In this document: one piece after another, positions 1-42,724 of the stretch
Position numbering within the stretch: position 1 is the first letter of the stretch
Layout of the letters: each line of letters starts with the position of its first letter
From: a virus
Virus record (IMG/VR): IMGVR_UViG_3300048597_000151
Coordinates: 1 to 42,724 of that record
DNA: 42,724 bases
Strand: one strand, 5' to 3'
Position numbers and translations under genes: made by a program
Notes under the pieces: generated by a model
Told to the model about the DNA's origin: nothing
The model's input: only the letters and a program-made list of their open reading frames with translations
Databases searched by the model: none

Positions 1-30
1 CGTGCGCGCGAGGGCTGAAGTAGCCGTTTT

Positions 31-50
31 CCTTGCCAGGACCTTGCCAG
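31..50 (+). promoter_or_regulatory. Putative integrase arm-type sites, P side
   Basis: Two direct copies of CCTTGCCAG at 31-39 and 42-50, separated by 2 bp. An identically arranged pair lies on the other side of the att core at 215-234. Paired direct repeats flanking a tRNA core are what arm-binding sites of tyrosine integrases look like. The role is inferred; the repeats are seen directly. Confidence 0.6.
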
Positions 51-82
51 TTCCGAGCAGGGCGCGCGTAAGTTACTGATTC

Positions 83-127
83 TGGTGGGCGCGACAGGGA
101 TCGAACCTGTGACCCCTTCCATGTCAA
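83..127 (-). other. att core: 3' fragment of tRNA-Val
   Basis: These 45 bases match nucleotides 31-75 of the tRNA-Val gene at 42589-42663, from the anticodon loop to the encoded CCA end. Identity stops inside the anticodon loop, a usual crossover position for phage tyrosine integrases that use tRNA genes. The sequence just beyond (128-145) is a short inverted repeat, CGACGG and CCGTCG around 6 nt, which overlaps the integrase stop codon. Confidence 0.85.
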
Positions 128-135
128 CGACGGCG

Positions 136-1275
136 CTATCCGTCGTTTACAGCTACTTGAGACGACCCGAGCAGCAGGTCGGCCACGTTCGAATTCAACG
201 GGTTGGCATTCGCGCCTTGCCAGTCCCTTGCCAGCGGCAGCCAGCTCGGCGCGAGCTCGCGGAGCATGCGCTCGATCCCATCCCGGGCGGCGCCCATGAA
301 GTCCGGCCGCGCGTGGGCGTAGCGCTCGGTCATCGTGCCGCCGAACCGGTGCGCGAGGAGCGCGGAGACGTCGGCCTCCGGCACCCCGTGCGCGCGCAGC
401 CAGGTGGCCGTGTACTTCCGGATCCGATACCCCGAGCCCGCCACGCCGGCGCGGTCGCAGATCCGCTGCAGTTTCTTCTTCCACTCGCGGATCGGCCGGA
501 CCGTCTTCGTGTGCTTCTCTGAACGCAGCACGGGTCCGATAGAGCGGCGCGCCTCGAGGTAGTCCCGCAGGGTAGGGGCGACCGGCGCGATCGCCCGGCG
601 CTTCTTTGTGATGCGTCGGCCGGGCACCCGGAAGTCGATCACCGTCGGCACGACGCGATCCCACGTCAGGTCCGGCACTGCGCCCGGGCGGCAGGCGGTC
701 GCGAGGCAGATCAGCACGAGCAGCCGCTCGCCCTCAGTCTGGCAGGCCTCCAGCACCGCGCGCATTTCCTCGAACGTGAACGGGTCGACGCCGGCCGTTT
801 CCTCGGCCTCGGGCCGTGCGAGGGGCTTCGTGTCCGGCAGCTCGCCGAGGTCGGCCGCGCGCTTCAGGGCGGACCGGATCACGCCCATGTAGCGGGCGAT
901 CGTGCCGGCGCTGCAGCCGAACGCCCGCAGCTGCTCGATGAACCACAGCTGCTTCGCGCGATCGAAGCCGGCAACGGTGACGCCGGGCAGGTGCTCGTTG
1001 ACGTGCGCCAGGGCGTAGCGGATCGGGTCTCGGGACGTCCGGCTCTTCCCGTGGTGCTGCCAGTAGCGCGACAGCACGAGCTGAACGGTTACGAGGTCGG
1101 GTCGCTGGTCGCGGGGGCGGTCGAGTTCGAGGACGAGTTTCGCGCGCGCCGTCTCAGCTTCGGCGCGATCGCGCGTGCGAGCAGATCGGCGGCGTGGGCG
1201 TCCAGATTCGTCGGTCCAGCAGACGTAGTAGGTGCCGGGGCGGTCGGGGAAGTCGTTTCGCAGGTAGAAGCGCAC
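136..1275 (-). CDS. int: Tyrosine recombinase/integrase
   Basis: A 379-aa phage integrase expected to catalyse site-specific recombination between attP and the tRNA-Val gene. An N-terminal basic arm-binding region (about 1-55) precedes a SAM-like core-binding domain (about 60-145) and the catalytic domain (about 165-330). Catalytic residues visible are R196 (in TACRPGAV), K224/K225 (RITKKRR), R286 (in YRIRKYTATW), H309 (LAHR) and the nucleophile Y319 (ERYAH). The first residue of the usual HxxR box is Tyr283 rather than His. The start is GTG at 1275, overlapping the preceding HTH gene by 187 nt; no ribosome site is obvious, so expression may depend on coupling. The stop codon lies 8 bp from the att core, and the 3' end of the gene contains one pair of putative arm sites. 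Confidence 0.93.
   Translation of the reverse strand: MRFYLRNDFPDRPGTYYVCWTDESGRPRRRSARTRDRAEAETARAKLVLELDRPRDQRPDLVTVQLVLSRYWQHHGKSRTSRDPIRYALAHVNEHLPGVTVAGFDRAKQLWFIEQLRAFGCSAGTIARYMGVIRSALKRAADLGELPDTKPLARPEAEETAGVDPFTFEEMRAVLEACQTEGERLLVLICLATACRPGAVPDLTWDRVVPTVIDFRVPGRRITKKRRAIAPVAPTLRDYLEARRSIGPVLRSEKHTKTVRPIREWKKKLQRICDRAGVAGSGYRIRKYTATWLRAHGVPEADVSALLAHRFGGTMTERYAHARPDFMGAARDGIERMLRELAPSWLPLARDWQGANANPLNSNVADLLLGSSQVAVNDG
215..234 (+). promoter_or_regulatory. Putative integrase arm-type sites, P' side
   Basis: CCTTGCCAG at 215-223 and 226-234, the same orientation and 2-bp gap as the pair at 31-50. They lie inside the 3' end of the integrase gene, about 90-110 bp from the core. Integrase binding is inferred from symmetry about the core. 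Confidence 0.55.
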
Positions 1276-1454
1276 GCGGTCACCTGGACGTAGCGGGCCA
1301 GCTGGTCTTCCCGGATTTTGACCACTCGGCCGATCCGGATAAAGCCAAGCCGGCCCCGGCGGCGCTCCCGGGCAACCGTCTCAGGGTCGCAGCCGAGGTA
1401 ATGGGCCGCTTCGGCGTCCGTGTACAGCTTCGGCAGGACGGTAATCCCCGTCAC
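1089..1454 (-). CDS. Excisionase-like helix-turn-helix protein
   Basis: The first 57 residues form a MerR/excisionase-type winged HTH domain (KLYTDAEAAHYLGCDPETV, then GFIRIGRVVKIREDQLARYV), the family used by phages as recombination directionality factors or small regulators. The GTG start overlaps the stop of the upstream zinc-finger gene in a GTGA. The reading frame then continues 63 codons into the integrase gene in another frame. That tail is Thr/Ala/Ser/Pro-rich and looks like out-of-frame integrase sequence rather than a folded domain. Excisionase is the likeliest role from its place directly before int, but a DNA-binding regulator is possible. The unusual length could also reflect a sequencing frameshift or a recently lost stop. 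Confidence 0.7.
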   Translation of the reverse strand: MTGITVLPKLYTDAEAAHYLGCDPETVARERRRGRLGFIRIGRVVKIREDQLARYVQVTACASTCETTSPTAPAPTTSAGPTNLDAHAADLLARAIAPKLRRRARNSSSNSTAPATSDPTS

Positions 1455-1753
1455 CGCACCACCTCGATCACGTCCCCTGGCGTCAGGGCAGCGGCCCGAT
1501 CGCGGTCCTCGAGGCCGAACCGCAGGACGACGGACACGGTGCCCCGCCGCATGACGGAGACTTTCGACACGACCGCGCGGAGCCCGTCGTCGCTCTTGGC
1601 GTGGTGATCGGTGCGGCACTTCGGGCTGCAGAACTTCGCCCACCGCTTGCGCGGGACGAACGCAGAGCCGCAGTGCGCGCAGGGCTGCCCGTTGGCGCCA
1701 CCTTGCAGGGGATCGCGGCGCGGCGCGGCCCCTGATGCATCGGAGCGGCTCAA
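1451..1753 (-). CDS. Small zinc-finger protein, unknown function
   Basis: A 100-aa protein with a four-cysteine zinc-binding motif near residues 25-46 (CAHCGSAFVPRKRWAKFCSP, CxxC then CxxxC), resembling the short FCS/MYM-like fingers of phage and transposon proteins. The C-terminal half (about 55-100) is predicted to be beta-rich and has no recognised motif. The start is TTG at 1753, which overlaps the stop of the J-domain gene in a TTGA; this coupling pattern decides the start. The place between a chaperone-like gene and the excisionase suggests an early accessory role, but nothing more specific is visible. Confidence 0.75.
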   Translation of the reverse strand: MSRSDASGAAPRRDPLQGGANGQPCAHCGSAFVPRKRWAKFCSPKCRTDHHAKSDDGLRAVVSKVSVMRRGTVSVVLRFGLEDRDRAAALTPGDVIEVVR

Positions 1754-2391
1754 GTGCGCGCCTCCTTGCCTGCATCGCGCGCGGCGTTGATCCGCGCCAT
1801 CTGCTCGTCACTTCCGCCGCGGTCCGGGTGATGCTTCATCGCGAGCCGCCGGTGCGCGTCTTCGATCTGGTCGGCCGTCGCCTCACGCGGGACGCCGAGC
1901 ACCTGCCACCACTGTTCCGGTGCCGGCAGGGCGACGAACCCGGTGAACGCCCGATCGAGGATCTCTGCGCCGCCATGCCGCTCGATCGCGCGCATGGCGT
2001 CGAGCGTCGCCGCGATTGCCGCCAGGTTGTCGGCGACGCGGTCGTAGCGGTCGATCGCCATGCAGCGGCGCTGTTTCCCGTCCATCCAGTACACGGCGAC
2101 GCCCGGGTCGTCCGGCTGGCGGGCGCGGGGGTCCGGAAGTCCATCGCGGCGCGTCGGCAGGTTCGACGAGATCACTACGCGATGCCGCTGGATGCCCATG
2201 CGCCCGAGCTCGTCGAGCACGCGGTTCAGCGCGGCCGATGCCGAGATCGCCTCGCGCTGCGACCACGTCGACTCGCCGGTTCCCCGCTGCGCGAGCTTCC
2301 CGAACTTCGCGCGCGTGCGCCGGTAGCGGTCGGTCCGGCGCCAGCCGTCCGGCCAGGCGAGGGGGTAGGCTTCGATCGCTTCGAGGCTCAC
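1750..2391 (-). CDS. J-domain (DnaJ-like) protein
   Basis: A 213-aa protein with a C-terminal J domain (about 160-210): WWQVLGVPREATADQIEDAH, then the invariant HPD at 188-190 in KHHPDRGG. J domains stimulate the ATPase of host DnaK, so this protein may bring host Hsp70 to a phage complex, as host DnaJ does for lambda replication. The N-terminal 155 residues lack a Gly/Phe linker or DnaJ zinc fingers and probably bind the client. The start chosen is GTG at 2391, overlapping the DUF551 stop in a GTGA. A longer upstream frame exists but covers the DUF551 gene. The J domain ends the chain only three residues before the stop, an inverted layout compared with DnaJ. Confidence 0.85.
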   Translation of the reverse strand: MSLEAIEAYPLAWPDGWRRTDRYRRTRAKFGKLAQRGTGESTWSQREAISASAALNRVLDELGRMGIQRHRVVISSNLPTRRDGLPDPRARQPDDPGVAVYWMDGKQRRCMAIDRYDRVADNLAAIAATLDAMRAIERHGGAEILDRAFTGFVALPAPEQWWQVLGVPREATADQIEDAHRRLAMKHHPDRGGSDEQMARINAARDAGKEART

Positions 2392-2573
2392 GACGGCACC
2401 TCTGGCATGTGCGCCCAGTGCGTGACGCCGCGGACCGGTGCCGCGTCGTCGGCCATCCACTCGTCGCCGTCGTGCCAGCCGAGCCAGCACTCGCCGTCCT
2501 TCGCCAGCAGCACGAGCGCCTCGTCGTCCGGCAGCCGATCGGCGCAGGCGATCCACTCGACCGTCGTCTTCAT
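2388..2573 (-). CDS. DUF551 family small protein
   Basis: A 61-aa protein with the DUF551 pattern: a WIACADRLPDD opening, a central LGWHDGDEWM, and a VTHWAHMPEVP ending. DUF551 proteins are common in early operons of lambdoid and other phages and have no assigned biochemical role. The ATG overlaps the stop of the DUF1367 gene in an ATGA, and its own stop overlaps the next start in a GTGA. The small size is normal for the family. Confidence 0.85.
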   Translation of the reverse strand: MKTTVEWIACADRLPDDEALVLLAKDGECWLGWHDGDEWMADDAAPVRGVTHWAHMPEVPS

Positions 2574-2995
2574 GCGACCAACCTCAGCACTTCCTCGCGG
2601 ACCTCGTTCAGCCCGACGCCCGGCAGCAGGTGCTCGACGGCCGCGTCGCAGGCGCGGCGGTAGAACGCTTCGAATTCCTCGGCGTTCATTTCCGACAGCT
2701 TCAGCGAGCGCGGAATCTGGAAGAGCTCCCCGGTCGCGGGCGACATCACGGTGTCGCAGTGGCCGGTGAGGATGCGCAGCACCTGGTCGACCTGCTCGCT
2801 CGTGCGCAGCTGCTCGTGATGGTCGGCGACCATCTGGCACAGCACGAAGTAGCGGGCGTGCAGCTTCATGTTCCGCGGCCGGTTCAGGGTGACGCGCACG
2901 CGCTGGCCGACCTCGATCTTCCCGAGCGCGCGGGCCGTGTCGGCATCCGCGGCGACGAGGCCGACGGCGGAGCGGCGGAGGTGCAGCGTCGTCAT
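2570..2995 (-). CDS. DUF1367 family protein
   Basis: A 141-aa protein that resembles the DUF1367 family found beside recombination and replication genes of many phages. Visible hallmarks are an N-terminal LHL..SAVGLVAADADTAR segment, a basic NRPRNMKLHARYFVLCQMV stretch, FQIPRSLKLSEMN, and an acidic/aromatic AEEFEAFYRRACDAAVEHLL helix. The function is unknown; position suggests DNA recombination or protection. The ATG start at 2995 overlaps the HNH gene's stop (ATGA). A longer in-frame reading exists upstream but runs through the HNH gene and is not supported. Confidence 0.75.
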   Translation of the reverse strand: MTTLHLRRSAVGLVAADADTARALGKIEVGQRVRVTLNRPRNMKLHARYFVLCQMVADHHEQLRTSEQVDQVLRILTGHCDTVMSPATGELFQIPRSLKLSEMNAEEFEAFYRRACDAAVEHLLPGVGLNEVREEVLRLVA

Positions 2996-3474
2996 GCGAC
3001 GTGCCTCCACGCCCGGCGGCGCGCGATCAGGCCGATCAGGCAGTCGGACACGCCGTAGTCTGCGGCGACCCATCGCTTCGCCTCGCCAGTTGCGATGCGT
3101 GCACGGATCACGGGGATGTCGGCTTCCGTCAGCTTCGCGGCCGGGTGCGCCGATCCTCGCTTCTGATGGGTTCGCGAGAGCCGGTTCTTGCGAGCAGCGT
3201 CCCGAAGGTTGTCAGCACGCGTTCCTAGGAACAGGTGTGCCGGATTCACGCAGGCCCGAACGTCGCAGGTGTGGCATACGTCCATGCCTGGCGGGATCGG
3301 CCCGTTGAAGATCCGGAATGCGAGGCGGTGCGCGAGCTCATTCCGGCCGCCGCCGTGGCCGTACTGCCCGTAGCCGTTTCGGTACTTGGCACGCAGCCAC
3401 GGCCAGCACTCCGTCGCAGATCCAACGCGCGCTGAGGCCAGCAGTCTTTGTCGCTGCCGGGCGAGATCCGTCAT
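2992..3474 (-). CDS. HNH endonuclease with C-terminal HTH
   Basis: A 160-aa homing-type nuclease. Residues about 20-95 carry the HNH_3 pattern: an opening CWPW, AHRLAFRIFNGPIPPGMDV, then CHTCDVRACVNPAHLFLGT with Cys67, Cys70 and Cys75 and the N77/H80 pair of the beta-beta-alpha metal finger. The C-terminus (about 108-155) reads as an HTH of the type that targets intron and phage homing enzymes (RWVAADYGVSDCLIGLIA). Both ends are 4-bp overlaps with the neighbouring genes, so if it arrived as a selfish element it has been cleanly absorbed into the operon. A role in phage recombination or in cutting competitor genomes is possible but not shown. Confidence 0.85.
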   Translation of the reverse strand: MTDLARQRQRLLASARVGSATECWPWLRAKYRNGYGQYGHGGGRNELAHRLAFRIFNGPIPPGMDVCHTCDVRACVNPAHLFLGTRADNLRDAARKNRLSRTHQKRGSAHPAAKLTEADIPVIRARIATGEAKRWVAADYGVSDCLIGLIARRRAWRHVA

Positions 3475-4130
3475 GCGGCGGCCCTCAGCTGACGGAGCGC
3501 ACCCGCTTCGCGGGCAACCTCGGCCAAGAACTGATCCACCAGCCCCTCGTGACGATCCAGCTCAGCGGCGACGCTCGAAGCGAGCGTCCGGACGCGGAAA
3601 AGCCGTAGCCCCTCGGGAAGGCGCGGATCGTAGGAGACGAACTCATGGAACTCGGCGCCCGAGGCCCAGAGCTCGTGCAGCACCTGGGGCCGGTAGTCCG
3701 CCGGCAGGATCCCGTCGCGGATGTAGCCGATGTGCGTCGCGCTCTTCGGGCACTTCAGCTGCAGCACGCCGCGGATTCGCTCGCCGTCGAGCACGAGCCC
3801 GTCCGGCGAGAAGCCGGCCGGCCGGTCGAGCCGCTCGACGAAGCCGACGTGCTCGAGCAGCTCGCCGGTCGCGGCCTCGACGGCGGCGCAGCCTTCCGGC
3901 TCCAGGTCGATCCCGCGCTGCATGTCCTTCGATACGAAGCCGTCGGTGTCGATCGGCTGCCCGGTGATCGACTCGATCGCGAGAGCGATACGCAGGTCGC
4001 GCCGGGCCGCCGGCTCGCCGCCGCTCTTCAGCTTCGCGTACAGGGCGTCAGCGACGGACGCGGTCAGCTTGCCGGCCCGGAGGGCGAACCACTCCTGCGT
4101 CCGTTGTTCGATGCGGTGTATGCGGATCAC
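3471..4130 (-). CDS. YqaJ-type viral recombinase exonuclease
   Basis: A 219-aa PD-(D/E)XK nuclease of the YqaJ/lambda exonuclease family. It would degrade one strand of double-stranded DNA ends to make the single-stranded overhangs used by the annealing protein two genes upstream. Motifs in order: RTQEWFALRAGKLTAS near the N-terminus, GFSPDGLVLD (metal-binding Asp), and LQLKCPKSATHIGYI, the E/Q-x-K strand in which Gln replaces the more common Glu, followed by a helix with YRPQVLHELW (QxxxE-type). The GTG start overlaps the upstream stop in a GTGA. Length fits the family. Confidence 0.88.
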   Translation of the reverse strand: MIRIHRIEQRTQEWFALRAGKLTASVADALYAKLKSGGEPAARRDLRIALAIESITGQPIDTDGFVSKDMQRGIDLEPEGCAAVEAATGELLEHVGFVERLDRPAGFSPDGLVLDGERIRGVLQLKCPKSATHIGYIRDGILPADYRPQVLHELWASGAEFHEFVSYDPRLPEGLRLFRVRTLASSVAAELDRHEGLVDQFLAEVAREAGALRQLRAAA

Positions 4131-4438
4131 GGCCAGACCTCCGTGGCGGGGGCGGGGAGCGCGAGCAACTCGGACTTCCGTTCGTCGAGCCGCGACAGTT
4201 CGGCGGAGAACTTCGCGACGACCTCGGCACGTTCGGCGTCGATCGCGCGGATCGACTCGGCGATCACGTCGTCGCGCTTCGCGGGCGGGAACGTGACATC
4301 GACGTACTCCGTCAGGCGGACGTGCTCGCCGTCGGTCGCCTGGTAGCCGTCGGAGGCGGCGACGGTGAGGTAGTCGTACTTCGGCCGGTGGAACACGGCG
4401 ATCCGCATCGTGCGCGGCTCAAGGGTGAAGGTGCTCAC
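4127..4438 (-). CDS. Hypothetical protein between erf and exonuclease genes
   Basis: A 103-aa protein of unknown function. The N-terminal half (RIAVFHRPKYDYLTVAASDG, EYVDVTFPPAKRDDV) looks beta-stranded; the C-terminal half from about residue 60 is a long charged helix (AIDAERAEVVAKFSAELSRL). The GTG start at 4438 gives a GTGA overlap with erf; an internal ATG twelve codons in is an alternative. Its fixed place between the two halves of a recombination pair, with overlaps on both sides, suggests a partner of ERF or of the nuclease. Nothing in the sequence proves this. Confidence 0.7.
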   Translation of the reverse strand: MSTFTLEPRTMRIAVFHRPKYDYLTVAASDGYQATDGEHVRLTEYVDVTFPPAKRDDVIAESIRAIDAERAEVVAKFSAELSRLDERKSELLALPAPATEVWP

Positions 4439-5229
4439 TGCTGCTCCCCCTTCGCGCGGGCCTTCTGCGTGTCCCACCATTCGCGGTGGTGCTTCAGGAT
4501 CAGCGCGCGCGTCGGCTCCGTGAGGCCGCGCCAGACGTTGCTGATCTCGTCCCACGACGACGCCTCGGTGATCGCCGTCTTCACGTCGGCCGGGATCGGC
4601 GGCGCCTCGCGGGTGTGGCTGCCGATCCCGGCGCCGCGGCCGTCGTCGTCCGCCTCGCGCATGTCGGCCGTCGTGAGGCCGGTCACCGCGAGCAACGTAT
4701 ACCGCTGCAAATAAGTTACCGCCGAGCCGAGCGCCTGGATGTTGTTCTTCGAGCCGGAGTCGTCGCGGCTCGCGGACATCGCGACCGACTCGCTGTGCCC
4801 GTCCGAATGCGTCAGGACGCACGTCACCCGGATCTGCCCGCCGTCGACCTGCTCGACGTTCCAGCGGTGCGACAGGCCGTGCGGCGCGAGCGCGGCGGTG
4901 ATCTTGTTCGTGACCTCGTCGTGCGTCGCGTGGGTGTAGGACGTGCCGGCGGCGCCGTTCCGCCCGGGGTAGCTGACCTGCTTGTTCTTCACGATCGTCG
5001 GCGGGTTCGCCTTGAACGCGGCCATCGCGGCGACAAACGCCTTGCGGGCCTCGTTCGCCTCCCAGCGATCGCGCACGTCGAGCAGCTGCTGCAGCTTCGA
5101 CGCGTCGAACTGCGGGTCGCTGACCGCGCGCTCGATGAGGCGCATCAGCGAGTTCGCGCTGGCTTCGCCGGCGCTGACGATCTGGGCCGGGGCGGTCTGC
5201 CGGCGCTCCTGCGTCACGAGTTCCTGCAT
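4435..5229 (-). CDS. erf: ERF family single-strand annealing protein
   Basis: A 264-aa recombinase of the ERF family, related in function to lambda Bet: it binds single-stranded DNA and anneals complementary strands in phage recombination. Visible family features are the FVAAMAAFKANPPTIVKNK helix/strand, the SYTHATHDEVTNKITAALAP segment, GLSHRWNVEQVDGGQIRVTC, and SKNNIQALGSAVTYLQRYTL, the most conserved ERF block. The C-terminal 70 residues form a linker (GAGIGSHTREAPP) and a small helical tail. ATG at 5229 is preferred because GGGGAG lies 8 nt upstream; a GTG three codons earlier is too close to that site. Together with the YqaJ exonuclease it forms a complete exonuclease/annealing system. 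Confidence 0.92.
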   Translation of the reverse strand: MQELVTQERRQTAPAQIVSAGEASANSLMRLIERAVSDPQFDASKLQQLLDVRDRWEANEARKAFVAAMAAFKANPPTIVKNKQVSYPGRNGAAGTSYTHATHDEVTNKITAALAPHGLSHRWNVEQVDGGQIRVTCVLTHSDGHSESVAMSASRDDSGSKNNIQALGSAVTYLQRYTLLAVTGLTTADMREADDDGRGAGIGSHTREAPPIPADVKTAITEASSWDEISNVWRGLTEPTRALILKHHREWWDTQKARAKGEQQ

Positions 5230-5250
5230 GGTGATCACTCCCCGTCGTGG

Positions 5251-5445
5251 TTAGAGAACGTGCTCGTCGAAGTACCGGCGCTGCACGCACGAGTGATGCG
5301 GCTCCGGCAGAATCTCGGACTCGATGCGGCGGGCCATCGGCCGGCGCGGCCAGCGGCGGCGCACGAGCGGGCGCATGGTCCGGCGGTCGGCGTAGCGGCC
5401 GAGCAGCACGACGGCGAGGCCGGTCAGAAAGCCGAGCAGGCGCAC
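5251..5445 (-). CDS. Small single-TM protein
   Basis: A 64-aa protein with one N-terminal hydrophobic segment (RLLGFLTGLAVVLLGRYADR) followed by a strongly basic stretch (RPLVRRRWPRRPMARR) and a soluble tail ending YFDEHVL. The basic residues after the segment predict a cytoplasmic C-terminus. GTG at 5445 is chosen: it starts 2 nt after the upstream stop, with GGGCGGG upstream. No family is recognised. It sits first or second in the early-left operon, where phages often carry small host-takeover proteins. Confidence 0.55.
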   Translation of the reverse strand: MRLLGFLTGLAVVLLGRYADRRTMRPLVRRRWPRRPMARRIESEILPEPHHSCVQRRYFDEHVL

Positions 5446-5447
5446 GG

Positions 5448-5756
5448 TCAGGCCCGCCCGGCGCGCGGTGCGAACACCGAGGCGACGCCGAAGTAGCTTT
5501 CGTCCGTCTCGCGGCGCGGCTCGCGCTCGGCGGGCTCCCGCTCGACCGGCTCCGCGATCGCCGACACCAGCGAGGCGCAGTGGTCGATGCACGCGTCCAG
5601 CCGGCCGTGCAGGTACGCCTCGCGGATCAGCGACTCGACATACGGCAGCTGCGCCGTCGTGATCGACGCCGCTCCGCCGACCGCGTCGGCGAACTTCTGG
5701 TGCTGGGCGATGGCCTGCGCGGCGTGGCGCTCGGCGTGCTTGAGGGCTTCGGACAT
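5448..5756 (-). CDS. Hypothetical early protein
   Basis: A 102-aa protein, the first gene after the early-left promoter, about 30 nt from the predicted transcription start. ATG at 5756 is preceded by GGGAGCG at good spacing. The N-terminal 65 residues are helical (SEALKHAERHAAQAIAQHQK, LIREAYLHGRLDACIDHC); the C-terminal part is charged and low in complexity (EPVEREPAEREPRRETDE). No known family is recognised. First position in a leftward early operon is that of lambda N, but there is no arginine-rich N-terminus to suggest an antiterminator. Confidence 0.65.
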   Translation of the reverse strand: MSEALKHAERHAAQAIAQHQKFADAVGGAASITTAQLPYVESLIREAYLHGRLDACIDHCASLVSAIAEPVEREPAEREPRRETDESYFGVASVFAPRAGRA

Positions 5757-5792
5757 TTCGCGCTCCCCGGTCGAACCTCGACCGTGAGCGCT

Positions 5793-5821
5793 AGTTAACC
5801 ACAGTTCACCTTAGCGTGCAA
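5793..5821 (-). promoter_or_regulatory. Early-left promoter (PL-like) with embedded operator
   Basis: On the minus strand a -35 box TTGCAC (5821-5816) and a -10 box TTAACT (5798-5793) are separated by exactly 17 bp. The spacer and -10 box contain the operator at 5794-5810. The rightward promoter at 6557-6585 has the same boxes, spacing and operator placement. Transcription would start near 5786, about 30 nt before the first early-left gene. Confidence 0.8.
5794..5810 (+). promoter_or_regulatory. Operator OL1-like
   Basis: GTTAACCACAGTTCACC matches the rightward operator (GTTAACTATAGTTCACC, minus strand of 6568-6584) at 15 of 17 positions. Each is built of half-sites GTTAAC and GTTCACC spaced by 3-4 bp. 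It covers the promoter's -10 region, so a bound repressor or Cro-like protein would block RNA polymerase. Confidence 0.75.
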
Positions 5822-5822
5822 C

Positions 5823-5836
5823 TGAAGTTAACTTCA
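5823..5836. promoter_or_regulatory. Second operator: perfect palindrome
   Basis: TGAAGTTAACTTCA is a perfect 14-bp palindrome that includes the GTTAAC element and lies just upstream of the PL -35 box. It is a likely second binding site, perhaps for cooperative repressor binding. Confidence 0.6.
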
Positions 5837-5874
5837 CGAGCGCAGCGCCGCGTGGCGGTGCGAAATCGCAAGTT

Positions 5875-6072
5875 CTAGGTGTTATCGACCTCGGGCGAGG
5901 CCGGCTGCCACTGGCGGAGGCGGTCGTACAGGAACACGGCCACCGCAACCTGCGCGCCGCCGAGAAGCACGAACAGGAAATCCGCCGCGAAAAGCGCGGC
6001 GATCGCGCGCAGAGCGCCGGTGATCATCCAGACGATCATCAGCGCCATGCCGATCCCGCGGAGGCCTTTCAT
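5875..6072 (-). CDS. Two-TM membrane protein co-transcribed with repressor
   Basis: A 65-aa protein made almost wholly of two hydrophobic segments (about 7-24, IGMALMIVWMITGALRAI; about 28-49, FAADFLFVLLGGAQVAVAVF) with a short charged C-terminal tail (YDRLRQWQPASPEVDNT). Its ATG overlaps the repressor stop (ATGA), so it should be made in the lysogen. In lambda the same place, after cI and before PL, is held by rexA/rexB, which act in phage exclusion. No sequence similarity to RexB is claimed; a superinfection-exclusion or lysogenic-conversion role is inferred from position and topology only. Confidence 0.75.
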   Translation of the reverse strand: MKGLRGIGMALMIVWMITGALRAIAALFAADFLFVLLGGAQVAVAVFLYDRLRQWQPASPEVDNT

Positions 6073-6521
6073 GCGAGTTCCCCGGGCCTGATCTCCGCGG
6101 GTTCTTGACGCCTGGTGCGCGGCTTCTTCTGGCGCTTCTGCGCGGCCACGGCCATCAGGATCACGTCGCGCAGGGTGGAGCGTAGCGGCTCGTCGAGCTT
6201 CTGCCACTCTCGCCCGAGCTCGGCTGCCTCGAGCGTGACGCCTTCCAACCCGTAAAGCGTCTGCGTCTCGGGCAGCCCAGCGCTGTCCACACGCATCGCG
6301 CCCTGGCCGTCTGAAAGCCACTCGGGGCGCACCTTGCACAGCCGAGCGATGGCGAACAGGTGGTCCGCCTTGATCTTCGGGACCGTGTCGGCGTTGAACC
6401 ACTTGGTTACCGCCGCCTTGGAAACCTGCGCGGCCTCGGCAAGATCGACCCGCCGGATGGCTGGCCGTCCCTGATACGGCTTCATCGCTTCCAGCAATCG
6501 GTCCCGCAGGGTCTCCCGCAT
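6069..6521 (-). CDS. CI-like HTH repressor without peptidase domain
   Basis: A 150-aa predicted lysogeny repressor. Residues about 5-70 are an HTH_XRE-type domain (LAEAAQVSKAAVTKWFNADT as helix-turn-helix; then ADHLFAIARLCKVRPEWLSD, the usual fourth and fifth helices). The C-terminal 75 residues are short and helical with a basic end (AAQKRQKKPRTRRQEPAEI). There is no S24/LexA serine peptidase region or Ala-Gly cleavage site, so RecA-dependent autocleavage is not expected. Induction may use an antirepressor or another route. ATG at 6521 lacks a clear ribosome site. Operators lie on both sides of this gene and its partner. Confidence 0.85.
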   Translation of the reverse strand: MRETLRDRLLEAMKPYQGRPAIRRVDLAEAAQVSKAAVTKWFNADTVPKIKADHLFAIARLCKVRPEWLSDGQGAMRVDSAGLPETQTLYGLEGVTLEAAELGREWQKLDEPLRSTLRDVILMAVAAQKRQKKPRTRRQEPAEIRPGELA

Positions 6522-6530
6522 GCAACCGAG

Positions 6531-6552
6531 GTTAACAATGTTGCAGTGAACC
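6531..6552 (+). promoter_or_regulatory. Additional operator between repressor and cro-like genes
   Basis: GTTAAC at 6531-6536 and GTGAACC at 6546-6552 form an inverted pair of the same half-sites seen in the PL and PR operators, with 9 bp between. The site lies 10-30 bp upstream of the repressor start codon, where it could autoregulate repressor synthesis. Confidence 0.55.
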
Positions 6553-6556
6553 CCAG

Positions 6557-6585
6557 TTGCATTCGTGGGTGAACTATAGTTAACT
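6557..6585 (+). promoter_or_regulatory. Early-right promoter (PR-like)
   Basis: -35 TTGCAT (6557-6562), 17 bp, -10 TTAACT (6580-6585). The operator at 6568-6584 fills the spacer, exactly as in the leftward promoter. The cro-like ATG at 6594 begins 8 nt after the -10 box, at about the expected transcription start, so the first message may be leaderless. Confidence 0.8.
6568..6584 (-). promoter_or_regulatory. Operator OR1-like
   Basis: On the minus strand this reads GTTAACTATAGTTCACC, matching the left operator at 15 of 17 positions. It overlaps the PR spacer and -10 box. Confidence 0.75.
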
Positions 6586-6593
6586 CGCTGGCC

Positions 6594-6815
6594 ATGCGTA
6601 CACAGCAGGCGATCGAGCATTTCGGGTCCCCCTCGGCAATCGCTGCCGCGCTCGGCATCAGCCGGCCGGCGGTGTCGAAGTGGGGCGACACGGTTCCATA
6701 CGCGAGCGCCAGGCGGCTCGAGCAGCTGTCTGGCGGCGCGCTCGCCCTCGACGAATCCTTGTACGACGTTCACCTGCGCCCCCTGCGCCCCGCGACCGAA
6801 AGCCGGGCGTCCTGA
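6594..6815 (+). CDS. Cro-like HTH regulator
   Basis: A 73-aa DNA-binding protein divergent from the repressor. The HTH is clear at residues about 5-35: AIEHFGSPSAIAAALGISRP then AVSKWGDTVPYASARRLEQL, the pattern of YdaS/Cro-type antirepressors. The C-terminal 25 residues look unstructured. It is the first gene after PR and should compete with the repressor for the shared operators to commit to lytic growth. No Shine-Dalgarno sequence precedes ATG 6594, which fits a leaderless start. Confidence 0.85.
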   Translation: MRTQQAIEHFGSPSAIAAALGISRPAVSKWGDTVPYASARRLEQLSGGALALDESLYDVHLRPLRPATESRAS

Positions 6816-6817
6816 CC

Positions 6818-7078
6818 ATGAGCCTCGAGCGCAAGGACGTCCGCTTCAAGCTGGACCCCGAGGTGCACGCCGACCTCGCCGATCTGTGCGACGTCGACGG
6901 GTTGGAGCTCGCTGAGTTCTGCGAGCGGGTCGTGACCGAAGCGGTGCGGAGCCGAGTACATGCGGCGACCGTACTCGCGGCCCGTGTGGCACGTCGGGGA
7001 AAAACCGGGAGCGCCCGGGAGTGCGATCCCGCGCCGGGTGATTCGGGGCGGGAGCTTCCCTTCGCGGTGCGCCGTTAG
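6818..7078 (+). CDS. Small ribbon-helix-helix-like protein
   Basis: An 86-aa protein starting 2 nt after the cro-like stop. Residues 4-45 read like an Arc/MetJ ribbon-helix-helix: a basic strand (RKDVRFKLDPEV), then two helices (HADLADLCDVDGLELAEFCE and RVVTEAVRSRVHAATVL). The C-terminal third is basic and disordered. This suggests a second early transcription regulator, perhaps in the position of lambda CII, though there is no sequence resemblance to CII. An upstream in-frame extension exists but lies over the cro-like gene and is rejected. Confidence 0.65.
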   Translation: MSLERKDVRFKLDPEVHADLADLCDVDGLELAEFCERVVTEAVRSRVHAATVLAARVARRGKTGSARECDPAPGDSGRELPFAVRR

Positions 7079-7354
7079 ATGGCGCAAAACCCGCAATTCG
7101 CACCGTCGAACCGTGCTGCGTCTAGCTTGGCGCAGGACGATTCCTACAGCCGTCCCGAGCGCAGCGCGCAGCCCGCCACCGTCTACGCCGAGATCCGCGC
7201 GGAACGTGAGCGCGCCGATCGACGCCGCGCCGCGATCCGCGGGGCCGAGCAGCAGAAGCGGGCGGCCCTCCGCGCCGAGCTGAAGACCGACGGCGTCGCG
7301 CACGGCCGCGTCGGGCTCGCGTGGCCGTCCGTGCCGCGGAGGGGTGGGGCGTGA
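7079..7354 (+). CDS. Hypothetical protein upstream of replication genes
   Basis: A 91-aa protein beginning directly after the preceding stop (TAGATG). The middle is a charged helix (YAEIRAERERADRRRAAIRG, EQQKRAALRAELK); the ends look disordered. The stop overlaps the GTG of the replication gene in a GTGA. No family is recognised; helical, charged proteins of this size directly before an O-like gene are frequent in phages. Confidence 0.6.
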   Translation: MAQNPQFAPSNRAASSLAQDDSYSRPERSAQPATVYAEIRAERERADRRRAAIRGAEQQKRAALRAELKTDGVAHGRVGLAWPSVPRRGGA

Positions 7355-8322
7355 ACTACTTCGAGTTCCATATCGGCGACTACGCCGCGGCGACGCAGCA
7401 CCTGTCGGACGAGGAGGATCTCGTCTACCGGCGCCTGCTCGACGCGTACTACCGCGACGAGCGGCCGATCCCCTCCGATCTCCGTCTGGCGTGCCGACTC
7501 GCGAGAGCCCGCACCGACGCCATGCGGGAGGCTGTCGAAGTCGTCCTCCGCGAGTTCTTCGTGCTGGCCGAAGACGGCTGGCGGAGCAAGCGCGCGGATG
7601 AGGTGATCGCGCGGCATCACGCATTCATGGAGCGACAGCGTGCCAACGGCCGAAAGACGGCCGAGAAGCGGTGGGGTAGCCAGAGCGTAGCCACTGCTAC
7701 CGAATATGTAGCCGCGGCTACGCCACCGCTACCAAATTCGGTAACTGTGGGGTTGCCTCCCACTTCCCACTTCCCACTTCCCACTACCCAAGATGGTTCT
7801 AACGAACCATCTGGAAAGACAGCGCGCTCTCGCGCGCCGGTGCTGCTGACCCCGCAGTTCGATCCCTCGATCGTTCCCGGACTGGACCTCGCTGCGTGGC
7901 ACGACTGGGTTGCCTACCGCGCCAAGCGCAAGCCCGCGATCAAGGCCGTCTCGATGCCAGCGGCGGCACGCGAGATGGCGAAGTTGGGCCCGCTGCAGCG
8001 CGCGGCCGTCGATCACTCCATCGCGAACGGATACCAGGGGCTGATCGCCCCGAAGGACGGCCCCAATGGGCGACGAATCGAAGTTCCCCGACCGACCCGG
8101 TATGAGCAGCTCACCGCAGGGCTCGATCGACAGATCGCTGCGGACCAGGAAGCTCTGGCGGTCAATGGCGGACCTGTTCGGGGCGCGCTGGCTGGAGACG
8201 TACGGCCCCGAGCCGTCGCCGCTCTGGCAGAACCAGGTCGAGGCGCTTACCGACGCGCAGGTGAAGCAGGCGCTGCAGACGATCCTCAAGGCGGGTTCGA
8301 CGCACCCGCCATCGCTTCCTGA
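7351..8322 (+). CDS. DUF1376-type replication initiator-like protein
   Basis: A 323-aa protein whose N-terminus (YFEFHIGDYAAATQHLSDEE, DLVYRRLLDAYYRDERPIP, then a region ending FFVLAEDGWRSKRADEVIAR) matches the DUF1376 domain found at the start of phage replication proteins that act like lambda O. A low-complexity segment follows (about 115-165), encoded by a dense cluster of DNA repeats that may be the origin. The C-terminal half begins around LTPQFDPSIVPGLDLAAWHD and contains WVAYRAKRKPAIKAVSMPAA. The start is GTG 7351 with a purine-rich site (GGAGGGG) upstream. The last 85 codons overlap the next gene in another frame. Confidence 0.8.
   Translation: MNYFEFHIGDYAAATQHLSDEEDLVYRRLLDAYYRDERPIPSDLRLACRLARARTDAMREAVEVVLREFFVLAEDGWRSKRADEVIARHHAFMERQRANGRKTAEKRWGSQSVATATEYVAAATPPLPNSVTVGLPPTSHFPLPTTQDGSNEPSGKTARSRAPVLLTPQFDPSIVPGLDLAAWHDWVAYRAKRKPAIKAVSMPAAAREMAKLGPLQRAAVDHSIANGYQGLIAPKDGPNGRRIEVPRPTRYEQLTAGLDRQIAADQEALAVNGGPVRGALAGDVRPRAVAALAEPGRGAYRRAGEAGAADDPQGGFDAPAIAS
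7676..7812. repeat. Repeat cluster, candidate replication origin
   Basis: Inside the O-like gene lie several repeat types. GTAGC/GCTAC units occur at 7676, 7687, 7696, 7708, 7717 and 7728, including a perfect 14-bp palindrome GTAGCCGCGGCTAC at 7708-7721. Four perfect tandem copies of TCCCACT fill 7758-7785. A 9-bp inverted repeat around TAAC (AGATGGTTC, GAACCATCT) spans 7791-7812. The lambda origin has the same kind of place and content. Origin function is inferred. Confidence 0.55.
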
Positions 8323-8725
8323 GTTCCTCGCGTACGCGCGCTCGGCGCGGCCAACGCCGCCGCCGCGCGAGGAGGCGATCTGCTCGCCCGCAGAGATCGC
8401 GATCAACCGGTGGTTCGTGCACCGGTCGCTGCGGCTGCGGTTTGTCGGCATGAACTACGACGATCACTTCCGGCTTCGTCGCGAGGTGCTCGCGCTTGCC
8501 GAGCAGCTCGTGCCGCACATGGACGCGACGGACCAGGCCGACGTCGCTGCCGCCTTCGACGTCGTCGCCGAGCGCATCTACCCGGAACGCTGCGCGCGCG
8601 AGTGGCTCGCGGATCCGGCGATCACGCTCGAATCGCTGCGCCACAACGCGCCACACGGTGGCCCGGCGCTGCTCCGTCACGGCCGGTCAGCGCACTACGG
8701 ACAGCGCCGGAGCGATGTCGCATGA
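8066..8725 (+). CDS. Lambda P-like replication/helicase-loader candidate
   Basis: A 219-aa protein. The block LWRSMADLFGARWLETYG, PSPLWQNQVEALTDAQVKQA, then HPPSLPEFLAYARS resembles the conserved region of phage proteins placed after O-like genes and thought to load the host replicative helicase. The C-terminal half is helical (HFRLRREVLALAEQLVPHMD, DVAAAFDVVAERIYPERCA) and unassigned. ATG at 8066 has AAGGA 8 nt upstream. It overlaps the end of the DUF1376 gene by 257 nt. The conserved LWRSM motif begins within that overlap, so the overlap looks real unless one gene carries a frameshift. Confidence 0.7.
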   Translation: MGDESKFPDRPGMSSSPQGSIDRSLRTRKLWRSMADLFGARWLETYGPEPSPLWQNQVEALTDAQVKQALQTILKAGSTHPPSLPEFLAYARSARPTPPPREEAICSPAEIAINRWFVHRSLRLRFVGMNYDDHFRLRREVLALAEQLVPHMDATDQADVAAAFDVVAERIYPERCAREWLADPAITLESLRHNAPHGGPALLRHGRSAHYGQRRSDVA

Positions 8726-9072
8726 GCGCGATCGACACGATCAGCACGTTCGACGTGATCACCGACACGCACGCGATCGAGACGAAGTGCCGCGGCGAGG
8801 GCCCGCTGACGTTCGCGGCCTGGCGCCGCGGCGACCTCGAGCGCCAGGTGCGCGCGGTGCACCTCGGCAACTTCGACACGCGCGAGGCGGCCGAGGCCGC
8901 GTGCCGCGCCGACCAGAATCGTTCCTGCCTCCAGGCCACCGTGAGCAACGGAGCCAGTCCCCCCGCCGCCGACGGTGCCCCCCACCGGACGGACGACGGC
9001 GCACGGACCGAGATCCGCGCGCGAGACAGCGGTTTGAACCACACCCCCACGAAGGAGCCCGCCACATGCTGA
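8722..9072 (+). CDS. Hypothetical protein
   Basis: A 116-aa protein; ATG 8722 overlaps the preceding stop (ATGA). The first 80 residues mix strands and helices (STFDVITDTHAIETKCRGEG, FAAWRRGDLERQVRAVHLGN, FDTREAAEAACRAD); the rest is low in complexity and probably disordered. No family is recognised. The start is set by the overlap; a longer frame upstream covers the P-like gene. Confidence 0.6.
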   Translation: MSAIDTISTFDVITDTHAIETKCRGEGPLTFAAWRRGDLERQVRAVHLGNFDTREAAEAACRADQNRSCLQATVSNGASPPAADGAPHRTDDGARTEIRARDSGLNHTPTKEPATC

Positions 9073-9554
9073 AGATCGGCCGCCGCACCGCCATGGTCGG
9101 AACTGGAATTCCGAGCCGCACCGAGAAGCACGGCGACGAGAACGTCACCGCACTCGACATCCCCCTCGGCGCGATCACCCTCGCCCCGACGACGCTGGAG
9201 GAGCTGCTGCCCGGCGCGTCCGAGCGGCTGTTCGACTCGCAGAAGAACCCCGTCTTCACGCGGCTGAAGGCGTTCCGCCTGCGCGAGAAGATCGAGTCGG
9301 CCCGGGTGACGCTGTGGCTCGGGCTCGACCCGACCGAGCTCGTGTTTGCGGACGTGAAGCTCACGAAGGGCGACATCACGCCGACCCACGGCGGCGGCGC
9401 GGATCTGTCGCTGACCGTCCAGGTGACGCCGGACCTCGACGAGTCGATCGCGCTGCTGCTGGGGCATCTGAACCAGCAGGTCGAAGTCGAGATCGAGGCG
9501 CAGCACTACGGCTCGCAGGGCGAGCTCGAACTGCCGCAGCGGGAAGCGGCGTAG
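9066..9554 (+). CDS. Conserved-looking early protein, unknown function
   Basis: A 162-aa protein beginning MLKIGRRTAMVGTGIPSRTE. It appears to be all-beta with repeated hydrophobic strands (NVTALDIPLGAITLAPTTLE, RVTLWLGLDPTELVFADVKL, LSLTVQVTPDLDESIALLLG). AAGGAG lies 9 nt before ATG 9066, and the start overlaps the previous stop by 7 nt. Its place beside the RuvC-like gene suggests DNA metabolism, possibly single-stranded DNA handling, but no diagnostic motif is visible. Confidence 0.65.
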   Translation: MLKIGRRTAMVGTGIPSRTEKHGDENVTALDIPLGAITLAPTTLEELLPGASERLFDSQKNPVFTRLKAFRLREKIESARVTLWLGLDPTELVFADVKLTKGDITPTHGGGADLSLTVQVTPDLDESIALLLGHLNQQVEVEIEAQHYGSQGELELPQREAA

Positions 9555-9556
9555 CC

Positions 9557-9694
9557 GTGCCGCAGCACCGCAGCAACAAGGGACCCCGGACCGTCGCGGC
9601 TCACCGCTACGAGCCGTGGTTCTGGCCGCACGTGAAGCGGCAGCGCCGGCGCGACGAGATTGCGACGGCCAGCCGCCGGAGGAACCGCAAGTGA
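9557..9694 (+). CDS. Small basic protein
   Basis: A 45-aa, strongly basic protein (RYEPWFWPHVKRQRRRDEIA, then SRRRNRK) in the gap between two well-supported genes. GTG 9557 follows the previous stop by 2 nt and its TGA overlaps the RuvC-like GTG (GTGA). The tight packing is the main support. Nucleic-acid binding is plausible from charge alone. Confidence 0.5.
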   Translation: MPQHRSNKGPRTVAAHRYEPWFWPHVKRQRRRDEIATASRRRNRK

Positions 9695-10236
9695 ACCGTA
9701 TCCTCGGAGTCGACCCGGGCCTCGGCGGCGCGTTCGCGCTGATCGGTCCGGACGGCACGCTCGTCGAAGACCTGCCGGTGATCCGCGACGGCAAGCTCGC
9801 GTGGATCGACGCCGGCGCCCTGGAGCACCAGCTGCGGCTGATCGGCTGCGGCGAGGGAACGACCGCCTACGTCGAGCGCGTGCACGCGATGCCGAAGAAC
9901 GGCTGCGTCGGCGCGTTCTCGCAGGGGCTCACGCTCGGCAGCATCCTCGCGGCGCTGCAGGTCGTCGGCGTGGCGATCCGGCTGATCCCGCCGCAGACGT
10001 GGAAGCGGCATCACGGGCTGCTCGGCACGGCCGGCGACAAGCTGACCGACCGGGAGCGGAAGCAGCGGTCGCTCGACCGCGCGCGGCTGCTGTTCCCCAA
10101 TTTGCGGCTGGACCGAGTGCGGGACCACGGCCGCGGCGAGGCGCTGTTGATCGCCGCCTACGGGCAGCAGCAGCAGCCGGCCCCGCCGCGCGCAGTGATG
10201 GACGACTTCGGCGAAGTCGTGAGGTACGGCACATGA
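9691..10236 (+). CDS. RuvC-like Holliday junction resolvase
   Basis: A 181-aa RNase H-fold nuclease that should cut four-way junctions made during recombination or before packaging. The first strand ILGVDPGLGGAFAL carries the catalytic Asp8, AYVERVHAMP carries Glu62, and the C-terminal RVRDHGRGEALLIAAYG carries Asp145 and Glu150, the expected acidic set of RuvC. The GTG start is supported by GGAGGA upstream and the GTGA overlap. It complements the ERF/exonuclease pair of the left operon. Confidence 0.87.
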   Translation: MNRILGVDPGLGGAFALIGPDGTLVEDLPVIRDGKLAWIDAGALEHQLRLIGCGEGTTAYVERVHAMPKNGCVGAFSQGLTLGSILAALQVVGVAIRLIPPQTWKRHHGLLGTAGDKLTDRERKQRSLDRARLLFPNLRLDRVRDHGRGEALLIAAYGQQQQPAPPRAVMDDFGEVVRYGT

Positions 10237-10421
10237 AGCACACTCGGAAACTCGACGACGCCAAGCGCGCGGAGGCCCTCGAGCGGATCCGTCGCGGCGA
10301 GAAGTTCCGCACGATCGGCTGGGAGCTCGGCGTCAGCGAGTCGCTCCTCTGCCGGATGGCGCGCGCGAACGGCATCGCCCGTCGGCCGCAGTACAGCCGC
10401 CGGCCCAAGGCGCCCGCATGA
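10233..10421 (+). CDS. Small HTH protein
   Basis: A 62-aa basic protein with a homeodomain-like/resolvase-type HTH: DDAKRAEALERIRRGEKFRT then IGWELGVSESLLCRMARANG, with a disordered basic tail (RRPQYSRRPKAPA). ATG overlaps the resolvase gene's stop (ATGA). Lying just before the packaging genes, it could be a late-gene regulator in the position of lambda Q or a DNA-recognition helper for terminase; neither is shown. Confidence 0.65.
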   Translation: MKHTRKLDDAKRAEALERIRRGEKFRTIGWELGVSESLLCRMARANGIARRPQYSRRPKAPA

Positions 10422-10534
10422 GCCGCAAGCCGCTCCGGTTCCAGACCCCCGACGACTGGCTCGCCTACATCGTCCACCTGCGCCGGGTCCGGCTCCGTGC
10501 CTGCCTGCGCGCGCTAGGAGTATCCACACCATGA
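10418..10534 (+). CDS. 38-aa small protein
   Basis: A short reading frame (begins MSRKPLRFQTPDDWLAYIVH, ends ALGVSTP) filling the space between two genes with ATGA overlaps at both ends. The translation is amphipathic and basic. Support comes only from gene packing; no family is known. Confidence 0.45.
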   Translation: MSRKPLRFQTPDDWLAYIVHLRRVRLRACLRALGVSTP

Positions 10535-10641
10535 ACGACGACTTCCTGGACCACGAGAACCCGGGCAGCCCCTGGTGGCTCGGCGCGGGGCTGCTGGCCG
10601 TGGCGTTCACGGCCGGCATATTGCTCGGGAGCCTCCTGTGA
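10531..10641 (+). CDS. 36-aa single-TM protein
   Basis: MNDDFLDHENPGSPWW is followed by one hydrophobic segment (LGAGLLAVAFTAGILLGSLL) that runs to the end. AGGAG lies about 10 nt before ATG 10531 and both junctions are 4-bp overlaps. A membrane peptide in an early/late boundary position; role unknown. Confidence 0.55.
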   Translation: MNDDFLDHENPGSPWWLGAGLLAVAFTAGILLGSLL

Positions 10642-10949
10642 GCATGGCCAAGTCGAAGGCGCTGAACGACGCCGAGCACCGGCTGCGCGAGGCGGCGGAG
10701 GCCGCGTGCGTCGTGCTCGGGCTCGACCCGAAGGCAACCGTCTGGGGCGGCGGGCTGCCGGGCTCGTTCGCGTCCAAGGTGCTGATGCTCGCCGCTGTAC
10801 CGCCCGCTTCGGAGTCGTCGAACATGATGCGGCGGCACCTGATGGAGTTCATGCCCGAGCTGCCGGCGACGCGCGAGTGCGAGGCGCGCCACGAGGGGCC
10901 AAACCCGCGAAAGGCGTCGAAGCGCAAGATCGCGCCCGTCGACGGCTGA
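10638..10949 (+). CDS. Hypothetical protein before terminase genes
   Basis: A 103-aa protein. GTG 10638 (GGGAG 7 nt upstream, GTGA overlap) is preferred to ATG 10644 two codons later. Helical N-terminus (KALNDAEHRLREAAEAACVV), a glycine-rich turn (TVWGGGLPGS), and a basic tail (NPRKASKRKIAP). No family is recognised. Its place ahead of the small terminase suggests a late-transition or packaging accessory. Confidence 0.55.
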   Translation: MSMAKSKALNDAEHRLREAAEAACVVLGLDPKATVWGGGLPGSFASKVLMLAAVPPASESSNMMRRHLMEFMPELPATRECEARHEGPNPRKASKRKIAPVDG

Positions 10950-10971
10950 AGTAGCGGGAGGGCATGCCGTC

Positions 10972-11256
10972 GTGAAGTCGAATCCGAACCGTGGATCGAA
11001 GCCCGGCGAGCGTCGGGGCGGTCGCAAGAAGGGCACGCCGAACAAGGTCAGCGGAGACCTCCGGGCGATGGTGCTGGGCGCGCTGGACCGCGTCGGCGGA
11101 CAGACGTACCTCGAGCAGCAGGCGCGCGAGAACCCGCAGGCGTTCATGACGATGGTTGGCCGCTGCCTGCCGAAGCAGGTCAACCTCGGCGGGGATCTGT
11201 CGCTGACGCTCGAGCTGGTGAGCCCGAAGAACCGTGAAGCTCGCGATCCGGTATGA
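10972..11256 (+). CDS. Putative small terminase subunit
   Basis: A 94-aa protein with a basic N-terminal block (SKPGERRGGRKKGTPNKVSG), typical of short phage proteins placed before TerL, followed by a helical region (LRAMVLGALDRVGGQTYLEQ) and AFMTMVGRCLPKQV. It probably recognises phage DNA for packaging, though it is shorter than many TerS proteins. GTG 10972 has GGGAGGG about 11 nt upstream. It overlaps the large terminase start by 23 nt. Confidence 0.7.
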   Translation: MKSNPNRGSKPGERRGGRKKGTPNKVSGDLRAMVLGALDRVGGQTYLEQQARENPQAFMTMVGRCLPKQVNLGGDLSLTLELVSPKNREARDPV

Positions 11257-12631
11257 GGCGCCTGGCGCGGTGGCGCAGGCGTTCCTCGACAGCAGCGCGT
11301 TCGTCCGAGGCATCCGCGGCCCGTTCGGATCGGGCAAGTCGACGGTGTGCTGCGTCGACATCATCCGGCGCGCGCTGGCGCAGCGACCGGGGCCGGACGG
11401 GAAGCGGCGATCCCGGTGGGCGATCGTCCGCAACACCTACCCGGAGCTGAAGACCACGACGATCAAGACCTGGCACGGCATCGTGCCGGAGCACGCCGGG
11501 CGCTGGATCGACAGCGGCCCGCCGCGGCACATCCTGATCGGCGACGACTTCGAGATCGAGATATGGTTCCTCGCGCTCGACTCGCCCGAGGACGTGAAGA
11601 AACTGCTCTCGATGGATCTGACGGGCGCGTGGATCAACGAGGCGCGCGAGGTGCCGAAGTCCATCCTCGACGGGCTGACGGCGCGCGTGGGCCGCTACCC
11701 CGGGCAGGCGCAAGGCGGCCCCAGCTGGTTCGGTGTGATCATGGACACCAACCCGCCGGACACCGATCACTGGTGGTACCGGCTCGCCGAGGAATCGACG
11801 CCGGACGACTTCGCGTTCTTCGCGCAGCCGTCTGGCCTGGCGCCGACTGCGGAGAACCGCGAGAACCTGCCGGCCGGGTACTACGAGCGGCTGTGCTCGG
11901 GTAAGTCCGAGGACTGGATCAAGGTCTACGTCCGCGGCGAGTACGGGTTCCTGCAGGACGGCCGGCCGGTCTATCCCGAGTATCGCGACGGCACGCACTA
12001 CCGCGCCGAGCTGCCGCTGCTGCGCGGCGTGCCGCTGCGGATCGGGCTCGACTTCGGGCTGACGCCGGCGGCGGCGATCGGGCAGCGCACGATCGTCGGG
12101 GGCTGGCGCTGGATCGACGAGCTCGTGACCGAGCACATGGGGGCGCGCCGGTTCGCCGAGCAGCTCGCGCAGAAGCTCCGCGAGAAGTACGAGGGATGCC
12201 GGATCGGTTCGATCACGGGCGACCCGGCGGGCAACCAGCCGCTCGGCGACGACGAGGAGAAGACGGTCTTCAAGGTCATCGCGGCGGCGGGAATCGAAGC
12301 GAAAGCCGCGGAGACGAACGACTGGACGCCCCGCCGTGAGGTCGTCGCGAAAGCGCTCGGCAGCATCGTCGACGGCGATCCCGCGTTCCTCATCGGACCC
12401 GGTGCGCCGACGCTGCGGAAGGCGATGATGGGCGGGTACCACTACCGCCGGCTGCAGCTGGTCGGCGAGGAGCGGTACCAGGACAAGCCGAACAAGAACC
12501 GGTTCTCGCACATCGCCGAGGCGTGCCAGTACGCGATGCTCGGCGCTGGTGAAGCGACCGGCGTGCTGCGCGCGGAGTCGACGCGTCGCGGTCCAGTGCG
12601 GGTGGTTGACGACTACCAGCCGTTCGGCTGA
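11234..12631 (+). CDS. terL: Terminase large subunit
   Basis: A 465-aa ATP-driven packaging motor and nuclease. Walker A is GPFGSGKST (29-37), Walker B with its catalytic Glu is LTGAWINEA (129-137), and a coupling motif is visible in GVIMDTNPP. The RNase H-type nuclease domain begins RIGLDFGLTPAAAIG (Asp273), with a second acidic site in ITGDPAGNQ (Asp330) and a conserved C-terminal HIAEACQYAMLG. Size and motif order are normal. The GTG start overlaps the small subunit gene. It is the last gene before the first late-promoter element. Confidence 0.95.
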   Translation: MKLAIRYEAPGAVAQAFLDSSAFVRGIRGPFGSGKSTVCCVDIIRRALAQRPGPDGKRRSRWAIVRNTYPELKTTTIKTWHGIVPEHAGRWIDSGPPRHILIGDDFEIEIWFLALDSPEDVKKLLSMDLTGAWINEAREVPKSILDGLTARVGRYPGQAQGGPSWFGVIMDTNPPDTDHWWYRLAEESTPDDFAFFAQPSGLAPTAENRENLPAGYYERLCSGKSEDWIKVYVRGEYGFLQDGRPVYPEYRDGTHYRAELPLLRGVPLRIGLDFGLTPAAAIGQRTIVGGWRWIDELVTEHMGARRFAEQLAQKLREKYEGCRIGSITGDPAGNQPLGDDEEKTVFKVIAAAGIEAKAAETNDWTPRREVVAKALGSIVDGDPAFLIGPGAPTLRKAMMGGYHYRRLQLVGEERYQDKPNKNRFSHIAEACQYAMLGAGEATGVLRAESTRRGPVRVVDDYQPFG

Positions 12632-12635
12632 GGGC

Positions 12636-12664
12636 TTGCACACTCGGCTGCGGCGTCTACCGTC
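12636..12664 (+). promoter_or_regulatory. Late promoter element 1
   Basis: TTGCAC (12636-12641), 17-bp spacer beginning ACTCGGCTGCG, then ACCGTC (12659-12664). It starts 4 nt after the terL stop and ends 6 nt before ATG 12671. It is one of four copies sharing the 13-mer TTGCACACTCGGC. Confidence 0.7.
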
Positions 12665-12670
12665 GCGCGC

Positions 12671-12880
12671 ATGTCCGCGATGTTCCGTCGTCCCAAAGTC
12701 AGCGTTCCCCAGGCGCCCGAGCCGGCGCCGGTTCCGACGATCGACGACGCGGCGCGCAATCTGACGGAGACGCGCCGCATCCGCGCGCGGCGCGGTATGG
12801 CGGGCAACGTGATGACCGGGCCGATGGGGCTGGCGGTCCCCGCGCAGAACCTCGGCCAGAAGACGCTCACCGGAGGCTGA
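12671..12880 (+). CDS. Small virion-operon protein
   Basis: A 69-aa protein: a proline-rich segment (VPQAPEPAPVPTIDDAARNL), a basic helix (TETRRIRARRGMAGN), and a glycine-rich end (AQNLGQKTLTGG). Short proteins with a similar layout occur near the terminase and portal genes of other podoviruses; function unknown. There is no Shine-Dalgarno sequence; ATG lies where transcription from late element 1 should begin. Confidence 0.7.
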   Translation: MSAMFRRPKVSVPQAPEPAPVPTIDDAARNLTETRRIRARRGMAGNVMTGPMGLAVPAQNLGQKTLTGG

Positions 12881-12884
12881 AGGG

Positions 12885-13199
12885 ATGGCGCTGTTCGTCA
12901 CGCAGTTTCGCTCGCTGTCCCGGCTGCCGACGTTCCAGGGCGGCCCGCCGGGCCCGGCGCTGCAGGCGCCCGCGATCCGCACCGACGTCTACACGCCCGG
13001 TGCCGGCAACGCGCAGTCGGCCGCGTTCGATCCGGCGTGCGCGTTCATCCGGGTGCACACCGACGCCGCGGTGAAGATCGCGATCGGCGCGAACCCGGAC
13101 GCGACCGCGGCGACGGAAGGCTTCCGCATGTCGGCCGGCCAGACGGAGACGTTCGGCGTCGCGCCCGGCCACCTGATCGCCTACGCGACGACGACCTGA
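12885..13199 (+). CDS. Small putative structural protein
   Basis: A 104-aa protein beginning MALFVTQFRSLSRLPTFQGG, predicted all-beta with a compact jelly-roll-like second half (FIRVHTDAAVKIAIGANPDA, ETFGVAPGHLIAYAT). GGAGG is 11 nt before the ATG. The composition resembles small head-associated or decoration proteins, but no family assignment is secure. Confidence 0.6.
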   Translation: MALFVTQFRSLSRLPTFQGGPPGPALQAPAIRTDVYTPGAGNAQSAAFDPACAFIRVHTDAAVKIAIGANPDATAATEGFRMSAGQTETFGVAPGHLIAYATTT

Positions 13200-13209
13200 G
13201 GCCGCACGC

Positions 13210-13701
13210 ATGAACGTCTCGATGGTCACCCCCGACGTGCTCTCCGTGGCGGTCACGCTGCTGAAGATCATCACCGACCCGAAGGCGGCGAAGCAACTGC
13301 TCGCGGACATCGAGAAGGCGACGCACGACCACAACAACGCGTTGGCGGCGGCGCAGCTGGAAGGCCGCAACGCGGCGTCGACGCTGGCGACGATCGTGGA
13401 CCGGACGGCGACGCTGGACGCGCGCGAGGCGGCGCTGGCGGCGGCCGAGCGGGCGGCCGCCGAGAAGCAGGCCGCGGCCGATGCCGGGGCAGCCGAGACC
13501 GCGGCGGCGCGCGAGAAGTTCGACCGCGAGAAGCGGATCTTTGTCGACGGCCAGGCGGCCCGGGCACGGGCGCTCGACGAGCGCGAGGCGGCGCTGGCCG
13601 CGGTTCAGGCGTCGGTCGACGCGCGCGAGGCGGCGGTCGCGGAGCGCGAGGCCAAGGTCTCCGACCGCGAAGCCCGGATCCGCGCGGCGGTGGAGGCGTA
13701 A
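13210..13701 (+). CDS. Coiled-coil protein
   Basis: A 163-aa protein. After an N-terminal helical region (TPDVLSVAVTLLKIITDPKA), residues about 60-160 form a long Ala/Glu/Arg coiled coil with repeated DAREAALAA-like units (TLDAREAALAAAERAAAEKQ, LDEREAALAAVQASVDAREA). It is probably an elongated structural or scaffolding-type protein. No enzyme motif is present. ATG 13210 follows the previous gene by 10 nt. Confidence 0.65.
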   Translation: MNVSMVTPDVLSVAVTLLKIITDPKAAKQLLADIEKATHDHNNALAAAQLEGRNAASTLATIVDRTATLDAREAALAAAERAAAEKQAAADAGAAETAAAREKFDREKRIFVDGQAARARALDEREAALAAVQASVDAREAAVAEREAKVSDREARIRAAVEA

Positions 13702-13704
13702 CCC

Positions 13705-14142
13705 GTGAGCATGGGAAACACCTTCGAGGCGGCGCTGCTGTCGCTGATCTTCGAGAACGCGAACATCGCGAACCTCGGCGACGCGACCGGCGTGCGGGGC
13801 TCGACGGTGGCCGGCACGCTGGAAGTCGCGCTGCACTCGTCGGACCCCGGTGAGGCCGGGACGATGTCGACGAACGAGATCGCCTATACGGGCTACGCCC
13901 GGGCGACGGTCGCGCGCTCTACTGCCGGCTGGACGGTCACGGGCACGGCGCCGACGCAGGTCGCGAACGACGCCGAGGTGGCGTTCCCGGCGTGCACCGG
14001 CGGCTCGGCGACCGCGTCGCACTTCAGCGTCGGTTACAACGGAATCATCGTGGTCTCGGGCTCGCTGACGGCGAACCTGTCGATCTCGAACGGCATCACG
14101 CCCCGGTTCGCGGCGGGCCAGCTCGTCGCGACCGCCGACTAG
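13705..14142 (+). CDS. Putative small virion protein
   Basis: A 145-aa protein resembling a widespread family of small phage structural proteins, often labelled tail-fibre-like. It opens MSMGNTFEAALLSLIFENAN and continues NLGDATGVRGSTVAGTLEVA, ALHSSDPGEAGTMSTNEIAY, TGYARATVARSTAGWTV, ending in hydrophobic beta strands. GTG 13705 is preferred (GGAGG 8 nt upstream) to ATG 13711. Likely a capsid or tail surface component. Confidence 0.65.
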   Translation: MSMGNTFEAALLSLIFENANIANLGDATGVRGSTVAGTLEVALHSSDPGEAGTMSTNEIAYTGYARATVARSTAGWTVTGTAPTQVANDAEVAFPACTGGSATASHFSVGYNGIIVVSGSLTANLSISNGITPRFAAGQLVATAD

Positions 14143-14153
14143 GAGACCCCCGT

Positions 14154-14741
14154 ATGCGTCTCGTTCATCCGCGTGCCGCACTGGGCGCGCTGCTCGCGCT
14201 CGCGCTGTTCCTGTGCGTCAGCGTGGCGTTCGCTGGCTCGGTCACGCTCACCTGGTCGAACCCGACCACGCGCACGGACGGGTCGCCCGTCACGGTCGCG
14301 CAGGTCAAGGTGTATCGGGGCGCGACGTGCTCGACGCAGACCGCGCTCGCGACGATCCCGGCGGCGACCACGTACACCGACACGAACGTCGCGGCGGGCT
14401 CGTACTGCTACGCGGTGTCGGCGCTGGACGCGGGCGGGCTCGAATCGGCGAAGTCGGTCACGACGACGGCGGTCGTGCCGGTCGCGCCGCCGAACCCGCC
14501 GGCCGGGCTGACGGTGACCGCGGTCGTGGCGGGCCTGAACATGGCCCCCGCGTACCGCATCAACGCCGACGGTTCGCGCGGGTCCGCGGTGCTCGGGTTC
14601 GTGCCGACGGGGACCGCGTGCACGGGCTCGCCGGTCTACTCGTATCGCGGCGTGACCTATGCGCGCGTCGATCCGGCGAGGGTGAAGTGGTGGGGTACGT
14701 CGCCGACCCCGAACGTCGCGGCGCCCTGCAAGGCGGCCTGA
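14154..14741 (+). CDS. Secreted fibronectin type III-like protein
   Basis: A 195-aa protein with a clear Sec signal peptide (MRLVHPRAALGALLALALFL, cleavage likely after SVAFA) and then an FN3 domain (about 26-115): SVTLTWSNPTTRTDGSPVTV, QVKVYRGATCSTQ, SYCYAVSALDAGGLESAKSV. A proline linker (VPVAPPNPPAGL) leads to a C-terminal domain with four Cys overall. AGGAG is 10 nt before the ATG. A signal peptide is odd for a capsid-region gene. The product may be exported from the host as a moron, or the segment may be a membrane anchor for virion assembly. Confidence 0.75.
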   Translation: MRLVHPRAALGALLALALFLCVSVAFAGSVTLTWSNPTTRTDGSPVTVAQVKVYRGATCSTQTALATIPAATTYTDTNVAAGSYCYAVSALDAGGLESAKSVTTTAVVPVAPPNPPAGLTVTAVVAGLNMAPAYRINADGSRGSAVLGFVPTGTACTGSPVYSYRGVTYARVDPARVKWWGTSPTPNVAAPCKAA

Positions 14742-14742
14742 C

Positions 14743-14904
14743 GTGCCACGCCGCGCACCTCACGCAAAGGTGTGCGCGCTGTGCGACGCCGCGTTTGTCG
14801 CGCGACACGGCCGGACGATGTACTGCGACCGCTGCCGGTTCGGAACACTGCGACCCGAGTTCCGGGCGCAACTCGTGCGCGAGAAGCGCGCGCGTTACGG
14901 GTAG
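14743..14904 (+). CDS. 53-aa zinc-ribbon protein
   Basis: A short frame starting GTG one base after the preceding stop. It encodes a compact four-Cys motif: KVCALCDAAFVARHGRTMYC then DRCRFGTLRPEF (CxxC and CxxC), followed by a basic helix (RAQLVREKRARYG). The next gene's ribosome site (GGAGAGG) overlaps its end. The paired cysteines make random coding unlikely. It may bind nucleic acid; function unknown. Confidence 0.6.
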   Translation: MPRRAPHAKVCALCDAAFVARHGRTMYCDRCRFGTLRPEFRAQLVREKRARYG

Positions 14905-14913
14905 GAGAGGACG

Positions 14914-15375
14914 ATGGCATTTCCAAGCGCAGTCGGGACGAAGTCGGATTCGCTCGCCGACGCATGGGAGCGAGCCCGCTCCGTGGCAGGCGCGGTCAAG
15001 CAGGGCGCGCAGACGCTCGTAGCGCTGTCCAACGCCGGCCCGGTCGGCGCGGCGCAGATCATCCGCTTCTGCGCCGACCTCGCGGACGCGCGCGACCTGT
15101 TCACGCGACTCGCGGCCGTGCCCGGGCTCGGTGCCTACGCGCAGGAGCAGATCGCGAATCCGTCGCTGAACATCGCGACCGAGTTCACCGCCATGGCGAC
15201 CGCGATCGACAACGCCCGGTCGTGGATCGTGACCAACTTCCCGAAGGACGCGAGCGGCTACCTGCTGGCCATGCAGTTCGACGCCAACGGCCGCACGAAC
15301 GAGCGGCTGTTCGATACGGCCAGCCTTGCGCAGCTGCGAACGCAACTCACGGCGCTGATCGCGACGATCGACTGA
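14914..15375 (+). CDS. Hypothetical virion-operon protein
   Basis: A 153-aa, mainly helical protein (SDSLADAWERARSVAGAVKQ, GAAQIIRFCADLADARDLFT, LGAYAQEQIANPSLNIATEF). GGAGAGG lies 5 nt before ATG 14914. No family is recognised. Its position among structural genes and similar helical proteins in other podoviruses suggests a minor head or assembly component. Confidence 0.6.
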   Translation: MAFPSAVGTKSDSLADAWERARSVAGAVKQGAQTLVALSNAGPVGAAQIIRFCADLADARDLFTRLAAVPGLGAYAQEQIANPSLNIATEFTAMATAIDNARSWIVTNFPKDASGYLLAMQFDANGRTNERLFDTASLAQLRTQLTALIATID

Positions 15376-15384
15376 GGGTGGGCC

Positions 15385-18069
15385 GTGGCCGCGCCTACCT
15401 TCGTCACCACCGCCGCGACGGTATATAACGACGCGGCCTCGCCGAAAGCAGTCACCGGCTTCACGGTGGCGGTCGGCGACATCATCATCGCCAAGGCCAG
15501 CGCCGAGAACGGCGACACGTCGTTTCCGAACCTGCCGAGCGGCAGCGGAACGGCGACAATCAGCGCGTTCACCGCGCTGGCGAACCTCCTCGGAACGGGC
15601 GGCGCTTCGGACGGCGATAAGCCGCGCACTGCGATCTGGTGGGCAGAGGTCACGTCGGTTGCAGGCGGCACGTCGGCTGGCGTTAGCCTTTCTGCCTCAG
15701 GGACGGCTCATTGGGGCTTCCGCGCCGAAGTGTGGCGCGACTCCGACGGCGTCGGCACCGTCTTCTCCGGCAGCGCCGACGGCTCCGCGCCGAGCGTTAC
15801 GGCCAGCACCGCGCAGGCCGATAGCGCGATCACTTGGCAGAACAACGACTGGAACGCGCTGGACGGTGCATCGCGCGTGTACCGCGAGTCCACGGCCGGC
15901 ACCTTCACCGAGGAAACCTACTACTACGACAGCGCGCGCTACACCGTCTACGGCGGCTATCACGCCAACGCCGGCGCCGCGGGATCAAAGACCATCGGCC
16001 TATCCGCGCCGGGCAGTCAGCGGTGGGCGCTGGTTGGCGTCGAGGTTAAGGGCACCGCAAGCGCGACCGCGACGGTCGATCAATCCACGTTCCGCTGGGG
16101 CGAGGACGACGGCAGCGAGTCGGCGCACACGTGGGCGGCGGCCGAGTCGACCAACATCACCGCGGCGAAGGAGCTGACGAAGCTCATCCGCCTGCAGTTG
16201 AACGGCACGGGCGACCCGGCCTCGACCGCGTTCAAGCTGCAGTACAGCAAGAATTCGGGCGCATGGACCGACGTCACGGTCGATTTGCCGGAGGACATCG
16301 GAACCGCCAGTTACAACGCGCGCGGCGCGGCGGCGAACGTCACGACGAGCAGCGGCTCGCTCAACGTCAACTATCCGTCGATGACGGGCGCGACCTCGGC
16401 GACGGCGCTGTACCTCGTCGTGACCGGCCGCCACAACACGGCGAACACGGCGTTCACGGTCCCGTCGGGGTGGACGCTGGTCGATGAACTGGAGGGCGGG
16501 ACCGGAACGTGGGCCGCCGACGCAGGTACACGCCGCGCGGCCGTCTACCGCAAGGACACGGTCACCGGATCCGAGTCGGGCACGATTGCGGTCAGCATCG
16601 GCGGCACGACGGCGAGCACCGTCTACGCCTCCATCGTCCGTGTCGATCCGCCCGCCGGGTACGTGATCCAGCAGACCGCGACCGACGGGGCGGACACCAG
16701 TGCAGGCACGGCCGTCTCGATCACGGCGGGCGGCACGCTGACCTACAACGCGGGCGACCTGATTCTGGTCGCGCACGCCAGCCCGTCCGATACCGGCGGC
16801 GTGGTCGGTTCGCCGTCGCTGACTGCGACCGGGACCACGTTCGGCAGCCTGACGTCGCGCGCGAGCATCGCCGTGACCGGCGGCAACGATCACCGGCACG
16901 TGATCTATACCGCGTCGGTCACGGACGCAGGCAGCGCCGCCGCGCCGACGTTCGCGTACACGGCGTCGGGTACGAACTCTGGCAACGCCAGTGGCCCGGC
17001 GGTGTTCGTGCGTATCCGTGCGTACCGCGCGCCGAATACGAACGAAGTGAAGATCCCGGCCTCGGCGAATATTACGGCGGGCGGCGAGGCGACGACGGCG
17101 CGGCTGACGGCACCGAGCGGGAAGACGACGTCCGATTTCGATACGGGCCGGCGCTGGGACGACGAGAACGGCACCGACTCGGTCGACATCACCCTCGACG
17201 ATTACACCGAGCTCGAATGGCCGGTCTACATCGGCAGCACGGCGGCGACAAACGATACGTTCGATTTCCGGGTCGCCGGGCTCGACACGTACTCGGCCAC
17301 GCCGCGCTGGACGATCGCGGCGGCGAGCGGCGCGATCTCCGGCACCGGATCACTATCGCTCGGCCAGACCGGCACGCTCACGGCGACGGGTGCGCTGGCC
17401 GGCACGGGCACGATGGCGCTCGGCCAGTCGGGCACGCTGACGGGCCGCACGGCGCTGTCAGGGACGGCGACGCTGGCGCTGGGGCAGAGCGGCACGCTGA
17501 CCGGCGTCGGCGCGCTGGCGGGCTCTGGGACGCTCACGGTCGGGCAGGCGGGCACGCTGGTCGCGGTAGGCGCGCTGGCGGGCACGGCGACGATCACCTT
17601 CGGGCAGACGGGCACGCTGGAGGCGGATCTGCCGCCGGGCGAACTCGTCGGCACCGCGGCGCTCTCGCTCGGCCAGAGCGGCACCCTGACGGCGACCGGC
17701 GCACTGTTCGGGACCGGCACGCTGGCGATCGGCGGCAGCGGCACGGCCGTCGCGACCGGCGCGCTCGCCGGGACCGCCACGCTGGCGATCAACGGATCGG
17801 CGACGCTCACGGGGCGCACGGCGCTGGCCGGCTCCGCGACGCTGGCGCTCGGGCAGTCCGGGACGCTGACCGGACGCACGGCGCTCGCCGGCACCGGCGC
17901 GATCGCGCTCGATGCGTCCGGCACGCTGACCGCGAACGGCAACCTGGCGGGACTGGCGAGCCTCACCTTCGGCGCGTCCGGCACGCCCGAGGGCGGCACG
18001 CCGCCGGCAGTGACCGACGTGCTCAACGGTTCGTTGCTGGTCGACCCGGGGCGGATGCTGAACCGCTGA
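15385..18069 (+). CDS. Large repeat-containing putative virion surface protein
   Basis: An 894-aa, Thr/Ser/Gly/Ala-rich, all-beta protein with no catalytic motif. Region 1 (1-215) is a jelly-roll-like domain. Region 2 opens with STFRWGEDDGSESAHTWAAA and LQYSKNSGAWTDVTV and closes with SDFDTGRRWDDENGTDSVDI, a recurring viral structural domain whose halves (about 230-310 and 550-645) flank an apparently inserted domain (about 310-550). Region 3 (649-871) holds eleven repeats of about 20 residues such as ALAGTATLALGQSGTLTGRT. The start is GTG 15385 after GAGGGTGGG. It is probably a decoration fibre or adhesin; its place between TerL and portal argues for the head rather than the tail. Confidence 0.75.
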   Translation: MAAPTFVTTAATVYNDAASPKAVTGFTVAVGDIIIAKASAENGDTSFPNLPSGSGTATISAFTALANLLGTGGASDGDKPRTAIWWAEVTSVAGGTSAGVSLSASGTAHWGFRAEVWRDSDGVGTVFSGSADGSAPSVTASTAQADSAITWQNNDWNALDGASRVYRESTAGTFTEETYYYDSARYTVYGGYHANAGAAGSKTIGLSAPGSQRWALVGVEVKGTASATATVDQSTFRWGEDDGSESAHTWAAAESTNITAAKELTKLIRLQLNGTGDPASTAFKLQYSKNSGAWTDVTVDLPEDIGTASYNARGAAANVTTSSGSLNVNYPSMTGATSATALYLVVTGRHNTANTAFTVPSGWTLVDELEGGTGTWAADAGTRRAAVYRKDTVTGSESGTIAVSIGGTTASTVYASIVRVDPPAGYVIQQTATDGADTSAGTAVSITAGGTLTYNAGDLILVAHASPSDTGGVVGSPSLTATGTTFGSLTSRASIAVTGGNDHRHVIYTASVTDAGSAAAPTFAYTASGTNSGNASGPAVFVRIRAYRAPNTNEVKIPASANITAGGEATTARLTAPSGKTTSDFDTGRRWDDENGTDSVDITLDDYTELEWPVYIGSTAATNDTFDFRVAGLDTYSATPRWTIAAASGAISGTGSLSLGQTGTLTATGALAGTGTMALGQSGTLTGRTALSGTATLALGQSGTLTGVGALAGSGTLTVGQAGTLVAVGALAGTATITFGQTGTLEADLPPGELVGTAALSLGQSGTLTATGALFGTGTLAIGGSGTAVATGALAGTATLAINGSATLTGRTALAGSATLALGQSGTLTGRTALAGTGAIALDASGTLTANGNLAGLASLTFGASGTPEGGTPPAVTDVLNGSLLVDPGRMLNR
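17329..17997 (+). repeat. Eleven 60-bp (20-aa) coding repeats
   Basis: In-frame tandem repeats encoding variants of (G/T)ALAGTATLALGQSGTLTGR. Copies differ by several codons, and one carries a short insertion (EADLPPGE). Regular Gly-Gln-Ser-Gly-Thr positions suggest a beta-solenoid or beta-roll. Such arrays can gain or lose units by recombination. Confidence 0.9.
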
Positions 18070-18073
18070 TCGG

Positions 18074-18102
18074 TTGCACACTCGGCTGCGTCGGTCACCC
18101 TC
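18074..18102 (+). promoter_or_regulatory. Late promoter element 2
   Basis: TTGCAC (18074-18079), 17 bp, ACCCTC (18097-18102). Starts 4 nt after the upstream TGA and ends 7 nt before the portal ATG. Shares TTGCACACTCGGCTGCG with elements 1 and 4. Confidence 0.7.
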
Positions 18103-18109
18103 GCGCGTC

Positions 18110-19789
18110 ATGGACTCCCGCGCCCGTGCCTGTCTCGACCTGATCGACCAGCTGAAGACCGAGCGCAGTCAGCTCGACGGGCTGTGGGACGACATCGCGC
18201 GCCGCGTCTGGCCGGACTACGCGGTCTTCCAGCGGGCGCACCACGTCACCCCGGAGGGTGATCGCCGCTCGTGGGAGCTGTTCGACACGACGGGCGCGGT
18301 GGCGCTCGACCGTTTCGCCTCCGCGCTGATGAAGATGACGGCGCCGAGCTCGCGGAAGTGGCACAAGCTGACCGTCAGCGACGACGACCTGGCCGAGTCC
18401 TACACCGTGAAGGCGTGGCTCGAGCAGGTGAACGCGGTGCTGTTCCGGCGCCGGTACGCGAAGCAGTCCAACTTCGCCAGCCAGTACCTCGAGTGCTGCA
18501 AGACGATCGGCGCATTCGGGCCGATGGCGACGCTGGTCGATGAGATGTACGACGGGCGCTCGGGGCAGTTCTTCAACCGCTACAAGGCGCTGCATCTCAC
18601 GACGACGTACTTCACGGAGGACGCGTGGGGCCGGGTGAACGGCTTCGCGCGCACGCTGCAGTACACGGCCGAGCAGTGCGCGGAGCGGTTCGGGTTGGAC
18701 GCGCTGCCGCAGAAGATGCGCGCCGCGGCGCAGTCGCTGAACCAGTCCGAGCGGCTGCGGAAGTGGGAGATCGTGCACTGCGTGCAGCCGAAGGGTGTCG
18801 TGGCGGACGGCGACTGGACGTTCGAATCGCTGTACGTCGCGCGCGAGGCGCAGGCGGTGCTGCAGGAGGGCGGCTACCGCACGCTGCCGATCGCGGCGGC
18901 GAGGTTCTCGACGATGCCTGGCGAGAAGTACGGCCGGTCTCCCGCGATGCTGGTGCTGCCGTCCCTGAAGATGCTTCAGGAGATGAAGAAGACGTGGCTG
19001 CGGGCATCGCACAAGGCCGTCGACCCGCCGCTGCTGGCGCACGACGACGGCGTGCTCTCGGTGATCAACACGGCGCCCGGGAAGCTCACGGCCGGCACCG
19101 TCACCGAGGAAGGCCGTCCGCTGGTGTTGCCGCTGCAGTCCGGGACGCGGCTGGACTACGCCGAGGCCGCACTCGCGGACGAGCGCAAGCCGATCAACGA
19201 CGTGTTCCTCGTAACGCTGTTCCAGATCCTCGCGGATGAGCCGCGGCAGCAGACGGCGACCGAGGTCGTCGAGCGCGCGGCCGAGAAGGCGACGCTGCTC
19301 TCGCCGGCCGTCGAGCGGCTGCAGTCCGAGTATCACGGCACGCTGATCGAGCGCGAGGTCGATCTGGCGATCGAGGCGGGCGAGGTCCCGCCGATGCCGG
19401 ACGAACTCGCCGACCGGTTCCACGAGGTCAAGGTCGAGTACCTCGGCGAGCTGAACCAGGCGCAGAAGGCCGACGAGGTCGCCGGGATCATGCGGACGGC
19501 CGAAGTCGCGCCCGCGTTCCAGGCGCTCGACCCGACCAGCGTGAAGCGGGTCAAGTGGGACAAGGCCTACGCTCGGCTCGCGGAGGGCTTCGGCGTGCCG
19601 CTGGAGTTCCTGTCGTCCGACGAGGAGATGGACGAGGCGCGCGAGCAGGACGAGCAGATGCAGGCCGCGGCCGCGCTGGTCGAAGCCGCTCCGGCCGCCG
19701 GTCAGGCCGCCGCGCAGTTCGCGAAGGCCGAGCAGCTGCGCGCGCAGACCGGCGCGGCCGGCGCGTCCCCGGGCGGCCCGCTGTTCTGA
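18110..19789 (+). CDS. Portal (head-tail connector) protein
   Basis: A 559-aa portal of the T7/BPP-1 head-tail connector family, the dodecameric ring through which DNA enters the capsid. Recognisable segments: LIDQLKTERSQLDGLWDDIA near the N-terminus, LMKMTAPSSRKWHKLTV, KTIGAFGPMATLVDEM, GEKYGRSPAMLVLPSLKMLQ, and RQQTATEVVERAAEKATLLS followed by SPAVERLQSEY. The C-terminus is a Gln/Ala-rich helix and a Gly tail. Length matches the family. ATG 18110 has no ribosome binding site and sits at the expected start of transcription from late element 2. Confidence 0.92.
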   Translation: MDSRARACLDLIDQLKTERSQLDGLWDDIARRVWPDYAVFQRAHHVTPEGDRRSWELFDTTGAVALDRFASALMKMTAPSSRKWHKLTVSDDDLAESYTVKAWLEQVNAVLFRRRYAKQSNFASQYLECCKTIGAFGPMATLVDEMYDGRSGQFFNRYKALHLTTTYFTEDAWGRVNGFARTLQYTAEQCAERFGLDALPQKMRAAAQSLNQSERLRKWEIVHCVQPKGVVADGDWTFESLYVAREAQAVLQEGGYRTLPIAAARFSTMPGEKYGRSPAMLVLPSLKMLQEMKKTWLRASHKAVDPPLLAHDDGVLSVINTAPGKLTAGTVTEEGRPLVLPLQSGTRLDYAEAALADERKPINDVFLVTLFQILADEPRQQTATEVVERAAEKATLLSPAVERLQSEYHGTLIEREVDLAIEAGEVPPMPDELADRFHEVKVEYLGELNQAQKADEVAGIMRTAEVAPAFQALDPTSVKRVKWDKAYARLAEGFGVPLEFLSSDEEMDEAREQDEQMQAAAALVEAAPAAGQAAAQFAKAEQLRAQTGAAGASPGGPLF

Positions 19790-19792
19790 CCC

Positions 19793-20098
19793 ATGACCGA
19801 CGACGACCTGACCGAGGCCGAGCGGCGCCGACGCATCGAGCTCCTCGCGCACGCCTACCGCACCGTGTTCGGCGAGTCCGGCAATCGCTCGCGCGAGCAG
19901 CTGATCGTGATGGCGGACCTGCGCAAGTTCTGCCGGCCGGACGAGCCGACGTTCTCCGCGACCGATCGCGAGACGTGCCTGCGCGAAGGGCGCCGAGAGG
20001 TGTTCCTGCGCATCAACTCGCCGCTCGTGCCGCGCGACCCGACCCTGACCGATTTGCTGGCCGATCCCGGCTGGCGTAACCCGGAGAACGACGAATGA
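19793..20098 (+). CDS. Bbp19-like protein
   Basis: A 101-aa protein resembling Bbp19 of Bordetella phage BPP-1 and relatives, which lies between portal and scaffold. Features are AYRTVFGESGNRSREQLIVM, ADLRKFCRPDEPTFSATDRE, and EGRREVFLRIN near the end. The function is unknown; it may assist head assembly. ATG follows the portal stop by 3 nt, and its TGA overlaps the scaffold ATG. Confidence 0.75.
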   Translation: MTDDDLTEAERRRRIELLAHAYRTVFGESGNRSREQLIVMADLRKFCRPDEPTFSATDRETCLREGRREVFLRINSPLVPRDPTLTDLLADPGWRNPENDE

Positions 20099-20988
20099 CC
20101 GACCAGACCCCGGCCCCGAACGGGACACCCGGTGGCGCGCCGAACGGCGGCACACCCCCGGCGACGCCCTGGTTCCAGAGCGACGATTTCAAGGCCCTGC
20201 CGCCCGAGGCCCACGAATGGGCGGGCAAGTACAAGACGCCGACCGAGGCCGTCGTCGGCGGCTATCACGCCGCGCGCTTCGTCGGCGTTCCGGCCGACCG
20301 CGTGTTGAAGCTGCCCGAGAAGCCCGACGACCCGGCGTGGGGTGACATCCGCGCGCGCGTGGGGTGGAAGGCGCCGGAGAAGCCGGAGGACTACGGCATC
20401 GCCGTCCCCGAGGGGTTCCCGCCGGAGTACGCGCAGACGATCGCAGCGACGGCGCACAAGCTCGGCGTGCCTAAGGACACGCTGCTCGCGCTCGCGGCCG
20501 AGAACGACAAGTACGTGCAGGCTGCGATGAAGGCGCAGGACGAGCAGCTGCGCACGCGGCTCGGTGCGGCCGACGAGGCGATGAAGCAGGCGCTCGGCGC
20601 GAAGTACGGCGAGGTGACCGAGCTCACGGCTCGGGCGCTGGCGAATGCCGGACTGACGCCGGAAGCGGTCAACGCGGCCGAGCAGGCGCTCGCGCTCGAG
20701 GGCGACGGCTCCGCGCTCGTGGCGTTCCGGAAGCTGGTCACCGCGTACGCCGAGAAGACGCGCGAGGCGCCGTTCCACGACGGCGGCGCGCCGGCCCGAG
20801 CGATGACGCCCGAGCAGGCCGTCGCGACGAAGCAGCAGAAGATGGCGGACCCGGACTGGCGCGCGAAGGCGATCCAGCGCGGCACGCCGGAAGCGGTCGA
20901 GCTCATGCGTCTGAACGCCATCATCACGGGCGAGACGTTCGACGAAGAGCGCGCGAAGCAGCTGACCGGCGGCGTGCAGCGCACCTGA
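20095..20988 (+). CDS. Capsid scaffolding protein
   Basis: A 297-aa predicted internal scaffold, placed directly before the capsid gene. A disordered Pro/Gly N-terminus leads to WFQSDDFKALPPEAHEWAGK and YKTPTEAVVGGYHAARFVGV, a motif common in podovirus scaffolds. Then comes a VPEGFPPEYAQTIAATAHKL block and a long helical C-terminal half (YVQAAMKAQDEQLRTRLGAA) ending basic (DWRAKAIQRGTPEAVELMRL). ATG overlaps the Bbp19-like stop. Only late element 3 and a long leader separate it from the capsid gene. Confidence 0.85.
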   Translation: MTDQTPAPNGTPGGAPNGGTPPATPWFQSDDFKALPPEAHEWAGKYKTPTEAVVGGYHAARFVGVPADRVLKLPEKPDDPAWGDIRARVGWKAPEKPEDYGIAVPEGFPPEYAQTIAATAHKLGVPKDTLLALAAENDKYVQAAMKAQDEQLRTRLGAADEAMKQALGAKYGEVTELTARALANAGLTPEAVNAAEQALALEGDGSALVAFRKLVTAYAEKTREAPFHDGGAPARAMTPEQAVATKQQKMADPDWRAKAIQRGTPEAVELMRLNAIITGETFDEERAKQLTGGVQRT

Positions 20989-20992
20989 GGGC

Positions 20993-21021
20993 TTGCACAC
21001 TCGGCGGGGCGGCGCATCTTT
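20993..21021 (+). promoter_or_regulatory. Late promoter element 3 (capsid)
   Basis: TTGCAC (20993-20998), 17 bp, ATCTTT (21016-21021). The 13-mer TTGCACACTCGGC is kept, the following bases differ, and the -10-like box is the most T-rich of the four. It starts 4 nt after the scaffold stop. Unlike the other copies, the next start codon is about 190 nt away. Confidence 0.7.
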
Positions 21022-21058
21022 GCCCGCGCAAACGTCGAGTGACTCCCCGTGGCGGAAC

Positions 21059-21092
21059 GCGGGGGTGTCGGGCGCAGTACCGGCACCCCCGC
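21059..21092 (+). promoter_or_regulatory. Stable hairpin in capsid mRNA leader
   Basis: Bases 21059-21071 pair with 21080-21092: thirteen consecutive pairs including one G-U, around an 8-nt loop. No T-tract follows, so it is not an intrinsic terminator. The 226-nt gap between scaffold and capsid genes (20989-21214) also holds late element 3 and the capsid ribosome site; no gene is supported there. Confidence 0.6.
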
Positions 21093-21214
21093 ACTTCCCG
21101 GGGCGCGGACACCCGTAAGGCCCGCACCGTGTCACCCGACTCGGCAGCCGGCCCCGCCCGATGGCGGACACGCCCTGCGAAAGCACGGTCTGTTCAATCC
21201 ATCGGAGAAGGGCA

Positions 21215-22114
21215 ATGTCCACCGAAATCGAAAAACACTACGTCCAGACGTTCAAGGACAACGTCATGCTGCTCTCGCAGCAGACGAAGTCGAAGCTCGA
21301 GGGCTTCGTCACGGTCCAGCCGTGCACGGGCTTCGGCGCCGCGGTTGCCGACCAGTACGGCAGCGTGAAGGCGCGCAAGAAGACCGAGCGGCACGAGGAC
21401 ACGAAGTACAGCGACACCCCGCGCGACCGGCGCTGGCTGGTGCCGCAGGAGTACTACTCGGCCGAGCTGGTCGACAAGAGCGACATCCTGCGCATGCTGA
21501 CGGACCCGCAGTCGAACCTCGTGCGCGTGCACGTGGCCGCGATGAACCGCGCGAAGGACTCCGAGATCCTGACGAACGTGTTCGCGTCGGCGCGCCGCGG
21601 CGAGCAGCCGACGTCGGGCACCGTCGCGTACGACACCGGCAACGACATCGCGACCGACATCGATCTGGCCGGTACGCCGAGCGGCCTGTCGCCGTTCAAG
21701 CTCGTCAAGGCGAAGGGTCGCCTGATGCGCAACAAGGTCGACCTCGACAGCGAGGGCACCCCGACCTGCGTGGTGAACACGAAGGGCTGGGAAGACCTGT
21801 TCGGCCAGACGCAGTACGTCAGCGGCGACTTCAACGGCCAGAAGCCGATGGCCGAGGCGCCGACGTCGATCTACTACGGCGGCTCGAACCTCGTGCAGAT
21901 CGAGCACGACGACTTCCCGGTGAACGGCACGACGGACTACCAGTGCCCGTACTTCGTGAAGGGCGGCATCGTGCTGGGCGTCTGGCAGGACATCGAGGTC
22001 GAGGTGCAGAAGCACCCGCTGAAGGTGTCCAGCTGGGAGGTGAAGGTCACGGCCCGCTTCGCCGCCACGCGCGTCGAAGAGGCGAAGGTCGCGCGCGTCC
22101 GGATCAAGTACTGA
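21215..22114 (+). CDS. Major capsid protein
   Basis: A 299-aa capsid protein of the Phage_capsid_2-like family found with T7/BPP-1-type portals. Recognisable blocks: HYVQTFKDNVMLLSQQTKSK, then FGAAVADQYGSVKARKKTER, HEDTKYSDTPRDRRWLVPQE, ELVDKSDILRMLTDPQSNLV, AAMNRAKDSEILTNVF, and a C-terminal GIVLGVWQDIEVEVQKHPLK region ending in a beta strand. GGAGAAGGG precedes ATG 21215 at good spacing. An earlier in-frame start is rejected because the family begins near MSTEIEK. Terminator and leader hairpin bracket the gene, as expected for the most abundant virion protein. Confidence 0.9.
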   Translation: MSTEIEKHYVQTFKDNVMLLSQQTKSKLEGFVTVQPCTGFGAAVADQYGSVKARKKTERHEDTKYSDTPRDRRWLVPQEYYSAELVDKSDILRMLTDPQSNLVRVHVAAMNRAKDSEILTNVFASARRGEQPTSGTVAYDTGNDIATDIDLAGTPSGLSPFKLVKAKGRLMRNKVDLDSEGTPTCVVNTKGWEDLFGQTQYVSGDFNGQKPMAEAPTSIYYGGSNLVQIEHDDFPVNGTTDYQCPYFVKGGIVLGVWQDIEVEVQKHPLKVSSWEVKVTARFAATRVEEAKVARVRIKY

Positions 22115-22144
22115 TCCGACGGCTAGGAACAGGAGACATCGAAC

Positions 22145-22549
22145 ATGCCTACGACTCGCAACACCCGCGAAGCCGGCTACGTGGCGAGCGCCCGGCCGAT
22201 CGACGCGGGCGCCATCCGGCAGCTGTCCTCGGTCGTCATGGAGTTCCCGCTCGCGGGCCAGACGACCTCGGACGATCTGCGCGGCTACCTGCCGCCGGGC
22301 TTCACGCCCGCGTACCTGGGTCTCTTCCCGAGCGCGACGCTCGGCAGCTCGACGCTCGCGGTCGGCGTGCAGGGCACCGCGGGCAAGTACCGCGCGGCGG
22401 CCACGTTGACCGCGCCGTCGCTGGCGCCGGTCGTCGCGGCGGGCCGCGCGAAGCTCGCGGCGCAGGAAGAGGTGATCATCACGATCGGCGCGGCGTCGCT
22501 GCCGGGCTCGGGTTCGCTGCTCGTCGAGTTCCTCGGCTTCTACGACTGA
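22145..22549 (+). CDS. Putative capsid decoration/minor head protein
   Basis: A 134-aa protein directly after the capsid gene, with AGGAG upstream. It is beta-rich and small (IRQLSSVVMEFPLAGQTTSD, LGSSTLAVGVQGTAGKYRAA, SLLVEFLGFYD), fitting a decoration or head-stabilising protein. No family is recognised. Location before the terminator puts it in the same short transcript as the capsid protein, so it may be made in similar amounts. Confidence 0.65.
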   Translation: MPTTRNTREAGYVASARPIDAGAIRQLSSVVMEFPLAGQTTSDDLRGYLPPGFTPAYLGLFPSATLGSSTLAVGVQGTAGKYRAAATLTAPSLAPVVAAGRAKLAAQEEVIITIGAASLPGSGSLLVEFLGFYD

Positions 22550-22577
22550 GCGACGGGCGCGAACGCGTGACCTGAAC

Positions 22578-22611
22578 GGCGCGCTCGGGGGAGACCTCGG
22601 GCGCGCCTTTT
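22578..22611 (+). terminator. Rho-independent terminator after capsid genes
   Basis: GGCGCGCTCG (22578-22587) pairs with CGGGCGCGCC (22598-22607): ten pairs with one G-T, a 10-nt loop, then TTTT at 22608-22611. It is the only clear intrinsic terminator seen in the late region and lies between the decoration-like gene and the 1056-aa gene. Confidence 0.85.
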
Positions 22612-22630
22612 CATTCGCAGAGGTGATCGA

Positions 22631-25600
22631 ATGGCGGACGTAGTCTCGGGCACCTACGCCCTCCCGGCGGTGGGCGGCAAGCGCACGACGGCTTCAGGCA
22701 TGACGGGCACCGTGGGCGGGCGCGCGATCACGCACGTCTGGGGCCACGCGGGCGGCGAAATGTTCGTCCGCGACCGGCCGCGTTACACGCTCGCGCAGGA
22801 CTTCACGAAGATCGCGACGCGCAAGAGCGCCACTTGGGACGGCTCGGCGCTGACGATCACCGTGGCGAAGGGCGCGGTCGGCGGCGCGGGTCTCGTGCTC
22901 GAGTCGCTGGTCGGCGTGAACGCAGTCCGAGTCGCCGTTTCGGCGCTGAACCGGGCGGGCGGCGGGACGATCCAGAACACCGTCACGGCGACCGGCAACC
23001 AGGTGTTCGACACGGTCGGCCGGCCGATCCGGGTGTTCGTCTCCGACTTCGTGCAGATCACGAACGCCCCGTCGGCCACGGTCGGAGCGTTCCACCTCGA
23101 GACGATCAGCGACCGCCGGGTCTACGGGTATCACGACCAGAGCGTGATCGCGCCGTGGTTCCGGACGCCGACGAACCCGACGCGCGATCCGGCCGACAGC
23201 GCGCTTAAGCCGCTCGGCTGGGTAACGGGTTCGGACGGTGCGAACGGGCTGGTCGGCCCGAACACGCCCGGCACGATCCAGGTGGACTTCGAGGACCGGC
23301 CGATCGCGTACCAGTGGGTGCCGGATCCGCTTGTGCCGATCGAGGTGTGGAAGCCCGCGCGGGCCGGGGCTGCCGTGGGCGACATCGACATCCCGCAGGC
23401 CGGGTGCGCGGAGATCTGGATCGACGTGTTCGCGGCGAAGACGCTCACCGCGGGCACGTACACGGGCACGATCACGCTCTCGATCGGCGGCAACACCGAG
23501 CGCACGATCACCCTGAACGTCGTCGTGAAGAACTGGACGGCGCCCGACCGGCCGTCGCGCATCTTCTCGGGCCTGATCGAGTACACCGACTCGCACCGCT
23601 ATGTCGGCCGCCGCTATCTGGGCGAGCCGTACATGGCACCCGGCACCGACCAGTGGACGAGCGTCGCGACGCAGGAAGCGACGATGAACGCCGTCTACAA
23701 CAACACGTCGAAGCTGTTGCACGAGCATCGGATGTGCGCGTTCGATTCGATCCCCTGGCACGGCGACGAGTCGAAGCCGTTCGGCGGAACGGCGGCAGCG
23801 AAGGACTACGAGATCCAACGCGGCGACGCGCGCAACCTGATCGACGGCGCTGCGGTGCTGGGCGTGCCGACGCGGTTCTCGGCGGCGAACGGCTACGAGG
23901 GCCCCGGCATCAACACCGGCTGGGCCTGCTACTCAATCGGCACGTACGGCGGCTGGCGCAACCTGCAGGACAACACCGGGACGACTGCGGGCAGCTGGGA
24001 CGGCTTCCGTGCGATCCACCGCGCGACGCGCGACGCGAACTGCTGCGTCGCAGTGGTCGGCGCGGACGATGCAGGCACGGTCGGCGGCACGTACACGATC
24101 GCCGACATGCCGGCCGGCTGGACGGGCCTCAACGGTGCGCGGACGCTCACGCCGGTCAGCGCGTCGATCACCGGCGGCACGGCAGCGACGCCGCTGCAGG
24201 TGACGCTGAGCGGGCTGTCCGGGCCGCTGCCAGACTACGCCGAGGTCGACATCACCGGCGCGACCGGCGGCTGGTCGAGCCTGAACGGCCGCCGCTACCT
24301 GAAGCGCGTCTCGGGCTCGAACTACACGGTGCACACCTCGCCGGGGGGCGGCGACTTCGCCGGTGCGGGCTTCGGTGCCTTCCCGGGAGGCACGTTCACG
24401 GTCACGTCGACGAAGACGTTCTTCACAGGCGTCGACACCAGCGGGTACGCGAGCACCTACGAGTCGACCACCAAGGCCGGGATGTTCTGGGCAGGCGCCG
24501 CGATGAATTTCGGCGCGATTGGCTACGTGCTCACGCAGCTCGAGAACTGGTTCGGGTCGAACGCCCCGCACGTGAAGCGGTTCGTCTATCTCGGCGACGA
24601 GATCATGAACTACCGCTACAACGCGCCGCGGGCGAACTTCCTCGCGAAGCAGCTTAAGGCGGTGCGGTCGAACGCCAACATCAAGATGTTCGCGACGACC
24701 AGCCTGATCCACGCCTACTACGGCGACACGGTCAACTACGACCAGTTCGGCTTCAACACCCGCGAGCTCGAGATCGTCGCAGGCGAGGTGCAGCACGGCA
24801 CGCAGAACGCCGACGCGTTCGCCGCGTGGACCGGGCTGGGGAAGACCGTCTGGGACTACAACAGCCGGCTGCCGCAGGGCTCGCTCAACATCGGGATGCG
24901 CGGCGTCGAGCCGATGACCTGGATTCTCTCGATGGAGAAGCAGGGCATCGAGCACTGCTTCATGTACCTGATGAACCGCTACTGGGACTACGAGAACTTC
25001 CCGGCGGGCTACGGCACCGTCCGCAAGTGGCGCACGAACCGCAGCATCACGAACCTGCAGTCGGTCGGCAGCGTCACGCGCGTCACGACGAACGCGCGCG
25101 AGCACGTCTGGCAGGTCGGCGAGGTCTGCAAGTTCAACCTGCAGGCGAGCTCGCGGGTGAACGGCTGGGAGGGCCTGCACGGCAACGACAAGGCCTACAC
25201 CGTCGTCCAGCGGCTCTCGGACACTCAGTTCGACGTGAGCTTCAACTCCTCGGCCTGCGGCGCATACGTCGGGAACTCGGGCAACGAGTGCGGCTGGGTC
25301 TTCGATAGCTCGTACGTGGACCCCACCGAGCCCGGCAACCACCGCAACGTCTGGAAGGACGCCTTCACGTACGGGCACCAACTCGACGCGCCGTCGGGCT
25401 ACGAGAGCGACCTGAAGGCGTTCCTCGCGACGCACTTCCTGCCGCTCATGGGGCCGACCGCCGGCACGCGCTCGACGTCTCACTCGAACGGCTACGAGCG
25501 GCTGTACTACCCGGGCCGTGATCTGCTGTTCCCGCGCATCAACGACCCGTCACTCGACGGCCCGATCGCGTCGCGACGGATGAAGCAGATCCGGCGCGCG

Positions 25601-25801
25601 CAGTTCCTCGTCGATCTGTTCCGCGCGGCGAAGATCGCGAACGCGACTGCGGCGAACGCAGCGCTGGCGGCACGGCTGCCGCACTCCTACACGGACTGGC
25701 CCGGCATCAATGGGACCGAGTGCGGGCCCGCTACCTGGTCCGACGACGACGACCAGTACACGCAGCTCCTGAACGAGCTGTTCACGATCGTCGGAGCGTG
25801 A
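22631..25801 (+). CDS. Large GH123/DUF4091-like virion protein
   Basis: A 1056-aa protein. After an N-terminal beta region, residues about 255-300 (AEIWIDVFAAKTLTAGTYTG, TITLSIGGNTERTITLNVVV) match the Ig-like domain that precedes DUF4091/GH123 TIM barrels. A long alpha/beta region follows, with a KRFVYLGDEIMNYR segment whose adjacent Asp656-Glu657 occupy the place of the GH123 catalytic pair. Two inserted beta modules carry WxxLNG/WEGLHG and FTV/FDV patterns. Glycan cleavage at the cell surface is therefore plausible. GAGGTGA precedes the ATG. Position between head and tail-adaptor genes suggests a tailspike or head-attached fibre. A passive structural role remains possible. Confidence 0.6.
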   Translation: MADVVSGTYALPAVGGKRTTASGMTGTVGGRAITHVWGHAGGEMFVRDRPRYTLAQDFTKIATRKSATWDGSALTITVAKGAVGGAGLVLESLVGVNAVRVAVSALNRAGGGTIQNTVTATGNQVFDTVGRPIRVFVSDFVQITNAPSATVGAFHLETISDRRVYGYHDQSVIAPWFRTPTNPTRDPADSALKPLGWVTGSDGANGLVGPNTPGTIQVDFEDRPIAYQWVPDPLVPIEVWKPARAGAAVGDIDIPQAGCAEIWIDVFAAKTLTAGTYTGTITLSIGGNTERTITLNVVVKNWTAPDRPSRIFSGLIEYTDSHRYVGRRYLGEPYMAPGTDQWTSVATQEATMNAVYNNTSKLLHEHRMCAFDSIPWHGDESKPFGGTAAAKDYEIQRGDARNLIDGAAVLGVPTRFSAANGYEGPGINTGWACYSIGTYGGWRNLQDNTGTTAGSWDGFRAIHRATRDANCCVAVVGADDAGTVGGTYTIADMPAGWTGLNGARTLTPVSASITGGTAATPLQVTLSGLSGPLPDYAEVDITGATGGWSSLNGRRYLKRVSGSNYTVHTSPGGGDFAGAGFGAFPGGTFTVTSTKTFFTGVDTSGYASTYESTTKAGMFWAGAAMNFGAIGYVLTQLENWFGSNAPHVKRFVYLGDEIMNYRYNAPRANFLAKQLKAVRSNANIKMFATTSLIHAYYGDTVNYDQFGFNTRELEIVAGEVQHGTQNADAFAAWTGLGKTVWDYNSRLPQGSLNIGMRGVEPMTWILSMEKQGIEHCFMYLMNRYWDYENFPAGYGTVRKWRTNRSITNLQSVGSVTRVTTNAREHVWQVGEVCKFNLQASSRVNGWEGLHGNDKAYTVVQRLSDTQFDVSFNSSACGAYVGNSGNECGWVFDSSYVDPTEPGNHRNVWKDAFTYGHQLDAPSGYESDLKAFLATHFLPLMGPTAGTRSTSHSNGYERLYYPGRDLLFPRINDPSLDGPIASRRMKQIRRAQFLVDLFRAAKIANATAANAALAARLPHSYTDWPGINGTECGPATWSDDDDQYTQLLNELFTIVGA

Positions 25802-25805
25802 TGCC

Positions 25806-28730
25806 ATGACCGTATTCGCACGGGATACCTTCACCGCGACCGACGGCACGCTGCTCGGCGCCCGCACAGCGGAAGCCGGCGGGCAGTGGACGAACTTCTC
25901 CTGGGGCTCCGGTAGCACCACCCCGCCGATCAACGGGGGCCGCGCCGAGACCGCCGCGAACACCCGCGAGGTCTACCTGCCGACGCCCGCGCCGGGCGCG
26001 GACTACACGGTCGAGTTCGACATCCATTACACGGCCGACGACGACACGAGCCTGAACCCGGACGCGGTGCAGGTCTGGCTGCGCTCCGACACCACCGTAA
26101 AGACGGGGTACTACCTCGAGCTCGGCTGGTACCTGACGTCTCGCATCGGCAAGGCGATCGCCGGCACGACGTCGACCTCGAACACCTACTACGCGAGCCC
26201 GCGCTTCGCGGCCGGCCAGACGGTGCGCGTGAGGATCACGGTGGCGACCGTGGGCAGCGAGGTGCAGATCCGGGTGTACTACGACGGCGTGCTGCGGCAG
26301 TCGTTCAATGACACGGCAGCGGACCGGGTCACGGCGGCCGGCTACGTGGGCGTGCACCTGCGCCGCTTCGGCTCGACGAACAAGCGTATCGACAACCTGA
26401 TCGCCTACACGGGCGTGCTGCCGTCGATCAGCGACGCGGGCGACGAGACGTTCTACAACAACGAGCCCGGCGTCGCCGTGGCCGGCGCGGGCTTCAAGGC
26501 CGCGCAGGGCACTCAGGGGCTGGTCGTCATCAGCCCGTCGGCCACGGACCCGCTGGCCGCCGGCTACCAGGCGCAGACGGTCCAGGGCTGGACTGACACG
26601 CAGGTGACGATCCGCACGGTTCGCGGGTCGATGTCGACCGGCACGAACCTGTACCTGTACGTGCGCAACGACGACGGCAACTGGTCGGCGCCGTGGACGG
26701 TGCAGTTCCAAGCCGATCCGCTGTCGCCGACGATCTTCGGCGTGGTCGGCGCGCAGCCGGGCAAGATCCGGTTCGGCCAGACGTTCACCGTCGATGGGAT
26801 CGCGTTCGGGCCATCGCAGGGCACGGGCGGCGTCACCTACGAAGGCGTCGCGCAGACGCCGATCGTGGGATGGGCGGACACGCTGATCACGGCGACGGCG
26901 CAGTGGTCCGGGCTGCTCGGCCAGCAGAACACGCTGACGGTCACCGTGAACGGCGGCGGCACGGCGAGTCTCGAGGTCGAGCCCGAGGTCCCGGCCGGTG
27001 GTGCGTGGGTGACGCTGACGGACCCGCTGGCGGACGCCGCGGCGCGAATCCCGCTGTCGGGCGGGTCGATGGCGGTCGGCGGACAGGTCGCCGTGTACGG
27101 CATCACTGGCGGCGGCACGGTCACGCCGATGCCGGATGGGTCCGCGATCCTCGATGCGACCGTGACCTCGTTCAAGGCGCGGTACTGCACGCCTGCGGGC
27201 GTGTGGGGTGCCGAGGGCACGATCACGATCGGCGCGATCGCGGGCGACACGACGGCTCCGACGGTGCCGACCGGCGTTGCGGCCGTGGCAGACAGCGAGA
27301 CCGCCGTCACCGTTTCGTGGAGTGCGTCGGCGGACGCCGGCAGCGGCGTGAAGGGCTACTACGTGTTCCGCGGCGGCGTGAAGGTTTCGCCGCTGGTGAC
27401 CGGCACGAGCTGGCAGGACACCGGCCGCGCGGCGTGGACGCAGTACGCGTACTCGGTCTCGGCCGTCGACAATGCGGACAACGAGTCGGCGGCGTCGGCT
27501 TCGGTGACGGTGCGCACCCGCGACGACACCGCGCCGAGCGTGCCGGGGAACGTGGTCGCGACTCCGGGCGGGACGACCGTCACGATCACCTGGAACTCGT
27601 CGACCGATGCGGCCTCTGGGCTGGCGGGCTACCGCGTCTTCCGAAACGGCGTGGCGATGTCCGGCGCGCTGGTGACGGGCACCAGCTACACCGACACGAG
27701 CCCGCAGCCGTCGGTTTCGTACACGTACACTGTGCGGGCGGTCGACGTCGCGGGCAACGAGTCGGCGGCCGGAACGTCGAACACGATCACCACCGGCGGG
27801 GACACCACCGCACCGTCGGTCCCGGCGACGCTCAGCGTGGCGCAATCGGGTGCGGGCACGTTCACGCTGCAGTGGCCGGCCAGCACCGACACGGGCAGCG
27901 GGATCCGCGGCTATCACGTCTACCGCAACGGCACGAAGCTCACGACGCTGCCGATCGCGGCGCTCACGTACGCGGACAGCACCCCTTCGACCGGCGTCGA
28001 GTACACCTACGAGGTCTCGGCGGTCGACCTGGCGGACAACGAGAGCGCGAAGCGCGCGGCGTTGCCGGTGATGCTGACGGGGTCGGCGACCGGACCGGGC
28101 ACGGGGCCGGTTCCCGGGCCGATCGACCGCGTCTCGAAGGTCTCGATCTGCAACATCGCGCTCGTGAAGCTCGGCGCGTCGACGATCGACTCGCTGACCG
28201 AGGACTCGAAGGCAGCACGGGCGCTGAGCACGATCTTCGATCGCATCCGCGACGCCGAGCTCGCACGGCACTTCTGGAACTTCGCCAAGGCACGGCGGAA
28301 GCTGGCCGAGGCGATCAGCGACGAGCCGAACGGTCCGTTCTCGCACCGCTACGCGCTGCCAACGGACTGGCTGACGACGATCTATGTCGGCAACCTGCCG
28401 TCGTCGGTGAACTTGGCGGACTTCCGCGGCTACGACCCGGGTGACTGGTCGCACGAGGGGCCGTTCATCCTGACGAACACGGCGCCCCCGGCCGACCTGT
28501 ACTACATCCGCCGCATCACCGACCCGACGAGGTACCACGCGCTGTTCGTCGAAGCGCTGGCGTGCCGGCTCGCGATGGAGGTGGCCGACGCGCTGACGAA
28601 CTCGACCGCGCGCTGGCAGAAGGTCGCGACCGAGTACCGCGCGGCGATCGCCGAGGCGCGCCGTGTGAACGCCATCCAGAACCCCGCGCAGCAGCCGCAG
28701 GACGGGGACTGGATGGGATCGAGGTTCTGA
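25806..28730 (+). CDS. Fusion: lectin/FN3 domains with tail tubular protein A
   Basis: A 974-aa protein. Residues 774-974 are a whole T7 gp11-like tail tubular protein A (SKVSICNIALVKLGASTIDS, FDRIRDAELARHFWNFAKAR, RYALPTDW, LFVEALACRLAMEVADALT), the adaptor ring between portal and tail nozzle. Ahead of it lie a concanavalin-like domain (about 1-205; TVEFDIHYTADDD, KRIDNLIAYTG), beta domains (about 206-480), three FN3 domains (481-572, 573-665, 666-760; each with APxVP and DNADNESAA-like ends), and a Gly/Pro linker (GSATGPGTGPVPGP). Free-standing relatives are about 200 aa, so the N-terminal 770 residues are an added surface array, twelve copies of which should ring the tail collar. There is no frameshift between parts. 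Confidence 0.8.
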   Translation: MTVFARDTFTATDGTLLGARTAEAGGQWTNFSWGSGSTTPPINGGRAETAANTREVYLPTPAPGADYTVEFDIHYTADDDTSLNPDAVQVWLRSDTTVKTGYYLELGWYLTSRIGKAIAGTTSTSNTYYASPRFAAGQTVRVRITVATVGSEVQIRVYYDGVLRQSFNDTAADRVTAAGYVGVHLRRFGSTNKRIDNLIAYTGVLPSISDAGDETFYNNEPGVAVAGAGFKAAQGTQGLVVISPSATDPLAAGYQAQTVQGWTDTQVTIRTVRGSMSTGTNLYLYVRNDDGNWSAPWTVQFQADPLSPTIFGVVGAQPGKIRFGQTFTVDGIAFGPSQGTGGVTYEGVAQTPIVGWADTLITATAQWSGLLGQQNTLTVTVNGGGTASLEVEPEVPAGGAWVTLTDPLADAAARIPLSGGSMAVGGQVAVYGITGGGTVTPMPDGSAILDATVTSFKARYCTPAGVWGAEGTITIGAIAGDTTAPTVPTGVAAVADSETAVTVSWSASADAGSGVKGYYVFRGGVKVSPLVTGTSWQDTGRAAWTQYAYSVSAVDNADNESAASASVTVRTRDDTAPSVPGNVVATPGGTTVTITWNSSTDAASGLAGYRVFRNGVAMSGALVTGTSYTDTSPQPSVSYTYTVRAVDVAGNESAAGTSNTITTGGDTTAPSVPATLSVAQSGAGTFTLQWPASTDTGSGIRGYHVYRNGTKLTTLPIAALTYADSTPSTGVEYTYEVSAVDLADNESAKRAALPVMLTGSATGPGTGPVPGPIDRVSKVSICNIALVKLGASTIDSLTEDSKAARALSTIFDRIRDAELARHFWNFAKARRKLAEAISDEPNGPFSHRYALPTDWLTTIYVGNLPSSVNLADFRGYDPGDWSHEGPFILTNTAPPADLYYIRRITDPTRYHALFVEALACRLAMEVADALTNSTARWQKVATEYRAAIAEARRVNAIQNPAQQPQDGDWMGSRF

Positions 28731-28731
28731 C

Positions 28732-38496: not shown

Positions 38497-40305
38497 ATGA
38501 CCGTCCCCAGCACGCAGAGCCGAATCCAGTACGCGGGCGACGGCGCGACGTCGCAATTTGACTTCCCGTTCCCGTTCGTGAACCGGGAGGACGTCAAGGT
38601 CCTCCGACGGGCGGCTGACGGGACCGAATCGCCGCTGACGCTGGACACCACGTACACGGTCACCGTGCCCGGAGGCGGAACGGGCGGTCGCGTCACCACG
38701 GCCGAGGTGCTGCCGGCCGGCGCCACGCTGACGATCTACCGCGATCCGGAGCCGGTGCAGGAGACCGACTTTCGCGAGAACGACCGGTTCTTCGCGGAGA
38801 CGCTGGAGAGCGCACTCGACTACCTGACCATGATCGCGCAGCGCAACCGCGAGCTCGGCGCGCGCAGCCTGCGGCTTCGCGAGTCCGACCCGGCGACCGG
38901 CGGCCAGTTCGACGCCCGCGCGAATCGCATCAGTTCGCTCGCGAGCGCGGTAGCGGACAGCGATGCCGTGACGCTCGCCCAGCTGAAGGCGTTCACCGCA
39001 CAGCTGGGCAACCCCGGCTCGAACGTGCCGCCGAACCAGCTGCAGCAGATCACCGACGCAGTCGTCGCGAGCGCGCAGCTGACCGGTCTTTTCTCGCCGC
39101 TGAATGCGTCGGTCGGCAATCTAACGACGAGGATCACGGCGGCCGAAGGGCAGATCGTGGCGCTCTCGCAGATCGCCGGTGACCCGAACAACTTCCTGAC
39201 GCTGATCAGCACGGAGACCGCGAACCGGATCGCCGGTGACGGTGCGCTCGCGTCCACGATTTCAAAGCTTGGTGCTCTGTCCGGCGACGGGCTGGCGTTC
39301 ATCCTCAACGTCGACACCGCGAAGATCAGCGCGTCCGAATCGCTCGCGCAGCGCCTATCGGGGATCGCCGCGCGGCAGGATTCGGCCGACGCTGCAGTGC
39401 TCAGCGAAGCGTCGGCGCGTGCCACCGCAGACAGTGCCCTTTCGCAGTCGATCACGACGCTCCAGACGAACCTGAGCGGCCAGACGACCACGCTGCAGGT
39501 GCTGGCCTCGACCGTCGACGGGGTGCAGGCCAAGTACACCGTCAAGATCGACAACAATGGGTACGTCACCGGATACGGGCTGATCTCGTCGGCGAACAAC
39601 GGCGTGCCGACGTCCCAGTTCACCGTGCTGGCCGACCGGTTCGCGGTGGTGCTGCCGGGGGCCACGCCGCAGGTGCCGTTCGTCGCCGGCAACATCAACG
39701 GGTCGCCAGGCGTCGGCATCAACGGTTCGCTCATCGTCGACGGCACGATCGTGGCGCGGCATTTGGCGGCCAACAGCATCTCGGCGTCCGCCATCCAGGT
39801 GGGCACGATCACCGCCGACCGGCTCGTGCTGAACGGCATCACGACCGATCGAATCGCGTCGAACGCGATCACGAACGCGAACGTCTCGCAGCTGCAGAAC
39901 TTCACGAGCCTGCCGTACTGGGGCGGCGGCGCGTTCACCGCGATGCCCTACATTTGCGAGGTGTCGCTGACGACGACCGGCGGAAACGTGCTGCTGATCG
40001 GTACCGCGGACGTCGAAGTGCTCAGCAACCTGACCACGCAGCAGGCGTCGGCGGTGCTGCAACTCGTGAAGGTGTCCGGCACGCCGAACGGCTACGACGT
40101 GGCGCGCATGTCCGTTCTGTCGACCACGCAGATCGGGCACGCGAACTCGTACAACTCCGGGCGGATGTCGCTCGTCTGGATGGTCACCGGGCTGCCAGCC
40201 GGCACGCATACGTTCCGGCTCGGCGCGTACAAGGACTTCGACAGCGCGAGCCTGGTGTGCAGTACGAATTATCGGAGTCTGGTGGCGCAGGAGTTCAAGC
40301 GGTGA
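38497..40305 (+). CDS. Chimeric tail fibre
   Basis: A 602-aa receptor-binding candidate. Residues 1-150 are the T7-type fibre anchor that joins the tail (SRIQYAGDGATSQFDFPFPF, VNREDVKVLRR, DPEPVQETDFRENDRFFAET, LESALDYLTMIAQRN). A coiled-coil region follows (about 160-330). Residues about 325-455 match the C-terminal region of siphovirus tip attachment protein J (TLQVLASTVDGVQAKYTVKI, SQFTVLADRFAVVLP, FVAGNINGSPGVGINGSLIV, GTIVARHLAANSISASAIQV). A beta-rich C-terminal domain, the likely tip, ends at AQEFKR. The gene thus joins a podovirus anchor to lambda-type tip parts. No ribosome site precedes the ATG, which sits at the predicted start of transcription. Confidence 0.88.
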   Translation: MTVPSTQSRIQYAGDGATSQFDFPFPFVNREDVKVLRRAADGTESPLTLDTTYTVTVPGGGTGGRVTTAEVLPAGATLTIYRDPEPVQETDFRENDRFFAETLESALDYLTMIAQRNRELGARSLRLRESDPATGGQFDARANRISSLASAVADSDAVTLAQLKAFTAQLGNPGSNVPPNQLQQITDAVVASAQLTGLFSPLNASVGNLTTRITAAEGQIVALSQIAGDPNNFLTLISTETANRIAGDGALASTISKLGALSGDGLAFILNVDTAKISASESLAQRLSGIAARQDSADAAVLSEASARATADSALSQSITTLQTNLSGQTTTLQVLASTVDGVQAKYTVKIDNNGYVTGYGLISSANNGVPTSQFTVLADRFAVVLPGATPQVPFVAGNINGSPGVGINGSLIVDGTIVARHLAANSISASAIQVGTITADRLVLNGITTDRIASNAITNANVSQLQNFTSLPYWGGGAFTAMPYICEVSLTTTGGNVLLIGTADVEVLSNLTTQQASAVLQLVKVSGTPNGYDVARMSVLSTTQIGHANSYNSGRMSLVWMVTGLPAGTHTFRLGAYKDFDSASLVCSTNYRSLVAQEFKR

Positions 40306-40493
40306 CGACGACGGAGCTCCGCAAGGAGCAGGCCGCCCTGATCGTGCGGCTGTACGGCCTCGACCTCGAGGCGAAGGCGATCCGCGAGCGCCTCGATCGC
40401 GTCGCGCACCTGCTCGCGGGCGCGGACATCGGCCAGCGCGAGGCGGCCAGCGCGCAGGAGGCACAGAAGGAGGCCGGCGATGCGACCGCGTGA
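40302..40493 (+). CDS. Small coiled-coil protein
   Basis: A 63-aa protein, nearly all one charged helix (TTTELRKEQAALIVRLYGLD, LEAKAIRERLDRVAHLLAGA). GTG overlaps the tail fibre stop (GTGA) and AGGAG lies 9 nt upstream. It may be a fibre chaperone, given its position, or a lysis accessory. The family is unknown. Confidence 0.55.
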   Translation: MTTTELRKEQAALIVRLYGLDLEAKAIRERLDRVAHLLAGADIGQREAASAQEAQKEAGDATA

Positions 40494-40833
40494 CCCGCGC
40501 ACGAGGAAGGGACTCCGGGAGGCGGCCGGTGCAATCGCGATGGCCGTGCTGCTGGGACTGGGGATCGCAGCCGTCGCCGCCCTGCTGACCGGCTGCGCGG
40601 GCGGTCAGGTGTTCGCGGCGTACAACCACCGGTCATCCATTCCCGACTTCTACGACCTGAACACCTCCGACACCGCCGCCGGCTGCGTCAGCGTGAATCT
40701 CTGCGCAACGTGCGGCGAGTACGTGCCTCGGATGGTCGGCTGCGTGCACTGGGAGGTCACCGATCGACCCGTGTACGGCCGCAATCCAATCGGCGAGCTC
40801 GCGGTCGAAATGCCGCTGAAGGTCTGGCAGTGA
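40480..40833 (+). CDS. Cysteine-rich lipoprotein
   Basis: A 117-aa protein with a basic N-terminus, a hydrophobic signal (AIAMAVLLGLGIAAVAALLT) and a lipobox LLTGC, so it should be lipid-anchored after cleavage before that Cys. The mature part has five more Cys (AGCVSVNLCATCGEYVPRMV, GCVHWEV), suggesting disulphides in the periplasm. GGAGG precedes ATG 40480. Function unknown; superinfection exclusion or a lysis role are possible. It overlaps the previous gene by 14 nt. Confidence 0.7.
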   Translation: MRPRDPRTRKGLREAAGAIAMAVLLGLGIAAVAALLTGCAGGQVFAAYNHRSSIPDFYDLNTSDTAAGCVSVNLCATCGEYVPRMVGCVHWEVTDRPVYGRNPIGELAVEMPLKVWQ

Positions 40834-41171
40834 CGGACGAGAAGCCCGCGTCCGCAGACGCCGCCGCCGACCACATCTCGTGGGCGACGATGCGGCAAAT
40901 CGGCATCGCCGTGGCCGGCGCCGTGATCACGTCGTTCTTGACGACGACCTACGCCAACGCGATCTCGTCAGCGGAGGTCCGTCAGATCCAGGTCGAGCAC
41001 ACTCGACAGATCGCTGAACTGCAGCTCGAGCTTCAACGTCAACGCCAGACGAACGAGAGCCAGTCGGTCGCGATGGCGACGAGCCAGACGCAGATCCAGC
41101 AGGCCCTCGACCTGCTGAAGGACATGAACGCGAAGGTCGACGCGCTCTACCGCTCGGCGAACGGCCGGTGA
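40830..41171 (+). CDS. TM/coiled-coil protein of the lysis cassette
   Basis: A 113-aa protein with one membrane segment (about 27-46, IGIAVAGAVITSFLTTTYAN) followed by a long coiled coil (SAEVRQIQVEHTRQIAELQL, ELQRQRQTNESQ, QQALDLLKDMNAKVDALYRS). The layout is like an inner-membrane spanin or a gp17.5/Rz-type helper, yet a separate Rz/Rz1 pair lies downstream. GTG overlaps the lipoprotein stop (GTGA). It could be a holin or a second envelope-linking protein. Confidence 0.6.
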   Translation: MTDEKPASADAAADHISWATMRQIGIAVAGAVITSFLTTTYANAISSAEVRQIQVEHTRQIAELQLELQRQRQTNESQSVAMATSQTQIQQALDLLKDMNAKVDALYRSANGR

Positions 41172-41184
41172 GCGGGCCACGCTG

Positions 41185-41697
41185 ATGCTGTTCCTGTCGG
41201 CGGGCCACGACCCCCGCGCACCGGGCGTCGTGTGGAAGGGCGTGCGCGAGCACGATCTCGCCGTCGAGTGGGTGCGCGAGCTGGCGCGCCTGATCCCCGC
41301 CGCCAAGGTCGTGCCCGTCACGACGCTCGGCGCGCGAATCCGGTGGATCAACGCCGACGCGCGGCCGGCGGACCTCGCCGTCGAGATCCACATGAACGGC
41401 GCCGCGAACCCGGCGGCGCGCGGATCCGAGGCGCTGTACAACCCGGGCTCGACGCGCGGCGAGCGCATCGCGGCGGGCCTGCAGGCTGCCCAGGCGGCGC
41501 ACTTCGCGCCGTCGCGCGGCCACAAGGCCGGGACACTGCGCATGGAACTGAACGGCCCGCCGCTGGCGTTCCTCGACGACACGGTCTGCACGGCCGTGAT
41601 TCTCGAACCGGAGTTCATCTTCCACCACGAGAGCATCCGCGACAGGCGCGACGCGTGCTGCGCCGACCTCGCGCGCGTGCTGAGGGCGTACGCATGA
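41185..41697 (+). CDS. N-acetylmuramoyl-L-alanine amidase endolysin
   Basis: A 170-aa Amidase_3-type endolysin that should cut the amide bond between peptidoglycan glycan and peptide. Zinc ligands and catalytic residues are visible: His8 (SAGHDP), Glu22 (GVREHDLA), His69 (AVEIHMNGAAN) and Glu141 (TAVILEPEFI). There is no signal peptide, so release needs a holin. The single catalytic domain lacks a separate cell-wall-binding domain, usual for phages of Gram-negative hosts. ATG follows the previous gene by 13 nt. Confidence 0.9.
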   Translation: MLFLSAGHDPRAPGVVWKGVREHDLAVEWVRELARLIPAAKVVPVTTLGARIRWINADARPADLAVEIHMNGAANPAARGSEALYNPGSTRGERIAAGLQAAQAAHFAPSRGHKAGTLRMELNGPPLAFLDDTVCTAVILEPEFIFHHESIRDRRDACCADLARVLRAYA

Positions 41698-41930
41698 CCG
41701 ACGAGACCCCGATCACCTGGCGGGACTGGGCGCGGGGCGCTTGGCGCTCGCGCATGGTGTGGCTGAACACCATCGCCACCGTCGGCGCGGCCGCGCTGAT
41801 CGAGCCGAACATCCGCGAGATCGTGCTCGAGCACGTCGGCCCGAACTGGCTCGCGAAGATCGCCGCGGCCGTCGCCGCGCTGAACATCTACCTGCGCGCG
41901 CGGACGTCCACGCCGCTGCCGCACCGGTGA
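41694..41930 (+). CDS. Putative holin
   Basis: A 78-aa protein right after the endolysin, ATGA overlap. One or two weak membrane segments are visible (MVWLNTIATVGAAALIEPNI and WLAKIAAAVAALNIYLRA), with a charged N-terminus (TWRDWARGAWRSR). It resembles small phage proteins annotated as holins that start with a WRSRxxW motif. Holin is the best guess from size, hydrophobicity and position. Confidence 0.6.
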   Translation: MTDETPITWRDWARGAWRSRMVWLNTIATVGAAALIEPNIREIVLEHVGPNWLAKIAAAVAALNIYLRARTSTPLPHR

Positions 41931-41934
41931 CGCC

Positions 41935-42372
41935 GTGCTCGGACCTGTCGCGAATGGCCTGACGTTCCTGAAGGCCTTCGCGGGCCCGCTCGCCGCGATC
42001 GCCGTCGTCGCGCTGCTGGTCGGCGCCGGCGTCGGTGCAGCGGCCGCCACGAAGTGGACCGAGTCCCGCGCACTGAAGGCCGAGAAGGCGCTGTCCGACT
42101 TCCGCGCCGAGCTCGCCACCGCCACGGCCGAGGCCGAGCGGAAGGCGGGAGAGCGACAGGCGCAGGCGGCTGCGGATCGGGCCGAGCACGACCGCACCGT
42201 GACCCGCGCCGTCGACAACATCCCCGCGCGCGTGGCCGCGATCATCGCCCCGCAGTTCGCCGCGATCCGGAGGGACCTCGATGACCCGCAGTGGAATTGC
42301 CTGCGCGTGCCTCTGCCTGGCACCACTCTTGAGCGGCTGTCCCGGCCCGGTGGCACCGCCGCGGATCGTTGA
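41935..42372 (+). CDS. Rz-like inner-membrane spanin
   Basis: A 145-aa protein with an N-terminal membrane anchor (about 15-38, AGPLAAIAVVALLVGAGVGA) and a periplasmic coiled coil (LKAEKALSDFRAELATATAE, RQAQAAADRAEHDRTVTRAV). It should join with the outer-membrane Rz1 partner, encoded in an overlapping frame, to fuse the two membranes in the last step of lysis. The start is GTG 41935, 4 nt after the holin-like stop. The C-terminal 30 codons overlap Rz1. Confidence 0.82.
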   Translation: MLGPVANGLTFLKAFAGPLAAIAVVALLVGAGVGAAAATKWTESRALKAEKALSDFRAELATATAEAERKAGERQAQAAADRAEHDRTVTRAVDNIPARVAAIIAPQFAAIRRDLDDPQWNCLRVPLPGTTLERLSRPGGTAADR

Positions 42373-42529
42373 AGTCGAGGTGCCGGCCGACGTGCCGGAG
42401 GCGTGCCGTCGGCTGTGCGCCGTCACCCTCCCAGCGGGCTCCACGGCGCTCGACGTGATGGAGAAGCAGGCGGCCTGCATCCGGCAGTACGAGGAGCAGG
42501 TCGCGGCGTGCGCGCGAGGGCTGAAGTAG
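42281..42529 (+). CDS. Rz1-like outer-membrane spanin lipoprotein
   Basis: An 82-aa protein with a short signal and lipobox (CLCLAPLLSGC), then a proline-rich stretch (PGPVAPPRIVEVEVPADVPE) and five further cysteines in the mature chain. It starts inside the Rz-like gene in another frame (92-nt overlap), the classic spanin arrangement. It ends within the right copy of the 127-bp repeat, so the last codons and stop occur again at window positions 1-23. Confidence 0.85.
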   Translation: MTRSGIACACLCLAPLLSGCPGPVAPPRIVEVEVPADVPEACRRLCAVTLPAGSTALDVMEKQAACIRQYEEQVAACARGLK

Positions 42530-42633
42530 CCGTTTTCCTTGCCAGGACCTTGCCAGTTCCGAGCAGGGCGCGCGTAAGTTACTGATTCTGGTGGGCGCGA
42601 CAGGGATCGAACCTGTGACCCCTTCCATGTCAA
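42507..42633. repeat. Right copy of 127-bp direct repeat (attR-type junction)
   Basis: Identical to 1-127. It runs from the end of the Rz1 gene through the arm sites to the tRNA anticodon loop. Past 42633 the sequence continues as the 5' half of tRNA-Val and host DNA, so this copy is a phage-host junction. Confidence 0.95.
42537..42556 (+). promoter_or_regulatory. Putative integrase arm-type sites, right copy
   Basis: Second copy of the CCTTGCCAG pair (42537-42545, 42548-42556) within the repeat. It lies about 33 bp from the tRNA 3' end. Confidence 0.55.
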
Positions 42634-42663
42634 GGAAGTGCTCTACCGCTGAGCTACGCGCCC
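42589..42663 (-). tRNA. tRNA-Val(GAC), host gene and attachment site
   Basis: A 75-nt tRNA with encoded CCA (complement of 42589-42591) and discriminator A. The acceptor stem GGGCGCG pairs with CGCGCCC. The D arm is GCTC/GAGC, the anticodon stem CTTCC/GGAAG encloses loop TTGACAT with anticodon GAC, and the T arm ACAGG TTCGATC CCTGT is intact. Its 3' 45 nt come from the att core, so the tRNA remains whole after integration. Confidence 0.97.
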
Positions 42664-42679
42664 ATCGAAGGGGACGCGA

Positions 42680-42709
42680 AGGATACTGGAGCGCCCGCCG
42701 GATCAGCAA
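42680..42709 (-). promoter_or_regulatory. tRNA-Val promoter
   Basis: On the minus strand, -35 TTGCTG (42709-42704), 18 bp, -10 TATCCT (42685-42680), about 16 nt before the mature tRNA 5' end. This is host sequence; the rest of 42664-42724 holds nothing else recognisable. Confidence 0.5.
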
Positions 42710-42724
42710 GCGGTCAGGACAGCC

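What the first reader, a model, noticed from the sequence alone, without database searches (positions are those of the whole stretch)
25806..28730. Tail tubular protein A fused to lectin-like and three FN3 domains
The adaptor protein, normally about 200 aa, ends a 974-aa protein whose first 770 residues are carbohydrate-binding and Ig-like modules on a Gly/Pro linker. A dodecameric collar would show twelve such arms near the portal. Fusing Ig-like display domains to the adaptor is unusual; they are more often on capsid or fibre proteins.
Basis: partly seen in the sequence, partly recalled or inferred. Interest (0 to 1): 0.6.

Follow-up and report, generated by a model that had tools for sequence, protein, structure and literature searches.

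The report
Phage tail adaptor with fused arms
A short-tailed virus of bacteria carries the ring protein joining its head to its tail fused in one gene to a long string of sticky, antibody-like modules, a rare arrangement that has one little-noticed relative, built in the opposite order, in cholera-bacterium phages.

Summary
Window 25806-28730 (+) encodes one 974-aa protein: about 757 residues of beta-rich modules, including three clear FN3 domains, a Gly/Pro linker, then a complete podophage adaptor (PHROG 394, residues 777-973; the AlphaFold model matches solved adaptors, including T7 gp11 and KP32 TTPA). It is not an assembly error. An independent virus (L001, 74% identical adaptor) has the same fusion with different arms: two I-set Ig domains instead of three FN3.

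Fusion is rare in this adaptor family. About 130 sampled adaptor frames are nearly all stand-alone, around 200 aa. It is not unprecedented. The Vibrio phages VP2, VP5, QH, phiVC8 and K292 (PHROG 9239) carry the reverse order, adaptor first and Ig domains after, and a published 74.1-kDa virion band was assigned to the phiVC8 protein. Several other long adaptor-fold proteins appear in BFVD.

No start codon lies near residue 774; the ATG at 756 lacks a ribosome site.

Best reading: a Hoc-like architecture in which a conserved C-terminal anchor (the adaptor ring) displays up to 12 exchangeable N-terminal arms for weak surface or glycan binding, beside a T7-type fibre. Binding is inferred. "Lectin-like" is only weakly supported. 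New variant of a known kind.

The parts
25793..25796 (+). Shine-Dalgarno-like GGAG before the fusion gene, next to the stop codon (25799-25801) of the upstream gene
25806..28730 (+). 974-aa fusion gene: N-terminal display arms plus C-terminal tail adaptor
   Evidence: same architecture in L001 3006-5603
25806..26417 (+). residues 1-204: beta-rich N-terminal domain, lectin-like by appearance only; weakly related to the N-terminus of a 347-aa protein downstream of a capsid-like protein in genome G005
26418..26990 (+). residues 205-395: probably two TIG/IPT-like beta domains (by eye; no database match)
   Evidence: sequence pattern; no significant Pfam match
26991..27257 (+). residues 396-484: further domain, weakly similar (E 0.01 in a two-sequence comparison) to the same place in L001
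27258..28076 (+). residues 485-757: three FN3 domains in tandem (about 487-568, 575-662, 667-752)
28077..28130 (+). Gly/Pro linker, predicted disordered (pLDDT < 50)
28131..28730 (+). residues 776-974: complete podophage tail adaptor (PHROG 394; T7 gp11/TTPA fold)
28732..30969 (+). nozzle (tail tubular protein B) gene directly downstream, the usual neighbour of an adaptor gene
   Evidence: PHROG 376 E 8e-196; 76% identical in L001
38497..40305 (+). T7-type tail fibre gene; the usual fibre is present as well as the arms
   Evidence: Phage_T7_tail E 1.2e-13

Best explanation
The protein is a working tail adaptor that carries its own display arms. The C-terminal 199 residues fold as an adaptor and, by homology, form the dodecameric ring between portal and nozzle. 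The first roughly 757 residues are a string of beta-sandwich modules on a flexible Gly/Pro linker, so each of up to 12 subunits would project one arm outward beside the tail. The arms most likely act as accessory adhesins that make weak, multivalent contacts with cell-surface or environmental glycans, in addition to the T7-type tail fibre, much as Hoc does on the T4 head. Shown: one open frame, intact adaptor fold, FN3 domains, conserved fusion with exchanged arms in a second virus. Inferred: copy number, outward orientation, binding and target.
For: Adaptor and FN3 domains in one ATG-started frame with a GGAG site. Adaptor model has a helix bundle and beta dock like those reported for T7 gp11 and matches solved adaptors. 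L001 repeats the fusion with I-set Ig domains and a PVQPPVPG linker, while flanking virion genes are 56-90% identical and the arms give no tblastn match: conserved anchor, exchangeable cargo. Reverse-order adaptor-Ig fusions exist in Vibrio phages, with the phiVC8 protein assigned to a virion band of full size (PMC4802629). Hoc has the same logic: conserved C-terminal anchor plus variable Ig string (PMC10385173). Tail tubular proteins can act as adsorption ligands in another podophage (PMC7241545). Relatives carry separate 419-564 aa genes, at least two matching a phage tail-protein family, just before the adaptor gene, a plausible source of the fusion.
Against: No proteomics or structure for this virus. 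The N-terminal 484 residues have no significant family match and a poor model. The position of the adaptor N-terminus in the assembled ring was not measured here, so outward projection is assumed. The arms could be cleaved off, or could serve stability rather than binding.
Confidence: 0.68

Rival explanations
1. The adaptor is also, or only, made separately by internal initiation at ATG 28071 (residue 756) or released from the precursor by proteolysis in the linker, so that few or no arms remain on the virion ring.
For: An in-frame ATG lies 20 codons before the adaptor and the linker is predicted disordered. L001 has a GTG exactly at the native adaptor start. Stand-alone adaptors of about 200 aa are the family norm.
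Against: No Shine-Dalgarno before ATG 756; no start codon at the native position in the window (GTC); the start is not conserved between the two viruses. The comparable phiVC8 fusion was reported in virions at its full predicted mass.
Confidence: 0.15
2. The arms are structural: a collar or whisker-like sleeve that guards the portal vertex, stabilises the head-tail joint or organises the tail fibres, with no ligand.
For: Beta-sandwich strings are common in virion decoration; the adaptor fibre-dock region is predicted intact, so arms and fibres would sit close together.
Against: Arms are replaced wholesale between two viruses whose tail genes remain 74-90% identical, as expected of environment-facing modules rather than of a fixed structural contact.
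Confidence: 0.15
3. The fusion is a sequencing or frame artefact of a GC-rich metagenomic contig.
For: GC 70% gives long chance frames; the 918-aa antisense ORF here and a 476-aa frame in G598 look like examples.
Against: FN3 domains and adaptor lie in the same frame, the codon third-position GC stays high throughout, and an independent contig repeats the fusion.
Confidence: 0.02

Closest known systems
Enhodamvirus tail tubular protein (PHROG 9239: Vibrio phages VP2, VP5, QH, phiVC8 ORF14; also Vibrio phage K292)
   Same: Same adaptor family fused in one gene to several Ig-type domains, in the slot before the next tail gene; the phiVC8 product was assigned to a 74.1-kDa virion band
   Different: Adaptor at the N-terminus, Ig and Gly-rich domains after it; only 25% identity in the adaptor; I-set Ig instead of FN3
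T4 Hoc head decoration protein
   Same: Conserved C-terminal anchor with a variable string of Ig-like domains in front (PMC10385173)
   Different: Anchors on capsid hexamers in 155 copies, not on the tail adaptor ring; no sequence relation found in the anchor
Stand-alone adaptors: BcepC6B gp11, epsilon15 gp11, Carin 1 connector (8ck1), T7 gp11
   Same: Same adaptor domain and gene order capsid-adaptor-nozzle
   Different: About 190-220 aa, no arms
SU10 nozzle with Ig-like domains
   Same: Ig-like modules built into a podophage tail-tube protein (PMC9509320)
   Different: On the nozzle, not the adaptor; arranged around the tail tip

Membership tests
PHROG 394 / podophage tail adaptor (tail tubular protein A) | Sequence match over the whole domain | tested here: met
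   777-973 against profile 3-188 of 190, E 8.9e-50
PHROG 394 / podophage tail adaptor (tail tubular protein A) | Adaptor fold: helix bundle, beta fibre dock, C-terminal helix | tested here: met
   AF2 pLDDT 87; Foldseek 8ck1 TM 0.82, T7 gp11 about 0.6, KP32 TTPA about 0.54
PHROG 394 / podophage tail adaptor (tail tubular protein A) | Gene between capsid genes and nozzle gene | tested here: met
   MCP 21161-22114, nozzle 28732-30969; BcepC6B synteny
PHROG 394 / podophage tail adaptor (tail tubular protein A) | Dodecameric ring on the portal | not testable with these tools
   Known for T7 (PMC6702177); not measured here
PHROG 9239 adaptor-Ig fusion (Enhodamvirus) | Adaptor domain N-terminal, Ig domains C-terminal, Gly-rich end | tested here: not met
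   Order reversed in the window and L001; it works like this family but is not a member
FN3 domain proteins | Match above the curated FN3 cut-off | tested here: met
   PF00041 44.4 bits against cut-off 25, three stretches
Lectin / concanavalin-like domain | Significant match or confident fold for residues 1-204 | tested here: inconclusive
   No Pfam or PDB sequence match; model pLDDT mostly below 75
Hoc decoration protein | Capsid-binding C-terminal domain | tested here: not met
   C-terminal domain is a tail adaptor; similar architecture only

The most novel reading that the evidence does not exclude
The podophage adaptor ring is a general plug-in display platform: unrelated phages have independently fused exchangeable adhesin arms to either end of it, and this virus with L001 is the first case described with long N-terminal arms and a C-terminal adaptor, forming a 12-arm collar at the tail base that works beside the fibres.
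Probability: 0.45. Interest if true: 0.55.

Novelty: new variant of a known kind. Interest (0 to 1): 0.42.

Why it matters
It would add the tail adaptor to the places where phages mount exchangeable Ig-like or FN3 display domains, give a 12-fold scaffold at a defined site near the host surface, and explain a little-noticed class of long 'tail tubular proteins'. The existing Vibrio phages VP5 and QH offer a cultured system, in the reverse order, for testing what such arms do.

Tried and rejected
Internal adaptor start: no start codon or ribosome site at the native position. Frame artefact: excluded by L001. Search for close relatives by whole protein or N-terminal domain in viral contigs: none. 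Genome scan with alignment A1 failed for lack of conserved columns; A3 gave two loci in bacterial genomes, both unfused. Long open frames of 476 and 302 aa in genomes G598 and G262 proved to be chance reading upstream of normal ATG starts. Full-length AlphaFold model too poor for residues 1-485, so it was not used for a fold search. Paper searches found no description of an N-terminal adaptor fusion in the held library.

Full report
What is there. The open frame at 25806-28730 (+) begins with ATG, is preceded by GGAG nine bases upstream, and starts four bases after the stop of the upstream gene. The 974-aa product contains three FN3 domains (E 1.9e-11 for PF00041) and, at 777-973, a full match to PHROG 394, tail protein (E 8.9e-50). 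Gene order is major capsid protein (21161-22114), a 134-aa protein at 22145-22549 in the place of the cement protein of BcepC6B-like phages, a 1056-aa protein, the fusion, then the nozzle (PHROG 376, E 8e-196), as in BcepC6B and epsilon15 apart from the 1056-aa gene and the arms.

The adaptor is intact. An AlphaFold model of the last 200 residues from 29 sequences has pLDDT 87 and matches the Carin 1 connector (8ck1, TM 0.82), the LME-1 tail (9efk), T7 gp11 and KP32 tail tubular protein A. The beta part that forms the fibre dock in T7 (PMC6702177) is present, and the virus also encodes a T7-type tail fibre at 38497-40305, so the arms come on top of the usual fibre.

The fusion is conserved and modular. 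L001, an independent 42.8-kb viral contig, encodes a protein of about 865 aa with the same layout. Its adaptor is 74% identical, its linker is again Pro/Gly-rich, but its arms carry two I-set Ig domains in place of the three FN3 domains. Around it the capsid protein is 68%, nozzle 76% and the other tail and internal virion genes 75-90% identical, while the arms and the 1056-aa neighbour have no tblastn counterpart. This is the pattern of a conserved anchor with exchanged cargo.

How rare is it? Of about 130 adaptor-bearing frames collected from viral contigs, phage genomes and bacterial genomes (a few are duplicates), the median frame is 202 aa; apart from the window, L001 and the Vibrio phages QH, phiVC8 and JSF33 none exceeds 275 aa. 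In 399 genomes of one phylum 19 matches had stop-to-stop frames of 177-302 aa. The apparent exceptions in G598 (476) and G262 (302) have normal ATG starts and chance upstream frames.

Precedent. PHROG 9239 turned out to have an adaptor at positions 1-190 followed by Ig-type domains: in the genome scan most of its matches fell on ordinary adaptors. Its members are the 741-743 aa tail tubular proteins of Vibrio phages such as VP2, VP5, QH and phiVC8, with Ig_3/I-set domains and a Gly-rich end; the 750-aa protein of Vibrio phage K292 is alike. The phiVC8 authors assigned a 74.1-kDa virion band to this ORF by mass spectrometry and noted its Ig domain, but described it only as a tail protein (PMC4802629). 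In the BFVD fold library, eight of the 22 best adaptor-fold matches are 492-1139 aa long, among them VP2, JSF9 and a protein named for a chitin-binding domain; which end the adaptor occupies in the unnamed ones was not determined. So adaptor-display fusions recur; what is new here is the reverse order, with long N-terminal arms.

Internal start. The aligned native start residue is V776, codon GTC. In-frame starts nearby are TTG 753, GTG 755 and ATG 756 without a Shine-Dalgarno, and GTG 787 inside the first helix. L001 has a GTG at the native position, so a separate adaptor is not excluded there, but the feature is not shared.

Mechanism. The closest working analogue is T4 Hoc: a conserved C-terminal anchor and a variable Ig string (PMC10385173). 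Here the anchor would be the 12-fold adaptor ring. [quoted passage not shown] Copy number, direction and target are inferred. Separate genes of 419-564 aa lie just before the adaptor gene in several relatives, two of them matching a phage tail-protein family, which suggests how the fusion could have arisen: loss of the boundary between a cargo gene and the adaptor gene.

Weak points. Residues 1-484 have no significant family match and a poor model; 'lectin-like' rests on appearance and one weak relative.

Noticed in passing
window 22631-25801 (+): 1056-aa protein directly before the fusion has weak matches to the N-terminal domain of glycoside hydrolase family 123 (E 0.025-0.055); in L001 the same slot holds an unrelated 561-aa protein. 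Possibly a virion-borne polysaccharide-degrading enzyme.
   Followed up: partly
window 28732-30969 (+), residues 215-238: The nozzle protein has a CBM_5_12 (chitin-binding type) match, E 1.3e-4, just below the curated cut-off.
   Followed up: no
L089 3273-4964, L090 3286-4980, L096 4054-5379, L105 3482-4741: Separate 419-564 aa proteins lie in the slot between capsid genes and a stand-alone adaptor gene; L089 and L090 match PHROG 5939 (tail protein).
   Followed up: partly
window 25782-28538 (-): A 918-aa antisense open frame covers the fusion gene; probably a high-GC shadow frame, not a gene.
   Followed up: no
L134 1498-2541: A 347-aa protein downstream of a capsid-like protein in genome G005 shares the N-terminal domain of the fusion (31% identity).
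   Followed up: partly
window 41185-41697 (+): N-acetylmuramoyl-L-alanine amidase, probable endolysin (PF01520 E 7.3e-12).
   Followed up: no
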